DNA from: Arabidopsis thaliana
Lineage: Eukaryota > Streptophyta > Magnoliopsida > Brassicales > Brassicaceae
Assembly: GCF_000001735.4 (NCBI RefSeq)
Contig: NC_003076.8
Span: 5,580,001-5,644,000, forward strand
Length of the DNA stretch: 64,000 nt
Direction of reading: 5' to 3'
Shown here: piece by piece, positions 1-64,000 of the stretch
Position numbering within the stretch: the first letter of the stretch is position 1
How the letters are laid out: every line of letters begins with the position of its first letter
The notes under the pieces: model-generated
The model's input: only the letters and a program-made list of their open reading frames with translations
The model's database searches: none
Told to the model about the DNA's origin: nothing
Translations under genes and position numbers: made by a program

Positions 1-919
<919 letters not shown>

Positions 920-1059
920 TTATTGCTTCTTCTTTGGTTTATCGATGACGCGGCCGCTTTTATAGTGGCTTCTCCAGTGTGCCACGAATTCATGATATCA
1001 ACTTATCAAGTATGACGTCATTGCTTATGTGTTCTGATTTTTCACATTTGGATTCTCTC

Positions 1060-1300
1060 TTTCGAACGTTTTTTTTTTTTGACTTTCACATTTATTTCTC
1101 TGAATGTTAATCCAGCTTCAATAGCTCTCTACTGGTTATCAGGAGTCCTTCCCAAGAAAGTTTGCCTCAAGGTCTTCGCTATTAAAGAGGACTAGAGTCT
1201 AGACGAGACTTGCTTTGATGATCCTCGACCGGACGAGACTACTGACCTGAAAGTCATAATCGTTATGGTCAATATCCTCGTTTGCTGGTCACCTCATTAA
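1060..1300. other. spacer between reductase copies
   Basis: Spacer upstream of the first reductase copy. It contains a T-run at 1071-1080 and a less AT-rich stretch at about 1120-1270 that has no counterpart in the other two intergenic spacers. I see no credible ORF or splice structure; it may be a short insertion specific to this copy. Confidence 0.35.
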
Positions 1301-1308
1301 CAAATTTG

Positions 1309-1400
1309 GGTACAGAGAGACAGAACACATATGACATATCACACCAAACCCACAAAACAGTATCCAGCTCGCAATAGTTTCCGCAAAACAGAGCCATGTA
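1309..1400 (-). pseudogene. relic of sugar-transporter last exon (copy 1)
   Basis: On the minus strand this stretch still reads GSVLRKLLRAG and matches the start of the real last exon of the sugar transporter at 7851-7982 (GSVLQELLGAGILFCGFG), including the intron bases in front of the acceptor. The 3' half with the PETKG motif has been lost or scrambled. It sits just downstream of a reductase gene, as the real exon does relative to the third reductase copy, so it was probably carried along when the reductase genes were duplicated. Confidence 0.75.
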
Positions 1401-1759
1401 ATTGTAATTGTAATTTTCTTGTCCTCGAATAAAGAAAAAAAGGAATTGCACAAAATAGCAACAGTAACTGTATCCATTGATGTTTAAACAAAGCATACAT
1501 GGGAACGTGAGCTATAGAAAACATGGGTTTGTATTTAGGCTCTGGGTTTGTATTTACTATTTAGCCTCTTTTTTCTTTTTTCATTTGTGAGAGAGGTTTG
1601 TCGTTATTTGTTATTATTACTTTCATACATTTTATGAACAAGCCACATAAAACGAATAACAAACAGATTCACATTACTATATATTATAGTTACTAGTATT
1701 ATTCATAAACCAAAAACTCACGGTTGGGTTCAACAGACATACCAACTCTTGTTGGATAA

Positions 1760-3891
<2,132 letters not shown>

Positions 3892-4144
3892 TTACTTCTT
3901 CTTCTTCTTCTTCGAGGACGCGCCTGCTTTTTATAGTGGCCTCTCACTCGTAATATCAAGTATGAAGTCACTGCTCATGATGATTCATCACAATATGTTC
4001 ACAATTTTTAAACTCTTTCGAGCGTTTTTATTGTTGACACTTTCACATTTTGTGATATATTTTCATTTCCTTTCACATTTCATTTTCTTTCCAATTCTCT
4101 CTTCTGTCACATTTTCACAAGAGTTGGTGTTTATACATTACTGA

Positions 4145-4510
4145 TATAGGAAAAGGATGGTGATAAATGAGTGACACGTGGACGGTGGTAATTGAAGATT
4201 AAAAGCAACGGTCAATATTAAGAACAGAAGAATGAGGTCAATAAGAAGCTGAAGACACTTCATTATGCTAAAATCTGAGATTGTATCTTCTTCTTCATTT
4301 TGTTCTCTGTTACTACTTGAGAATTCTCTGTAATTCTCAAGCTATTCCTCATCGTTTACCGGAGCTTCTCTCTTGAGACTCTTGTAGATGAGAAGTTGAT
4401 GTTGCGTTTCATGAACGTCGTATCAAATTATCAATCTATATCTTTCGAATCCATTTTCCTCTTTATTATCTGATTTACGTTATCAATTACAAAAGAACAC
4501 ACCTCATCGT
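4145..4510. other. spacer upstream of second reductase copy
   Basis: AT-rich spacer between the second reductase promoter and the second transporter relic. No convincing gene. The sequence immediately upstream of each reductase copy (CT/TTC-rich leader, GACGCG motif, TATAGTGG) is conserved among the three copies; the rest of this spacer is not. Confidence 0.4.
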
Positions 4511-4672
4511 TTTAGAGACATTTGGCTTCAATTTCCTCAAGTGTCAAGTGTGGTCCCTTTGTCTCTGGAACATCGAAGATTCTTAAGACCAGAGACAAAA
4601 CACATATCACACCAAACCCACAAAACAGTATCCCAGCTCCAAATAGTTCTCGCAAAACAGAGCCATGTGATT
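4511..4672 (-). pseudogene. relic of sugar-transporter last exon (copy 2)
   Basis: Nearly the whole of the transporter's final exon (7851-7982) and the intron bases before it are recognisable here base for base, including the antisense of the AKCL stop region and of the VPETKG region, but with small insertions (around 4540-4550 and 4575-4595) that break the frame. It has no transporter exon upstream and lies downstream of the second reductase copy, at the same relative place as copy 1 and as the functional exon. It is a passenger of the tandem duplication, not a gene. Confidence 0.85.
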
Positions 4673-4982
4673 GTTAATCGTGATGTCCTCTAATAAAGAA
4701 GAAAAGGAGTTGCACAAATAGCAACACTAACTTAATTACATTTTTGAATTTGTGAGAGGGGTTTGAGATTGTTTGTTACTACCTTGATACATTTGAATTT
4801 GATAAACAAGTCACACAGAAAATGATTCAAAACCATAACGAACGAACAAATTGATACATATTAAAAAATTACTTGAATTACTAGTAATCTAGTATTTATA
4901 AACCAAAACCTCAGGCTTGGATTCGAACACCCATACAAAATCTTTTGGATACATACAACATTACTCCCATAGATATATATAT

Positions 4983-7850
<2,868 letters not shown>

Positions 7851-10800
7851 TTAGAGACATTTGGCTTCAATTTCCTCAAGAGTGAGACCCTTTGTCTCTG
7901 GCACAATGAAGAATATGAATACCAGAGACAATACACATATCACACCAAACCCACAAAACAGTATCCCAGCTCCCAGCAGTTCCTGCAAAACAGAGCCATT
8001 TGAGCCAAACGAAAAGTTCCAGTTAGATATCAGAAGAAAAACTACTCTAACTGTGGGTGTCGATATCATTCGACTAGAATTTCACCACGACTAACCATAT
8101 GATTGACAATTTCTTCTAAAGTAAAAAAGTCTTGCAAAAGGGTTGCTACCATTTCTACAGTAATGGCCATACCAAGCTTAAACAAACGAGAATTTTTGTC
8201 CTCAAGGGAATGGTAGGTTACCTTTAGGGGTGAAAACGCAAATGTCACAAGTGCGTTTGCACCAAAATTCACAAGCACTGCTAGACTGAGACCTCGACCT
8301 CTTAGTTTAAGGGGAAATATCTCTGAAATCATCAGCCAACCAATTGGACCAAAAGATAGCTGCAAGATTGATGGTAATACGTTCAAGCTCTTATTGAAAA
8401 GTAGAAAGCCAAACATGTTGAAAAAAAGAACTAGAAGCATATCAAAAGTTTTAAGGCGAAAATAATGAAATCCATGAATCACTTTTGTACATAAACTCCA
8501 ATGGAACTACTTGTTATAAGAACTCCAACTTTAGATGCCACGAGTTATATCAAAAAGTCTATGATACTTTTAGGACAAGCATTGACATTGTGGTAGTGAA
8601 GTTTGATTAGCAAAATTCTAATCAACTATTTGTTTACCTGGTAACAGCCCACATAAAGCAGCAGTGCAACTACAGCAACAACTGGTGAGGCGCTGAAAAA
8701 GAGGTAGTATGACCCCAGCAGGAATAATGAAACAACCTGTTTGACATTGAAAATAAAATGTTATTAGGAGTATTGGGTTCTCTCTATCATTGAGCTGAAC
8801 ATTTAGTGAGCTTGACCTAAATTTACTGTACTTTTGCTTAAGGTGTATAAACGGAACATGGATGAGAAAAGGGAAGGGATAAAGACAGAGGACATACCAT
8901 GCCACCAACTCCACCAAGAAGTAAAGGTCTCCTTCCAAGTCTGTCGATAACTACAACAGCTACTCCTGTCATAATCAACTGCAACAACAGAGGCGGGTGT
9001 TATTTCTTTGAAGGCAAAATAACTAAAACGGCATTTCTTTATTACATTGGAAAAGTAACTTAAATTTTAGCCAGGTGGGAAACAGTGAAAACCTTCAATA
9101 GACCAAGTAGAATTGAGACCCTTGTTGCATCACCTGCGGCTGAAAAGCCAGCGGTCTAACAGGAAATGTGGGATGGGGGGAGAAGTTAAAAATCCAGTCG
9201 TGAGTTTCGAAGTGCAACAAAGCCAATATTATACTATACAGAAAGTTTATTTAGAGAAGAAGAAAACCTGCAGTATTGATGGTGCATAATAAAGCACACT
9301 TGGTTGTCCAGTTATCTGCCATTAGACAAGAATTCATTAGTAATTATTCTTTCAAGAGAACACAATGATTAGATTTGACTATACCAACCTGCTGAAACAA
9401 GACTAGACCTCCTCCTATGATGAGAGCTTTCAAGCACTTCCCTTGAAATAATTCACCAAATGTGACTTCTTTATCCTCGCCCACAAAAGTTAGTTCAGCC
9501 AAAATCTCATTTACTTGTTCAGCAGCTGAATCAACAAAAGCAGGGCCTCTAAGGCAGCAGAGAGATTTGATTGCAGCCTCTCGTTGGTTCTCCACATTCC
9601 CTTTCCCCTGTATGACGCGCAACAAAAGCCACCTAGGGGATGCTGGGAGCCACCACATCCCAATTCCCATAATAACTGCCAAAGGGACACTTGTTGCATA
9701 CATGTATCGCCAACCAGAATGAACATTGACTGTAAGACTACCGATTCCATAACCTCCCTGTGTAAAATTTTGTATGGGGATATGTGAGATTAACTTGGTG
9801 AACAAAGATTTCAACTCAACTGCTTCACATAAAGCAATCAACGTCCTAAATCTCAGGGTTGCAGGAACTTACAACCATCCCAAGGACTATGAAGAATTCC
9901 TTTAATGATACCAGCTGTCCACGTATCGGACTTGGAGCAGTCTCTGCAATGTACATCGGAGCCGCATGCATTGCCTAAATGTAGGGAAACAATTCAGTTC
10001 CCGTAGCAAGAGTACTGCTATATGTAATCCACAGCAAAAGCACATGGATAAACAATATTTTCGAAAGGTAAACAAGATTTCTAGTCACTGGCTTTTAAGC
10101 TGGAAAAACATAAAAAATACGAAGGACGAAGAATACAGTCACAATATATGTGTACTCTGTATACATGTACATAGAATAGACATCAATTATGTTTCTATGA
10201 TGATGCACTGGATAACAACCCATGCTCAGCAATAGATGGAAATATATTTGCATCAACTGTTAGATTCATTGGAAAGGTTAAGTTAGGTTGATTATATACA
10301 TGATAAGAACTCCACATCCTTTAGGAGGGGAACAAGTTAAAATATTATAAGACCTTGGAAAGTAGTCACCACTATAAATTAAGAGTGTGGGTGCCCTAAA
10401 GTCCTATAAAGCATTAATTTGCTCCCCTCCTAACAGATGTGCGATTCTTAGTACACCGCCAAATGCATAATATATAACGTTTGAGCCATTGGCATGCATA
10501 AGAAAGTCTTTAGATGTCAAACAATAAAGAAGCATGATCAGTCTTACCAGTCCAACTGAGACCCCATAAATAACCCGTCCAATTATCAGAACGGAATAGG
10601 TTGGGGCTAGTGCAGTCACAAGGGCTCCAACGAGATACAATAATGCAGCCAAAATCAGCTCCTTTCTTCTTCCTTCCAAATTCAACAAAACCAAAACTTT
10701 ATCTTTTTCCACAAGCAAACATTGCTAAATACTCATGCCTACAAAATGAAGATAGTGAGAAGTAAAACTAACCTATAACGTCAGCGATAGTAAAAGCCAC

Positions 10801-12332
10801 AATTGAGCCAAATAATGCACCGTAAAGTGAGCCACTGGTCTGGAGAAAATTTAACACTATTTTGTAAGCAAATTTGTCTTTACTCCAAATGGCAAACACA
10901 TATCCAAGAGCGGCAGGTGAATAAATGATAAGCAATGACCAGGATAAAGAAGAAGTATCACATATAACTTGGAAACTTACAACTAGACCAACATCCACTG
11001 AGGACAAGTTGTACCATGAAATTCCACTTAATGAAGGCGACTGCAGAAAAGGGAACAGCATAGTAAGATAGCAAAGTCATAGGCTCCTAAAAGAATGTAG
11101 ACAAATATAAATAACGTACATGCATGTGACAACAATATACAGGAGAAATCAAAGGGAAAAAATGGTCTGGCAAGTGTGAAATATCATGTTTCAGTACTGA
11201 TATCTCAGTCCAATTTCCAGAGCTTTATAATATTTAGGCTTTGAAAACAGTGACTAGGCACTTGAAAAATAAGTTGAATGATAACAAATTTTGTAGGACT
11301 AGATAGTTTCAGACAACTTTTAACTTTACCTGAAGTGAAATGGTTGCACAAGAAGTTGCACCAATTTCATAACCATAAAGCAGTCCTCCGAGAGCTGGAA
11401 ATAAAAACCTGATAATGAAACAGAAACTTCTTAACATGCATATATCAATCATCAATGGACTAGCTACAAACCAAAAAACTACCATGCGCAAAGGGACATA
11501 GGTCCAAATTCCTGCAGATGGTATGTAATTCCATAAGGAATTCTATTTGAAAGCTATGCAAGGTACCATACACAGCGTTCTAGTTTCCTAGTCAGGATAC
11601 ATATTATGCTAAATGATACACAATATAACCAAACAAAGAACACATCGGAATTGTTCAAGAGTGTTTCATTTGAATCATTTTAAGAACTACCAAACTTGGA
11701 GAAGAGATGAGAGATCTCACGGGAGAATGGCGGCAACGACAGAGTAGTTTTCTGGGACATGATTCTCTTTAATAAGAGGCTCCCTTTCTGGGCTGATCTC
11801 ACCAGATGACTTACCAAACTAAAACGCATAAACAGTTTCAGAAAGTTGCCACCCAAAAAAAAAAAAACAGTAAGGAACACACAAATCATGAAACCAACAA
11901 ACCAATTGTACACAGCATTTAGGGTCTAAAAATTTCATGCTTAAAGATAACTGTGAGGCTGATGGCTAAAAATCCGTAAAAGCCTCTAAATTTCTTCTCA
12001 GAATTGAAGCGAGTCCCCAAAAAGTGAATATATGACTCTTAAATACAATCTCTAAGATTCCAACATAGCAAATTTCAGAATTTTTCCAGAAATTTGTCAG
12101 CTAAAAGCCAAAGTTGATCTCAAAAGGAACATTCCTAATGTGGCAAGTCAAGAAGTACGAATTTACTAGAGAATTAAGCTTCAGATGAAAGGAGACGTAT
12201 ACTTCAAATGAAAACTCTCTCACACCGTTTAATCGAACAGGAAACAAAACGACGAAGTAGACAATGAAAGGAGACGTATACCTCTCTGGAAACAGAGGAG
12301 ATTGGTTGCTGCTGCTCAGGATCAAGCGCCAT
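7851..12332 (-). CDS. VGT2: vacuolar-type sugar transporter (MFS, VGT/D-xylose-proton symporter-like)
   Basis: Probably AT5G17010. Fourteen coding exons: 12282-12332, 11721-11818, 11330-11408, 10981-11040, 10773-10839, 10548-10672, 9873-9974, 9389-9757, 9268-9315, 9093-9155, 8898-8978, 8638-8736, 8222-8359, 7851-7982; 1512 nt, 503 aa. A major-facilitator sugar carrier with about 12 membrane spans. Family signatures: FPALGGLLYGYEIGA in the first span, GRRKELIL after span 2, GRVIYGVSVGLA, PASPRWLLL before the central loop, FQQITGQPSVLYYAP in span 7, DRLGRRPLL, and VPETKGLTLEEIEAK at the C-terminus. The closest family (VGT1/VGT2) acts at the vacuolar membrane in proton-coupled glucose uptake; transport for this copy is inferred. 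The cytosolic N-terminus is hydrophilic with no cleavable signal. Its last exon is the source of the two relics at 1309-1400 and 4511-4672. Confidence 0.93.
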
Positions 12333-13329
12333 AGCTGTGATTTGAGCGACCGAAATATGAATTCTGGTTCTGAGTTTAGTTAGGTTTGCTGAACGAAACC
12401 CATATATATAATTCTCCGGGGTTTTGAAGATTTAACTACTACCACTCAACGACATTGAATCATCTTCACATAGACGTGGAGGTTGGTGACGATGACGGTC
12501 AGAATTTGGAATGTTAATCTATCGACAATACCAACCGTTGGATTGACTCTAGTATAAACTATAAAGTATGCTATCAAATGTTCCATTTTATTTTATTTTT
12601 GACAGAAGAAATTTGTAACTTAATTTGTTTTTTTGATAATTTTTGTAACTAGATTTACGAACGAAAGAAAGGTGCAACTGGTTGTATATGTCGAAAAAAT
12701 TGAAAAATTTTGGAAAATTTGAGTTGAAGAAAAAAAATTAAATAATATTCAATTCATTTTATGCAAAATAGGAGATGAAGATAATTTTTTATCTATATAT
12801 ATATTTTTGCAGTCATTCTAGCAAATAAATCGTAGAGTTGAACTTATTTACAACCCAATGCTATTAACACTAAATCTTTTTTCCAAACTAATTAATTTTA
12901 CTTTACATTCTTAATTTAAATTGTCAATCACATTATCAATCAAATTTAATCTAAACAAATTTCACATCAATCCCTTAAAATCAGCATAAACGTATTTGTT
13001 AACAATATTTTAAAACAAAGTTTTTTGTACATAATTTGAATATAAAGGAAACTTAATTAATTAATTTGAATATAATTTGTAACTTAAGTTGTATTATCTT
13101 GTAAAAAGGAAACTTAATTAATTTATTGAATTATATATTTATCAATATCATTTTTTCTTTATTTAAAATATATAATTCATTAAAAGGCCTTCCCAAATAA
13201 ATTGGGCTGGCCTGGTAAATTGTAATTGGGACTACATCCATATCATTACCTAATATTAATAACAACATTTTAAGTTGAGAAAAGAAATCTTAATTTAGAC
13301 CTTTACATAATAAAAAATATATGATCAAT
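12333..13329. other. AT-rich spacer with Helitron-like segment
   Basis: 12333-12560 is the transporter promoter and leader. From about 12790 to 12870 the sequence (TATATATTTTTGCAGTCATT, then AAATAAATCGTAGAGTTGAACTTATTTACAA in substance) resembles 45070-45125, the left part of the Helitron-like element described there. No matching right end with a hairpin and CTAG was found here, so at most this is a fragment. The remaining sequence is AT-rich with no gene. Confidence 0.4.
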
Positions 13330-13367
13330 ATCATTTTTACTGAATAACTCTATATCACTAAAATATA

Positions 13368-13379
13368 TTTGGCGCGAAA
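13368..13379. promoter_or_regulatory. E2F-type site TTTGGCGCGAAA
   Basis: Perfect fit to the E2F/DP consensus TTTSSCGC on both strands. It lies about 1.5 kb upstream of the XPO1A start codon within a repeated segment, so it may be a transposon-borne site; binding is inferred. Confidence 0.5.
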
Positions 13380-14124
13380 TTTTTTATAAACTTGAAAATT
13401 ATTTAGAATCAATACAAAGTAAGAAAAAACAAATTTCTAGTGCAACATAATCGCGTGATCATCTACTGTTTGTTTGTGAGTTTTCTTCTCAGATTTGAAT
13501 AATGGTTTTCAGCAGATTGTGTTCGCGTCAAATGTTGTTTTGTTCTTAGGTAGAACTCCTTTCTTCGACTCATCTCTCTTCCCCTGCGGCTCCGTCCTTG
13601 TTTCAAAAACTTGAAGCTCATGTCGTGGTTTACAATCTATGGAGACAGTGAAATAACCTCCTTCATAACTCGCAACACCTATCACCAGCTCTTATCTTCA
13701 AGTTCGCTGATCGGGAGCTTCACAACAACATCACCTCAAGAAGAAGTAGGAAGAGCTGGCAACGGTTGATGCTTTTTTGGATTCACTAAGTTTACCAAAT
13801 CTTATGTAAGCTGCTAAGTTTTATTGTAATCTTGTTTTTACTTCTCTTTTTTTGTCACGTTTGCTTTTTATGTAGGTTTTGCTCTATAACGCCTAAAATC
13901 TCATTTTAACAATATTTATGTATTTAGCAAAAAAAAAAGAGTATATAAACGGTTGAAAACTTATTATGATATCAGATTGGACACTTTTTGTGAGATTTTA
14001 ATTATGATTTTAGCGCAAAGTTTAATTTGAAATCTAATAACTCAATACCATGATAATTGTTTTTCTCACAAACACTAGAAAGTGAGTTTGTTTTATTCTC
14101 TGTAAATTTAATGTCACTAATCTA

Positions 14125-14136
14125 TTTGGCGCGAAA
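14125..14136. promoter_or_regulatory. second E2F-type site TTTGGCGCGAAA
   Basis: Same 12-mer as at 13368-13379, followed at 14141-14151 by the degenerate copy ATTTGGAGCGA. It lies about 0.78 kb upstream of the XPO1A start codon. Confidence 0.5.
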
Positions 14137-14678
14137 TAGATATTTGGAGCGAAATTAAATTCTTATAAAATATTTAAAAATTATTTGGTAACATTAAATT
14201 TATAGAAAGTAAGAAAAACTAATTAATGGTATATGTGGTTAAATTTGTTTATCAGGATATCAAGAAACTAGATTTCAAGATTTTCTAATTCCGCTTAGTT
14301 ATTAAGAAGAAAAGAAAGGATGCATTAAAAAAAAACCTTCTTTCTAAACAAAAAAAAGAAGAAGTAGAAGATGAACTTTTCCTTTATGTATGTAAATTAA
14401 ATTCTTTGAAAACTATTTTGTTTTGTTAAGTTCCTTATGTCCCCATCAAGAAATAGCAGAAAAACTCAACAAATTATTAAATTTCAATTCTACAAATAGG
14501 CCTCAGAACAATTAAAAAACAGCATAAAAACTTAGTAAACTAATAAAGTTTCAAATCAAATTAATTAATTAAGTTACCTTAATAAAATAATAAGGAAAGA
14601 GGAAGATGTAAAACAAATTTCAAAGTCACTCGTTTTCTCCCCGTCCCCTGCGTCAATTTTAAGCTGTCTTTTGAGAAC

Positions 14679-14903
14679 TCTCTCTCTCTATATATATGTG
14701 TGTATATATAAGCCTCTCTTTTCTCGCTCTGTGTTAAACCATCCTCTCCTTTCTCTCTCTAGATTTTTATCCCCTTTCCCTCTCTCTCTCTCTCTCTCCT
14801 AGGGTTTTCGTCTCTCTCGTTCACTGTTAATAGTCTTAACGGAGAGGTTTGATTAGCCTCCGGGAAGATTCTACTGCGAACTTTGGACACATCTCTCTCT
14901 GCC
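14679..14903 (+). promoter_or_regulatory. XPO1A core promoter and CT-rich leader
   Basis: TATA-like run TATATATA at 14703-14710 is flanked by CT repeats (14679-14689 and 14779-14798), a typical plant core promoter and leader composition. A telo-box-like AGGGTTTTCG lies at 14801-14810. The start codon follows at 14904. The transcription start is inferred to fall between about 14720 and 14760. Confidence 0.5.
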
Positions 14904-17900
14904 ATGGCGGCTGAGAAGTTAAGGGACTTGAGCCAGCCGATTGACGTCGGTGTGCTCGATGCCACTGTTGCGGCCTTCTTTGTTACCGGATCTAAAGAAG
15001 AGGTGCTTCAATTTCTCTGGGTTTTGACTTGTTCAAGGGGCTCGACCAATGATTAGTCTATTTCGCGGGTCTGTTTTATTGTTTGAGCGTCTTCTTCTCG
15101 ATTGGGTGTGAGGAGTAGGAATTAGGAGCGTTTCGTTGTTAGGGTTTTAGCACTCTGATACATCTTTGTCTTAAGACGCTTGTTTCGGGCAGCTCGAGTT
15201 TTCAATTTGGATTTTTAGGGTCCTAGAGTTTTAGTAATGTATTGAATTACAATGGTTTAGTTGCTCACTGAGACTCGAGATTGGTGAATTAAGTCCCTTG
15301 TTCTTTTGTCGCTTCACTGTTTCCAATCATACTTGTAATTTTTATCCTCTGTCTTTGAGCTCATCTGGCAGTGAAATAGCATCACTTAAAAAGATAATTT
15401 TGCTATGATTGTTTAATTTTCTGATTACCGAATCTCGTATTTCTTATACTTCTGCTTCAATGTCAACATTCACCTCATTTGTATTTTAGTTTTTACCTTG
15501 AACTAATCGGCATTGCTCCCGAAACATATTCAGAGAGCTGCTGCGGACCAGATTTTGCGGGATTTGCAGGCTAATCCAGATATGTGGCTTCAAGTTGTCC
15601 ACATTCTACAAAATACAAACAGCTTGGATACCAAGTTCTTTGCTCTGCAGGTCAGTTTTAGTTCCTTATGCAGTTGTAAATTAAAACTGTTCTGTTGAGA
15701 TACTTTACTCTTTTTGGCATCCACTCTCAGGTTCTAGAAGGTGTTATAAAGTATAGATGGAATGCACTGCCTGTTGAACAACGAGATGGAATGAAAAATT
15801 ACATCTCAGAGGTTATTGTACAGGTATATACTTTTGGAGGCTTTATTACCTTGTTCTCTGGATATAACTGGGAAGCTTAGTTAACAGAACTGTTTTGATA
15901 ATGAGTTTACCTTGTAGCTCTCGAGTAATGAAGCATCTTTCAGATCAGAAAGGCTCTATGTCAACAAGCTAAATGTCATTTTGGTCCAGGTATATTCAGC
16001 ACTCCCTGATAATAATATTCAATGCGTTTATTAGTTGCACTTCTCTTGTCTCTTTGGTTTCAGTAGCTGATACTTACAAACTTCATTCCAACCCGTAGAC
16101 TTATTTTATCTTCTGGCATAACATATGTTGTGATAAATGCACAGATCGTGAAACATGATTGGCCGGCAAAGTGGACAAGCTTCATTCCTGATCTAGTTGC
16201 AGCTGCTAAAACTAGCGAAACTATCTGCGAAAATTGCATGGCCATTTTGAAAGTAAGAATCTTTACATGATATCATAATCAGTTCTCACTGGAATATTTT
16301 AAACATTTTCTTCCTTTATTTAGCTCCTAAGTGAAGAGGTTTTTGATTTCTCAAGAGGAGAAATGACTCAGCAGAAGATTAAAGAGCTGAAACAATCTCT
16401 AAACAGGTCTATTTGAGAATCTCAATTTTAGCATAGTAATTATTAGTTTTCAATCTTTATTATCGTGTATATGTTGATTAAGTGACGTTGTATCTCATTA
16501 TTTACCTATTTGTGCTTTTTTTATGTGCAGTGAGTTTAAACTCATTCATGAGTTATGCCTATATGTCCTCTCAGCTTCTCAAAGACAGGATCTTATACGT
16601 GCAACACTGTCTGCATTGCATGCCTATCTTTCCTGGATTCCATTGGGTTACATTTTTGAGTCTACTTTGGTAATAGACTTCAAATAATTTATAGATTGAT
16701 GTTAATTGGTACCACAATATGTTCTTCTGATAGCTGCTCTGGTTATTTACAGCTTGAGACCCTCCTTAAATTTTTTCCTGTGCCAGCATATAGGAACCTC
16801 ACTATTCAATGTCTGACCGAGGTACCTCAGTTTTTAAGTTCAGTTTTTCCTAATGTTAATTGAATGTATTATTTATTTCTCTATTGGCTCGAATTTTGTC
16901 GATCAGGTCGCAGCTCTTAATTTCGGGGACTTCTACAATGTTCAATATGTCAAAATGTATACCATATTTATAGGGCAGCTGCGGGTAAATTAATCGTCTT
17001 CTTGTTATTTATTTATTTTTGTCTTTTAGTTCATTGTATTATTAAGAATGATTTTTCTTTCATTCTTATTAAGTTAAAGTAGTGAATTTGGTCTGCTTCT
17101 TGTTTGTCTTGGCTTCTTGCCTGATGGTCTACACTTGTTCTCGTACTTGCAGATAATTCTCCCACCGAGTACAAAGATCCCTGAGGCATATTCCAGTGGA
17201 AGTGGTGAAGAACAAGTAAGTATTTTCTGCACGCTTGGTTTTAAGGTAGATCGTTCATTTGAATAACTTATCAAGGTTATGACTCGGAATTTTATGTGTC
17301 ACCTCTAGGCATTTATCCAGAACCTGGCACTATTTTTCACTTCCTTTTTCAAGGTAATTATTTTTCTTTGTTGAGTTAGATATCTCATGTTGGGTTTATG
17401 GAAATTTTGATATGTATAATGATTTGTGTTAATGCTTCCAGTAATTATTGTTTCATCATCTATTTCTTAACTATTTCACTACTATCTCTGCAGTTTCATA
17501 TTCGAGTCCTAGAATCAACGCCAGAAGTTGTCTCTTTGTTACTCGCTGGTCTAGAATATCTCATTAATATATCTTATGTTGACGACACTGAAGTATTTAA
17601 GGTACCTAAATTGTCTTTGTTAATATGATTGCTGTTGATAGAGTTGTATGTTAATTTTTTCCTTAATTATATTCTTATGTGCTTTTGTTCGTGTCTGAAA
17701 GATGACGTTTTCTGCTTGCTTGTGGATTGAGCAGGTTTGTTTGGACTATTGGAACTCGTTGGTGTTGGAGCTATTTGATGCGCATCATAATTCTGATAAC
17801 CCTGCAGTAAGTGCAAGCCTGATGGGTTTGCAGGTACGTTGGATTCCTTGACTAATATGATCAATTTTTTACATTTATTTAAGGTTGATACTATAGTTAT

Positions 17901-20900
17901 ATATTGTATTGGTTAAACTTTCCTTGCTTTGATTTGGTTACTCACCTTGGGCGTTGACTTGCAATTTTCCCAGCCTTTCCTTCCTGGTATGGTTGATGGC
18001 CTTGGTTCTCAAGTCATGCAGCGGCGTCAACTTTATTCTCACCCAATGTCCAAATTAAGAGGGTTAATGATTAACCGCATGGCGAAGCCTGAAGAAGTGC
18101 TTATTGTTGAAGATGAAAATGGGAACATCGTTCGTGAAACCATGAAGGACAATGATGTTCTTGTCCAATATAAGGTATCAATTCTTGTCCAGTTCATACT
18201 GCTTTTCTTCAGATGTCTTAGATATATACCAACAGTGCGATGTTATACAAGGAATTTTTTATTTATTTGAATCCTCTTTGGATATCCTCTTTGATTTCTT
18301 CCCCATTTCTTGTTTGAACAAATGCAGATAATGCGGGAGACATTAATCTACCTCTCACACCTTGACCATGATGATACCGAGAAGCAGGTACAGTGTCACC
18401 ATGATGATACCGGTCTATGCGTATTAATTTGTGAAATATTGAGGATTAGCAGTCTTATGATCAAGTATGCTTTTTATCAAATGAGTTTCTCCTTGTTATA
18501 GTGTGAATTATCATATTAGTACTGCTAACTTTAGCAATTTTAACATGGACCTGTTATAAGATATGAGATTTTCTGGTAGATATGTAAGCTTACTTTGGTC
18601 TGTTCCATGCTGTTTTGCTGATGTGAACTTCGGATTGTTCCTTTAAAAGATGTTGAGGAAGCTAAACAAACAATTAAGTGGGGAGGAATGGGCATGGAAC
18701 AATTTGAACACTTTGTGCTGGGCTATTGGGTCTATTTCCGGATCTATGGCAGAAGATCAGGTAAAATCTTTTGCTATGCTTCACCTGACTGCAAATTCTT
18801 TTCATAACCGTAGAAGTTCTTGTTTGTAATGCTGCACCTCTCCATCTGTGGGCTAGTATGCCATAACTTAATTCAAGAAAGTTTGACAGTGTCAACCTTC
18901 AATGTTAATTGTTTCTTTCATTAACCTCCCATTTCATGAGATATCATTATCGGCCTGACTGCTCCATACTTTGCTCTGGAAGGTTTACATTGTTAATTCT
19001 GTGCTAACAATTGTTAAATTCCATTTTTTCTTCAGGAAAACAGGTTTTTGGTGATGGTCATTCGTGATTTGTTGAATTTATGTGAAATTACCAAGGGAAA
19101 AGACAATAAAGCCGTTATTGCAAGCAACATCATGTAAGTTTGTTACTACAGCTGAATTTCTGCCTAGGTTGTTGTACTTCTATCATCTTATATTTTCTAT
19201 TTCTTTCAAGGCGATGTTAGATTTTTTTTGGTTAAGTATGACCTCTCTGTTCTGCTGTCGCTGGGTTGCAGGTATGTCGTTGGCCAGTATCCAAGATTCT
19301 TAAGGGCCCATTGGAAGTTTTTGAAGACAGTTGTGAACAAGTTGTTTGAATTCATGCATGAAACACATCCTGGTGTTCAGGTAGCTGGTCCCAATCTTTA
19401 TAGTTTATATATTATGAGATACAGTTTTCCAGGTGGAATCTCAGATAAAATGATGTGTTATTCGCTGTTAAAATCCATGAATAATATATTTTTAAGCTCT
19501 TGGAGAATATATTGGTAGCAAAAATATGCTCAAGTTGTTAATTACGGTGCTGTAGTTTATTTATAATCGTCTCAAGCTATCTGAAGTCTCTTTTTTGACT
19601 GAATATTCTTTCATAGATTTATAGACCTTGCACCTTCCCAATCACAGATACTTGATACTTATGTTTCCCTTTCAGGACATGGCCTGTGATACATTCTTGA
19701 AAATAGTTCAAAAGTGCAAGCGAAAATTCGTTATTGTACAGGTATGTATTGCTGTATTTTTATCCACCGTTAGGTTTTAGTATATCCATTGTCTTCTGAA
19801 TGAGATATTAATTACAGCTCGTTGTTCTTTCAGGTTGGAGAGAATGAACCATTTGTATCTGAACTTCTAACAGGCCTTGCAACAACTGTTCAAGATCTTG
19901 AGCCTCATCAAATACACTCATTTTATGAATCAGTAAGTTTTCCAGAAATATTATTCGCATGCCAATCAGAGCAAATTTTCCTGTTGTGATCTCATCGTTT
20001 CTCTTTTCTCCAGGTTGGTAATATGATCCAAGCAGAATCAGATCCTCAGAAGAGAGATGAATATCTCCAGAGGTTGATGGCACTCCCCAACCAGGTATGT
20101 TAATTAAAATGTGGCTATTTTTGTTTACATATCTGGCTAAAATTGTTCCCCTATACAATGTAGAAATGGGCAGAAATCATAGGACAGGCACGCCACAGTG
20201 TAGAATTCCTCAAGGATCAAGTTGTGATACGTACAGTGCTAAACATCCTACAGGTCTGATTTCTTACCTATTCCTCACAATGCATTATGATTCCATCACG
20301 TGAATTCATGTCATTATAGTAGTTAAGATTGTGCATCTGTTGGTGTTTAGACAACTGTTGGTTTGATTGTAAGGTCCAACTAATAACATGTGTTTTTCCC
20401 TGCAGACTAATACTAGTGCTGCTACTTCACTGGGAACATACTTCTTATCCCAAATTTCCTTGATTTTCTTGGATATGTTGAATGTATACAGGTAAATCCA
20501 TGATGCATCCTTATAGCGTTAATAGTCATGGTTCTCTTTCTCTAGTTCTTTTACGTGGATGATCATTTTATTTTTTCCATGGCTGCACCAGAATGTACAG
20601 TGAGCTTGTGTCAACCAACATTACTGAGGGAGGACCATATGCTTCCAAGACATCTTTTGTAAAACTCTTAAGGTTTGGATGGCTTTATGCACCAGAAATA
20701 ACGTTCTAGATGCCTCTGTTTGGAAAAACTGGAATAATTTGTATTGTGATTCTTTGCTATACAGATCGGTTAAGAGGGAAACACTTAAGCTGATAGAAAC
20801 CTTTTTAGACAAAGCTGAAGACCAGCCACACATAGGGAAACAATTTGTGCCGCCAATGATGGAATCAGTACTTGGTGACTATGCGAGGAATGTGCCTGAT

Positions 20901-22467
20901 GCTAGGGAATCCGAAGTTCTTTCACTCTTTGCAACGATTATAAACAAGTATGCCTCTTATTGTTGATGTGTGCCCTAATAAATTAACTGTAATTGTGAAA
21001 AGGTTGGAAGATCTGGGCAGATGTTTACCATGCTGCAATATTTTATTTTGACTTTTTTCTTTCAGGTACAAGGCAACAATGTTAGACGACGTGCCTCACA
21101 TATTTGAAGCTGTATTCCAGTGTACATTGGAGGTAACAGATTTTATGGATTGTGTGTATTTGACGGGATGAAAGACTTGCGTGGCGGTCGTTCTTATGCC
21201 TTGTATACTTTATTGACACCTTTTATTCATCCTATTGCAGATGATAACTAAGAACTTTGAAGATTATCCAGAACACCGCCTCAAGTTTTTCTCATTACTC
21301 CGTGCTATTGCTACGTTTTGTTTCCCTGCCTTGATAAAGTTATCAAGTCCGGTTAGTGATTACGTTTTTGCATATATTATTCTTTTACGTGATTGAAAAG
21401 TCGTTTGACCTTCTTTCTAAGCCTTCTCTCATTATTTGCTTCTGTTTCTTACTGTATCGTCATTTTGCAACAGCAACTGAAGCTAGTGATGGATTCAATT
21501 ATCTGGGCATTTAGACATACTGAGAGAAATATTGCTGAAACCGGGCTTAATCTTTTGCTTGAGATGCTGAAAAACTTTCAGGTTTGGTGTTTATTTTCCT
21601 TCTTTTAGCTCAGTGGTTGTGGCATATATTACGCTTGCTCTAACACTTTACTCTGATTGTGACAGCAATCTGAATTTTGTAATCAATTCTACCGGTCATA
21701 CTTTATGCAAATCGAGCAAGAAATATTTGCCGTTTTGACCGATACCTTCCATAAGCCTGGCTTCAAGCTACATGTGTTGGTGCTGCAGCAACTGTTTTGC
21801 CTGGTAAAACCATCTCTTCTCTTGTTGTTTCTTATTTGATAGCTTAAGTAATCATTTACTTGGGAATGGGTAGTTCTATGCACTTAGCCGTTTGATAATT
21901 ATATATTTCAGCCTGAGAGCGGTGCTTTGACAGAACCCTTGTGGGATGCTACAACCGTTCCTTACCCGTATCCGGACAACGTTGCATTTGTTCGCGAATA
22001 CACCATTAAGCTACTGAGCTCTTCATTCCCAAACATGACTGCAGCAGAGGTAATAAAAACTAAAACCAGAAGTTTCACTTTCACAGTTTTCATGTTGGTT
22101 TTTTACTTCGTATCCTGATATATTGATATCAACAAATAATACAGGTCACACAATTTGTGAATGGACTATACGAGTCTAGAAATGACCCGTCTGGATTTAA
22201 GAATAACATTCGTGACTTCCTTGTACAGTCTAAGGAGTTTTCCGCTCAGGTACTTAACCTGTCTTTCGCAAAAGCCATTCAAATTGGTTTTAAGAACTCA
22301 AAACCAAATAGCCGAAGCCAATTTGTTGAATACTTATTTTTCAGGATAACAAAGATCTCTATGCTGAGGAAGCAGCTGCACAGAGAGAGAGAGAACGTCA
22401 AAGAATGCTTTCAATTCCTGGGCTTATTGCTCCTAATGAGATTCAAGACGAGATGGTGGACTCATAA
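14904..22467 (+). CDS. XPO1A: Exportin-1 (CRM1), nuclear export receptor
   Basis: AT5G17020-type exportin. 32 coding exons: 14904-15002, 15534-15650, 15731-15823, 15918-15989, 16145-16252, 16324-16406, 16531-16669, 16753-16821, 16907-16984, 17153-17215, 17309-17353, 17494-17601, 17735-17833, 17974-18174, 18328-18387, 18650-18760, 19036-19133, 19272-19380, 19676-19741, 19834-19932, 20014-20094, 20164-20253, 20406-20491, 20592-20672, 20765-20947, 21066-21132, 21241-21351, 21474-21581, 21666-21803, 21912-22049, 22145-22249, 22345-22467; 3228 nt, 1075 aa, the usual CRM1 length. It binds leucine-rich export signals together with RanGTP and carries cargo through nuclear pores. Importin-beta N-terminal domain in the first ~110 residues, then HEAT repeats. 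NES-groove cysteine in NLCEITKGK (Cys531, codon 19081-19083), the leptomycin B target position in CRM1, is present. Followed by the highly conserved [18 protein letters not shown]. Confidence 0.98.
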
Positions 22468-23197
22468 AATTAAGAAGGGTGCAACAAGAAGAAGCTTCCT
22501 GTGTTCAATGGGCTGGATTTTTTGTAATCATAGGTTTTTGAAAACAGGAAAGAGTTCAAGGAGAGATTAATTTCCCCGACCGTATCTCTACTACCGTATT
22601 CCGAAGCTTCTCAATTCGATTTTGAGGATTGGAAAAGCTAAGAAAACAGAGATCTTTTTGGGGATAAATTAGTGTCTTGTTTGGTTAATTAATTGGGTTT
22701 AATGTAGATTTAAACATTAGGGACCTTCTCTAGTTATCTCATATGGTTGGCTCCTTTTTGCTTTGACCTTTTTTTGGGGGTTTGTTTCTATTACTCAGTG
22801 ATTCGTGTTTTAGGTGCAAGATATTTTTTTAGACTCTATCTTTGTCACCCCCTAGGGGGTTTAAAATTGTAAGATTGACTTGTGGTGATGTTTCTCATTA
22901 AAATCGTCCACTTTAAAGTGTGCTTTGACAATTTTATCAAACAAAACTTTGAATTTAGTCATCATTATTTTACTCTTATTTGTTACCCCATATGAAATAA
23001 AACTACCACTAAATTAAATAAATACAACTATTTAATTTATGAAAACGAAAATGCCATCTAAATTAAATTATTGACACGTAACAATAAATATTAAGATAGC
23101 ATAAAACGTTTATTTGTACTTCGAAAACTTATACGTCAATAATTTATTATTCCCGCCCACAATGCAAGATAACAACTAGTAGGTGTTGTTTACATGT
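22468..23197. other. intergenic: 3' flanks of XPO1A and UGT78D3
   Basis: Convergent gene ends. The XPO1A 3' UTR probably runs to about 22900; the rest is AT-rich. The palindromic CCCCCTAGGGGG lies at 22846-22857. No gene seen. Confidence 0.4.
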
Positions 23198-24723
23198 TTA
23201 TCCAAAGTTCACAACTTCGTCCAACAATCCTCCAAAATTCTCAAAGGAGCTTCCTTTGGTAGAGACAGCTTCTTGTGCTAGTTCTTCAAGCTTTTTAGCA
23301 TTAACCTTCATCTTCTTGCCATCATCTTGAACCAAAACCCGATCCAAACTCTCCTCAAATCCATCCTTCGTGAAGACTCCACTACTAATCGTCACTCCGA
23401 TCTCCCACACAGCTTCCACAGATCTTGCATTGATTGCATGATCCCCGAAAATCGGTCTACAAATCATCGGTACACCTGCCGACACACTCTCCAACACTGA
23501 GTTCCACCCACCATGCGAAACAAACACACCCATTGCTTCATGGTTTAGCAGCTCCACTTGTGGTGCCCATGGAACCACCATCCCTTGCTCTCTGGTCCGA
23601 TCCAAAAAGCCTTCTGGTAAATGAGTCATTTTCATCTCTTGTAGCGACCAAACAAAAGGCACTTTACTCGATTCCAATCCTTGTGCTATCGCCACAAGCT
23701 CTACAGGAGGCGGTGTCGCGACTCTACCAAAGGCAATGTACGCTACAGAAGCAGTGGACCGCTTCTCGATCCAAGCCAAGCAACCGTGAGGATCGTGCAC
23801 TAGCGTTGATGTTTGCGATGGAGAAGATAATAAAGCGAGAGGACCGATGTTTAGGTAACGTTTGAATTCCGATCTGAAATCATTTGTAAACGTAGGATCC
23901 AATTCTTCAAAGGAATTGATGAAAACAGCAGTGGCACGAGGTAAAGCAAGACCCATTTGGTGCAACGTTTTAGAGAAAACAGAGTCTAAGTTCCCAAACA
24001 CAACGCCTTCTTGTGTGTCTTTGACTCTGATCTTCTCCATTCCTGAGATAAACCCTATTGTCTCCTCCATACGCTCACCTACTTCTGAAAATTAGAATGG
24101 AGACATTTCTTTTAAAAATCCCTCGGGGGATTATTGTGGAACAGGCAGGTTTACTTGCCCTATAAGGCATCTATAGTTGCAATATTGAAATTTCAATGGA
24201 ATCGTAAAGCAAGAAAAGATTTGTGTATACCTTTGACACCGACGTTTTCTCTGATGGCATCTGTGTAGAGATGAGCAGTGAGCGAGGTTGCTCCGCCTCC
24301 ATAGTACGCAACCCACGACGCTTTCATCTCCGCAGCCGCCGTCTCCGCTGCTAACCAGAGGAACGCATCCGTAAGGATGCACTTGAACTTCCTACCAACT
24401 TCGGTCTCGGCCGCCTTGATTTCTCTTCGGAAAATCTCTGGCGCCGCTTCAAGAAACAGCTCAACAGCGTGCTGTGGATTCCCCGTCAACACGAATCCCT
24501 CAGGAACACCGTCATCGACGTTGTGGACACGAATGTTTGTGGGGATATCGGAGGAGAGTAACGACGAGTTGGATCGTGCGGTGCTGAAGAAGGAGAAGAC
24601 GGTGGAGGGAGCAGCGGTGGCGAGACGGCACGTGACGGCGAGGAGAGGAGCTGCATGAGTGCCGAAGGGGAAAACGAGAACTGCCACGTGGGAGTCTCGC
24701 GTTGGCTGCGAGGGTTTGGCCAT
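23198..24723 (-). CDS. UGT78D3: flavonol 3-O-arabinosyltransferase (UGT78D3)
   Basis: AT5G17030-type family-1 glycosyltransferase. Exons 24231-24723 and 23198-24084; 1380 nt, 459 aa; the intron sits at the position shared by the three copies (VK/EVGERMEE). It transfers a pentose (arabinose in published work on UGT78D3) from UDP-sugar to the 3-OH of flavonols in the cytosol. Seen: catalytic His in FPFGTHAAPL near residue 22, acceptor-side Asp in CILTDAFLWL near residue 118, and a PSPG donor box from WAPQVELLNHEAMG to FGDH. Two departures from the usual glucosyltransferase box: HGGW in place of HCGW, and final His in place of Gln (GDH), the position known in this superfamily to influence sugar choice. 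Tandem repeats lie immediately upstream of the start. Confidence 0.95.
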
Positions 24724-24734
24724 GATGCAGGCAA

Positions 24735-24907
24735 TGCTAAGGAGAGAATAATGTGCGTAGTTACATTAAATAGAAGTACGCTAAAGAGAGAAAAATGTGC
24801 GTAGTTACATTAATCAAATAGAAGTATGCTAAAGAGAGAGTAATGTGCGTAGTTACATTAAATAGAAGTACGCTAAAGAGAGTTCGTACGCTAAAGAGAG
24901 TTCGTAG
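24735..24907. repeat. tandem repeat in the UGT78D3 promoter/leader
   Basis: About three imperfect units of roughly 46-54 bp, each reading GCTAAAGAGAG (or GGAGAG), then AATGTGCGTAGTTACATTAA, then ATAGAAGTACG, start near 24735, 24781 and 24828. Two short units of GTACGCTAAAGAGAGTTC follow at 24877-24905. The array begins 12 nt upstream of the UGT78D3 start codon. Confidence 0.85.
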
Positions 24908-25357
24908 ATGAGCCACCGAGCAAGTATAGACTCTTTCTCTCTTAATCAAATTTAAGTATACCTTTATTTTGTCCTTTGTTTATGTCCCTGCTATATTGTT
25001 TTGGTAGGTAGAATTTGTGGTTCTTATATTATATGGTGAGTTTTCTCATCAAGTCTCATCTGTCTTTCATTCAATGTTCTAAAGTAAGCCCCTAGATCGA
25101 CAGACGTATAGATATTTTTTTATATGGAGACTAGTCTACACGATAGATATTTTTTTCTCAAAACATATATCTACCGACATACAATTTGTTTAGATATGTA
25201 TATATTAATTACAAAGTTACCATAACAGAAAAAAATAAAAAATAAAAACAAAGGATAAAGATTCTCACTTTCACTTTTTTTTTACAAAAAAGGTCTTTTC
25301 ATTTTCATTCCAAAACAGAACATGTTTATTTGTTTATTTATCCAAAGTCTATTTGCT
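24908..25357. other. intergenic, UGT78D3 promoter / UGT78D4 3' flank
   Basis: AT-rich. It includes poly-T and poly-A runs (25277-25290) and two copies of GATAGATATTTTTTT-like sequence near 25110 and 25143. No gene seen. Confidence 0.4.
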
Positions 25358-26274
25358 TCAAACTTTCATAACTTCGTCCAACAAACCTTTGAAATTCTCA
25401 AAGGAGCTTCCTTCCGTAGAGACAGCTTCTTGTGCTAGTTCTTTAAGCTTCTTGGCATTAAACTTCATCTTCTTGCCATCATCTTGAACCAAAACCCGAT
25501 CCAAACTCTCCTCAAATCCATCCTTCGTGAAGACTCCACTACTAATCGTCATTCCAATTTCCCACACAGCCTCCACGGATCTTGCATTGAGTGCGTGATC
25601 CCCGAAAATCGGTCTACAAATCATTGGTACACCTGCCGATACACTCTCCAACACTGAGTTCCACCCACCATGCGACACAAACACACCCATTGCTTCATGG
25701 TTTAGCAGCTCCACTTGTGGTGCCCATGGGACCACCATTCCTTGCTCTCTTGTCCCATCCAAAAACCCTTTTGGTAAATGAACCATGTTCTTCTCTTGGA
25801 GCGACCAAACAAAAGGCACTTTACTCGATTCCAATCCTTGTGCTACCACTACAAGCTCTCCAGGAGGCGGTGTCATGACTCTACCGAAGGCAATGTAAAC
25901 TACAGAAGCAGTGGACCGCTTCTTGATCCAAGCCAAGCAGCCGTGTGGATCATGCAATGGTGTTTCTCTTTGCGAAGTAGAGAATAACAACGCAAGAGGA
26001 CCGATGCTCAGGTAACGTTTGAATTTCAATCTGAGGTTATCAGTCAATGTAGGGTCTAATTCTTCAAAAGAATTCATGTAAACCGTAGTGGCACGAGGCA
26101 AAGCAAGTCCCATTTGGTGCAACATCTTCGAGAAAACAGAGTCTAAATTCCCAAACACAACTCCTTCTGGTGTATCTTTAACTCTGATCTTCTCCATTCC
26201 AGAAATACACCCTAATGTTTCCTCCATACGCCCATCTACTTATGTAAATTAGAAAGGATCATATCATTATCAAA

Positions 26275-26318
<44 letters not shown>

Positions 26319-26963
26319 TCTTGTAATTTCTTTTATTTAAATTTGAATAACCTTTATAGTGACATATACAAATAATTCTTTTTGTCTCTTTTTTTGGTAA
26401 AAATGACATAATTCTTTTAACCTTTGTTTCCCATTTTAGGAACTTTCCTTTAATAGCATGTCTAATGACAAAGTCACAAGGTTGGAATATATATAAACCT
26501 TTGACAGCGATTGTTTCTCTGATGAGATCTGTGTAGAGATGAGCAGTGAGCGAGTTCCGGAGGTCCAGAAAGCAACCCACGACACTTTCATCTCCGCCGC
26601 CATATCCCCCGCGAACCAGATGAACGCATCCGTGAGCATGCATGTCACTTTCCTACCAACCTCAGTCTCCGCCACCGCGAGTTCTCTCCTAAAAATCTCC
26701 GGCGCCGCTTCAAGAAACAGCTCGACCGCCTCCTGTGGATTCCTCGAGAGCACGTATCCCTCGGGAACACCGTCGGACACGTCATGGACCCGAATGTTCG
26801 GAGGAAGATCGGAGGAGAGCAACGAGAAGTTGGATTGTGAGGTGTTCAAGAAGGAGAAGACGGTGGAAGGAGCTGCGGTGGCGAGACGACGGGTGACGGC
26901 GAGGATAGCCTGACCATGACTGCCGAATGGAAAAGCGAGAACTGCCACGTGGGAGTTGGCCAT
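25358..26963 (-). CDS. UGT78D4: UGT78D4, family-1 glycosyltransferase with altered splicing
   Basis: AT5G17040-type. Exons 26499-26963 and 25358-26221 give 1329 nt, 442 aa. Compared with UGT78D2 and D3, exon 1 lacks 4 nt near 26553-26559, so after FWTSGT the frame shifts (RSLLISTQ replaces SLTAHLYT). The usual acceptor CAG of the intron reads CAT here (26238-26240 on this strand), and splicing at the next AG would give an immediate TAG. Using the AG in ATGGAG (acceptor after 26222) restores the frame, giving SLSK/ETLGCISG. The product has the catalytic SH motif near residue 15 and a complete PSPG box ending GDH, with HGGW as in UGT78D3, but a scrambled stretch before the junction that in relatives contributes to the acceptor side. 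Activity is therefore doubtful; the published sugar is unknown to me. Confidence 0.9.
26277..26315. repeat. (TA)n microsatellite in the UGT78D4 intron
   Basis: About 18 TA dinucleotides in a row within the only intron, about 40 nt beyond the damaged acceptor. Expected to vary in length between plants. Confidence 0.95.
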
Positions 26964-27236
26964 GGAAGAGAAAGCAAACGTTAATTAAAGAGAGAATATG
27001 AATATGGAATGGTTGTGGACCTTGTGGATTAAATACAGAAATACCATGTATTGTCGGGTTTTTAATATTGTTGGTAGGTAAAATTCGTGGTTCATCTTTA
27101 TTTCACGTAAGAAAACCCAAATTTAATGGATCTTATTAATATATATATTATTTGATTTGATTGTTCACTAAATTTAAATGTTACAAGGGACGACTTTTTG
27201 GGTCATATAGTTTTGAAAGTTGGATGGGAGAGAGAC
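26964..27236. other. UGT78D4 promoter region
   Basis: Minus-strand promoter sequence upstream of 26963, AT-rich. GGTAGGTAAAATTCGTGGTTC at 27072-27092 (in shortened form) recalls GGTAGGTAGAATTTGTGGTTC at 25002-25022 upstream of UGT78D3, so part of the promoter was duplicated with the genes. Confidence 0.4.
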
Positions 27237-27476
27237 TCAATGACCGACACATAAACAAAGGATGAGATCGAGTAAAGAAGTTGTAATGTTGGTCACTAGT
27301 CCCTGATGGTAGTAATACCACGAGCGCTTGACCGGTCTTTTCCTCAAGATTTTCTGAGCCGTGCATTCAAGATCACAGTCCAGCAACCCAAATTTGCTAT
27401 CTCCATATGCTCCTTCATCCAACGTATCCTTGACATCACTGCTAAGATTTATACCCATTGGAGAGTTCTCATCCAT
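27237..27476 (-). other. unassigned 79-codon ORF between UGT78D4 and UGT78D2
   Basis: A minus-strand frame begins MDENSPMGINLSSDVKD and holds an acidic first half followed by TAQKILRKRPVKRSWYYY. Its composition is protein-like and less AT-biased than the surrounding spacer. I do not recognise a family. It could be a gene fragment, a short peptide gene or an exon of a longer transcript; nothing in the other two UGT intergenic spaces corresponds to it. Confidence 0.25.
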
Positions 27477-27827
27477 GAACTATCTTTGCGACTAGTTAAC
27501 ATATGAAAGAGAACGACTAGCTGTTGTTATCACAAAGAGAGAGCTTCCACATTTCCTTATGTGTTTTTGTATTAAGCAACGATGCCCCCAGATTGGCTAA
27601 GTCCAATTGTTCGTATTTATAAACACTCAATTTGTAATTGAGTTTGATTTACAAGTATGTTGAGATTATAAGAAATTGTGTGTTCATAACAATTAACAAC
27701 ATCAAACCATCCTTATGAATTCAAAGTAGCTTCCTTTAGAAGACAACGTTCTTCTTCTTCACTAACTCTGTTTTTGTTACCAATAATAGAAACTGTTGTT
27801 ATTTATTTGTCCAAAATCATTTCACAT

Positions 27828-29392
27828 TCAAATAATGTTTACAACTGCATCCAACAATCCTCTGAAATTCTCAGAGGACCTTCCTTTAGAAGAGACAGCT
27901 TCGTAAGCTAGTTCTTTAAGTTTCTTAGCATTACATTTCATCTTCTTACCATCATCTTGAACTAAAACTTTATCCAAACACTTCTCAAACCCATCTTTCG
28001 TGAAGACTCCATTGATAATCGTCATTCCAATCTCCCACACAACCTCCACCGCTCTTCCGTTCAATCTCTGATCCCCAAAAAATGGCCTGCAAATCATCGG
28101 TACACCACCCGATACACTCTCCAACACCGAGTTCCATCCACAATGCGTCACAAACACACCCGTTGCTTCGTGTTTCAGCAGTTCCACTTGCGGTGCCCAT
28201 GGAACCACTATCCCTTGCTCTCTTGTCCTATCCAAAAACCCTTTTGGTAACTGAACCAAGCTCTTCTCCTTAAGCGACCAAACAAACGGCACTTTACTCG
28301 ATTCCAACCCTTCTGCTATCGCCGCAAGCTCTCCAGGAGGCGGTGTCATGACCGTACCAAAGCTAATGTACGCCACAGAACCAGAAGATCTCTTCTCCAT
28401 CCAAGCCAAACAACCGTGAGGATCTTGCACTAGTTGTTGCAATGTAGAAGATAATAACCCGAGAGGACCGATGTTCAGATATCGTTTAAATCTCGATCTG
28501 AGGTTATTCGTCAATGTAGGATCCAAATCTTCAAAAGAATTGATGAAAACAGCAGTGGCACGAGGCAAAGCAAGACCCATTTGATGAAGCATCTTTGAGA
28601 AAACAGAGTCTAAATTCCCAAACACAACTCCTTCTGGTGTATCTTTGACTCTGATCTTCTCCATTCCTGAGATAACCCCTATTGTCTCCTCCATACGCTC
28701 ACCTACTTCTGTAAATTAGAATGGAATCATAAACATTACCACAAATACATATAAATCTTCAAATCAATAGTATCTTAACCTCTGTTTCTTCTTTTAGCTA
28801 AATTTTCCTCTAGTTGCATATTTATTTATGAGATAAAAGACAAAATCACAAGTCGGAATTGGGAAGCATTCAAAAATTTGTATATATTACCTTTGACACC
28901 GATGGTTTCTCTGATGAGATCTGTGTAGAGATGAGCAGAGAGTGAGTTTGCTCCGGCGGTCCAAAACGCAATCCACGACGCATTTATCTCCGTCGCCATA
29001 TCAGCCGCGAACCAGAAGAACGCATCAGTCATCAAACATTTCACTTCCGTACCAACCTCCGTCTCCGCCTTCGCGATTTCTCTCCGGAAATTCTCCGGCG
29101 CAGCTTGAAGAAACAGCTCGATCGCCTCCTGTGGTCTCCCGCTAAACACGTATCCCTCCGGAACACCGTCGGCAATATCGTATACTCTGATGTTCGCCGG
29201 ACGATCTGCTTCGTCACCGGAGGAAAATAACGAAGAGTTGGATTGTGCGGTGTTGAAGAAAGAGAAGACGGTGGAAGGAGAGGCGGAGGCGAGGCGGCGC
29301 GTGACGGTGAGGAGAGGAGCTGCATGAGTGCCGAAAGGAAAAGCGAGAACTGCCACGTGGGAGTCTCTGGTTGGGTCGGAGGGTTTGGTCAT
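27828..29392 (-). CDS. UGT78D2: anthocyanidin / flavonol 3-O-glucosyltransferase (UGT78D2)
   Basis: AT5G17050-type. Exons 28891-29392 and 27828-28708; 1383 nt, 460 aa, matching the known protein as I remember it. It glucosylates the 3-OH of flavonols and anthocyanidins with UDP-glucose in the cytosol, a central step of anthocyanin and flavonol glycoside formation. Seen: catalytic His in FPFGTHAAPL near residue 22, Asp in CLMTDAFFWF, and a PSPG box from WAPQVELLKHEATG through HCGWNSVLE to FFGDQ. The final Gln and the Cys of HCGW are the glucosyltransferase-type residues; both differ in its two neighbours (His and Gly). A start at 29392 (MTKPSDPT) is chosen over upstream in-frame codons because it aligns with the neighbours. 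G-box-like CACGTG near 29354-29359 is within codons for SHVAV and occurs in all three copies. Confidence 0.97.
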
Positions 29393-29587
29393 GGTGCGAG
29401 TAATGAAGAAGAAGACTTGAAAAGAGAAGAGAGAGTTTGTTGGAGAATAAATAGAGAGGAGAGGGCTAAAGAGAAGAGAGAGTGTGGTCGTAAATGAACC
29501 ACCGAGCAAGTGTAAAGCTCGTGTTTCGTGGTTGGTACCGATCTCTTCTCTTTCTTTATATAACAAGTAAACAACTTTTTTAATCAA

Positions 29588-31055
29588 ATTTTTTTATGAA
29601 CGACAAATTTAATAACAAAATCCGTTTTTTGATATTTTCTTTTTTTTCAGAGAAAATGTTTTTGTTTTTTTATGTAATTTTCTTCTTATAGAAAGGACAT
29701 TTTTAGGATTGTATTTGTATCTGTACTTTGTACATGATATCTTAATAAAGCAATTATTAGATTATTTTTTCAACCAAAAAAATAAAAATTATTGATTTGT
29801 CATAAGATTTGATTGGTTGAATGATTTATTTTAAGACTTTAGAGGGAAAAAATAAAAGAAAATAATCTATTTTACCCGTCAACAAAGTAGTAGACTTTTG
29901 TTTTTTATGATCATCCGTTGAAAAAATAGGAAATTATAACACTAGCAAAAAGGGTGGGAGTTAGAGTATCCGTTTGAATTCAGATCGAATATTTTAGATT
30001 TTTAGGTTTTCAAATTTAGAGGTATAAAATCTATTCGGATAATTCTATATTGTGGGTTGGGTCAGAATATTTCGAATTTGGATTATCCGAAGTTCCCAAA
30101 AATCAACTTTTTTATAAACGAATCTATCTAAACTCCTAGAAAGTATACAAAACATCTAAAAATTTTGAACATTTTTACCCAAATTTATTCAAAAATAGAT
30201 TAAATACCCAAAAATATCTAAAATATTTTAAAATCCTAATATTTTGACACTAAAATTATTATAAATATAAATGCTAATAATAATTTATTACTATGTACTT
30301 AAATTGTAGGTATGTTAGGATATACATTCGGATACTGGTTCAAATTATTACTAACGATTGGGTGTTCAAATTCAGATATTATGCACACCTTAAATTCAAA
30401 TCCACAAATTGTTTATCAATAAAAGTATATTTTAAGATGGATTTTGAAATCATTAGTTCAATAACACTGAATTTCATGAGACTTTTTAAAATCCATGTTT
30501 GAATAACATTAGATTTATAAATTTTACACAAATCTCTTAAAATTTCACTTTCAATTTACCCCCTAAGATATTAAAATTGTTATTACTTCTGATTTTTGAC
30601 TCAATACTCACTGAATTCGTTTCGTTTGGTAGGTGATATATGTGGCTATTGTTAAACCGAGCCTGCCAACCCAAAATAAAAAGTTAGAAACCAATCCGAC
30701 CCATTATTTGTAAATTGGGCTGCAAAGCCTAGAAAAAAATATTCACTATTTTGCGATAGTATTATTAAATTTATATATTTGAGAAAATGAGAGAATGGTG
30801 GAAGTAAAATAATTTGAAAGGAATATGAATATTCCGTTGAAGAAGACTTGCTCCTGAAATCCTTTGGACCGAAACTCGTAAAATTATTTCCCTTCAATTT
30901 CTCTGAAATCTATTCACCGTCTCCTTTGTCTCCTCCTCCAAATCGATCGTTCCTCGTCGTCGTCTGATTTTCTCTACGATTGCTTTTTCTGTCTAGCTCG
31001 ATAAGATAAAACAAAACTAATTTTTGAAGAGTTTTTTTTTTTGGGTTTGGGAGCG
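29588..31055. other. AT-rich intergenic region before the ARF gene
   Basis: 1.4 kb of AT-rich sequence. 29980-30400 contains repeated TTCGGATA/ATTCAGATAT phrases (e.g. 30031-30040, 30325-30335) of the kind seen in decayed plant repeats, with no intact element end that I can identify. 30900-31055 is a pyrimidine-rich leader of the ARF gene. Confidence 0.4.
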
Positions 31056-32639
<1,584 letters not shown>

Positions 32640-33682
32640 ATCTTCCAGGTAATATAAAGACCTGAAAACACCAGCGAGCTATAACCAGTAGTTCAGTACA
32701 ATTACTCTCAGTCTCGTGATCAGGATCTTGTAAAACGTCATTTCTCCTTGCAGGTATACTTTGATATCAATGGCCAGTGTCTTCTTCTTGGCTTTATCAC
32801 GAAATCAGAATCTCTGAAGACTTTTTTTGTTAAGGAAAGAATGATCTTCTCATTGTGGCAATATTAGACTCCATTAGACTATTTTTGAATTTTGATCATG
32901 CTGCCATGAAAGCTTCTTTGTATATTCTGCTGATGAAGAGTTGTATCATCTGAAAAACCTTCTCTTTGGGGTCATCTTTGTCCGATTAAGACTTTGGTAG
33001 ATGTATATACATTCCTTCGAAATCATGATATATTTTTTTATAACAATTATAAGTTTTCCCTTCTTCTTTTTCTCAACATATTTGGCATTTTGGCCTTTTG
33101 GTGATTTTATAGGTTATGCAGAATATTCAGTTAAGAATCTACCCAAAAATCCCAGTTGAAAACAGTATGTTGCAAACTCTCTTAGAAATTAGAAAAAGCT
33201 TAAGCTTAGAGAAAGATTAACACGTTGCTGAAGATAAGAATTTTTATCTCACAAAGATTAACACATAATGCTGACATCGTTATATTACCATTATTAGGTT
33301 ATCTAGGTTGTTTAATTTTTCTCTTTTATCTAGGGAATTTACTTCTTCTTTCTTTGTGCTGGTCAGTAGGATAAATGCGTTTTACTGATAAACCAGAAAT
33401 TCCACAAAAACAAGAATATTCTTAAGACTAATATAGTGCAAGATCAAGATCCTAGAACAAGCATTATATTCCAGATCAGTTTTCAAAGCTGATAATGTTC
33501 AAACTTTGACTCTCTAGGCACACGTTGTAGGCAACCGTGAATCTCCTTCCTCTGCCACCATTGAATCCGATAATGGTTGTGCAGCAGCTACAGAAGGAAG
33601 TTGATAATGCACGATGAATAAACCAAAACATGCTCAAGAAATGATGGAAACTGTAGAAGAAAGTAACAATCAAATCAGAAAC
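32640..33682. other. convergent 3' flanks of ARFB1B and PP4R2-like gene
   Basis: 3' UTR of the ARF gene (with a possible UTR intron, since GTAATATAAAG follows the stop at 32649 and a pyrimidine tract with TTGCAG ends at 32753), then AT-rich spacer. Open frames at 33476-33673 are not supported by any family. Nothing else seen. Confidence 0.4.
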
Positions 33683-36088
33683 TCAACTGTTTTCGCTTAG
33701 AGTCTCACTCTCACTCGTGGTCGTCATTGTCTCTGATGGTTCATCGATTGTTTCCATGTCAACAGTCATTGCGTCATCAACATCTGCTTCTTCTACCTCT
33801 GTCATTATCTCATCCTTATCGCCTCCCATTGACTCAATTACATTTGGATCGCAACTTGCAGCAGATGTTATTGTCTCTGAGGTTGCTGTGTTTGGATCCT
33901 CAGTGGTTTGTGATTGTGGCTCTGTACTGATGGCTAACATAGAAGTAACCAACAGATTCTGCATATATTCCACAAAATCAATGAAGAAATGTGTACATCA
34001 AGTACAAAGTTACAGAGGTAAGAGTTTCAAATTCGTACCTTTTCTAATGCAAGAGCGAGTTTTGAGAGCTTTGGGTAGATGCTCCTTGCAGCCAAAAGGA
34101 TCTGTTGAACACATATTAATCCAAAAAGCTTTGTGGTTATGATGTCAACACAATTTTAAAAGCTTATAACTCTAAACAATATAAGAGAGCAGTTTTTATA
34201 AGACACTTGAATGGTATGCTTTGATAATTACAACTTTTCCAAGAGTTGCAAATGTAGCATTTATGTATCCTGGACTTTAAAACGTGGAAAATCCTGATAT
34301 ATCATAAATTTAAGGAAATAAGTTTGTTTAGGATTCCATGAGAATGTTGAACAACAGAGTGAAGGTATGGATTGAACTGATTCTTACACTCTTACACTAT
34401 ACTATACAAGTGAAATTTTTATATTAAATAATGCAAGCTAATAAAAAATGATATCTCTGACATTGGAGTAAATCATGACCAGAAAACTCATCTACTTACC
34501 TCACAGAGTCTCTGCAATGTAAATGGAGGTCCATCATCGAATCTAAGAAGGGCTGCAAAACAAGACAGGAACAAAAGAAACCAATTAGAAAGGTCTCTGA
34601 GTAAAAAAGAGTACTCAGAGTTGTAAAAGCATAAATAAAACTGGAAAAGGTCAGAAAAAAACATAAAGCAGCTTAAATAACTGAAGTGCAAAGCCCCTGT
34701 CACAATTCTCAACATATGGTTCCCACACTGTACAAGAAAGGCACTTTTATTTCATTTACAAAGGTCATTTCTTAAAATTTCTCACAGATTCTTTTTTGTA
34801 GCCATTTTGAGGAAACGATGATGGGTAGAGTTATAGCTGGTCTATTAGAAAATAGATTGATAATGATTGACGAGATACTAAACCCCTTGATTAAGCCCTT
34901 ATACCAAACCCTTTCTCACAGTTTCAAACTCCCATCTACACAAACTTTCTGGAATCAAAGTAACAAAACTAACAAGTGAGTAGATATAGACCTTCATCCA
35001 ATCGACTAACCAGCTCTGAATATGGTTCTCCAAGAGCTTCCTTTTGTTGCTCATCCGTCATTTTTGCCTCAGAATATTCCGATAGAACCTTTACAACAAA
35101 CCACATAGATAGTTAAACATTGAAATAATCAGGATGGATGTGGAATGGTAATATATATTCACACTCCTGGTATACCTGCACATACCTTCTTCAACCAGTA
35201 CGATAGCGTTCCCTTTAGTATCTCCCAGTCCTGCCTGTAATATTACAAGGTAAAAAAAGTACTCAACTAGATGTAGCAATACAGAGATGAGACCCTAAAC
35301 CCTAGAATTACTCAGAAAGAAACCCATTCATTCAGCACATCGAAACTCTATAGAAGAATACATATCGGGAAGGATAAGATAGGATCCCAGTTTAAGTGCA
35401 TAACAACAATGCCTACTCATAGGTATAGAAAATTGATATTACCAGAACTTCCCAGTAGATGCTACAGCTTCTAATGTGCGCTTTACTTCTTCCTCAGACA
35501 TATCTGCTATCTGCTCAGCTCCACTGCAAAAGAAAGATCAATCTTAAAGCACAGAAACCATCTACTATGAAATGAGACACTTAACACCTCGTGACCTCAT
35601 CTGCAACCAACCAGTCTATGGAAAACCAAAAATAAACCTGAGTGTTCGTTCTTGCATTATCCTCCTAAATCAGATCTAAAATCGTTAAGTAAAAGTTCTG
35701 CAAACGGAAGAACACACCTAGATCCTAAAAACAACATCAGAAGCGTAAGGTGGCTCATCGATTCGAAACTCAAATATATCCAAGAAACCAATCGTTTTGC
35801 ACACAGGCCTCAAGAATAACAATATATGAACTACTAGCATTAACTTAACAGAGATTGGTGAAATAATTTAAGCGCAAAAGCAAGCAAGAGTGATGAAAAT
35901 CAAAGATATCAGAGTAACGAGAAGAGAAGGAAGCAAACATACGGATGCTCAAGAACTTCGGGAAGGACGGCGTGATCCTGGCGTTGAACGCCGTCATTGG
36001 GATGAACGCCGTCATTGGGATGAACGCCGTCATTGGGATGAACGACGGAGGAAATCTCGGAAGTTTCCGATGATGACGGATTCTCCAT
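33683..36088 (-). CDS. PP4R2L: PP4 regulatory subunit 2-like protein
   Basis: Probably AT5G17070. Seven exons: 35943-36088, 35443-35523, 35186-35234, 34992-35088, 34500-34552, 34039-34101, 33683-33958; 765 nt, 254 aa in this reading. PP4R2 family signatures run across the exons: EEVKRTLEAVASTGKFWQDW, LKGTLSYWLKKVL, GEPYSELVSRLDEALLRFDD, and GPPFTLQRLCEILLAARSIY. The C-terminal exon (EDPNTATSET, EVEEADVDDAMTV) is acidic and low in complexity, as in other PP4R2 proteins. Family role: targets the PP4 catalytic subunit, nuclear, in DNA-damage signalling and meiosis. The first exon contains three perfect 18-nt repeats coding HPNDGV. Confidence 0.88.
35986..36039. repeat. 18-nt x3 coding minisatellite
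   Basis: Units at 35986-36003, 36004-36021 and 36022-36039 are identical (GAACGCCGTCATTGGGAT). Read on the minus strand they give three HPNDGV hexapeptides near residues 16-34 of the PP4R2-like protein. Being in multiples of three they keep the frame, so copy number can vary without breaking the gene. Confidence 0.97.
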
Positions 36089-36179
36089 TTTTGGTTTCAG
36101 AGCGATTTTCAATTTTGCTCAAATAGCTGAATCCGCAATTCGCCGGATAAAATTCGGTAAAGAGGATTTTTTCAATTTT

Positions 36180-36235
36180 GCTCTGACCCGACCCGACTCG
36201 ACTCGACCCGTATTGGATCCGATTCGACCCGAGCA
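36180..36235. repeat. GACCCGACTCG low-complexity tract
   Basis: A short GC-richer run of ACCCGA/ACTCGA pentamer-like units in the promoter of the PP4R2-like gene, about 100-150 nt upstream of its start. Transcribed as a leader it might form local structure; role unknown. Confidence 0.6.
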
Positions 36236-36239
36236 TGTA

Positions 36240-38090
36240 ATGCGCATTTTATATGCGAGAAAACGTGAAGACCAAAATATAGTAGATATTTTTTGGCCTG
36301 CGTTATTGGGTTAGGGTTAGAACATTAAAAAAAGAATTATTGGGTTAGGGTTTAGAAGATTATTCATTTGTTTGGCCTACATTAAACTTAAAGTATGGTA
36401 GATTTTTTTTTTCTGGTCTTGTAGTTGTACGAGACCATTATTGTTAGAAAATAAAAGTTGAAAAAACTAAAGACGTTTTCTTTTTAAGTTAAAAACAAAA
36501 AGAAAATAAAAATAAAGTTTCAGATTATTTTCTTTTCTACACACTTGATAGTATCCTTTTCATTTTGTCTCACACCATTTGTCCAGTCGCTGACCAAAAA
36601 ACATAAAGACCCATGCTTCCACTGACCCTAAGATCAGTTTTACCACCTTTCATTGATCCTTTGGAAAGTCTAAAATTTCATTTATTGATAGTGACATTTT
36701 ATTGTCTATAGACATGATACGCATTTATGAGCCAAGTGTACTCACCATTGCCGCCTCATTTTGCTTCGTTTGTCTTTTGTTATAGGTTGGTAAGCCTATG
36801 ATTTCCTATCACATCTCTCTTTCTCTCTCTTCTCTCTCTAAATGTAGAAATACCTTTCAAATCTATCATAGAACTATTATAACAATCATCGGTTGAAGTA
36901 GATGTCAAAACTTACCTTTCAAATCTATCATAGAACTATTATAACAAAATCAAAAGAATAAATTTTGAAACCATTGTGAAAAAAATCAATCAATCAAACA
37001 AACAAATTAGAATTTGTTTCATGAGAGTTCACCAGTAATTTTAATTAGTTGCAGCTGCAACTAAGTTATTTTCTTGTTGATGGATCATGGCCTCAATATG
37101 GTTCATTGTCTCATTGAACGGGCATCCACGGGTGAATTATTGATTCGGACCAAAGAACATTTTATACCTGTTTAAGAGGATTATGGAGTTGTCTTTCTCC
37201 TATCCTTGTTGATTTAGATGATGTAGATGATGAATTTGAATAATTAACTTTGTTTTGCGGCGAAACTTGATGATTAAGAATTTTACAATCTTCCTTTCCT
37301 TGTCTTTTCTATCTATTGTTTTTTTTTTTTGGTGTTATACTTGTGTTGATTGCAATATTGCAAAATGAAAAAGAAAAAAAAAAGAACCCGTTCATCGTTA
37401 TCCGCTCTCTCCCCAGACCCTTTCTAATCCCATGCATGCAAGACAAGATTCGTTTATTGTTTACTCCCTCGGATACACAGGTTGTCCAACGAGTAATATG
37501 ACGTCACACAACGTTCAGATTGTTGTTTTCGTTTTCAATGAAAGTATATATATATATATCGTGTTTCTATAAAAATCACAATAATCTTTTCTGCTTTCAA
37601 ACGTTCTTAATGAGCTGCTTTTATATACTGCTTCAACACAATAATTTATTTATTTTTTGACATCGACATTTTACTTATATAAAGATTAAATGAAAATTGG
37701 CTATGAAATCCAGTTTATGTTATTGTATGAATACTCGATACGGTTCGGCATGTGTGTTTAGAAAATCTATTTATACTAAAACCAAGTTTTATTAGATTCG
37801 ATTTATGTTATGAAAAAAATTACGTTCAGTTTTGTTTAACTTTGGATAAAAAATACAAATCAGAAATTTAAAAATTACTGTTACATGTGTATATACGTGT
37901 TTTGTGTATATTTCGAGAAAATTAGTAAACTAATTGAGAATAACTATATACAGCTGGTTAATACAAATAATGAAGTACACAACAAATATTCCATAATATG
38001 CAAATTTTTACAACATAAATTAAATGATATCAAAAGATCCGTTAAAGTAAAAGCGAGAAATTTTCGTTTCTGTCATTTAGTCACTAGTTC
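36240..38090. other. AT-rich intergenic region
   Basis: 1.8 kb. Two telo-box-like TTAGGGTTAGAA phrases at 36309-36320 and 36343-36352; a direct repeat of CTTACCTTTCAAATCTATCA with TAGAACTATTATAACAA near 36850-36890 and 36913-36947; T and TA runs (37319-37330, 37540-37558). No ORF that I would call a gene. Confidence 0.4.
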
Positions 38091-39593
38091 TCCGTCTCTC
38101 CCATTCTGACCATTCTCCATTCTCCATTCTCCCTAGGTTTGTGGTTTTCTCAAGTTTATCTTTAATCCGATCCGTTTCATTTTTCTGCCCCTTTTTCTTA
38201 CGGCTTCATGTTCCATTGATTAGCTAGGTATACGATATTTGGGGTTTCTTAGAAAAGTTGTTAAAAATACATTCTTGGTTTTTGGGGTTTTAGGGTTTGA
38301 ATACATTAACTTTTTTGTTGGTTTTTAGGGTTTAGAATACATTAACTAGCTTACAAGATTTGGGGTTTCTTTGAAAAGTTTGTTTTTTTGGATTTTGGTG
38401 CTCCATGATTTTTAGGGTTTGATGTATATTAAAGACAAACTACTAAGATTATCTACTTTCTTTACTTCTTTTTGAAACATTAATAAGCTTTATCATGAAC
38501 CAAAGAACAATAGCTTTGTTCTCGAAATGGGGTCCTTGGTAGAACGCGTTTTGTTATTTTTCTGAATCTCAACTTTTTTTTGGTTCTGTTAGTTTTATTG
38601 ATATATACGGTGATGACATTCCTTGATGTTCTTAGATCTGTTCAGATGGAAAGGGATGAGTGAATTTAATTACTTTAATGTAGCAAATCGACTGCTATTT
38701 CTATGCCTCTTTGAGATCTATGAATGGTAAAAGAACAAAAGCTTAGGTTTTCTTAATATAGTTAATTAGTCGTTGTAATTTTTGTTTACTTCGTTTAAAT
38801 CGTAATTAAAAATAACATTACTCAATAGATGTGTGTGTTAGTGTAATGACTAATATACATGATATGCTCTATCGAATTATTTGACATAATCAAAACAGTT
38901 TCCTTTCTTCTTTTTTAGTCCGTAATAGATACTCAATTACTCATTAATTACTTTTTTGGTTAAGCTTACTTTACAGATGTGACTTTTTTCAGGATTTTCG
39001 AAACATGGACTGAACATTAGGGAAATTAAACTTCAAGGATTAGAAATTTCTGCACAAGTTGCACTATTTTAAAACTCTCTGACATGTTATATGTTTGAAT
39101 AAATGAATGGTTACCTGCTTGACTATATAGTCTATAAGTTATATATGTGGTATGCATACTTTGGAAAACACATTAGATATTTGAGAATGATATAGTTAGA
39201 ATCATAAATCAGTGGTTTAGAAAACAGAGCAATGATAGTAATCAGTTGAATTGTGTGATTACTATAATTAGATATACTCTCTCATAGTCATAGATATAGA
39301 AAGAGCTGGGAAATGTTAGATGAATATAGAAGAGGATTCCGGAGACAGGAAATGTTTCCTACTAATTCATGAAAACGTACTGCTAGTAGATAAACAGAAC
39401 CGAAGAGGAATTTCAGTAAATATACATCTGTTCAGACAAGCTTAGAATTAATTATATTTTGTTCTAATACGTTTTCCAATGCTGAGCTTTGTTTTTGGAG
39501 AGTTTGTTATATATGAATATGGGGACCTTCCTGCGGAGAGAAAAACTAAAGCTCTGTAAATAACTTCGCTTTTTGTGTTTCAAGGGGAATATA
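38091..39593 (+). promoter_or_regulatory. probable leader exon and long 5' UTR intron of the protease gene
   Basis: Triplicated CATTCTC at 38108-38134 and a pyrimidine-rich stretch to 38220 look like a transcribed leader ending at GCTAG/GTATACG (38224-38232). An acceptor-like TTTCAAG lies at 39578-39584 just before the start codon. The 1.3 kb between is T-rich, with three telo-box-like TTAGGGTTT phrases (38290, 38326, 38412), typical of a leader intron. Inferred without transcript data. Confidence 0.35.
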
Positions 39594-40949
39594 ATGGAAA
39601 AGGAAGATGGTGGTGGTGATGTTGGCGCGGGAGGAATTGGTGGTATCGGTGCGGGAGGCGGAAAAGGCAAGGGAAAGAATGTACCAAATGAACTCAAAGC
39701 TGAAGCAGAAGCTCGCCGTAAAGCTGAAGCAGAAGCTCGCCAGAAAGCTCAACAAGATCTTCCACAAGTTGATGAACATCCACTAGGGGTAAATTATTAT
39801 ATTCTAATTTATAGTTCTTGTTTGTAGTTTAGCTTTTACATTCACCATTGGCCTTTGCTACATTTTTATTAGGTCTTTGGTGACGGCAGCTATCTTATCA
39901 AGGATTGGCGTCAGTCACACAGAGCTTTACTTAGTAAAATTATCGAGCAGATACATGGTATGATACGTCAATTCCAACTTGAAACTTTTGTGCATAGTTA
40001 GTTATGTGAATTCCAAGTGATGGCTTGAGTGTTGTGGTTTATATATGTATTTGAATTTAAAATCTAGAGACACTGTGATTTAGGAAATTATATTTGGTTA
40101 GGATTGCTAAGATTCAATTTTATTTTCAAGTGCAGCTATTTGTTGGGCTCTAGTTTTGGGAAAAATATTGGAGTTTACCTACAACATGAATCGCCCTATT
40201 GCTCAACACATGTTTCTGGACATAGATAGTTTTGCTGAAAAGGTCAAGTTGAAAGCAGACGAGATTAATGCTCAGAAGAAAGTGATAACTGAGGATATGG
40301 CTGTTGGTTCTATGAAGAAAGCATTCGACCATGTATTTCTCAAAGGAATCGAAAAAGCTGATGGAAGGAAGAAGGTAGATATTTAGACATACTTTATTTA
40401 TTTATTTGTTTGTCCGTATGTTTATATACTAATGTAAAGTCTTGACGCATGAAGATAATGTTTTATGTATATTTTGTAGGGTGGAGGAGATAAAGTGTTT
40501 ACAATTAAAGGAAGGTTTAATGAAGTACAAAATGCAACGGCAATTGATATCGCCAACAAGGTGGATATAGGTCCTGTAGGCATAACCATTGATATGTCTG
40601 TGGGTCTTAGGAAACTTAAGGACGTAAGTTAAGGAATTAACTTAGATTCCAAGTATGCAATATTTTGTATTTAGCAACTAACTAAAACTTCATTTTTCTT
40701 CAATCGTTTTTACAGGGAATCTACATGGTCCCTAAGCCAAAAGATGGAGCACCAAAACATGCCCTTACAATCGTAGCTTATGGGATGACTAAAGAAGATG
40801 AGTTGTTTTTTGTTGTGCAAAACACATGGGGTACCATTTGGAGAGTTAATGGCGAAGGTAGGATGATCATCACTGACACTTGTCATATGTTTTATCTAGA
40901 TGAAGTGATTGACGACAAAAAGAAGAAGGGAAAGGCTCCTATAGCTTAG
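39594..40949 (+). CDS. papain-like cysteine protease homologue with glycine-rich N-terminus
   Basis: Probably AT5G17080. Five exons: 39594-39788, 39873-39957, 40136-40374, 40480-40623, 40716-40949; 897 nt, 298 aa. C1A-family core with Cys in AICWALVLG, His in PKHALTIVAYG and Asn in VQNTWGTIWRVNGEG, so the C-H-N triad positions are filled. The oxyanion Gln sits five, not six, residues before Cys. There is no signal peptide and no I29 inhibitory prodomain; instead the protein opens with a Gly-rich and Lys-rich segment (GAGGIGGIGAGGGKGKGKN) and a duplicated AEAEARRK / AEAEARQK. The core is shorter than papain between Cys and His. It is probably not secreted, and activity is uncertain. It faces a cystatin-related gene tail to tail. 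The ATG at 39594 is chosen because the paralogue at 56972 starts equivalently. Confidence 0.85.
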
Positions 40950-41603
40950 TTGTTTAGGAAACTATTTTTTAAAATTTGAAAATTGCAATGACTATTTTGT
41001 CTTAAATCATATTTCCCATTCTTAAATCAAGTACTCTTTTGGAACATATTTGCAACTGTTTTTTAAGAAACATACTCTTGATTATCCAAATGAAATTCAA
41101 ATGCCATCGATCATCACCAAGTTGATAATCAAACAACTTATATTATACAATGACCACATTATATTCTTTTTATTTGTCTTTAACACCAATAATCATATTA
41201 TCAAACAACATAGCTATGAGTGAAGCAGTTGATTCTTTACTATCATATCAATATATATATATATATATATATATAAAAAAACATAATTCAATAACCATTA
41301 AACTTCATAGTTATACGGGGCACAACTTAAAAAGTTACAGCTTTAGGTCACATTACACAGGTAACATTGAGATAAACCAAGTTCCACCAAGATACAACTC
41401 GGAGCTTAATTATAACTGGAAGCCTAACTTCAATACATATCGTTCTTCAGCTAGACCAAACATCAACATTCCCAATCTGCAATTTAGCTTCAAAATATCA
41501 GAAATTCAGGACAAGAGAATCTTCCAAAAGTACAAGACAATATTACCATAAGCAAAGTTAACACAAATTCTAAGTTGTTCCCACTGAGCAACGAAAGACC
41601 TAC
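40950..41603. other. convergent 3' flanks, with TA repeat
   Basis: 3' flank of the protease gene and of the facing cystatin-related gene. (TA)n run at about 41251-41274. The open frame at 41150-41551 spans the repeat and UTR and is not credible as a gene. Confidence 0.4.
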
Positions 41604-42475
41604 CTATGGAAGTGTTAGGGGTTTAGGGGCTGGTCTGCAGAGAATGGGAACGGGAGATCGATCTCCAACGAAATCCATGGCCTTAGCCTGATACTCCATG
41701 AGAGGCCCATTGGGATACTCCCGAGCCATAAACGTTATATACACCTTCCAACTAGCTCCTCCACCAGTTGTAGTGGCTCTCACAATACTTACAAATTCCA
41801 CAGTCTTTGCCTAAGAAAGCAAGAAAGATGACAAATGATCAATCTTATTATTATTAGAGTTGAGAATATTCTGAAAACAAAGCTTGAATTGCTGAGTACT
41901 GACCTTAAGGTCGTTGAGTTTCTTAACGCACGAGGAAGCCAGACCCGCCAAGTACTCCCTATTAGTCATGTTATCATAAGCTGGTCCATCTAGATTCTGA
42001 ATAGCGTCGATGAAATTGAATGGATCTGGTAAAAAACCCTAAAAATCCATACAAAAAAATAAAGATTATGAAAAGAAACAATTGAAGGCAATCTTGTTAA
42101 TTAGTGAGCAAGAAACTCCATTACCCTATTCTCCAAAGCCTGGATCCTCACTTCGCGGTATTCCATGTAAGCATTGTCGTTAGCGAAGCGGGCACGAAGC
42201 TCAGGATCGGATTCGTATTCGAGCCCATCAAAGCTGTCCACATCCCACTCCGGATCCGGTTTCGGTAAGTCTTCTATCACTTTGTAATCCCCATACGTCA
42301 CGCTTCCATCACCTACTTCACTTTCGCTCTCGCCTTCGGTTTCAGTATCTCCGTCGTCTTCCTCGTCCACCCTATTCGGGGAAAACTTAAAGTTAAATTT
42401 TTCCTTATCGTACGCCAATAAATCCGTTTCTGAAGCTTGTTTTTCCGTCACATCGGAGCTACTATTGGTAGTCAT
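41604..42475 (-). CDS. cystatin-related protein (Arabidopsis-type family)
   Basis: One of a Brassicaceae family annotated as cystatin/monellin-like (AT5G17090-AT5G17100 region). Exons 42125-42475, 41904-42038, 41604-41810; 693 nt, 230 aa. Three-part structure shared by all copies here: an acidic N-terminal exon ending in the motif PEWDVDSFDG plus a basic helix; a middle exon from GFLPDPF to SSCVKKLNDLK; and a C-terminal exon with ITFMAREYPNGPLMEYQAK and PVPILCRPAPKP. The middle and last exons are the part that resembles the cystatin fold, but I see no clear QxVxG inhibitory loop. Acidic run DEEDDGDTETEGESESE. No signal peptide. Function unknown; protease inhibition is only suggested by the family name and the neighbouring protease genes. 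Confidence 0.85.
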
Positions 42476-43349
42476 CGTCGTCGGAGAAACGAACAAACCC
42501 TAGAATTTGATTTGGGATTCCCAACTAGACGATACGTTACGGACACCAAATTTAATGATGCTTGTTGCATGTAATTTACAGATATGCCATTTACTTCCTC
42601 CATTTCTCGTGACGTAATAATATATGGGCCTGGGGATTAAATGGATTAAGCCCAATAGAGAAACATAAACTACAACTATTCCCGCCCGTTTATTTACCGA
42701 ACCAATGGATTTTAAGTTTTGATGGAAGCATTTTTTACTTACAAAGACTAATTTTGAAATTTGAACTATTACTTCTATATAACGCTATCTAACAAAACCA
42801 TCAAAGTATGTGTAACAATAAATCTGTGGATGGAAGATAGAATCCCATCACTGAGATGAGATTCGAAGAACGATATATCGCAGTCCAGAAGATGAATACC
42901 TCAAAGAACAGAAATTTGATGATGGAAGATGATGAACAAGAGATTTGATTATGGAAGTTGATGATGAAGAGAATAAAATTTGTGTTTTTTTTTATTAGTT
43001 GCCCAAATGGCTTATAAATACTGATGATCGTACCAACTACCAAACCAACAAATTGGCTTTTACATCAACTACCAAATTTAAGAAAAATTAAAAATACTTA
43101 AACCGAGCTGTTGGATAAAAAGAGAGGATGAACTTAAACCGGAGAAATGAAGTTGGCTGAGATGATAATGCCTGTAAGTATATATGTTCACTGCACGTTA
43201 TGCAAAAATTATTCATTGTCCACCGAGAGAATTCAAAATTAAGATAAGGTAAGTGACAAGTATGAAGGATCATCATATGATGTGATTCAGTGATTCTAAT
43301 CGAACTAATATCTTTCTTCCAAAAATCATACACATATTGTCACTTACCT
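42476..43349. other. spacer upstream of the first cystatin-related gene
   Basis: Promoter and spacer. The family-typical leader phrase AAACCCTAG lies at 42495-42503. The rest is AT-rich, with GATGATGAA-type repeats (42908-42970). No intact gene. Confidence 0.4.
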
Positions 43350-43493
43350 TGTCCTCGTGGAGTTTCCTAACGCACAAGGAAGCCAGATATATGTGTCAAC
43401 TAACTCATCTCTAGTAGTCCTGTTTTTACCCGATGGGTGCTTCGAGACTACCAAAATTGTAGATTCCGTTTGCGTAATCTGGTATAAATCCCT
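43350..43493 (-). pseudogene. relic middle exon of a cystatin-related gene
   Basis: Reads GFIPDYANGIYNFGSLEAP from 43493 downward, then meets TAA; further on, in another frame, it reads LASLCVRKLHEDK, followed by a GT donor at 43349-43348. These two pieces match the two ends of the family's middle exon (GFLPDP... and ...SCVKKLNDLK), so an exon survives with an internal indel. No first or last exon was found beside it. Confidence 0.75.
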
Positions 43494-43591
43494 GAAAAAT
43501 CCCTAGGAAGCAACAATAATATGTTCATTATCTTCTTTGTAGTAACCTGAAGGCGAAAATGGTTTTCAATTAATCTTTTGATCAATGCGTC

Positions 43592-44700
43592 TTACCCTTC
43601 CCTAGCGTCAACGATACATACAGTCTACAAGTTAGGCAGAAAGATTATAAGTTACAAGACAATAAACAGACAATAATCCGCCCAGAGTTTGACTCGGTAA
43701 ACAACAAAGAAGACTACTTATACATATATGCACCTTTAAATTAATATAGATTTCGGTTCCTGGTTTAGGACTTGGCCTGCAGAGAACTGGGACAGGACGT
43801 TCCTCATCCCCTAAGAAGACTATTACCTTGGCTTGGTACTCAACAAGAGGCCCATCAGAAAACTCTCGAGCCATAAAAGTGATGTACAACCTCCATGTAG
43901 CTGCTCCCCTTGCAGTAACTCTCGCAACATTTACCAACTCTAAAGTCGTTCCCTGTGAAAAATATATAAAACTCAAAAATAAATCCAAAAACCAAAATTC
44001 ATATCTTAAGAAAAAAACAAAACAAAACTTCTCACTCACCTTGGTCTCGTTGTGTTTCTTAACACACACATTAGCAAGCTCTGCCATGAAATCCCTAGTA
44101 CTGTTGTAGCCATCCATTTTACCGTCTAGATCAACATCGTCGATTCCGTTCAAGGTATCAGGAAGAAAACCCTAAAACATACAAAAGAGATTTGTTTTCA
44201 TATTTATTTACTGATTTAATAAAAGCCAACTTCGACAACTAACTAGACAGGCATAGACAAATCTATTGGTGCATATATATTCAGCTAAAAAGGCAGAATG
44301 ATTTTGCAACTGATACGACAAAATTAATAAGTGAAGAGGTTAACTTAAACAGATATACCAACGGTTACAAGAAAAGAATAAACAGTTTTGATTATACCTT
44401 ACTCTTGAAAGCCTCGAGCCTGTCATTGTAGTATTCGTCATAATGTTGCTGGTGACGTCCGTACATCTTACGAACCCTGGGATTGATTTTAAATTCGTGA
44501 CCATCAAAGCTGTCGACGTCCCACTCTGGTTCAGTTTCCGCTAACACGTTATACCCAGCCCACTCGCTGTCGCTGCCGTCATCCATATCGCTGTCGCTGC
44601 TGCTATCCTCGTCGACTTTAGAGATAACCTCCTCCGTGACCGATGAACTCATCATGGAGCCACGGTCTGCCGTTAATTCAATGATCGGTGTGGGAGTCAT
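43592..44700 (-). CDS. cystatin-related protein with lost stop and extra exon
   Basis: Exons 44398-44700, 44040-44171, 43734-43952 and a proposed short last exon 43592-43624; 687 nt, 228 aa. Family features: SSSDSDMDDGSDSEWAGYNV, PEWDVDSFDGHEF, GFLPDTLNGI, LANVCVKKHNETK, ITFMAREFSDGPLVEYQAK, PVPVLCRPSPKPG. In its close tandem paralogue (46563-47474) the stop is the TAA in GGAATCTAA; here the same place reads GGAACCGAA, so translation runs on through TEIYINLK. A GT donor follows and the next AG acceptor (43625) would add TVCIVDAREG and a stop. If that intron is retained, the stop moves to 43632. Function unknown. Confidence 0.75.
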
Positions 44701-44748
44701 CGCCGGGGAAAGAAAATTAAGGAACCCTAGGACACGATTTGGCAATTC

Positions 44749-44975
44749 AGAATTTTTGTCAAGATCGATGTTGGTAAGTAATTAGGGCTGTGACATCATC
44801 TTTGGTTATTGACTTATTTCCTTGCGAAATAAATTAAAAGAGTAATTTTTGACCCAGTAGAATTATGATACTTACAATTTTGACCCGGTTATGTGATACA
44901 ATCCAGTCCGGTTAACAAAATGTATACACCAACAATTATCAGTGCCAAGTGGAACAGAATTGTAAAATATTACTT
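44749..44975. repeat. upstream repeat shared by cystatin-related genes (copy 1)
   Basis: Carries CGGTTATGTGATACAATCCA, then GTCCGGTT, AAAATGTATACACCA and AAGTGGAACAGAA. The same order of phrases is found at 47530-47820 and at 55307-55690. It lies just upstream of the start of the cystatin-related gene at 44700, so it is a duplicated promoter segment. Confidence 0.75.
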
Positions 44976-45034
44976 GCCTTCTCACTGAAAAGCTAACTAT
45001 AGAGTTTTAAGGCTACGGTCCAACAACCCCTTCG

Positions 45035-45619
45035 TCTAAACTAATTACTAAAAGAATATCTACATATACATTTTTGCAACTATTTTGTGAAATAAATCAT
45101 GTAGTTGGAACTTATTTACAATGGTTGCCATTGGATTTTAATGTTTGTTTTTGATAATTAGAAAAAAAATCTTCGAATTAAAAATTTGACATTTAACAAT
45201 CTTCCCTAAATCTCTCCACATTAACTACACGATTAGTTAATAAAATAAAACTTCAAAAATATTTAATATCATTTAATTACTACAAAATTATCATTTTTGA
45301 TATTGCTTTTCTTCATAATTATAACAATTCGATTATAATCATCAAAGCGCAGAGATATTTGATAGCATTTAATTACTACAAAATTACAAAATATTTAGAC
45401 AATAATTCATAAACATATCATAAATAAGATCAACATTAATAAAATAAATGGTTTTTTTACGGACTGGTTAGTGGGACGGGTTTGATAGGACGTTACTTAA
45501 TAACAATTGTAAACTATAAAATAAAAATATTTTATAGATAGATACAATTTGCAAACTTTTATGTATACTACCCTTAAAAAATAAATTGTTTCCGCGGTGT
45601 ACCGCGGATTAAAATCTAG
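45035..45619 (+). mobile_element. non-autonomous Helitron (ATREP-like)
   Basis: The right end has the Helitron layout: a hairpin with the palindrome CCGCGGTGTACCGCGG (45592-45607), 8 nt of spacer, then CTAG (45616-45619) followed by a host T. The left end is less certain; TCTAAACTAATTACTAAAAG at 45035 is the best candidate. The inside is AT-rich, with no ORF, so it would depend on another element for Rep/helicase. Part of the left region resembles 12790-12870. Confidence 0.7.
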
Positions 45620-45639
45620 TATTCATATAAAAATGCTTG

Positions 45640-46400
45640 CTACAAAATATTTAGAGAGGAAGAAGCCTTGTGAGAAAAGGCACAAGTTTAATTCATGTTT
45701 TGAGGTTTGATAATGATATGCACATGCTACAGCCTTTCAGGTGCAAAGAAATGTACAATTAGATCAGACGTACTGAAGAAACAAACAACTCTAGTAGCTA
45801 CCAATGTCACCTACTTAACATATTCTAGTTTTTTTTCCCAAAAAGGTTCTTTTGATATATACTACAAACATAAAACATTACAGCGTTACACTGGAGAAAC
45901 CAAAGTGAGAAGGCAAGCAACTTTTCTAACTTAGATATTACAACTGAAACTAAAGTCACTCCACATTCAACTACTAAAACAAAGGAAATAATATGATAAC
46001 ATCAAAACAGTCTTCATAACTTCCCCAATAAGATCATATTGAGAAGTGCAAATGATCTTATATAGCTTCCAACATTAGCCTTTGTTATGAAAGACACTTA
46101 ACACATATTCTAGTTTATTACTAACTATCTGAACAATATACAAATATTCTTTGAAAAATTCAAGAACTAATTAAACAATACTTAATGAATTAGAAAATGA
46201 TCTCTAGTAAAAAAAATCAGCGCTAATGGCATGATTAAACTATAAATTCCTATATATTATCATTACAATATAAAGGATATTTAATATAATTTTCCAATAA
46301 AACAATATTAGCTGGCCTAGTATTATATTATTACGCAATTCACTATTTTGTTCATCCTCTCATCATCTGTCAAATTTTAATCTTTTATAACTTCGATGCA
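45640..46400. other. AT-rich spacer
   Basis: No gene or element end recognised. The open frame at 45707-45934 is AT-rich and unsupported. Confidence 0.35.
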
Positions 46401-46562
46401 TCTTAGCCTTCGTCAACAATACATATATACAATCCGCAAAGATTACAAGTTAAAAAGAAAAGACAGTACATAATCCCTTCAGAGATCTCATGAGTTTGAC
46501 ACAATAAACAACAAAGAAGAGTTACACATATACCTTTAAATAAACTTTAAATTAATATAGAT

Positions 46563-47474
46563 TTAGATTCCTGGTTTAGGAGCTGCTCTGCAGAGAACTG
46601 GGAAAGGATCCTTGACCCCTAAGAACTTTATTACCTTGGCTTGGTACTCAACAAGAGGCCCATCAGGAAACTCTCGAGCCATAAAAGTGATGTACAACCT
46701 CCATGTAGCTGCTCCCCTTTCAGTAGCTCTCACAACATTTACCAATTCCAAAGTATTTCCCTGTGAAAAAAAATGTATAAAATTCCAAATAAACCAAAAT
46801 ACGAAATTTCTTCAAAAAAAATAAAAAGTAATTCTTTCGACTCACGAACCTTGGTCTCGTTGTGTTTCTTAACACACACATTAGCAAGCTCTGCCATGAA
46901 ATCCCTAGTACTGTTGTAGCCATCCATTTTTTCGTCTAGATAAACATCATAGATTCCATTCAGATGATCAGAAAGAAAACCCTAAAACAAACAAAAGACA
47001 TTTGTTTTCATATTTTTTACTGATTTAATAAAAAACCAACTTGGACAACAAAGGCAGGCATACACAAATCTATTGGTGCATCTATATTCAGCAAAACAAA
47101 TAGCAACTGATAAGAGAAAAGAAGAGGCTTATACAGATATGCCAATGGTTACAAGAAAAGAATTAAACAAATTGTACCTTATTCTCGAAAGCCTTGAGCC
47201 TGTTGTTGTAGTATTTGTCATAAAGTTCCTGGCTGCGGTACATTTGACGAACCCTGGGATTGATTTTAAACTCGTGACCGTCAAAGCTGTCGACGTCCCA
47301 CTCTGGTTCAGTTTCCGCTAACACGTTATACCCAGCCCACTCGCTGTCGCTACCGTAATCCATATCGCTGTCGCTGCTACTATCGTCGTCTTCCTCGTCG
47401 ACTTTAGAGACAACCTCCTCCTTGGTCGATGTACCCATCATGGAAACAGTTAATTCATTGTTGGTCGATGTCAT
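46563..47474 (-). CDS. cystatin-related protein (tandem paralogue)
   Basis: Probably AT5G17110. Exons 47178-47474, 46850-46981, 46563-46760; 627 nt, 208 aa. Very close to the gene at 43592-44700: SSSDSDMDYGSDSEWAGYNV, PEWDVDSFDGHEFKINPRV and LANVCVKKHNETK are shared almost residue for residue. The middle exon begins GFLSDHLNGIYD, the last exon runs ELVNVVRATERGAATWRLYI, and the protein ends KPGI with TAA in place. It has the same acidic N-terminal exon plus cystatin-like C-terminal part. Start MTSTNNELT at 47474; the leader contains AACCCTAG as in the other copies. The first eight codons and the leader were also copied to 49868-49977. Confidence 0.85.
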
Positions 47475-47529
47475 CGCCGGAAAAAACGAAGGAACCCTAG
47501 AACACGATTTGGCAATTCAAGATTCTATC

Positions 47530-47910
47530 TCAACAGTGCGACAAGATCGATGTAGGTACTAGGTAACTAATTAGGGTTGTGACATCGTGTTTGCCTTTTT
47601 GGCTATTTCCCTGCGAAGGAAACGTGTCCCGGTAGATTATGGAACGGTTATTGAGTGGGATATTCGGTTATGTGATGTAATCCAGTCCGGTTTACAAAAT
47701 GTATACACCAAAGTGGAACAAAAAACTTCAATTGTAAGATATTTTAAATTTTATCGGGATTGGTTTGGTATTTTGGCAAGAAAAAATATAACAGAGAGTT
47801 TTGTTTCAAACTTTTCGACCATGAAAAAAGTTCTCGAAACATAGTTGACGAGTTGGCCGATGTTCATATTTTTTTCTTTTCATAGTTGACGAGTTGACTA
47901 TATGAAAATG
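47530..47910. repeat. upstream repeat shared by cystatin-related genes (copy 2)
   Basis: Promoter-side segment of the gene at 46563-47474, almost identical to 49910-49977 plus 55307-55690, the two halves split by the EVD retrotransposon. It contains GATCGATGTAGGTACTAGGT at 47544-47563, the uninterrupted counterpart of the EVD target site. The plus-strand open frame 47587-47844 arises in this repeat and is probably not a gene. Confidence 0.85.
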
Positions 47911-48115
47911 AAACGTGGGGGACAAAATGGGGATTCAACGGATATGCAAGAATTATCATCAAAAAGACTTGTCCTATCTTTTACGTGAGTGGTTTGGTTA
48001 ACTAATTAGTATAAGTTTAAAAATAAAACATATTTAATTATCTTGTGAAGATGGTAAATAATTTATTATTATTTTTATGGATGTAATTATCGTTATTATT
48101 GTTGTTTTTATCGAC
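47911..48115 (+). pseudogene. fragment: 3' end of a papain-like protease gene
   Basis: Starts abruptly at TGGGGGACAAAATGGGGATT, which is inside the last exon of the protease gene at 58188, and follows it through KWGFNGYARI, TCPIFYV, the stop region and about 110 nt of 3' flank. Everything upstream (Cys, His, the first four exons) is missing; the sequence to the left is instead the cystatin upstream repeat. The junction at 47910/47911 is a duplication breakpoint. Confidence 0.85.
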
Positions 48116-48528
48116 TGTGTATTTCTGATTTTTTTTTTAATTGACTCTAATATTGCAAGTTTCCGTTGACTTGTACTTTTTACACTAGTTGAAGTATATG
48201 GCAAATCTTCTTTACCATGAGTCGAACATAAACTCATTGATAACCATTAAAGGCACAACAAAATATTATAGTCATAGACTCATAGGTCACATATATAGGT
48301 CCCACACTTGATTACACCTAACACTTAACATAAAGCTTAAAACTATAACCTCAATGCATCTGAAGCTTGGTTAGCTAGGCGTCAACATATCCAATCTGCA
48401 ATTTAGAAAGAAAGATTAAAGTCAATAATCCCATGAGATCTAATCAAAACTAACACATTACACTTTACACATCATATACTTAAATGACTACAACACACAA
48501 AGAATGATATCATACCTCAAATGCAAGT

Positions 48529-49324
48529 CTAAACAGAGAGTTTAGGACTTGGTCTGCAGAGAATAGGGAAAGGAGGTTTCTCCTGTCCTACATAACTCAT
48601 GACTTTGGCATGGTACTCAACAAGAGGTCCATTGGGATACTCACGAGCCATAAACGTTATATAAGAATTCCATGTAGCTCCTCCTAATTCAATAACTCTT
48701 ACAATCTCTACCAATTCCACAGTCGTTCCCTATATGATAGAATCAACAACCCAAATTTAATGAATCCAAAATGAAAAGTTTTGGATTCATAAGTGTGAAT
48801 CACTAATTAATCACTAACCTTCTCATCGTTTAATTTCTTAACACACAAGTTAGCAAGATCTGTATTCAACTCTCGAGCGGTCATATTACGATACGCTACT
48901 TCTTCAAGATCTTGGATTGGGTAAGTCCCACTCAAAGGTTCTGGAAGAAAACCCTACAAAATTACAAAAAATTGTTCTCAAACCTAATATAATCGGCGAA
49001 ATTTTTACAAGAAAAACCACAAAAAAAAATCGTTACCTTACTCTCGATAGCCTGACGCTTGCGGGTACGAAATTCTTGATAACTGTCTTCGTCGGAGAAA
49101 AACTGACGATCTTCAGGATCTGTCTCGTATTCACGACCATCGTAGCTGTCCACATCCCACTCCGGTTCTGGTTCTGGCACGTATTTATATCTTCTGTCGA
49201 TATCGCTGCCTTCGTCGTCGTCTTCTTCCTCTTCGACTTTGTGCTCCTCCATGAGCGAAGAGTTCATCATTTTCGTCGTCGAAGCTTGTATCTCCATCTC
49301 TTCCTTGATCGATTCAGGAGCCAT
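48529..49324 (-). CDS. cystatin-related protein
   Basis: Probably AT5G17120. Exons 49037-49324, 48819-48953, 48529-48729; 624 nt, 207 aa. Start MAPESIKEEM at 49324. Acidic N-terminal exon (EEEEDDDEGSDIDRRY), PEWDVDSYDGREYETDPEDR, middle exon GFLPEPLSGTYPIQDLEEV to NLCVKKLNDEK, last exon ELVEIVRVIELGGATW, ITFMAREYPNGPLVEYHAK, PFPILCRPSPKLSV. It is the duplicate of the gene at 58801-59592; the similarity continues on both sides (47911-49402 against 58188-59670). A 3' UTR intron is likely, as in that copy: a GT donor just after the stop region and an AG before ATTGGATATG near 48398. Function unknown. Confidence 0.85.
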
Positions 49325-49510
49325 GATCGGAGAAAACCCTAGATCAGATCTTAAAAACAATTTGAGAATTTCAAGGAACCGGAACTTAAAAAGAGTATTT
49401 TACTACAAGCATGTGTTTCTCTTTGTGCATAATAGTTAGATTCTAAATTCCTTGTTTGCTAACAAGTTTAAGTGTTTTGACTTAATGTAGATTTTATGCA
49501 TGTTTTGCAG

Positions 49511-49867
49511 ATTTGTAAAATCAAGACAAGATTTCTTACCAAACCCACGCGACTCCTGAGGAAATTCGAGGATTACGTACTACTGATTATATTGGTATTA
49601 GTGTTAATGTACGTGGAATATTTTTTCGCATCGAAGAGGTAAGTATAAATAAAAACTGAAATTATATATAAAAAGCTATTCAATAGTATTAACCAATATA
49701 GTTTAATTATGATTGCTTATGTGAAACAATTTAAGGAGATCTATATTCTGCCTAAACCGGAAGAAGGTATCAGGTATGGGAGAGACATGCTTTGATCATT
49801 GTTGGTTACGGTACAACAAAAGATTGACAAATTGTTTTTCATTGTCCAAAACACGTAGAGGACAAAT
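49511..49867 (+). pseudogene. broken papain-like protease gene (exons 4-5 only)
   Basis: 49511-49638 matches exon 4 of the gene at 57830-57961 (ACCAAACCCACGCGACTCC, ending GAAGAG/GTAAGT) but is 4 nt shorter net, with a deletion in the AACGCG stretch. About 49730-49867 matches its last exon but the acceptor CAG has become CAA, the frame is broken after KPEEG, and the Trp of the active-site Asn motif NTWG is TAG. At about 49868 it joins the reversed 5' end of a cystatin-related gene. Exons 1-3 are absent. Confidence 0.85.
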
Positions 49868-49977
49868 GTTAATTCGTTGTTGGTCGATGTCATCGCCGGA
49901 AAAAAACGAAGGAACCCTAGAACACGATTTGGCAATTCAAGACTCTATCTCAACAGTGCGACAAGATCGATGTAGGT
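49868..49977 (-). pseudogene. 5' end of a cystatin-related gene, truncated
   Basis: Minus-strand leader and first eight codons (MTSTNNELT region, start at 49891) of a copy of the 46563-47474 gene. After the ninth codon it runs into the broken protease exon. On the other side it is interrupted at 49977/49978 by the EVD 5' LTR, and its upstream sequence continues after the 3' LTR at 55307. Confidence 0.85.
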
Positions 49978-50383
49978 TATTGATCAAGACTCAAATAAGA
50001 AAGGCCTAGTATTGGATATGTACTACAAGAGAGTGGGCCGAACATATGAGAAGTCTATGAAGAGCTTCTAGAAGAGGTGAAGGCACACAAATATCTCTTG
50101 TAGCCGTTGAAGAGGACTCACGAGTGTCTTTAGCAACAAGGTCAACCAATGACCAGTCACTCTCATCACCAAGACCAAGGAACCTCTTCTCTTATGTCTC
50201 TTTCAGTCTTACGTTAATTGTAAACAGCCATATTCTCTTTGTGTGTCTTTAAAAGCATTGTAAACACACAAAGGTTACTATCTAATTCTATCAATATGAT
50301 TTGGTCTCATATTCTCTCACATACAAACTCTCTTGTTCTTCATAACTCTCTTAATCTTTAATACAATTCCGCATATTCTTTCA
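49978..50383 (+). repeat. 5' LTR of EVD
   Basis: 406 bp, from TATTGATCAAGACTC to CGCATATTCTTTCA. It begins TATTGA rather than TG; the right end is CA. Same length and, by eye, same sequence as the 3' LTR. Contains the promoter for the element's transcript. Confidence 0.95.
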
Positions 50384-50395
50384 TGGTATCAGAGC
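50384..50395 (+). other. primer-binding site (initiator tRNA-Met)
   Basis: TGGTATCAGAGC, complementary to the 3' end of plant initiator methionine tRNA, directly abuts the 5' LTR. This is the minus-strand priming site of Ty1/Copia elements. Confidence 0.95.
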
Positions 50396-50537
50396 ATAAG
50401 ATCATGTCTTTATGCTTATAAATCTTCTATTCTCATTCTATTCTTCATTTTCTCGAAATCTCTTCATCATTCTCTAGCTTCATCTCTTTTAACCAACAGA
50501 TAATAGCTTTATTCATCAGTCCGTTTGTGCTTGAATC

Positions 50538-53500
50538 ATGGAGACTTCTCAAAAGATGATTACTACGGTGATACTTCAAGGGGGAAACTACCTAACTTGG
50601 TCAAGAACAACAAAAACGGTGTTGTGTGGTCGTGGGCTTTGGAGCCATGTAATCTCATCTAAAGCTCCAAAAGAAGCCAAAGAAGAAGAAGAAACGGAGA
50701 CTATATCTCCCGAGGAAGAAAAATGGTTCCAAGAGGATCAAGCTGTCCTTGCTCTTCTTCAAAACTCTCTTGAAACCTCTATTCTAGAGGGATACTCTTA
50801 CTGTGAGACAGCAAAAGAGTTGTGGGATACACTTAAAAACGTGTATGGGAACGAATCGAATTTGACCCGCGTGTTTGAAGTGAAGAAGGCGATTAACGAA
50901 CTAAGTCAAGAAGACTTAGAGTTTACTAAACACTTTGGTAAGTTCAGGTCCTTATGGTCTGAACTTGAGAGCTTGAGGCCGGGAACGCTTGACCCGAAGA
51001 TTCTCCACGAAAGGCGTGAGCAAGACAAGGTGTTTGGACTCCTTCTCACCTTAAATCCAGGGTACAATGACCTAATTAAACACTTGCTTAGGTCGGAGAA
51101 GTTACCAAGTCTTGATGAGGTGTGTTCTAAGATTCAGAAAGAGCAAGGATCAACCGGGCTATTTGGTGGAAAAAGTGAACTCATCACGGCTAACAAAGGA
51201 GAAGTAGTGGCGAACAAAGGTGTGTACAAGAATGAGGATAGAAAACTGTTGACTTGTGATCATTGTAAGAAGAAGGGCCACACCAAAGACAAATGTTGGT
51301 TGCTACATCCACACCTCAAGCCCGCCAAGTTCAAAGACTCAAGAGCTCATCTCTCTCAAGAAACTCATGAGGAGCAAAGTCAAGCCGGGTCATCGAAAGG
51401 AGAGACATCCACATCATTCGGAGACTATGTGAGGAAGTCGGACTTGGAAGCACTCATCAAGTCCATTGCTTCACTCAAAGAATCCGGTATCACTTTCTCA
51501 TCACAAACATCTAGTAGTTCAATTGTGATAGACTCGGGTGCTTCTCATCATATGATTAGTAACTCTAATCTTCTTGATAACATAGAACCAGCTCTAGGAC
51601 ATGTTATTATTGCTAATGGTGACAAAGTTCCAATTGAAGGGATAGGAAACTTGAAATTGTTTAACAAAGATTCAAAAGCTTTCTTTATGCCTAAGTTCAC
51701 ATCTAACTTATTATCCGTGAAAAGGACCACTAGAGACTTAAATTGTTATGCGATTTTTGGCCCTAATGATGTGTATTTTCAGGATATTGAGACGGGAAAA
51801 GTTATTGGAGAAGGTGGTTCAAAAGGAGAACTCTATGTTCTTGAAGACTTGTCACCAAACTCTTCTAGCTGTTTTTCCTCTAAGTCACATTTAGGCATCT
51901 CTTTTAATACTTTGTGGCATGCTAGGCTAGGTCATCCTCATACTAGAGCTCTTAAACTCATGTTACCAAATATTTCTTTTGATCATACAAGTTGTGAGGC
52001 TTGTATTCTTGGTAAACATTGCAAATCGGTTTTTCCTAAATCTCTTACTATCTATGAGAAATGTTTTGATCTAGTTCATTCGGATGTTTGGACCTCACCA
52101 TGTGTTTCTAGAGACAACAACAAATATTTTGTCACATTTATTGATGAGAAATCAAAGTACACTTGGATAACACTATTACCCTCAAAAGATAGAGTGTTTG
52201 AAGCTTTCACTAACTTTGAAACCTATGTCACTAATCAATTTAATGCAAAGATTAAAGTGTTTAGGACCGATAATGGAGGAGAATACACAAGCCAAAAGTT
52301 TCGAGATCATCTAGCCAAACGTGGAATAATACACCAAACAAGTTGCCCGTACACACCACAACAAAATGGAGTGGCGGAGAGAAAGAACCGACATCTCATG
52401 GAGGTGGCGCGGTCAATGATGTTTCATACAAGTGTTCCAAAGAGATTTTGGGGTGATGCGGTCTTAACCGCGTGCTACCTTATCAATCGAACACCAACTA
52501 AAGTCTTAAGTGACTTATCTCCCTTCGAGGTACTTAACAATATTAAACCGTTCATTGATCACTTACGAGTGTTTGGTTGTGTATGTTTTGTTTTGATACC
52601 CGGAGAACAAAGAAGCAAGCTAGATGCGAAGAGCACTAAGTGTATGTTTCTTGGCTACTCAACTACTCAAAAAGGATATAAATGCTTTGATCCAACCAAG
52701 AACCGCACATTTATATCCCGAGATGTCAAGTTTCTTGAAAACCAAGACTACAACAACAAGAAGGATTGGGAGAACCTAAAAGATCTTACTCATTCCACCT
52801 CCGATCGTGTTGCAACTCTAAAGTTTCTATTGGATCATTTGGGCAATGACTCAACTTCGACAACTCAACATCAACCGGAGATGACACAAGATCAAGAAGA
52901 CTTGAATCAAGAGAATGAGGAGGTGTCCCTACAACATCAAGAAAATCTTACACACGTGCAAGAAGATCCTCCAAACACACAAGAACACTCTGAACATGTT
53001 CAAGAAATCCAAGATGACTCAAGTGAAGATGAAGAACGTACACAAGTTCTTCCACCTCCACCACCTCTTAGAAGGAGTACACGCATTCGACGCAAGAAGG
53101 AATTCTTCAACTCTAATGCGGTAGCTCATCCTTTCCAAGCGACATGTTCTCTTGCCCTTGTACCTCTAGATCATCAAGCGTTTCTCTCCAAGATTTCTGA
53201 GCATCGGATTCCTCAAACATATGAAGAGGCAATGGAAGTCAAGGAATGGAGGGATGCGATAGCCGATGAGATAAACGCTATGAAACGAAATCATACTTGG
53301 GATGAAGATGACTTACCTAAAGGAAAGAAAACAGTGAGCTCAAGGTGGGTATTCACAATCAAGTATAAGAGTAATGGAGATATCGAGAGATATAAAACTC
53401 GCTTGGTGGCTCGGGGGTTCACGCAAACATATGGCTCCGACTACATGGAGACTTTTGCTCCGGTGGCTAAGCTACACACGGTGAGAGTGGTTCTTGCCTT

Positions 53501-54752
53501 AGCAACAAATTTATCATGGGGACTATGGCAAATGGATGTCAAGAATGCATTTCTCCAAGGCGAACTTGAAGATGATGTGTATATGACGCCTCCACCCGGT
53601 CTAGAAGATACCATTCCATGTGATAAAGTGTTGAGACTACGCAAAGCTATCTATGGTCTTAAACAATCTCCACGTGCATGGTACCACAAGCTCAGCCGAA
53701 CTCTTAAAGATCATGGATTCAAGAAGTCCGAGTCCGATCACACTTTGTTTACATTACAAAGTCCTCAAGGTATTGTCGTTGTTCTCATCTATGTTGATGA
53801 TCTTATCATCACCGGAGACAACAAAGACGGTATAGACTCTACCAAGACTTTTCTTAAATCTTGTTTTGATATTAAAGATCTTGGTGAACTCAAATACTTC
53901 CTAGGAATTGAAGTGTGTCGCTCTAATGCTGGACTCTTTCTATCACAACGCAAATACACTCTTGACTTGTTGAATGAGACAGGTTTTATGGACGCTAAAC
54001 CGGCTCGCACTCCACTTGAAGATGGCTACAAGGTCAATCGAAAGGGGGAGAAAGAAGATGAGAAGTTTGGCGATGCACCTCTCTATCGCAAACTTGTAGG
54101 TAAGTTGATCTATTTGACAAACACAAGACCTGACATTTGTTTTGCGGTAAATCAGGTTAGTCAACACATGAAAGTCCCGATGGTGTATCATTGGAACATG
54201 GTGGAGAGAATACTAAGGTATCTCAAAGGCAGCTCCGGACAAGGCATATGGATGGGAAAGAACTCAAGCACCGAGATAGTGGGATATTGCGATGCGGACT
54301 ATGCGGGTGATAGAGGAGATAGAAGATCTACAACTGGTTATTGTACGTTCATTGGAGGTAACCTTGCAACTTGGAAGACAAAGAAACAGAAGGTGGTCTC
54401 ATGTTCGAGTGCAGAATCGGAGTATAGAGCAATGAGAAAGCTCACCAACGAACTCACTTGGCTTAAAGCTCTTCTTAAAGATGTTGGCATTGAACAACAC
54501 ATGCCTATCACCATGCATTGTGACAACAAGGCAGCAATATACATAGCCTCAAATTCGGTGTTTCATGAGAGAACCAAGCATATTGAAGTCGATTGTCATA
54601 AAGTCCGAGAGAAGATCATCGAAGGAGTCACACTACCGTGTTATACAAGAAGTGAAGATCAGTTGGCGGATATCTTCACCAAAGCCGCAAGTCTCAAAGT
54701 TTGCAACTTCATACATGGCAAATTAGGACTTGTGGATCTATCTCACTCTTGA
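50538..54752 (+). CDS. EVD: EVD gag-pol polyprotein
   Basis: Single uninterrupted frame, 1404 aa, in the Copia order. Gag: UBN2/retrotran-gag-type region about residues 60-190, CCHC zinc knuckle at 240-253 (CDHCKKKGHTKDKC). Protease: DSGA with Asp332. Integrase: zinc-binding HARLGHPH and CEACILGKHC, then catalytic Asp516, Asp578 and Glu614 with the classic 35-residue D-E gap, followed by a GKNR-like segment. Reverse transcriptase: WQMDVKNAFLQG, YVDD at 1085-1088. RNase H: DADYAGD, TTGYCTF, SSAESEY. No stop, frameshift or lost catalytic residue was seen, so it appears competent. It is known from the literature that EVD also makes a spliced, prematurely ended gag mRNA to raise the Gag:Pol ratio; I did not place that intron. 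Confidence 0.96.
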   Translation: METSQKMITTVILQGGNYLTWSRTTKTVLCGRGLWSHVISSKAPKEAKEEEETETISPEEEKWFQEDQAVLALLQNSLETSILEGYSYCETAKELWDTLKNVYGNESNLTRVFEVKKAINELSQEDLEFTKHFGKFRSLWSELESLRPGTLDPKILHERREQDKVFGLLLTLNPGYNDLIKHLLRSEKLPSLDEVCSKIQKEQGSTGLFGGKSELITANKGEVVANKGVYKNEDRKLLTCDHCKKKGHTKDKCWLLHPHLKPAKFKDSRAHLSQETHEEQSQAGSSKGETSTSFGDYVRKSDLEALIKSIASLKESGITFSSQTSSSSIVIDSGASHHMISNSNLLDNIEPALGHVIIANGDKVPIEGIGNLKLFNKDSKAFFMPKFTSNLLSVKRTTRDLNCYAIFGPNDVYFQDIETGKVIGEGGSKGELYVLEDLSPNSSSCFSSKSHLGISFNTLWHARLGHPHTRALKLMLPNISFDHTSCEACILGKHCKSVFPKSLTIYEKCFDLVHSDVWTSPCVSRDNNKYFVTFIDEKSKYTWITLLPSKDRVFEAFTNFETYVTNQFNAKIKVFRTDNGGEYTSQKFRDHLAKRGIIHQTSCPYTPQQNGVAERKNRHLMEVARSMMFHTSVPKRFWGDAVLTACYLINRTPTKVLSDLSPFEVLNNIKPFIDHLRVFGCVCFVLIPGEQRSKLDAKSTKCMFLGYSTTQKGYKCFDPTKNRTFISRDVKFLENQDYNNKKDWENLKDLTHSTSDRVATLKFLLDHLGNDSTSTTQHQPEMTQDQEDLNQENEEVSLQHQENLTHVQEDPPNTQEHSEHVQEIQDDSSEDEERTQVLPPPPPLRRSTRIRRKKEFFNSNAVAHPFQATCSLALVPLDHQAFLSKISEHRIPQTYEEAMEVKEWRDAIADEINAMKRNHTWDEDDLPKGKKTVSSRWVFTIKYKSNGDIERYKTRLVARGFTQTYGSDYMETFAPVAKLHTVRVVLALATNLSWGLWQMDVKNAFLQGELEDDVYMTPPPGLEDTIPCDKVLRLRKAIYGLKQSPRAWYHKLSRTLKDHGFKKSESDHTLFTLQSPQGIVVVLIYVDDLIITGDNKDGIDSTKTFLKSCFDIKDLGELKYFLGIEVCRSNAGLFLSQRKYTLDLLNETGFMDAKPARTPLEDGYKVNRKGEKEDEKFGDAPLYRKLVGKLIYLTNTRPDICFAVNQVSQHMKVPMVYHWNMVERILRYLKGSSGQGIWMGKNSSTEIVGYCDADYAGDRGDRRSTTGYCTFIGGNLATWKTKKQKVVSCSSAESEYRAMRKLTNELTWLKALLKDVGIEQHMPITMHCDNKAAIYIASNSVFHERTKHIEVDCHKVREKIIEGVTLPCYTRSEDQLADIFTKAASLKVCNFIHGKLGLVDLSHS

Positions 54753-54890
54753 TCTCATGTTCTCTAACCATGGACATCACACTCTTTTTCCCTTAGTAAA
54801 GTTTCTCCCATGTGGTTTTCTTTACTAAGGTTTTTAATGAGGTGATGAATCATGTGTTCCAAGCTTAGACTCTTGCATAAGTCTTGCGCT

Positions 54891-54900
54891 TGAGGGGGAG
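54891..54900 (+). other. polypurine tract of EVD
   Basis: TGAGGGGGAG immediately before the 3' LTR; primes plus-strand DNA synthesis in LTR elements. Confidence 0.85.
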
Positions 54901-55306
54901 TATTGATCAAGACTCAAATAAGAAAGGCCTAGTATTGGATATGTACTACAAGAGAGTGGGCCGAACATATGAGAAGTCTATGAAGAGCTTCTAGAAGAGG
55001 TGAAGGCACACAAATATCTCTTGTAGCCGTTGAAGAGGACTCACGAGTGTCTTTAGCAACAAGGTCAACCAATGACCAGTCACTCTCATCACCAAGACCA
55101 AGGAACCTCTTCTCTTATGTCTCTTTCAGTCTTACGTTAATTGTAAACAGCCATATTCTCTTTGTGTGTCTTTAAAAGCATTGTAAACACACAAAGGTTA
55201 CTATCTAATTCTATCAATATGATTTGGTCTCATATTCTCTCACATACAAACTCTCTTGTTCTTCATAACTCTCTTAATCTTTAATACAATTCCGCATATT
55301 CTTTCA
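54901..55306 (+). repeat. 3' LTR of EVD
   Basis: 406 bp from TATTGATCAAG to ATTCTTTCA, indistinguishable by eye from the 5' LTR. Host sequence resumes with GGTACTAGGTAAG. Confidence 0.95.
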
Positions 55307-55690
55307 GGTACTAGGTAAGTAATTAGGGTTGTGAAGTGTTTGCCTTTTTGGTTATTTCCCTGCGAAGGAAACGTGTCGCGGTAGATTATGGAACGGTTAT
55401 TGAGTGGGATTTTCGGTTATGCGATGTAATCCAGTCCGGTTTACAAAATGTATACAACAAGTGGAACAGAACTTCAATTGTTAAATATTGGAAACTTTTT
55501 CGGGATTGGTTTGGTGTTTTGGTAAGAAAAAAATCATATTAAGTTGATGAATGATAAGTTAAATTTAACAGCTTACCAAAAAAAAATTAAATATAACAGA
55601 GTTTTCTTTAAAACTTTTCGACCATTAAAAAAGTTCTCGAAACATAGTACACGAGTTGGCCGATGTTCATTATTTTTTCTTTTCAAGACT
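55307..55690. repeat. upstream repeat of cystatin-related genes (copy 3, right half)
   Basis: Continues the sequence interrupted at 49977. Runs parallel to 47556-47890 with small indels (GTACTAGGTAAGTAATTAGG, then GGTAGATTATGGAACGGTTA, AATCCAGTCCGGTTTACAAA) and ends near TATATGAAAATGAA. The open frame 55336-55542 is the counterpart of the one at 47587 and shares its doubtful status. Confidence 0.85.
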
Positions 55691-56971
55691 ATATGAAAAT
55701 GAATATAGAGCTAGGGTTCACATTAAGATATTCCATCAATACATAGGTTGAACATCTATCCAGTTAAGTGGCTCAAAGCCTTGTTTCGCTATGAAAATCG
55801 ATCGTTGATTTTGTAGATAAGTTCTTCGATGTTGATCTCCAAAGTTTTGTAGATACTTAAAGCTGAGTCAAACCTCCCATGATCAACTCATATATGGTTT
55901 CTTATGCTTTGCTTAATTTATGTTGGCTGCAATTATGCAAGTCTAGAGTTTAGTTCTTTCAAAAAAAAAAGGTTTAGGTTTAGTTTTGCCTTAGTTTTTA
56001 AAACAGTAGTACCAAACACTTTAAAGAATGTTAGTTCGGTTTAGATTTTTGATTAAGTACTTAGTACTTACTAATTGTGTATAGTGGAACCAGGCAGAGA
56101 AAAGGATAGACGAATCAATCTTATTGCGCAAAGGATCCAAAGAAACAGTAAAAGCCAAGAACTAGAATATTTACAAGCCCAAACTGTCATTAAACCATTA
56201 AGGCCCATAAGGTTCCCGTATGATTGAACTGAATCAGGTCGAGAAAAAGATAAACAGAGAAGAAAGAGAGTGATACTTCTTTAGGGAAAAATGAAAGATA
56301 GAGGGAAACTATTGAGATTGTTAGTCAAACAAAAGGTTACTATTAGTAAAACGATAGTGGGTACAGCTTTGATAAACTTAAATGCATTCGTAAATCATAA
56401 AATACGTAATTACCCTCATTTTATCCAACATTAGTAAGGTTTATCAAAGATAGCTGTAAAGTTCATAGAATTCTAGTCAGTTTTTCACAACTTTAAGTTT
56501 GAGTTTTGAGGTTTTCTCCTTCGTTTTGATTAATAAATAACCCTCTCTCTTGCTCATTAGTGCATGTCTTTAACTTCTCCGCAAAGGTATCATCTTTTCT
56601 CATTTTTTTTTTTGTCAAAACTTCTATGGGTGTAAGATTTATGTATTTCAAGATCGGTGGTGCTTCGAGTGTTGTAAACAAGATTTCTGTATCTCTTTTC
56701 ATCGAAAAATGGGTTTCTCATTTGTCTTCCCTTGCAAATTAATAACTTGTTCAAAAAGAAACATGATCTCATATACATCATCGAACTTGTTAATACAATT
56801 TCTAAATGATTTTGAAAAATATGTTTATAATTGCTGATCATATGATTGAATCTTAAATCATTTTAGCTATTATAAATAAAGTTCTATTTTTTTGTTGTTG
56901 TTTTTATCTGTTTTATAGCTAAGATCACGGTTGATTAGTTTTAAACTTTAATGAATCTATATTCAACAGAA
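55691..56971. other. spacer upstream of the second protease gene
   Basis: AT-rich, no gene seen. A T-run with CTTCTATGGGTGTAAG near 56603-56636 and the open frames on both strands around 56560-56840 have no family resemblance. The leader of the protease gene probably lies at 56900-56971. Confidence 0.35.
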
Positions 56972-58273
56972 ATGGAAGACTACAATGGTGGTTTTGGTGG
57001 CATTGGAACCGGGGGAGGGAAAGGCAAAGGAAAAAATATACCAAACCAACGCAAGCTAGATGTTGAAGCTCAACGTGAACAAGCGAAGAAAACACAACAA
57101 GATGGTGAAAGAGCAGAATCAGTCGAGGAATTTCCAATTCCAAAAGTGACGTTTATAATTTTAGTTTTATACTCTTTTTTTTGGTTATTGGAATGTTAAG
57201 AATATTATTTTGTTTATATGTCTAAAAATTATCTATGTTGTATAGGATTATGGGGATGGTAGTCGTATCGATTTCTGTTGGACTCGTACACATAAGCATT
57301 TGCTACAGAGAATTGTAGAGCAAAAAGAAGGTATCAATTATTTATTTTCTTATTCCAAAATATACTAGATGTATTATATAGAATAGAGTTAACAATGCTA
57401 ATATATTTTTGTACATTGCAGACGATTGTTGGGCTTGGGCTCTAGTTAGAATCTTGCAATTTTACTACAACATGAACATTACCGCAATTGCTGAGCAGAA
57501 GACCTTATCAATCAAATCACTTGTCAACATGTGATACTTGGGAAGAAAGAAGCAGAGAACAATAACAAGTTAGACAAAAAAAGTTTGGCTGTTACTTCAT
57601 TAAAGAGAGCTATTGACTACATTTTCGAGAAAGGAATTGAAAGAGATTATGGCACACAGGTTTCCATTCGTTTATAATAAAGAAGGATATACTTTTTCTA
57701 TATGTTACATGCATTTTTAGCTCTTTGTGCATATAGTTTGTTTCTAATATCCTGTTTAGGAAAAAAAAAACAAAGTGACAAGCGTTTCCACATACTATAT
57801 ATGTGTGATTTTTTATATATGTTTAGCAGATGTATAAAATAAAGGCAAGTTTTATTACCAAACCCAACGCGACTCCGGAGGAAATCCGAGGATTACTACT
57901 CACTCAAGGTCCTATTGGTATAAGTGTTGATTTATGTGGAATATTTCGTCAAGTTTATGAGGTAACTAAAGAAATGTATAGTTTGTATTTGTATAGAATA
58001 AAACTATCCATCAATACAACGGCTATTAACCGATAAAATTTATTTATGATTGTTTATGTGAAACAGTTCAAGGGGATCTATGTTCTGCCTGAACCAAAAG
58101 AAAATATGGAAAGGCACGCTTTGATCATTGTGGGTTTTGGTACAACAAAAGATAGCAAATTGTTTTTCATTGTCCAAAACACGTGGGGGACAAAATGGGG
58201 ATTCAACGGATATGCAAGAATTATCATCAAAAAGACTTGTCCTATCTTTTACGTGAGTGAATTGGTTAACTAA
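56972..58273 (+). pseudogene. papain-like cysteine protease homologue, frame-disrupted
   Basis: Probably AT5G17140. Exons by comparison with the gene at 39594: 56972-57145, 57246-57330, 57422-57659, 57830-57961, 58067-58273. Gly/Lys-rich N-terminus GGIGTGGGKGKGKNIPN without signal peptide or prodomain; Cys in DDCWAWALV; His in ERHALIIVGFG; Asn in VQNTWGTKWGFNGYARI. Exon 3 is 238 nt against 239 nt in the intact paralogue, and the frame entering it reaches TGA at 57532-57534; the conserved continuation (EDLINQIT to EKGIERDYG) is in another frame. The last two exons read through normally, ending SELVN. So it is either a pseudogene, or expressed from a splice form I could not find; current annotation may treat it as coding. 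Tail-to-tail with the cystatin-related gene at 58801. Confidence 0.65.
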
Positions 58274-58800
58274 TTATAAGTTTTAAAATAAAAACATATT
58301 TAATTATCTTGTGAAGATGGTAAATAATTTATTATTATTTTTATGGATGTAATTATCGTTATTATTGTTGTTTTTATCGACTCTAATCTATGGCTTGCCA
58401 GACTAGTATTTCTTAAATTTTTAATAATTGACTCTATTTGTTGTAAGCTTCCTTTGACTTGTACATGTTACAGTACTAGTTAAAGTATATGGCAAATCTT
58501 CTTAGTATGCATTATTTGAACATAGTCTCAATGATACATCAACCATTAAAAGTACAACAGAATTATAGTCATAGGTCACATATATAGGTCCCAAAGTTGA
58601 CTACACTTAACACTTAATATAATAAAGCCTAAAACTACAACCTCATTGCATCTGAGCCTTGGTTAGCTAGGCGTCAACAAACCCAATCTGCAATTTAGGA
58701 GTCAACAACAAGAGATATCAAAACTGACACATTTACACTACACATCACATACTTAGAGACTGCAAAACACAAAGAAAGATATCATACCTAAAATGCAAGT
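58274..58800. other. convergent 3' flanks of protease and cystatin-related genes
   Basis: Left part (to about 58383) is also present at 47995-48115. Right part contains the probable 3' UTR exon of the cystatin-related gene (acceptor CTGCAATTTAG-side at 58688-58700, antisense) ahead of 58800. Confidence 0.45.
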
Positions 58801-59592
58801 CTAAACAGAGAGTTTAGGACTTGGTCTGCAAAGTATCGGGAAAGGAGGTTTCTCGTTTCCTGCATAGTTCATGACTTTGGCTTGGTACTCCACAAGAGGT
58901 CCATTAGGATACTCTCGAGCCATAAACGTTATATATGAATACCATCTAAATCCTCCTGAGTCAATAACTCTGACAATCTCTACCAATTCCACAGTCTGTC
59001 CCTATGAAAGAATCAACAACCCAAATTTAATGAATCCAAAATGAAACGTTGTAAATTCATTTGTGTGAATCACTAATCTCGCCCAAATCACTAACCTTCT
59101 CATCGTTTAATTTCTTAACACACAAGTTCGCAAGATTTGTCATCAACTCCCGAGCAGTCATGTTACGATACGCTATTTCATCCAGATACTTAATTGGGTA
59201 GATTCCACTCAAAGGTTCAGGAATAAAACCCTACAAGTTACACAAAACTGAGGATAATTCTCAATCCAAAACCAAATCGATGAAAATTTTACAAGAAAAA
59301 CAAAAGAAAATCGTTATACCTTACTGGCGAAAGCCTGACGCTTGCGGATACGGTATTCATTATACTCATCCTCATCGGAGAAAATTTGACGATCTTCAGG
59401 ATCGGATTCGTATTCACGACCATCGTAGCTGTCCACATCCCACTCCGGTTCTGGTCCTGGCACGTATTTATACCTTCTGTCGATATCACTGCCTCCGTCT
59501 TCTTCTTCCTCTTCGACTTTGTGCTCTTCCATTAGAGAAGAATTCACCATATCCGTCGTCGAAGCTTGTTTCACCGTCGATTCAGGAGCCAT
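58801..59592 (-). CDS. cystatin-related protein
   Basis: Probably AT5G17150. Exons 59320-59592, 59096-59230, 58801-59001; 609 nt, 202 aa. Start MAPESTVKQ at 59592. Acidic N-terminal exon (VEEEEEDGGSDIDRRY), PEWDVDSYDGREYESDPEDR, middle exon GFIPEPLSGIYPIKYLDEI to NLCVKKLNDEK, last exon ELVEIVRVIDSGGFRWYSY, ITFMAREYPNGPLVEYQAK, PFPILCRPSPKLSV. Duplicate of 48529-49324. The third exon is followed after the stop by a likely UTR intron (GT near 58786, AG before ATTGGGTTTG at 58688). No signal peptide and no clear QxVxG loop. Function unknown; shares the tail-to-tail arrangement with a papain-like gene. Confidence 0.85.
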
Positions 59593-59842
59593 GATCGGAG
59601 AAAACCCTAGAACAGCTCTTTAAAAACAATTTGGGAATTTCCAAGAACCAGAACTTAAAAGAGTATTTTGAGCTTATTATTTTGTAATAAAATCAACACA
59701 TTGCAACACATTTAAACAAAAGATCTCTTTCCAAATTGAGTGTTTTTTATTCAAACCAAAGGGAACAACACTTTTTGTTTATCTGTCTGAGACAACAAGA
59801 AGAACAACAAAAGAAAGACAAAGCACATTTGAGTCTCCCTCG

Positions 59843-62427
59843 CTACTCTGCAGTCTTATTATTCCCAGGCAATACCTGCAACGCAGTTCTGTTACTGGTC
59901 TTTATAGAAAGTTCCTTCACCATCTTCTCCAGTTGCCTTATGCTCGTATTTTTCAAGTTCTCTTCATCGATTGTCACCTTCTTCTTCTTCTTACCCTCCT
60001 CGCCTTTGCTCTCTCCATTCTCATTGTTGTTAACATTCATCATCATCATCTCCATGTTGTTCTCCTTGTTCTCATTGACCAGCTTCAGAGGCGAGTTCTT
60101 TAATGGAGTTGTTGATTTGCTTGGTCTTGGGAATTGAGTTGAGATTGATTCTACTGCAAATGGAGATACCAGAGTTGTTTTGATGACTTTAGCCTCTTCA
60201 AGACGAGGAGGTGAATTTGGAGCAGTAGCAGCAGAGCCTTCTGATCCCGAAAGAGTCATCTCTTCATCCGCAATATCAGATCCCACTACGGCTTGGTTCG
60301 AATCAGCTTCAGAGATAGTGCCGTCTGAGTCAACACCAGAATGATTTTCTTCCGGTTCTGTTTCGGAATCACTGTCGGTTTGGTCCACCATTGTCTCTTC
60401 ATCAAAATTGTTGATCTTCTCAGGTTCAGAGTCATTCTCCTGAATTGCCTGTTTGGTTTTTGAATCACCAGCATCACTATCGGTTTGGTTCACCTTTGTC
60501 TCTGGCTCAGCATCATTCTCCTGAATTGCATGTTCTGTTTCTTGTTGGTCTACTGACCTATCAATAGCTAGAACGTTCTTGGACTCTGCGAAAGAAAGAA
60601 GATTTGATTTAGAAATGTAAACAAGAAAAATGGTTAAGGGTAGTTATTTATAATACTAGTTGCATACCATTATCATCATTGTGTGTCTCAGTGATTGCAG
60701 ATTCCAAGAGAGGAATATCACTAACATCAACATATATCACAAGATCTCCAATCTCCTGATCATTGTCATTCTTCTTCGGACCTTCCTCACAGATGGCCTG
60801 CAACGTTTCTTCTTCTTTGTCTACTTGGACTAAGCTATTCTCAGATTCTGTAAAAGAAAGCTACATCATTTAGAAACACCGACAAGAAAATAACAGATAA
60901 ACACTGATTGTATATGAATGCTTGCATTACCCTTTTTATCAGCCGTAACTTCATTCATCTCTTCCTTGTTGGCCTCCGTGTTTGCATCCATAACAACAAT
61001 TACCTCAAGATCTCCAGCTATCTTGTCACTGTCATTCTTCAAGTTCTCCCATACTTGTTCCATGGAAACACTTAAATCTCTACCTGGGATAACTTCACCC
61101 TCTGAACCTGCATATTACAACAAAATTCATTACAGACCAACCAATTTATTTGATTGAAGCAATAAAAGAAAAGGTAAGGCATTGTGTCTAACCAGTTAGA
61201 TTCTTCTCCTGTGCAGATACTTTCTGTTCTGTATCTTCATTCTTGGCAGGTTTATTATCCACAGTTTCTTTAGTCTTCAAACTCAGATCGGCCATACATT
61301 TCTCTAACAGCCTGGTTGATCTCCTAGTGCTGTAGACCGACTGGACCAATTCATCCTTCTTAGTGCAAGAAGTTGCTGCTGAAGTTTTCCTTGTGCTTCC
61401 TGCTGCTGGAGTTTTGAGCACATTGGCTTCAAACTTGACATTGCTAGTCTTCATTTCTTGAGCAACATTCTTGTTTATGTTTTCCTGGTCCATATCTCCA
61501 GCAAGAGACTTGCTCGTCGAACGACAAGAACGGGACACCAACTGAGATGATGGCTGAGGCTCAGCTTTTGTTGTGGTCTTCCGTCGAGTTGTTCTAGTTG
61601 CAGTGCTTGGTGGCAGCTTTGCTACACTGGTTGGAGAATGCGGAGCACTGGATTCAGATTGATTCATGTATTCATCAAGACCATCAACCTATACAATTTG
61701 ACAGAAACAAAACATTGCGATTAATTATTGATGCAAGTTAACCAAGTAATTCAGAATCTAGGAGCCACCAATTATGGAGTCTCGGTGCGTTTAACGAAAC
61801 CACGAGCAATGACTCAAGATCAAACACAGATAACTCAAGATCAAACACAGATAACTCAAGAGCAAAAACCACGACTCCAACTTGAGAAAAATGATCTAAA
61901 CAAGTTCAATTTCTAAACCACCATGCTAAGACTAATCATCAACAGAGGTGGAGTTAATCGACGAATAAGGCAGTGATGACCTAACAAGAAAACATTGAGA
62001 TCCAGAAATATCCAAAAGTACCAAAACGATATCTCGCTCTTGATTGATTTGACAAATTTCCGTAGATTATATAACAAATCAAGCAGCGATCGACCAGAAC
62101 AACAAATCTGAGATCGAAAATTTTCAAAGCAAAAACGATTCTCAATCTTGCTCAATTCCACAGATCTTCGTCACTAAACGAGCAAGCACGATTACTATCC
62201 GATTCATATAAATGTATCCATAAACAACTACAGATCCAGGATGCGAGTGTGAGCGATTTCCAAAATTGTTCAGATTCAGAATGAAATCGAGCGAACAGAT
62301 GAAGAAAACTTACAATCTCAAGAGATTTGAGAGCATCAGCCATGGCGATATTGGTCATATTAGCTGGGATTTTGTTCCTCTTGCAGAGAAATTGAAGATC
62401 CCTTCTCAAAAGGCTGTGGAAATCCAT
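59843..62427 (-). CDS. acidic 569-aa protein with cell-cycle-like motifs
   Basis: Probably AT5G17160. Five exons: 62314-62427, 61193-61688, 60931-61107, 60668-60847, 59843-60585; 1710 nt, 569 aa. I do not know an established function. The N-terminus RRDLQFLCKRNKIPANMTN, followed by MADALKSLEIVDGLDE, is the best-ordered part and recurs in plant proteins of this type. The rest is charged and probably unstructured. A related basic/hydrophobic motif appears twice: RLLEKCMADLSLKTKE in exon 2 and RQLEKMVKELSIKTSN near the C-terminus. A KEN box is present in VNENKENN, and RxxL sequences at both RRDL and RSTRLL, all possible APC/C degrons. A CCGTTG box (mitosis-specific MSA core on the gene's strand) lies 168 nt upstream of the start. 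Start MDFHSLL chosen as the first codon of the conserved block. Confidence 0.85.
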
Positions 62428-62594
62428 TTCCGCGAAATCGAGAGAGAGTGAGAGAATTTTCTGGTTGGGAGAGAAATTGAGATTGGCAGAGAAAACAAGA
62501 TGTTTTTTGCTATGAGTGTAAAGATGAGAGCAAATAGGGTATTTATATCTCGTTTCCAAGGGAAGCCATTGAATCCCTAAGATTGCAAGTGTGA

Positions 62595-62600
62595 CCGTTG
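62595..62600 (-). promoter_or_regulatory. MSA-type (MYB3R) box upstream of the 569-aa protein gene
   Basis: CCGTTG on the plus strand reads CAACGG toward the gene, the core of the mitosis-specific activator element; context ACAACGGTCAC fits the extended consensus. Confidence 0.5.
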
Positions 62601-63142
62601 TTGGAGCGGAGCTTTTAAATTTTGAATTTTTTGGGAAATTAATATTTTAATTAGTTTCTCTTACACTCTCCACCTTGTCATGTATCTGCCAAAAAAAGGA
62701 AGAAATATTCCGAAAAAGGACACCGGAATAAGAAAATTACAGTATTTCAAGAGCATTTTAGGAATTTTTAATTCAAATCATAGGATTTTAATAGTGTTTT
62801 TATAAAGTTATGGGCCATATTTGAGTAAACATAAAAGTATAGTTATGGGCCATATAAACAATACAGCCCAGATAAGGTGTTATGGGCCATACGTTGTGTA
62901 GGGAGTAATCACATTGCAATATAACTTGTTTAGTATTATGATCGAAAGTTCAATTTATTATTTATCCTACCTTTCTCTTTATTAGTTTAGTTAATATATG
63001 AACCAGAAGTAATTTTTCAAACTGCAACAAGTGATACATTCACACATCATAACACCAAAAGTTAGTTCGTTTCGAAACATTGCATAACAGTTTTACTTCA
63101 AATTTTATTTGGAAAACACAAATAAAAGGAAGAGTTTGTTTG
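62601..63142. promoter_or_regulatory. spacer with clustered TGGGCC/T (site II) motifs
   Basis: TGGGCC occurs at 62811-62816, 62846-62851 and 62883-62888, and AGCCCA (reverse TGGGCT) at 62865-62870: four site II motifs in 78 bp, three of them inside the repeated phrase TTATGGGCCATA. Such clusters bind TCP factors in promoters of growth and cell-cycle genes. They lie about 390-460 nt upstream of the start at 62427. No gene seen in this spacer. Confidence 0.55.
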
Positions 63143-63639
63143 CTACGAATGGTGAGTCTTGTCCAAATCTTCGAGACTTGTTGGACGGAACCAGGCTTTC
63201 TCCTCCATCACTGAGTCCTCCTGACCGCCGCGAAATTCGTCCTTTGCGTTGGTCGAGGAGGAGGAAGGTCCAAAGACACCGGTTTGGGGATGAGGAGACC
63301 AATATTTGTCAGAGTCAGGCTTTATCATTTCATCAGGCACTTGACTCGGTTGCAATTCTTCCTCGACGTTCTTATCATACGCAGACGTGTGATCATTCCT
63401 GTTCAAGAAGAGAACAAATTTGTTTCTAGCAATAATATTGGTGAATGAGTGAATCTAAGTGTTTGAGATTAAAATTTGGAACTCGTTAGGTGAGATATTG
63501 ATCGACTGTACTAACCGTATGAATAAAACAAGAAAAATGGTTAGAAGATAAGATAACCCCACAAGAACAACTACATCTTTTATCACTTACCAACCCTAGC
63601 AGGTTTATCTTCAATTCCGATAGTCAAAACATCCCATAT
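63143..63639 (-). CDS. small LEA-like protein, 3' exons
   Basis: Probably AT5G17165. Exons 63587-63639 and 63143-63398, with the 5' exon(s) to the right of the window or not recognised before 64000. The junction uses the GT at 63586-63585 (AA/GTGATA), which gives [20 protein letters not shown] in frame; the stronger-looking GTAAGT three bases earlier would break the frame. Downstream: [29 protein letters not shown], ending [18 protein letters not shown]. The [14 protein letters not shown] block and the WFRP ending are typical of a small plant family related to LEA_3/SAG21-type proteins, often with an organelle-targeting N-terminus. Function not established. Confidence 0.7.
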
Positions 63640-64000
63640 CTTTAAAAAGAGAATGGTATCAGAAATCTATGGCTATTGAGATCTCTATCCACTAACATAT
63701 TCTTACATGTTGTCGGTCCATTTATTTATATTTGATTTTATAAATAATTTCTACATGAACACAAAACTCTAGATTTTAGTTTTACTAATTAAATAGACAT
63801 CTGTATTCGTCTAGATTCAGAATGTGAAGTGAAGAAGGTACATCTTGTTTACAAGGTCAAGATGATTACTTTTGAAACAAAAATATACATGGACCATGCC
63901 ACCATGGCCTCTTCAACCAAGAAGATTAAATCATATATATAATAGCAGAGTTTTCTCTCCTCTAAAAGTGTCCACGTCACTACATCTTTTTAATGTGGAG
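63640..64000. other. right edge, likely intron or 5' region of the LEA-like gene
   Basis: AT-rich. I could not place the first exon; minus-strand ATGs near 63905 and 63891 do not lead to a convincing donor. Confidence 0.3.

Follow-up and report, generated by a model that had tools for sequence, protein, structure and literature searches.

A complete Ty1/copia retrotransposon, almost certainly EVADE, in the Arabidopsis thaliana Columbia reference genome: anatomy, insertion site and comparison with the sister copy ATR

The Copia93 elements described in Arabidopsis thaliana are EVD (AT5G17125) and ATR (AT1G34967) (PMC8892269), and transposition after the loss of DNA methylation is reported in the published text of four papers (PMC7756957, PMC11624286, PMC10462705, PMC12312487). 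EVD serves as a standard model for the way plants first recognize and silence a moving transposon. In the text of PMC11624286, AT5G17125 is named as the parental EVD and new insertions were mapped, the target-site duplications of which are given as mostly 5-8 bp, and as 5 bp specifically in the case of EVD. The production of two RNAs, the preferential translation of Gag, ribosome stalling and the formation of siRNAs are also described (PMC8892269, PMC11624286), and an ATCOPIA93 solo LTR is reported upstream of RPP4 (PMC7385966, PMC8616336).

We analyzed an element at 49978-55306 of a 64,000-nucleotide stretch of the Columbia reference genome (5,580,001-5,644,000 of contig 5; the window, in which all the positions are given unless a contig is named). 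This element is almost certainly EVADE (EVD, ATCOPIA93, AT5G17125), a complete autonomous Ty1/copia LTR retrotransposon. Our own analysis yielded the structure of the element, the presence of two copies in the genome, the identity of the LTRs, the geometry of splicing, the 5-bp duplications at the solo LTRs and the empty site; the data on expression, silencing and transposition were taken from the papers cited. The anatomy of the element and its activity after the loss of DNA methylation are ordinary and already in print, and confirming the reference copy is useful rather than new; small details of the insertion site and of the sister copy ATR may be new.

Anatomy, coding capacity and splicing

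The features of the element are as follows:
49978..50383, + strand, 5' LTR (406 bp, TATTG...TTTCA; 0/406 differences from the 3' LTR)
50384..50395, + strand, primer-binding site TGGTATCAGAGC, directly after the 5' LTR, complement of the 3' end of a Met tRNA
50538..54752, + strand, gag-pol in a single frame (1404 codons plus stop)
51487..51782, + strand, shGAG intron (296 bp, GT...AG), its junction deduced from the shGAG reverse primer in print (PMC11624286)
52083..52379, + strand, integrase catalytic stretch from D516 to E614 (Pfam rve; codons checked; PDB matches to Ty1 and PFV integrases)
53289..54020, + strand, reverse transcriptase (Pfam RVT_2, residues 118-361 of the third frame piece; YVDD at codon 1085)
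54892..54900, + strand, polypurine tract GAGGGGGAG, directly before the 3' LTR
54901..55306, + strand, 3' LTR (406 bp)

The sequence-only reading of this stretch had described two indistinguishable LTRs of 406 bp, an abutting primer-binding site, a polypurine tract and an unbroken frame of 1404 codons, and all these structures were recovered. The base-by-base alignment of the LTRs gave no difference, their first 300 bases forming one exact repeat; the primer-binding site begins at 50384 and pairs with tRNA-Met; the polypurine tract adjoins the 3' LTR; and the frame at 50538-54752 carries no internal stop. Since the pattern GCTCTGATA was far too common in the tRNA search (531 + 592 sites), it was dropped, and a longer pattern giving six sites was used instead, one of which was checked. 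ARAGORN predicts a tRNA-Met(CAT) gene in the same genome (locus L068), and the 12 bases of TGGTATCAGAGC pair with its 3' end followed by CCA. The two LTRs, with the abutting tRNA primer site and the polypurine tract, are thus all present. The next longest stop-to-stop frame overlapping the 40-64 kb region has 266 codons, and an exact repeat of 406 bp around a frame of 1404 codons is not due to chance.

When the frame was searched against Pfam in three pieces, Retrotran_gag_2, gag_pre-integrs, rve, SH3_retrovirus and RVT_2 were found in this order, all above their cut-offs. The CCHC, DSGA and YVDD motifs are located at codons 240, 332 and 1085, respectively, and the integrase residues are D516, D578 and E614, with 35 residues between the last two. 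The Ty1/copia order gag - protease - integrase - reverse transcriptase is therefore present in one frame, with the DSGA motif as the sole sign of the protease. In the PDB, the integrase core is matched best by 7z0h (E 1.8e-16), labeled Integrase in the table of matches, which we take to be the Ty1 integrase. The earlier statement that all the catalytic residues are present stands in the case of the zinc knuckle, DSGA, DD35E and YVDD; the RNase H residues are putative, recognized by motif, and RNase H gave no match in Pfam, nor did the piece carrying the reverse transcriptase and RNase H give any match in the PDB.

Six of the ten published EVD oligonucleotides (PMC11624286) were mapped, the four bisulfite oligonucleotides being set aside. 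Five match exactly, and the sixth, the shGAG reverse primer, matches as 6 and 18 bases flanking 51487-51782. The computed frame of the spliced form stops after 318 codons, the stop codon ending at 51790, and the mapped sites are thus consistent with the shGAG form of ATCOPIA93/EVD, in which a stop follows soon after the junction. The same 296-bp intron with GT and AG ends is present in ATR. The mapped primers cannot distinguish between EVD and ATR because none of the differences between the two copies falls within them. The assignment to EVD at AT5G17125 made from the sequence is nevertheless borne out by the fit of these primers and by the two-copy state on contigs 5 and 1, which corresponds to the published EVD/ATR pair.

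Insertion site and its neighborhood

Three further features define the site of insertion:
47449..47912, + strand, paralogous empty site in a tandem-duplicated flank (blastn), with GGTAC at 47555-47559
49975..49977, + strand, 5' copy of the target site, GGT only (a 5-bp copy would read GGTAC)
55307..55311, + strand, 3' copy of the target site, GGTAC

The flanks of EVD read ...GATGTAGGT before the element and GGTACTAGG... after it, with only the 3 bp GGT in common, and a 5-bp target-site duplication is thus absent from this insertion. The published text searched makes no mention of the duplication of the native copy. The four solo LTRs of the family, on the other hand, all carry perfect 5-bp duplications (ACTTA, AGAGG, TTATA and TTAAA) directly at TATTG and TTTCA; TTATA and TTAAA were read by eye from longer flanks, the blast match starting inside both of these LTRs. 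The ends of the LTR are fixed independently in this way, because the duplications adjoin TATTG and TTTCA.

The paralogous segment at 47449-47912, located 2.4 kb upstream of EVD, is 97% identical to the 110 bp of 5' flank adjoining the element (49868-49977) and runs on into the 3' flank (55307-55703) without any element, at 75% identity (blastn, 415 aligned columns, gaps included). It reads GATGTAGGTACTAGG. The simplest account would be that the native insertion duplicated GGTAC and that 2 bp are missing at the 5' junction, whether they were lost later, were lost at integration or are missing through an error in the reference. It is unlikely, though well within reason, that the duplication measured 3 bp from the start, as the result either of a 3-bp stagger or of a target differing from the paralogue: GGT is all that the two flanks share, and around the target a second paralogue (44696-44932) has a different sequence, so that the site may have varied. 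The 5-bp duplications at 4/4 solo LTRs, the lengths published for new EVD insertions (PMC11624286) and the occurrence of GGTAC at the site in the nearest paralogue, the one that is 97% identical on the 5' side, all argue in favor of an original duplication of 5 bp from which 2 bp are missing. In either case, the short duplication is a property of a single EVD insertion, and a worn duplication does not exclude membership of the Ty1/copia family. As the native EVD has no clean 5-bp duplication, tools requiring one may miss the element or set its boundaries wrongly.

EVD is surrounded at 41600-59700 by an array of diverged, decayed repeats (blastn matches to the flanks, 70-97% identity). In one of these repeats, a fragment of a papain-like cysteine protease occurs at 58037-58270 (Peptidase_C1, E 5e-12; a weaker related model falls below the cut-off) and overlaps a 77% match to the 5' flank of EVD at 57811-58194. 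At E 0.001, Pfam yielded no match for 10 flanking frames. The protease fragment came from a laxer scan (E up to 1, six flanking frames, one of them repeated), in which a match at 47575-47841 fell below the cut-off and was disregarded, and the other four flanking frames, including that of the EVD 5' flank, gave nothing.

The ATCOPIA93 family and the sister copy ATR

The LTR has nine matches in its own genome (119.66 Mb searched): EVD and a full-length copy on contig 1 (C1) account for two each, and the others are four single LTRs (three on C3, one on C4) and a 57-bp piece on C3. The four single LTRs were searched over stretches of 9 kb, in which no EVD-like internal sequence accompanies them. 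Of the interior, the piece 50384-51800 is closely matched only by the two full-length copies, with four further matches at 65-76% identity; the piece 53400-54900 is closely matched at a third place, immediately upstream of the C1 copy. Chromosomes 5 and 1 therefore carry one near-identical full-length copy each, EVD being that on chromosome 5, and the genome search proposed with the original reading yielded the expected sister at C1:12755060-12760389. The LTR at C4:9496129-9496521, which is 91% identical to that of EVD, is presumably the ATCOPIA93 solo LTR located upstream of RPP4. In the solo LTRs on C4 (L013:4130-4522) and at 16.4 Mb on C3 (L014:4036-4417), the 5' end is longer and of variant sequence after TATTGATCAAGA, and these two perhaps belong to a separate LTR subtype.

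At an assumed rate of 7e-9 substitutions per site per year, the identical LTRs bound the insertions of EVD and ATR at less than about 0.53 million years each (95% in the case of EVD), and the EVD insertion would thus be young, if this rate holds. It is most improbable that the LTR identity results from gene conversion or a merge in the assembly instead of youth: the four LTRs of EVD and ATR are indeed identical, and the interiors differ at 25/4517 sites, but the chance of finding 0 differences in 406 positions at the interior rate is about 0.11, which is not unusual, and the copies lie on different contigs, the flanks of EVD having no match beside the C1 copy. At the same rate, these 25 differences in 4517 internal sites suggest that the lineages of EVD and ATR parted about 0.4 million years ago.

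In the pairwise alignment, EVD and ATR differ at 26 positions, corresponding to 25 substitutions and one 1-bp indel located outside the frame, with none in the LTRs. Of the changes within the frame, 14 are replacements and 8 are silent (ratio about 0.48), with no departure from the neutral expectation (p 0.11). Among the 25 substitutions, nine look derived in ATR, six look derived in EVD and ten have no assignment; the polarity rule used was lenient, since it was based on at most four distant relatives and the presence of just one of the two states in a single relative sufficed. Since derived changes occur in both copies, neither seems to descend from the other, and EVD as the parent of ATR was rejected on these grounds.

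One of the replacements in ATR falls between the first and second catalytic residues of the integrase core, at a position where EVD has an acidic residue. Among the 30 best-scoring copia loci (of 150 scored matches, from 402 candidates), 29 cover this position (L043 does not), and the acidic residue is kept by EVD and 27 others, the sole exception being ATR; for comparison, the catalytic positions are kept in 29/29, 27/30 and 30/30 loci. In the alignments with the best PDB match, 7z0h, and with the foamy-virus integrase, the acidic residue is also kept. No published link to this replacement was found in the literature text searched, figures and supplements lying outside the scope of the search; Fig. 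3a of PMC12312487 shows substitutions in an alignment. Activation of ATR in Col-0 mutants has been reported, and the replacement can therefore do no more than reduce its mobility or make ATR rely on the EVD enzyme. We raise tentatively, as a rather doubtful suggestion, that the difference in mobility between EVD and ATR might be partly protein-based, through the replacement of this acidic residue in the ATR integrase core. If this is so, ATR would depend on the EVD integrase or would integrate poorly, besides lying in different chromatin. The mobility gap between these near-identical copies, which is treated as an open question in the text of PMC12312487, is thereby made testable with existing data.

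Immediately upstream of the 5' LTR of ATR lie a polypurine tract and some 1.55 kb of a second, 5'-truncated ATCOPIA93 copy, which spans about 12753506-12755059 on C1 (L009:8446-9999) and extends to about 12755465 when its LTR (L010:1-406) is included. The truncated copy and ATR thus have one LTR in common, which is the 3' LTR of the former and the 5' LTR of the latter, in an int-LTR-int-LTR arrangement. Over 1560 aligned sites, the truncated copy shows 14 differences from EVD and 14 from ATR, a 7-bp gap being counted per base in both comparisons. A neighbor of ATR belonging to the same family is reported to be co-activated with it (PMC6374409), and the common LTR could physically explain this co-activation if that neighbor is the truncated copy.

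Mobility and comparison with known systems

In the mechanism proposed, the 5' LTR would drive a full-length RNA, the unspliced form of which would yield Gag-Pol, while RNA spliced at 51487-51782 would yield Gag only. The RNA would be packed into Gag particles and DNA would be copied from the Met-tRNA primer and the polypurine tract, after which the integrase would insert this DNA with a 5-bp target duplication. The claim that EVD moves when DNA methylation is lost agrees with the text of the papers cited above. For 49900-55400, the small-RNA mapping proposed with the original reading, and methylation mapping likewise, have already appeared in comparable form (PMC11624286, PMC7756957). The further claim that this is the source copy, able to transpose, stands in so far as those papers make it a source of new copies in mutants; it is not evidently the ancestor of ATR, and the sequence evidence is in itself no proof of competence. 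Mobility cannot be shown from sequence alone, because no movement was observed for an intact copy in Tsu-0 whose LTRs are identical (PMC12312487), and LTR identity was rejected as a proof of competence for this reason. That the present copy is likewise intact and immobile, the new copies coming from the chromosome-1 sister, is extremely improbable despite the Tsu-0 example, as pyrosequencing at a diagnostic base assigned most of the ATCOPIA93 DNA in mutants, extrachromosomal and integrated DNA being pooled, to EVD (PMC7756957), AT5G17125 is the named parental copy (PMC11624286), and the integrase replacement is found in ATR and not in EVD.

Compared with the published EVD, the element analyzed here has the same full-length pair on contigs 5 and 1, the same primers, shGAG junction and domain order, and no departure was found, a 3-bp target duplication being absent from the published text examined. 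ATTRAPE (ATR, AT1G34967) is also full-length, with LTRs identical to those of EVD and an open frame of equal length. The solo LTR on C4, presumably the one upstream of RPP4, differs from the EVD LTR in its longer 5' end and has its own 5-bp duplication, TTATA. The yeast element Ty1 is distant in sequence and has a similar integrase core, as the match to 7z0h indicates. The two elements differ in the way in which extra Gag is made: EVD makes it through splicing, whereas Ty1 uses a frameshift.
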